A stretch of DNA of 6,948 nucleotides from Betaproteobacteria bacterium (GTDB taxonomy: Bacteria; Pseudomonadota; Gammaproteobacteria; Burkholderiales; Rhodocyclaceae), in the NCBI GenBank assembly GCA_028065725.1, contig JAPTVL010000551.1:1-6948 (forward strand). Direction: 5' to 3'. The notes under the pieces are model-generated. The model was not told the origin of the DNA, did no database searches, and was given only the letters and a program-made list of their open reading frames with translations. Every line of letters begins with the position of its first letter. Within the stretch, counting starts at the first letter, position 1. A program made the position numbers and the translations under genes. This document shows positions 1 through 6,948 of this stretch, piece by piece.

Positions 1-65
1 CAGTTTCTCGGCGCCGCCTATCCGCTGCTGGTGCACACCCCGTTCGGAATCTCGAAGTGCGGCTT

Positions 66-102
66 GGCCGAAGTCAGCCTGGCATGCTGTGCCGCTTCGG
101 CC
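66..102. repeat. Inverted repeat upstream of the tRNA promoter
   Basis: GGCCGAAG (66-73) and CTTCGGCC (95-102) are exact reverse complements, and inside them CAGC (75-78) can pair with GCTG (86-89). The nested hairpin stops just short of the tRNA -10 box. It has no T tract on either side, so it is not a standard intrinsic terminator. It could be the end of an upstream gene unit, or simply sequence within a coding end: frame 1 is open from base 1 to a TGA at 109-111, but I do not recognise the 36 residues. Confidence 0.35.
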
Positions 103-111
103 GGGATTTGA

Positions 112-117
112 TATACT
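112..117 (+). promoter_or_regulatory. -10 box of the tRNA-Ala promoter
   Basis: TATACT matches the sigma-70 -10 consensus at five of six positions and lies 13 bases before the mature tRNA end. The following GCGCGCC stretch is a GC-rich discriminator of the kind found at stringently controlled stable-RNA promoters. No convincing -35 hexamer sits 16-18 bp upstream (the region reads about GTGCCG), so the assignment rests on the -10 box and its position. Confidence 0.5.
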
Positions 118-130
118 GCGCGCCTCGTGT

Positions 131-206
<76 letters not shown>

Positions 207-237
207 TCCAACACTCCAAGCAGTCAAAAATGTCCCT

Positions 238-302
238 GGAAGCATAAACGTGCCGTTCGGCACGCTTATGCTTCCGAAAAGCCGCGGCACGTATATGCTT
301 CC
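238..302. repeat. Three copies of an 18-bp motif beside the tRNA
   Basis: The motif CGGCACGnnTATGCTTCC occurs three times: inverted at 238-255, and direct at 258-275 and 285-302. The three copies differ only at the two central bases (TT, CT and TA). The first two copies are two bases apart and make a long hairpin (10 bp, one mismatch, then 6-7 bp). The third copy stands alone, so the array is not just a terminator. Candidate roles are integrase arm-type sites at an attL, binding sites of another DNA-binding protein, or a REP-like element. Confidence 0.75.
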
Positions 303-316
303 GGTACTGCGTGAAT

Positions 317-351
317 AGAGCCGATTCGCGAAAAGCACATCGGTTTTTTTT
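317..351 (+). terminator. Intrinsic terminator downstream of the tRNA
   Basis: CCGAT (321-325) pairs with ATCGG (339-343) across a 13-base loop. The stem can be lengthened outward with A-U and G-U pairs (317-320 with the first Ts). It is followed directly by eight Ts (344-351). This is a standard rho-independent terminator for transcription coming from the tRNA. Confidence 0.7.
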
Positions 352-487
352 GCGCCCAAGATGCAAGGCAAAGACGGCTGGCGATAGGGGAAATCGGCCC
401 TGAATGTACAGCTATGTGATTGGTGCCGCCGACCTACGCGTGGAGCCATCTTCGACGTTCAAAGGAGGCTGACGTCAGGGCGAAAAG

Positions 488-508
488 AAGCCCGCACAAG
501 GCGGGCTT
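488..508 (-). terminator. Terminator-like GC hairpin, T tract on the minus strand
   Basis: AAGCCCGC (488-495) and GCGGGCTT (501-508) form an 8-bp stem with loop ACAAG. Read on the minus strand the stem is followed by CTTTTCG, a modest T tract; on the plus strand it is followed only by AAAT. It therefore best fits a terminator for leftward transcription, although no minus-strand gene is left immediately to its right. It may be a relic of a gene removed when the island was assembled. Confidence 0.5.
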
Positions 509-764
509 AAATCCAGTTCCAAAGGAGGAGGTTCTGGAGGAGACGGATTGAACTCTACGGGCTATGCTGCACCGCAGCAAACGATGATTATTAACTTGTT
601 CAGTTAAGAAATCTAACTCGTTGACAACCACCATATCTAGGGTACGGAAGCCGGCGACTGCTTTGTCGATACAATCCCAGCGGGTAGTTCCTGCCAGGAG
701 CAGTCGGCCATTGTTTCAGCATAGCCGTCACTCAATCGGCGGATTCACTCTTAAGCCTGCCGGA
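509..764. other. Region without a supported gene
   Basis: No open frame here has a credible start or a recognisable product. Visible structure: hairpin TGCTGC-ACC-GCAGCA at 565-579, hairpin TTAACT-TGTTC-AGTTAA at 591-607, and CATAGCC (720-726) with its inverse GGCTATG (767-773). On the minus strand around 535-556 the bases GTTCAATCCGTCTCCTCCA look like the T-loop and acceptor 3' end of a tRNA, but no cloverleaf can be built. Weak similarity to tniQ may begin near 690. Confidence 0.45.
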
Positions 765-1068
765 CTGGCTATGCGAGCAGTTCGGCCGATGCTGCCATTC
801 AAACTCGAAGAGTTTTGCGGCTGAAACCAGGCAATCGACCCCACGCAATGAATACCCTGCCCGAATTGGCAGAAAATATGGCCTGTCGCGGCCCTGCCTC
901 AAGTGCTGGTTCCGGGACCAGTGCGCGGAGATTCGGCGCAAGCATGCCAATGCGAGCTGGATCGCCGCTGCGGCGCGCGCCCAAGCCGATCGCGTCAAGA
1001 CCACAGAGTGGTGTGCAGCATGGCGATCAAGGCGTGTATCCGGGGCGGCGCAAGGTCCATGAGGTGTT
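765..1068 (+). pseudogene. Decayed 3' fragment of a tniQ-like gene
   Basis: This stretch is homologous, in opposite orientation, to the 3' half of the intact TniQ gene at 5278-6651. Bases 1028-1057 are identical to the reverse complement of 5383-5412 (30 bases), and 931-948 matches 5494-5511 (18 bases). Translated piecewise it gives LPELAEN, then CLKCWFRDQCAEIRRKHANA, then QGVYPGRRKVHEVL, matching LAELAKE, CLKYWFPDECVAIRRKHADA and QGVYPGRRKVNEVL of TniQ. The pieces lie in different frames because single bases are missing (one between 870 and 905, two between 995 and 1030). There is no 5' half. It is therefore a frameshifted remnant, not a functional gene. It ends about 30 bp before the operator of the XRE gene. 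Weaker resemblance may extend upstream to about 690. Confidence 0.85.
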
Positions 1069-1099
1069 ACTCACATAAGTGACATTTTGCGGTGCATAT

Positions 1100-1141
1100 T
1101 TAACCGTGGCGGTTGACTTTATAAACCGGCACGGTTAATAA
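1100..1141 (+). promoter_or_regulatory. Promoter with twin operators for the XRE-immA unit
   Basis: A promoter TTGACT (1113-1118), 17-bp spacer, TAATAA (1136-1141) lies 80 bp upstream of the XRE start. It is overlaid by two palindromes of the form AACCGnnnCGGTT, at 1102-1114 and 1124-1136. The centres (1108 and 1130) are 22 bp apart, two helical turns, so two dimers would bind the same face of the DNA. Together they also form a larger 15-bp inverted repeat with one mismatch. The left site overlaps the -35 and the right site abuts the -10, as expected for a repressor. Autorepression by the XRE protein is inferred. A further palindrome AGACC-GA-GGTCT lies at 1180-1191 in the 5' leader. Confidence 0.75.
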
Positions 1142-1220
1142 TGGTCTGCGTCCAATAACAATGGCCTGGCGCGGCGGGGAGACCGAGGTCTAATGAACGT
1201 ACAGCACAGGAGCGACAAAC

Positions 1221-1595
1221 ATGACAACGGATTTCGGAAGAAAGGTGCAGCAATTGCGTCAACTGGCAGGCATGACGTTGTTCGAGGTGGCGCAGAAGAT
1301 GAATCTGTCTTCGGCATTTCTGTCGGCGGTGGAAAATGGCCGAAAGCGCGTGCCCGACGACTTTGTCGAAAAGCTCGGGCGCGCTCTGCCGGAGGCCCGG
1401 ACCAACGCCGACACGCTGGAATCGATGGCCAATCAGGCGCGCCAGCAGGTGGTGGTGCCGCTGCCTAAGGCTAGCCGCCAGGATGCCGATCTGGCGACCG
1501 CCCTGGCGCGCAAGTTCAATACTCTATCGGACGATCAGAAGCGCTACATTCGCGCCATTCTCGACAACTACAACCCGGCCGCGGAGGACAAATGA
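1221..1595 (+). CDS. XRE-family helix-turn-helix regulator
   Basis: A 124-residue protein with an N-terminal Cro/CI-type helix-turn-helix: residues 6-40 carry the LRQLAGMTLFEVAQKMNLSSAFLSAVENGRK-type pattern, with the recognition helix around LSSAFLSAVENG. The C-terminal half (about 65-124) is helical and charged and may be the dimerisation or protease-target region. AGGAG at 1208-1212 lies 8 bases before the ATG, which fixes the start. The stop overlaps the next start as ATGA, so it is translationally coupled to the ImmA-like peptidase. XRE/COG2856 pairs are known both as ImmR-ImmA switches of integrative elements and as predicted toxin-antitoxin pairs; by analogy this protein represses its own promoter and is the likely substrate of its neighbour. 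The exact substrate and the signal cannot be read from sequence. Confidence 0.9.
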   Translation: MTTDFGRKVQQLRQLAGMTLFEVAQKMNLSSAFLSAVENGRKRVPDDFVEKLGRALPEARTNADTLESMANQARQQVVVPLPKASRQDADLATALARKFNTLSDDQKRYIRAILDNYNPAAEDK

Positions 1596-2146
1596 TCGAG
1601 CACCGCAGAAAGGACGGCGTGGTGGTGCCACCGATGAGCGAGGCGGCGATCGCTGGCCTGGCCGGCATGGTGCGCAGGACGGTGCAGCAGGATGGGGTGA
1701 AGCTGTTCCCCATCGTTCTGCTCTATGAGATGCTCTTCATCTTCGACGATGCGGCCCGTTTCGAGGTAATTGAGGACCATCAGATGGGGGACGACGACGC
1801 CCGGACCTATCCTGATCGCGGTCTGGTCCTGTTGCGCGAAAGCGTCTACAACAGCGCAGCGCGCGGCGAGGGTCGGCCGCGCTTTACCATGGCGCATGAG
1901 CTGGGTCATCTGATGCTGCATCGAGGCGTGTCGTTCAACCGCGTCAATCCCGAAGCGCCGCCCAAGATATTCCGCAACAGCGAATGGCAGAGCGACGTGT
2001 TTTCTTCGCATCTGCTGATGCCGACCCATCTGATCGCGGGTTACCGCGATCCGAAGGATGTGGCGCGGGATTTCGGCGTGTCCTATTGGGCAGCGGAAAT
2101 CCGCCTAGCCAAGATGAAGAAAGGGACCATGAAGCAAGTCTCATAG
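1592..2146 (+). CDS. ImmA/IrrE-type metallo-endopeptidase
   Basis: A 184-residue protein with the zinc-binding signature AHELGHLMLH (HELGH at residues 102-106; His102 and His106 as ligands, Glu103 as catalytic base). The downstream pattern NSEWQSDVFSSHLLMP (from residue 129) is the family's third-ligand region, with Glu131 as the candidate third zinc ligand. The length is normal for COG2856/ImmA-IrrE proteins and all key residues are present. Members cleave or inactivate the paired XRE repressor after a signal, for example ImmA on ImmR in ICEBs1. The ATG overlaps the XRE stop by ATGA, supporting a coupled pair. No signal peptide or membrane segment is seen, so it acts in the cytoplasm. The C-terminal segment (150-184) is basic and resembles the wing region of related proteins. 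Confidence 0.92.
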   Translation: MIEHRRKDGVVVPPMSEAAIAGLAGMVRRTVQQDGVKLFPIVLLYEMLFIFDDAARFEVIEDHQMGDDDARTYPDRGLVLLRESVYNSAARGEGRPRFTMAHELGHLMLHRGVSFNRVNPEAPPKIFRNSEWQSDVFSSHLLMPTHLIAGYRDPKDVARDFGVSYWAAEIRLAKMKKGTMKQVS

Positions 2147-2155
2147 TCCCTTTCA

Positions 2156-2268
2156 ACCGGAGATCCCTTGCCAGGCGAGGGGTCCGGTGGTGCACGGGAT
2201 GGACTCCATGCGTGTGAGAGCCATCAGTCTATCCCGTATCGCCGCCCTCCGGCAAGTCCTGCCTGGAG
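2156..2268 (+). ncRNA. Structured leader: three tandem hairpins before the 47-aa gene
   Basis: The 138-nt gap between immA and the small gene can fold into three hairpins in a row. Hairpin 1: ACCG (2156-2159), GATCCCTTG (2162-2170), loop CCAGG, CGAGGGGTC (2176-2184), CGGT (2185-2188), with a 2-nt bulge. Hairpin 2: ACGGGATGGACT (2194-2205) with AGTCTATCCCGT (2226-2237), 12 bp with one G-U and a 20-nt loop. Hairpin 3: CTCCGGCA (2247-2254) with TGCC-T-GGAG (2260-2268). The Shine-Dalgarno AGGAGG (2271-2276) follows at once. CCTCC at 2246-2250 can pair either with GGAG of hairpin 3 or with the SD itself, so two exclusive states are possible. I infer a regulatory 5' leader, or a processed small RNA. 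I recognise no known riboswitch class. Confidence 0.55.
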
Positions 2269-2284
2269 AAAGGAGGTGGTCGTC

Positions 2285-2428
2285 ATGGCAACACAGCAAC
2301 GTTTCAATGTTCCGGTTCCGGCAGGTATGAAGCTGATCTTTCGTCCGTTCATCACGTTGAAGAACGGTCGCAAGGTATGGGCTTGGCAACGCGGTAAACG
2401 GGCGTTTCCCCTGCTGGTAAAAATATAG
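2285..2428 (+). CDS. 47-aa small protein of the XRE-ImmA unit
   Basis: A short gene with an unusually good ribosome binding site: AAAGGAGG ending at 2276, 8 bases before the ATG. The product is basic, with no signal peptide or clear membrane segment. It contains FNVPVPAGMKLIFRPFITLK (residues 7-26), followed by NGRKVWAWQRGKRAFPLLVK. The pattern F-R-x-F-I-T-x-K-x-G, aromatic residues, then G-K-R-A-F-P looks like a compact beta fold. I recall similar short basic proteins in phages and near XRE genes but cannot name a family. It is the third gene of the plus-strand unit and lies behind the structured leader, so its dose appears to be controlled separately. It could be an effector, an anti-repressor or a nucleic-acid binder; function unknown. 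Confidence 0.75.
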   Translation: MATQQRFNVPVPAGMKLIFRPFITLKNGRKVWAWQRGKRAFPLLVKI

Positions 2429-2440
2429 TGCTGCGGGTCC

Positions 2441-2469
2441 GGCCGTCTCGCCTTTGCGGCGGGGCGGCC
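2441..2469. terminator. Convergent hairpin between the two opposing units
   Basis: GGCCGTCTCGCC (2441-2452) pairs with GGCGGGGCGGCC (2458-2469) over 12 continuous pairs (two G-U) around the loop TTTGC. It lies between the stop of the 47-aa gene (2428) and the stop of the opposing ADP-ribosyltransferase-like gene (2477), the expected place for a bidirectional terminator. There is no T tract next to the stem on either strand, so termination may be weak or factor-assisted. Confidence 0.55.
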
Positions 2470-2476
2470 GCTTCGG

Positions 2477-3109
2477 TCAGGCGAGGTCGATCGGACGGAA
2501 GTAACCTTTGATGCAGCTTCGGTCGCGAATGCACAGCTGGATATGATTCTTGTCCTTGAATCCCGCGTCAGCGTAGAGTTCGTCGCCTTCTGGAAACATG
2601 GCGCGAACGCTGTCATACGGTGCCAGGTTGCTTGCTTTGCGGAAGTCATGAAGGCTGTTCATCACCAGACAGTCGAGCGTCCTTGAGGACTTGTCCTTGC
2701 CACCTGCATTCGCTGGCAACTTCAATCTGGTGGCGTCGTAGATCGTCACCAGATTCTGATGCGCGTCTATCACCTGCTGAAGGCCACTGCTATCGAGCAA
2801 ATCGAGGCAGTGCTTGAGGTCGATGATCGCTCCGAGCACAAACGGCGTTTTGATCTTTCCTCGCGCCTCCCTGTCCTTCGCCCATTCGAGGGCGCGCTGC
2901 GGGTTGCCTTCCCAGAAATAGGTTCCGTGCCCCAGCCAGTCCCACCTCTGCTTGGATGGGTTGAGATGTTTGAGGGACCCGCTGAGGATGCCTTCGCCGG
3001 TTTTGGCATCGCAACCGTGGAAACCGATCACAAAGGCTGGTTGATACTCGTACAGTTCCCAGGGGGACGGCACGGGCTCAGCGCTTTGCAGTCTTAAGAG
3101 GTGCGCCAA
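2477..3109 (-). CDS. ADP-ribosyltransferase-like (PARP-fold) protein, putative toxin
   Basis: Up to 210 residues. Residues 28-34 read IGFHGCD, the first ART-type strand with the His of the NAD-binding core (His31). Residues 56-77 contain WDWLGHGTYFWE followed by PQRALEWA, the second motif with its conserved aromatic (Tyr64), as in the HGT...GIYF pattern of PARP-like toxins. Near the end, NHIQLCIRDRSCIKGYF (188-204) fits the third strand, where a Gln or Glu is expected (Gln191). The order H-Y-Q/E and the spacing support an ART fold, but activity is inferred. The start is uncertain: the longest frame begins with TTG (3109) without a good SD; a GTG at 3073, 5 bases after the stop of the 75-aa gene, is an alternative (198 aa). 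The frame overlaps the 75-aa gene by 32 bases, implying coupling. It is the last gene of the minus-strand unit. Confidence 0.8.
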   Translation of the reverse strand: MAHLLRLQSAEPVPSPWELYEYQPAFVIGFHGCDAKTGEGILSGSLKHLNPSKQRWDWLGHGTYFWEGNPQRALEWAKDREARGKIKTPFVLGAIIDLKHCLDLLDSSGLQQVIDAHQNLVTIYDATRLKLPANAGGKDKSSRTLDCLVMNSLHDFRKASNLAPYDSVRAMFPEGDELYADAGFKDKNHIQLCIRDRSCIKGYFRPIDLA

Positions 3110-3305
3110 TTCGCTTCAGGAAGGCCATGGCGCTTTTATGGTCGGCCGCGACTTCCTTGCCGTACGACACCATGGCCCGATGCAATTGGGTTGGCGTCAT
3201 GGTCCTGTCGCCGCTGATAAACTGGCCGGCCGCCGAACTGCGACTGACGCGCGCAACAGCGCCGGCAGGCATCGTGTTTTTTGGACGGTTGGTTTTTGCG
3301 TTCAT
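3078..3305 (-). CDS. 75-aa basic protein, putative partner of the ART-like protein
   Basis: A small basic protein with two parts: a disordered-looking N-terminus rich in Lys, Arg, Ser and Ala (residues 1-35), and a helical C-terminal segment, from MTPTQLHRAMVSYGKEVA to SAMAFLKRIGAPL (36-70). The latter resembles the short helical proteins encoded just before ART-like or similar toxins (pattern A-x-x-F-L-x-R-x-G-I/A), from memory only. I chose the ATG at 3305 because the longer frame up to 3401 would run through the end of the protease gene. The start has no Shine-Dalgarno, but a promoter predicts a transcript starting about 4 bases before it, so it may be leaderless. Antitoxin, immunity or adaptor role is inferred from size, position and overlap with the next gene. 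Confidence 0.65.
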   Translation of the reverse strand: MNAKTNRPKNTMPAGAVARVSRSSAAGQFISGDRTMTPTQLHRAMVSYGKEVAADHKSAMAFLKRIGAPLKTAKR

Positions 3306-3315
3306 GGAGAGTGCG

Positions 3316-3344
3316 ATGCTACCGTGATTTGGCTTTTCCGGCAA
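3316..3344 (-). promoter_or_regulatory. Internal promoter for the 75-aa/ART-like pair
   Basis: On the minus strand TTGCCG (3339-3344) and TAGCAT (3316-3321) are separated by exactly 17 bp. The predicted transcription start is near 3309, only about 4 bases before the ATG at 3305. The promoter lies inside the last codons of the protease gene. It would allow the 75-aa/ART-like pair to be expressed without the protease, and the missing Shine-Dalgarno of the 75-aa gene fits a leaderless message. Confidence 0.45.
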
Positions 3345-4281
3345 CGCGTGACCGGGGCGCTTGTGCTCGGGCGGGCGCCACGGGGGTGATCTTTGGGGCA
3401 ATGGAAAGAAGGTCGGTGTTTAGGTGGCGGATCTCAATGGTGCGGCTCAAGCCGGGGTTGAGCTGGGCCAGCACCAGGCCCAGGGCGTTTTCGTGGTTGT
3501 CCGGGCAACGTACCTGGTCGTTGTTGAACAATACCTCACGCGCCTCGCTGCGGTCGATCACGAAATCGTGGGTGGGGTACTCATAGACCAAGTTGTGCAA
3601 GGCCTCCTGTGACTGCAGAATGCTGGACCGGCTGTTCAGCCGCTCGCCATAGGCTTCGGTGATCAGCATGGTGCGTTGAACATAGCCCAGCCGCACCGGA
3701 TCCATATGGGCATACAGCCCAGAAAAAAGGCCTTGTGTCAATTGGCGCGCTGTCTCGCTGGCGAACTTGGTATTGAGCCGCTCCTTATGCCGCATGTCGG
3801 CGAGGAAATCCTTGAATGAATCTTTGGCATGGCGCTGTAGCCAGTCCATGGCCTGGATCATGTCCAAGCCCGAGTTGTATTCGAGGATTTCTTCCCGGTT
3901 AGCCAGTTGCACGTCCATCGGCCCCAATTCGCCGCGGTTGCCGATTACCACGGTGTTGAAGCCAATGGCCATCAGCGTGCCGGCGCTCTTGCAGGCGCAA
4001 AAAACATACAGGGTGAGCTGCTCGTAGTGGTGCCCGAGGGCGCGTGCAATACGGTAGGCGGCATGCGGGTCGCCGCCTAGGGTGTTGAGGAACAATCCTG
4101 CATGGCGGCGCTTGCCGGTGCTTAGGGCCTCGATCTTGTCGCACAGAAGCGTATAGCCCTGGCGGGTGATTTCACCGGCGTAGAACAACAGGTCTACATC
4201 GTCCCGCTCGATGATGTGGCGTGCGGCATCGCCCAGCTTGGTGCTGGGATCTAGCTCGGTACTGTCGGCCTCTTCGACCAT
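3319..4281 (-). CDS. SDH-type serine protease (ClpP/SppA-like fold)
   Basis: A 320-residue protein of the serine dehydrogenase proteinase type (SDH_sah), a ClpP/crotonase-fold peptidase related to SppA. Visible landmarks: FLNTLGGDP (64-72), the glycine-rich strand and oxyanion turn; CKSAGTLMA (97-105) with the candidate nucleophile Ser99 after Lys98; and GELGPMDVQL (117-126), the typical segment after the active-site helix. An alpha-helical region follows (140-240), and the tail 295-320 is a basic Ala/Pro/Arg-rich extension. No signal peptide or membrane anchor is seen, so it is cytoplasmic, unlike SppA. AAGGGA about 7 bases before the ATG is the ribosome site. It is the first gene of the minus-strand unit and overlaps the promoter of the following pair. 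The natural substrate is unknown; the 75-aa partner or a repressor is a candidate by context only. Confidence 0.87.
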   Translation of the reverse strand: MVEEADSTELDPSTKLGDAARHIIERDDVDLLFYAGEITRQGYTLLCDKIEALSTGKRRHAGLFLNTLGGDPHAAYRIARALGHHYEQLTLYVFCACKSAGTLMAIGFNTVVIGNRGELGPMDVQLANREEILEYNSGLDMIQAMDWLQRHAKDSFKDFLADMRHKERLNTKFASETARQLTQGLFSGLYAHMDPVRLGYVQRTMLITEAYGERLNSRSSILQSQEALHNLVYEYPTHDFVIDRSEAREVLFNNDQVRCPDNHENALGLVLAQLNPGLSRTIEIRHLNTDLLSIAPKITPVAPARAQAPRSRVAGKAKSR

Positions 4282-4340
4282 CGGGGTTCCCTTTCTTCAG
4301 GCGCACCCAGAAGGATAGGAAATCCAACGGGCATTCGTGC

Positions 4341-4370
4341 AGTATCGCCGACGCCGGATGTAGTCGTCAA
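4341..4370 (-). promoter_or_regulatory. Promoter of the protease gene
   Basis: On the minus strand TTGACG (4365-4370) is followed after 18 bp by GATACT (4341-4346). This predicts a start near 4334 and a leader of about 50 bases before the ATG at 4281. It is the best sigma-70-like match upstream of the gene. Confidence 0.55.
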
Positions 4371-4406
4371 TCGCCGATTTCCGGCCAGCATGCGTCACGA
4401 TTTGAA

Positions 4407-4416
4407 GAAACGTTTC
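4407..4416. promoter_or_regulatory. Palindrome upstream of the protease promoter
   Basis: GAAACGTTTC is a perfect 10-bp palindrome about 37 bp upstream of the -35 box of the protease gene. The position would suit an activator or a remote operator. It differs from the AACCGnnnCGGTT sites at the XRE promoter, so a different regulator would be needed. A palindrome this short can occur by chance. Confidence 0.3.
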
Positions 4417-4723
4417 ACCTAACGAGCGGCGGCTTGTTTTATTTTCGCACCTGCCCGTACCTAGCGTGTGATGCGCTGAGCGAACCCAATCTCCAGTGCG
4501 GGCTGGGCTGACGAATCCCACTGAGGTCGCTCTCTGCCTGTGCCACCATGGTAGTACCTCCCGCAGTGGTGACCCCCGATCCTAATTGATGACTTCCCGC
4601 AGCGTTTATCGAATGGGCGCAATAGGCGGAGAAGCGGCCATTTGCCAATAGCCGTTTATCTCACCAGTTGGAAGGGCTGAAAAGCACTTTACGCGACGGC
4701 CGGTCATGTTTGATTTGGTTAAT
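4417..4723. other. Region without a supported gene
   Basis: I see no coding region I can defend here. The one minus-strand frame of note (4521-4297) lacks a ribosome site and runs through the protease promoter. Base composition is less GC-biased than in the genes, with scattered T-rich patches (for example TTGTTTTATTTT near 4434). CGTTTATC occurs twice (near 4602 and 4652), without further array structure. Confidence 0.4.
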
Positions 4724-4743
4724 TCCGGATCCGTCGCCGGAAG
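4724..4743 (-). terminator. Small hairpin after the 146-aa gene
   Basis: TTCCGG (4724-4729) and CCGGAA (4738-4743) form a 6-bp stem with an 8-base loop, 8 bases downstream of the stop at 4751 on the minus strand. Only a short TTAACC follows it, so it is at best a weak terminator. Confidence 0.35.
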
Positions 4744-4750
4744 CCCCTAG

Positions 4751-5191
4751 CTAGCGCAACTCGGTCTTGAAGCACTTGCTGCACGTCCATCGCGTAGCCG
4801 TCAGGGTCTGGCCATCAGGTTGCCAGTCGTGCCTGCAGCTAGCCTGCTTGGTCAGCGACGTAACCGCTCCGAAGTGGGTCGCGAATTCCTTGTCGGAGGA
4901 TGCTTCCCTCAGACGATTGTGCTTATCCACCTCGGGACCCCATCCTAGGTTTTGCAGACATGCCGCCAAAAGACGGATTGCCTGTTCCTCAGACGCATCA
5001 GGGGGAATGTCGAATTCGTTGGGCGAAATCAGTTCGCCGCCTGCAGTGCGCGGTTCGGGGTTCTCCAGGTACAGGCCGCGACCCTCGCAATTCGTCTGAA
5101 GAGTGCCGTAGACGCCGGCGCCCTCGATCCCTTTGATGCTGAATGACCATGCGCCTTTGCGGCAGCGAACGTAGTCGATACGAAACGTCAT
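4751..5191 (-). CDS. 146-aa hypothetical with C-terminal zinc-ribbon-like motif
   Basis: I do not recognise a family. The start is supported by GGAGA 8 bases before the ATG. The N-terminal part (1-65) is rich in Gly and beta-forming residues, with alternating aromatics (DYVRCRKGAWSFSIKG). Residues 66-85 (SEEQAIRLLAACLQNLGW) form a probable amphipathic helix. The end carries CRHDW (119-123), then WTCSKC (135-140), a C-x-H and C-x-x-C arrangement typical of a small zinc ribbon. No signal peptide or membrane segment. It lies 86 bases after the tniQ stop on the same strand, so it could be read from the tniQ transcript; no separate promoter stands out. A nucleic-acid or protein-binding adaptor is possible but not shown. 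Confidence 0.7.
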   Translation of the reverse strand: MTFRIDYVRCRKGAWSFSIKGIEGAGVYGTLQTNCEGRGLYLENPEPRTAGGELISPNEFDIPPDASEEQAIRLLAACLQNLGWGPEVDKHNRLREASSDKEFATHFGAVTSLTKQASCRHDWQPDGQTLTATRWTCSKCFKTELR

Positions 5192-5277
5192 GACGGTTTC
5201 TCCATGAAATGCGACCGACCGACAGTTGGCCGGCCGCGGTTGATACTCCTATGCGCGAAACTCACCGGTCGAGCCTG

Positions 5278-6651
5278 TCAGCGGGAAGTAATACCTTTCA
5301 GGCTTTCCTTGACCGCCCTCCGGTAGGTCTCCATCAAATCCGGCCCAGCCAGCGAGGCACTGTGCCGCCGTAGTACCTCATTGACCTTGCGCCGCCCCGG
5401 ATACACGCCTTGGGTCACCATGGCGCAAACCACTTCGGCGACCTTGTCGCGGTCGATCTGGGCGCGCGCCGCATTGGCCCGCCGGCACGCATCGGCATGC
5501 TTGCGCCGAATGGCCACGCACTCGTCCGGGAACCAGTACTTGAGGCAGGACCGCGTCAGGCCGACTTCCTTGGCCAATTCGGCCAGGGAACGCGTGTCGG
5601 CCGGATCGTTGGCGACGCTGGCGATCGTCTTGCCCAGCCGCCGTCGGTCGGCGGCATCGAGCCGAGGCCGCGCCGCCCGGCAGCGAACCTTGGCCGGCAG
5701 TCGCCGCGATGTTGGCACCGGACGCGCCGGGCCTGGCAGAAACATGGCCGCCGGCCGAATCCCCAGCCCGTAGCCGATCGCCAAGATCTGGGGCAGCGTC
5801 GGCCGCTCGCCTTGAGAAAGCCATCGCTTTGTCGCCCAGCGCGGCAGACCGATCCCCTCGCAGAACCGTGCCTGGTTGCCACCCGCCCGCTCGGCGATGG
5901 CTGCCGTCAGGAAGATGATGAAACGCCGGCGATCAGCGATACCGTCCAGTTCCGGCAGACGCGCGACCAGGTCGGCCAGGGATTCGGCCACCCACACCGC
6001 CATCGCAGTCGCCGGCGGATGTTCCGCCGGAGATCCCAGGTCCGCCAGCGACGCTCGGCAGTGGACGCAATGGCCGAGATCCGGATAGGTCGGCACGAAC
6101 GGTTCCGGCCTCCCGCAATGCCCGCATGCCTCGACCATCGGCCGGCGGTGCCGGTGACAGACGCGATAGAGATCCAGCGACCATACGAGCGGCCGCGTCG
6201 CGTCGGATCCGTCCCGGACCATCTCCGCCTGGCACTCGGGGCACCAGCGTGGCTTCCTGGCCAGGAGGCCTGCGCCGTTGTGGGGCAGCAGGTCGGCCAA
6301 CGGCAGCAGCGTCAGGTACCGGAGCGTCGAGACCGTGGTTAACTCGGTCATCAACGCCGCGAAGACCCTGGCGTGCGGCCCGATACCGTCTATGGTTCGA
6401 AGGTAGTTGGTGTAGCGCGCCACGAAGCGGAGCCGCTCCGGGTCGTCGGCGGCTTTGACCAGCTCCTTGCGGATCAGGCTGCGCGGATTGACCGCATGGG
6501 CGCGGGCAAGCCGTACCAGATAGGAGGTCATGCCTTCCACCCGTTCGCTGGCGAGGTCCGCCGGCGGCAGCGCATAGAGCCGACTGCGGGGGAGCTGCTC
6601 CGGCATTGCCAAATCGAGCGGCGACTCGGTGTCAGCGTTACGGAGCAGCAT
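5278..6651 (-). CDS. tniQ: TniQ/TnsD-family transposition target-selection protein
   Basis: A 457-residue TniQ-family protein. The N-terminal TniQ domain (about 25-160) contains GMTSYLVRLARAHAVNP (40-56), typical of the family start. It is followed by a zinc-binding region: WCPEC (Cys137, Cys140), VCHRHRR (Cys165, His166/168), CGHC (Cys176, Cys179) and HCVHC (Cys195, Cys198). The C-terminal half has two helix-turn-helix-like segments (about 262-300 and 355-385). TniQ/TnsD proteins bind DNA or a guide complex and direct a TnsB/TnsC-type transposase to its target. The ATG at 6651 is preferred over an upstream TTG (6666) because GGAGG lies 8 bases before it. No transposase or ATPase gene is in the window, so it is an orphan here or the edge of a larger element. 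Its 3' half has a decayed inverted copy at 765-1068. Confidence 0.88.
   Translation of the reverse strand: MLLRNADTESPLDLAMPEQLPRSRLYALPPADLASERVEGMTSYLVRLARAHAVNPRSLIRKELVKAADDPERLRFVARYTNYLRTIDGIGPHARVFAALMTELTTVSTLRYLTLLPLADLLPHNGAGLLARKPRWCPECQAEMVRDGSDATRPLVWSLDLYRVCHRHRRPMVEACGHCGRPEPFVPTYPDLGHCVHCRASLADLGSPAEHPPATAMAVWVAESLADLVARLPELDGIADRRRFIIFLTAAIAERAGGNQARFCEGIGLPRWATKRWLSQGERPTLPQILAIGYGLGIRPAAMFLPGPARPVPTSRRLPAKVRCRAARPRLDAADRRRLGKTIASVANDPADTRSLAELAKEVGLTRSCLKYWFPDECVAIRRKHADACRRANAARAQIDRDKVAEVVCAMVTQGVYPGRRKVNEVLRRHSASLAGPDLMETYRRAVKESLKGITSR
5372..5690. repeat. Inverted partner of the tniQ remnant
   Basis: This part of the intact tniQ gene is homologous, in inverted orientation, to 765-1068. 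The longest perfect block is 5383-5412 (30 bp), with a second at 5494-5511 (18 bp). Overall identity is clearly high but broken by substitutions and single-base gaps, so the copies diverged before or during decay of the left one. The pair encloses the XRE, ART-like, protease and 146-aa genes. Confidence 0.85.
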
Positions 6652-6799
6652 GGCGGAAGCCTCCAATGGGATCGCGAACCGGCAGGCGCTCGCCGACTGG
6701 TCTGCGATTTTTCAGCCGCTTTGACCCCTGGTCGATTTGTTCGGTGCTTACTTTGGGAGGACCGTTGTGCAACAGCACACTGATGTTTTCGATCTTCAT
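6638..6799 (-). CDS. Possible 53-aa ORF upstream of and overlapping tniQ
   Basis: An ATG at 6799 opens a 53-codon frame beginning MKIENISVLLHNGPPKVSTE and ending in a basic, Arg/Pro-rich stretch (residues 25-53). Its stop lies 14 bases inside the tniQ gene, an overlap usual for translational coupling. An AGGA is about 9 bases before the ATG, acceptable but not strong. I recognise no domain. It could be a small partner of TniQ, the rebuilt end of a lost gene, or a chance frame. Confidence 0.35.
   Translation of the reverse strand: MKIENISVLLHNGPPKVSTEQIDQGSKRLKNRRPVGERLPVRDPIGGFRHAAP
6660..6664 (-). promoter_or_regulatory. Ribosome binding site that fixes the tniQ start
   Basis: GGAGG on the minus strand, 8 bases before the ATG at 6651. 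A TTG further upstream (6666) overlaps this site and would have no ribosome site of its own, so the ATG is the better start. Confidence 0.65.
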
Positions 6800-6828
6800 G
6801 GCACGTGATCCTACTTCTCGCCGTGGGC

Positions 6829-6861
6829 TTGATTTCTTTGTTGAGAATAATTATCATTACT
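6829..6861 (+). promoter_or_regulatory. Fur box over a sigma-70 promoter
   Basis: Bases 6843-6861 match the 19-bp Fur consensus (GATAATGATAATCATTATC) at 14 positions, centred on ATAATTATCATTA. A promoter TTGATT (6829-6834), 17 bp, TATCAT (6852-6857) has its -10 inside the Fur box, the classic arrangement for repression by Fur-Fe(II). Transcription would start near 6864, about 57 bases before the ATG at 6921. The box also lies 44 bp upstream of the minus-strand ORF at 6799, so it could affect both directions. Confidence 0.8.
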
Positions 6862-6920
6862 GAATCTGCTGATGAATTGCGATTGGCAGTGCCCAAGTAT
6901 CCAGAGAGGAGTCAGCATCA

Positions 6921-6948
6921 ATGAAAAGGTCTTCGCTTTATTCGGTTG
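6921..6948 (+). CDS. Start of a Fur-regulated gene, truncated by the window edge
   Basis: An ATG at 6921, 9 bases after AGAGAGGAG (6903-6911), begins MKRSSLYSV and runs off the end. Two basic residues right after Met followed by small and hydrophobic ones fit the n-region of a signal peptide. With the Fur box upstream, an iron-uptake gene such as a TonB-dependent siderophore receptor is the most likely identity, but nine codons cannot prove it. Confidence 0.6.

Follow-up and report, generated by a model that had tools for sequence, protein, structure and literature searches.

The window, the whole stretch of 6,948 nucleotides analysed here, carries on its + strand an XRE repressor gene, an ImmA-type metalloprotease gene, a 138-nt spacer and a gene for a 47-aa protein, in this order. 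Two genes on the - strand follow. The features outside the spacer are:

1095..1143, + strand: 20-nt inverted repeat overlapping a sigma70-like promoter match (1113-1142), read from the sequence
1221..1595, + strand: XRE (HTH) repressor gene, CapH-like (PF13560, 5.8e-10; PADLOC capH, 1.6e-11)
1592..2146, + strand: ImmA/IrrE-type metalloprotease gene, CapP-like (PF06114, 4.9e-12; PADLOC capP, 8e-19)
2285..2428, + strand: 47-aa gene of a small-protein family, product predicted to have four strands and one short helix
2477-3109, - strand: gene read as ADP-ribosyltransferase-like (ART-like; phrog_14664, 1.5e-23; PD-T4-9_A, 6.9e-7)
3319-4281, - strand: ClpP-like SDH-type protease gene

HELGH in the ImmA protein of the window is retained across three aligned relatives. 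The inverted repeat at 1095-1143 is possibly the XRE operator and promoter of the operon. A Pfam search with the ART-like gene gave no match. The window also contains a TniQ-family gene (5278-6666, - strand) and, at 482-545 on the - strand, a sub-threshold match to a Betaproteobacteria toxic small RNA family (42.8 bits against a cut-off of 50, E 3.2e-6).

Structure of the spacer

A sequence-only reading had described three consecutive strong stems in the spacer, at a density not expected by chance. This observation was confirmed, and all of its coordinates agree with the sequence. The stems fill 2147-2284. The first (2157-2188) consists of two blocks with approximately 14 pairs in all, the second (2194-2205/2226-2237) has 12 pairs and the third (2247-2268) has 8. 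The minimum free energy of the 138 nt was -66.3 kcal/mol, compared with -51.3 ± 4.1 kcal/mol for dinucleotide shuffles (z -3.64), of which 1 in 200 was as good; the opposite strand gave z -1.68, with 14 shuffles as good. A fourth stem, 2119-2132/2141-2154, which that reading had missed, overlaps the immA stop codon, and the range that includes it (2110-2300) gave z -5.42. The parts of the leader, all on the + strand, are:

2119..2154, + strand: hairpin H1 over the immA stop codon (inverted repeat)
2157..2162, + strand: segment a (CCGGAG), which can pair with 2247-2252 (stem listing)
2162..2184, + strand: hairpin H2, whose loop contains segment b (fold, stem listing)
2171..2177, + strand: segment b (CCAGGCG), loop side of the conserved loop-tail pairing
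2194..2237, + strand: hairpin H3, 12 bp, loop with GTGTGAGAGC (fold, stem listing)
2247..2268, + strand: tail hairpin (CTCCGG/CTGGAG), alternative to the pairings of a and b
2260..2266, + strand: segment b-prime (TGCCTGG), partner of 2171-2177
2271..2276, + strand: Shine-Dalgarno sequence AGGAGG (sequence)

The window's own H1 has no good T-run; in L046 and L049, two phage relatives of the Bordetella type, the place of H1 is taken by a hairpin with a T-run after it. A scan of 32 of the 36 leaders, that of the window included, with Rfam 15 covariance models (E<=5 in the window, E<=1 elsewhere) gave no leader or riboswitch match. The only Rfam overlap with any scanned leader was on the opposite strand of L207 (ar35, 28.1 bits against a cut-off of 45, E 0.26).

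Recurrence of the operon and the small protein

The order XRE, ImmA, spacer, small gene is found again in a Sterolibacterium MAG (L001) and in a genome of the same family (L009), whose leader is identical to that of a viral contig (L055/L204). L009 also has counterparts of the ART-like gene (51% identical) and of the protease gene, the latter judged by eye, in the same convergent order. The leader is of similar length in L001, L009/L204 and the phage loci. A viral scan with three ImmA proteins yielded 56 loci, and the small gene follows ImmA in 24 of them (20 of 47 distinct ImmA sequences), with 141-206 nt from the ImmA stop to the conserved core of the small gene. It is present in 20 of the 24 nearest ImmA relatives; the misses are L205, L206, L215 and L220, the last on a contig that ends there. 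An HTH protein lies directly upstream of ImmA in all 15 examined loci, which were drawn from the 24 in which the small gene follows, each with a Pfam HTH match, above the curated cut-off in 14 and below it in L224.

Two side observations concern the viral contigs. L205, L206 and L215 have Cys-containing small genes after ImmA instead of the 47-aa family. Type II hammerhead ribozymes, above the curated cut-off, are found in the ImmA-bearing contigs L213 (656-723) and L215 (508-581 and 1006-1066).

Bordetella phage vB_BaM-IFTN8 (L046) carries an XRE gene, a gene for a 208-aa protein, the leader and the small gene. No likeness of the 208-aa protein to ImmA was detectable, and the leader is kept behind it, suggesting that the RNA belongs with the small gene. 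Of 5,426 E. coli genomes, 34 contain a match to a 351-nt segment of L209 that comprises the end of immA, the leader and the small gene. Escherichia phage LLS (L261), whose record names E. coli K12 as its host, carries a copy that is 74.9% identical. In the one E. coli record inspected (L260), the module lies beside ssrA and phage genes. The E. coli copies are a related prophage version of the module.

Other searches covered genomes, contigs and phages. DNA searches of plasmids and phages returned nothing beyond the query's own record. The H3 pattern was matched in 1 of 300 genomes, already known, and a contig scan with a narrow pattern gave 3 loci; one viral scan gave no loci, and among the matches listed in two further pattern scans neither the protein HMM nor reading revealed a new leader. 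Genome searches by protein yielded 3 of 369 (one known and two weak, L007 and L008), 2 of 297 (one known and L009, new) and 7 of 399 (L059 and weak ones), and two smaller ones (6 and 4 genomes) nothing new. The genome search by ImmA yielded 3 of 249, of which L203 was new.

The first search with the 47-aa protein returned 11 matches, itself included. With an alignment query including the copy of L009, 952 relatives were found at E<=0.01 among 2,504 candidates. Bordetella avium (P0017), Rubrivivax albus, an Ideonella and Tahibacter aquaticus are among the best 120 of the 952, which were listed. The protein gave no family match in Pfam, NCBIfam, PADLOC or PHROGs, and its predicted structure (mean pLDDT 86, pTM 0.51) had no match of note in a Foldseek search against the PDB (E at least 3.5). 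In three membrane proteins (L061, L062 and L064), which we take to resemble TerC, a C-terminal stretch matches the small-protein family.

Loop-tail pairing in the leaders

The sequence-only reading had proposed a switch in which CCTCC (2246-2250) pairs either within hairpin 3 or with AGGAGG (2271-2276). The 5-bp pairing with the Shine-Dalgarno sequence exists, but it is not the conserved feature. Shine-Dalgarno sequestration reached p<0.05 in 5 of 30 leaders (Fisher 0.0086), with p=0.375 in the window, and as a conserved switch it was rejected as weak over the relatives. Two exclusive states can be drawn, as had been claimed; the conserved alternative is, however, a pairing absent from that reading, between the H2 loop (2171-2177) and 2260-2266, the segment directly 5' of the Shine-Dalgarno sequence.

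Stems were listed without preference in the five window-type leaders (window, L001, L009, L046 and L049), and this pairing was among the six best helices of each, at corresponding places: CCAGGCG/TGCCTGG in the window, CAGGCGA/TCGCCTG in L046 and L049, CCAAGCGA/TCGCTTGG in L001 and TCAGGTGAGG/CCTCGCCTGA in L009. Phage leaders of other sequence have a like pairing (L208, CGCTGT/ACAGCG; L214, TGCTGT/ACAGCA; L225, CGCTAT/ATAGCG; L213, CTGCCT/AGGCAG; L217, TGCTGCC/GGCAGCG; L231, CGCGGCCC/GGGCTGCG). The loop is complementary to 5-9 nt beside the Shine-Dalgarno sequence. In 16 leaders, whose loop and tail strings were picked by eye, the loops start at -100 to -123 and the tails lie at -16 to -31 (L203: -34 to -39), and the 107 loop-tail pairs comprise 101 Watson-Crick, 6 G-U and 0 A-C. 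The lowest-energy folds of L009, L213, L217 and L231 contain the contact as a long helix that encloses H3 and replaces the upstream hairpin, so that two exclusive states can be drawn for these leaders.

Covariation among homologous leaders was found in the E. coli-type group. The alignment (nine E. coli-type leaders and L213; 10 rows, 9 distinct) was made with a model and favours the model structure for four helices; in it, 90.4% of 270 cells were paired, compared with 77.7 ± 1.3 in shuffles and at most 43.8% with slid partners, and 18 of 30 pairs changed on both sides, compared with 5.7 ± 1.8 in shuffles (0 of 500 as high). The loop-tail helix lies outside the aligning model and is not favoured by it; it was 92.6% paired. 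L225 and L251 (first stem) and L213 (loop-tail) are one column out of register in this alignment. Counted by hand, six E. coli-type leaders had 36 of 36 loop-tail cells paired and two-sided change in 2 of 6 pairs; the five window-type leaders, among which L046 and L049 are near-duplicates, had 33 of 35 cells paired and two-sided change in 2 of 7 pairs. In the strand test, which disregarded 10 other mismatches as well as the misregistered cells, G-U occupied 13 cells and A-C 2, an excess that points to a sense-strand RNA. Recurrence and compensatory changes together support the conserved RNA leader before the small gene that the sequence-only reading had suggested.

When run on 62 sources, the covariance model of the nine E. 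coli-type leaders gave a match exactly on the L213 leader (E 0.0082) and another on part of the L203 leader (E 0.7). It did not reach the window's leader in these sources, and the kinship between the groups therefore rests on gene order and layout. Weak matches fell elsewhere in L054 (0.021), L238 (0.29) and L252 (0.38), and one in L251 (0.32) fell at its own leader but on the other strand. Fold stability varied: the z values of 14 leaders, as submitted, were -3.58 (window), -2.39, -3.04, -1.36, -1.49, -2.90, -4.59, -3.60, -2.89, -5.93, -0.53, -0.61, -1.41 and +0.47. The leaders of L231, L234 and L206 were no more stable than shuffles.

The preference of each loop for its own tail was analysed by permutation. 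Removal of 8 near-duplicates from 36 leaders left 28; a qualifying hairpin was lacking in 4 of these (L233, L056, L205 and L215), and the other 24 were tested. Their own loop-tail duplexes summed to -237.7 kcal/mol. Reversed tails gave -203.7 and permuted tails -186.8 ± 10.7, and none of 20,000 permutations reached the sum of the own duplexes. A subset of 17 leaders, namely 16 behind an ImmA gene (including L206, before a different small gene) and L046, gave z -5.2. Left out by judgement earlier were L002, L052, L007 and L008 (weak or without the module), and also L057 (cut off) and L061, L062 and L064 (inside long proteins). With L002, L052, L007 and L008 restored (27 leaders), z was -4.31 (0 of 20,000), and with the leaders of other small genes removed (26 leaders), -4.13 (2 of 20,000). 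One leader per look-alike group (20 leaders) gave z -2.58, with 159 of 20,000 permutations as good, and exclusion of the leaders that had served to derive the rule left 17, with z -2.00 and 544 of 20,000. These weaker scores on the thinned sets indicate that the own-tail preference holds and is modest across groups; it is carried largely by groups of look-alike leaders. When the hairpin was chosen by stability alone, the own tail ranked first of 36 for the window, L001, L217 and L231, and 22nd or worse for L207, L223, L053, L056, L215, L232, L233 and L234, with the rest between. L003, L048, L054 and L223 had no good loop-tail fit. The automatic choice of hairpin differed from the reading by eye in L009, L207, L232 and L234, and these rows were kept in the counts.

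The H3 loop motif GCGTGTGAGARCC was also tried as a candidate, since a similar hairpin lies on the opposite strand before small genes in L016, L017, L018, L021, L025 and L034. By a rough estimate its matches are not above chance, the loop is not retained in L009 and L046, and the candidate was set aside. As an observation in its own right, a hairpin with the loop GCTCTCACACG and a changing stem lies in those six loci shortly before small phage gene starts.

Proposed function and comparison with known systems

On balance, we favor the interpretation that 2157-2284 is the 5' leader of the 47-aa gene and acts as a loop-tail (kissing or pseudoknot) riboregulator of a small phage protein. The structured leader probably controls whether the small protein is made. 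It would consist of H2, H3 and the tail hairpin, with the H2 loop pairing with the tail 5' of the Shine-Dalgarno sequence in a kissing or pseudoknot contact, or in a long helix enclosing H3. By analogy with CapP/CapH, ImmA may cleave XRE upon DNA damage and so de-repress the operon, in which the 47-aa gene would be the last gene of a phage-type operon. The contact beside the ribosome-binding site would lower initiation on the small gene, and the small protein would be made only once a factor, ribosomes leaving immA or the small protein itself disrupts the contact.

The main rival is trans action of the C4/IsrK kind, in which termination or processing of the transcript, at the upstream hairpins or beyond them, would release the loop to act on the read-through tail or on that of an incoming related phage, as an immunity code. 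With its loop complementary to a site close to the ribosome-binding site of a small gene that shares its transcript, the leader resembles IsrK/orf45, as described in the available part of that report (PMC4825925), and the layout also resembles C4 in the part available for it (PMC5320573). The hairpin with a T-run at this place in L046 and L049 fits such an RNA, as do loops that vary between phages and mostly pair best with their own tail. However, H1 of the window is without a good T-run and no C4 match was obtained in the window (E<=5) or in 38 loci (E<=1), and we regard trans action as possible but doubtful. The T-run of the L046 hairpin, the terminator-like H1 and the leaders no more stable than shuffles could also reflect an ordinary terminator at the end of immA, followed by chance stems. 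The covariation counts and the permutation tests argue against this; the pairs concerned in the window are not those of H1, and such an explanation is very improbable.

A small overlapping peptide encoded by the leader would agree with the 49-aa protein that RefSeq annotates over the leader in E. coli record L260, with a 56-aa Cys-containing ORF open in L009, and with the window spacer being open in the frame of the small gene. The open frames differ among relatives and base pairing is retained. L225 and L251, whose leaders are almost identical, differ by an indel of a single base, which also speaks against a peptide; we consider a coding role highly improbable. A Cys-rich leader peptide (L009, L001) was likewise rejected, its frames not being conserved. 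The sequence-only reading had further raised a type III-like module, in which the hairpins would be the processed RNA antitoxin of the 47-aa protein. The toxin of type III toxin-antitoxin systems is an endoribonuclease of the ToxN kind. The RNA does adjoin a small gene in a phage-type operon, but 2147-2284 holds no tandem repeat family (the lone direct repeat, D2, has its second copy in immA), and the 47-aa protein lacks a family match in Pfam, NCBIfam, PADLOC and PHROGs, with Foldseek E values of at least 3.5 against the PDB. We consider this proposal extremely improbable.

The loop-tail riboregulator could be extended to an RNA lock-and-key diversified by temperate phages, with a matching pair of loop and tail peculiar to each phage lineage as its code. 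The small protein would be released only if this code were disrupted, or met by a match in trans, and the RNA would form a two-key gate with the damage-cleaved repressor. We think this extension unlikely; if it is true, repressor cleavage and RNA recognition together would constitute an immunity, exclusion or abortive response. What had been an unexplained spacer can now be described as an RNA element that is supported by covariation and found repeatedly in a similar genetic setting. The element also connects regulators of the ImmA/CapP type with an RNA layer and with a widespread small protein. Since the element occurs in E. coli genomes and in a K-12 phage, its function can be tested in laboratory strains. 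No description of this leader was found among the titles and abstract openings returned from the open-licence literature (subscription journals were outside the scope of the search).

The window shares with CapH/CapP an HTH protein and an ImmA-type protease encoded next to a defence-type gene, the two being adjacent and recognized by PADLOC (capH, 1.6e-11; capP, 8e-19). According to the accessible portion of a report on that system, CapP cleaves CapH on ssDNA (PMC13373217). The system differs in that it controls transcription of the adjacent operon, and the same portion mentions neither a structured leader nor a small gene (PMC13373217).

The leader also has a hairpin loop complementary to a downstream ribosome-binding site, as does C4, and this is a resemblance only. 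C4 is an RNase P-processed RNA of approximately 77 nt that acts in trans. Its Rfam model (RF01695) gave no match in the window (E<=5) or in the 38 loci (E<=1; 6, 10, 12 and 10). The C4 antisense RNA of P1/P7 has hairpin loops complementary to the ribosome-binding region, in the text available to us (PMC5320573). It differs by its two loops, a' and b', and by its other genes, whereas the leader of the window has one main loop-tail contact.

IsrK of the Gifsy-1 prophage (isrK-orf45-anrP) is, like the leader studied here, a prophage RNA upstream of a small ORF (PMC4825925). It is likened by layout and not by sequence kinship; it differs in that IsrK pairs with an approximately 30-nt orf45 sequence and leads to an antiterminator, and the available part of the report describes no XRE-ImmA operon (PMC4825925). 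In that part, alternative structures of the RNA and ORF region, which occur in terminated and read-through forms, decide translation (PMC4825925). IsrK is thus an example, within the same excerpt, of a prophage RNA that switches translation by alternative pairing and can itself be switched in trans (PMC4825925).
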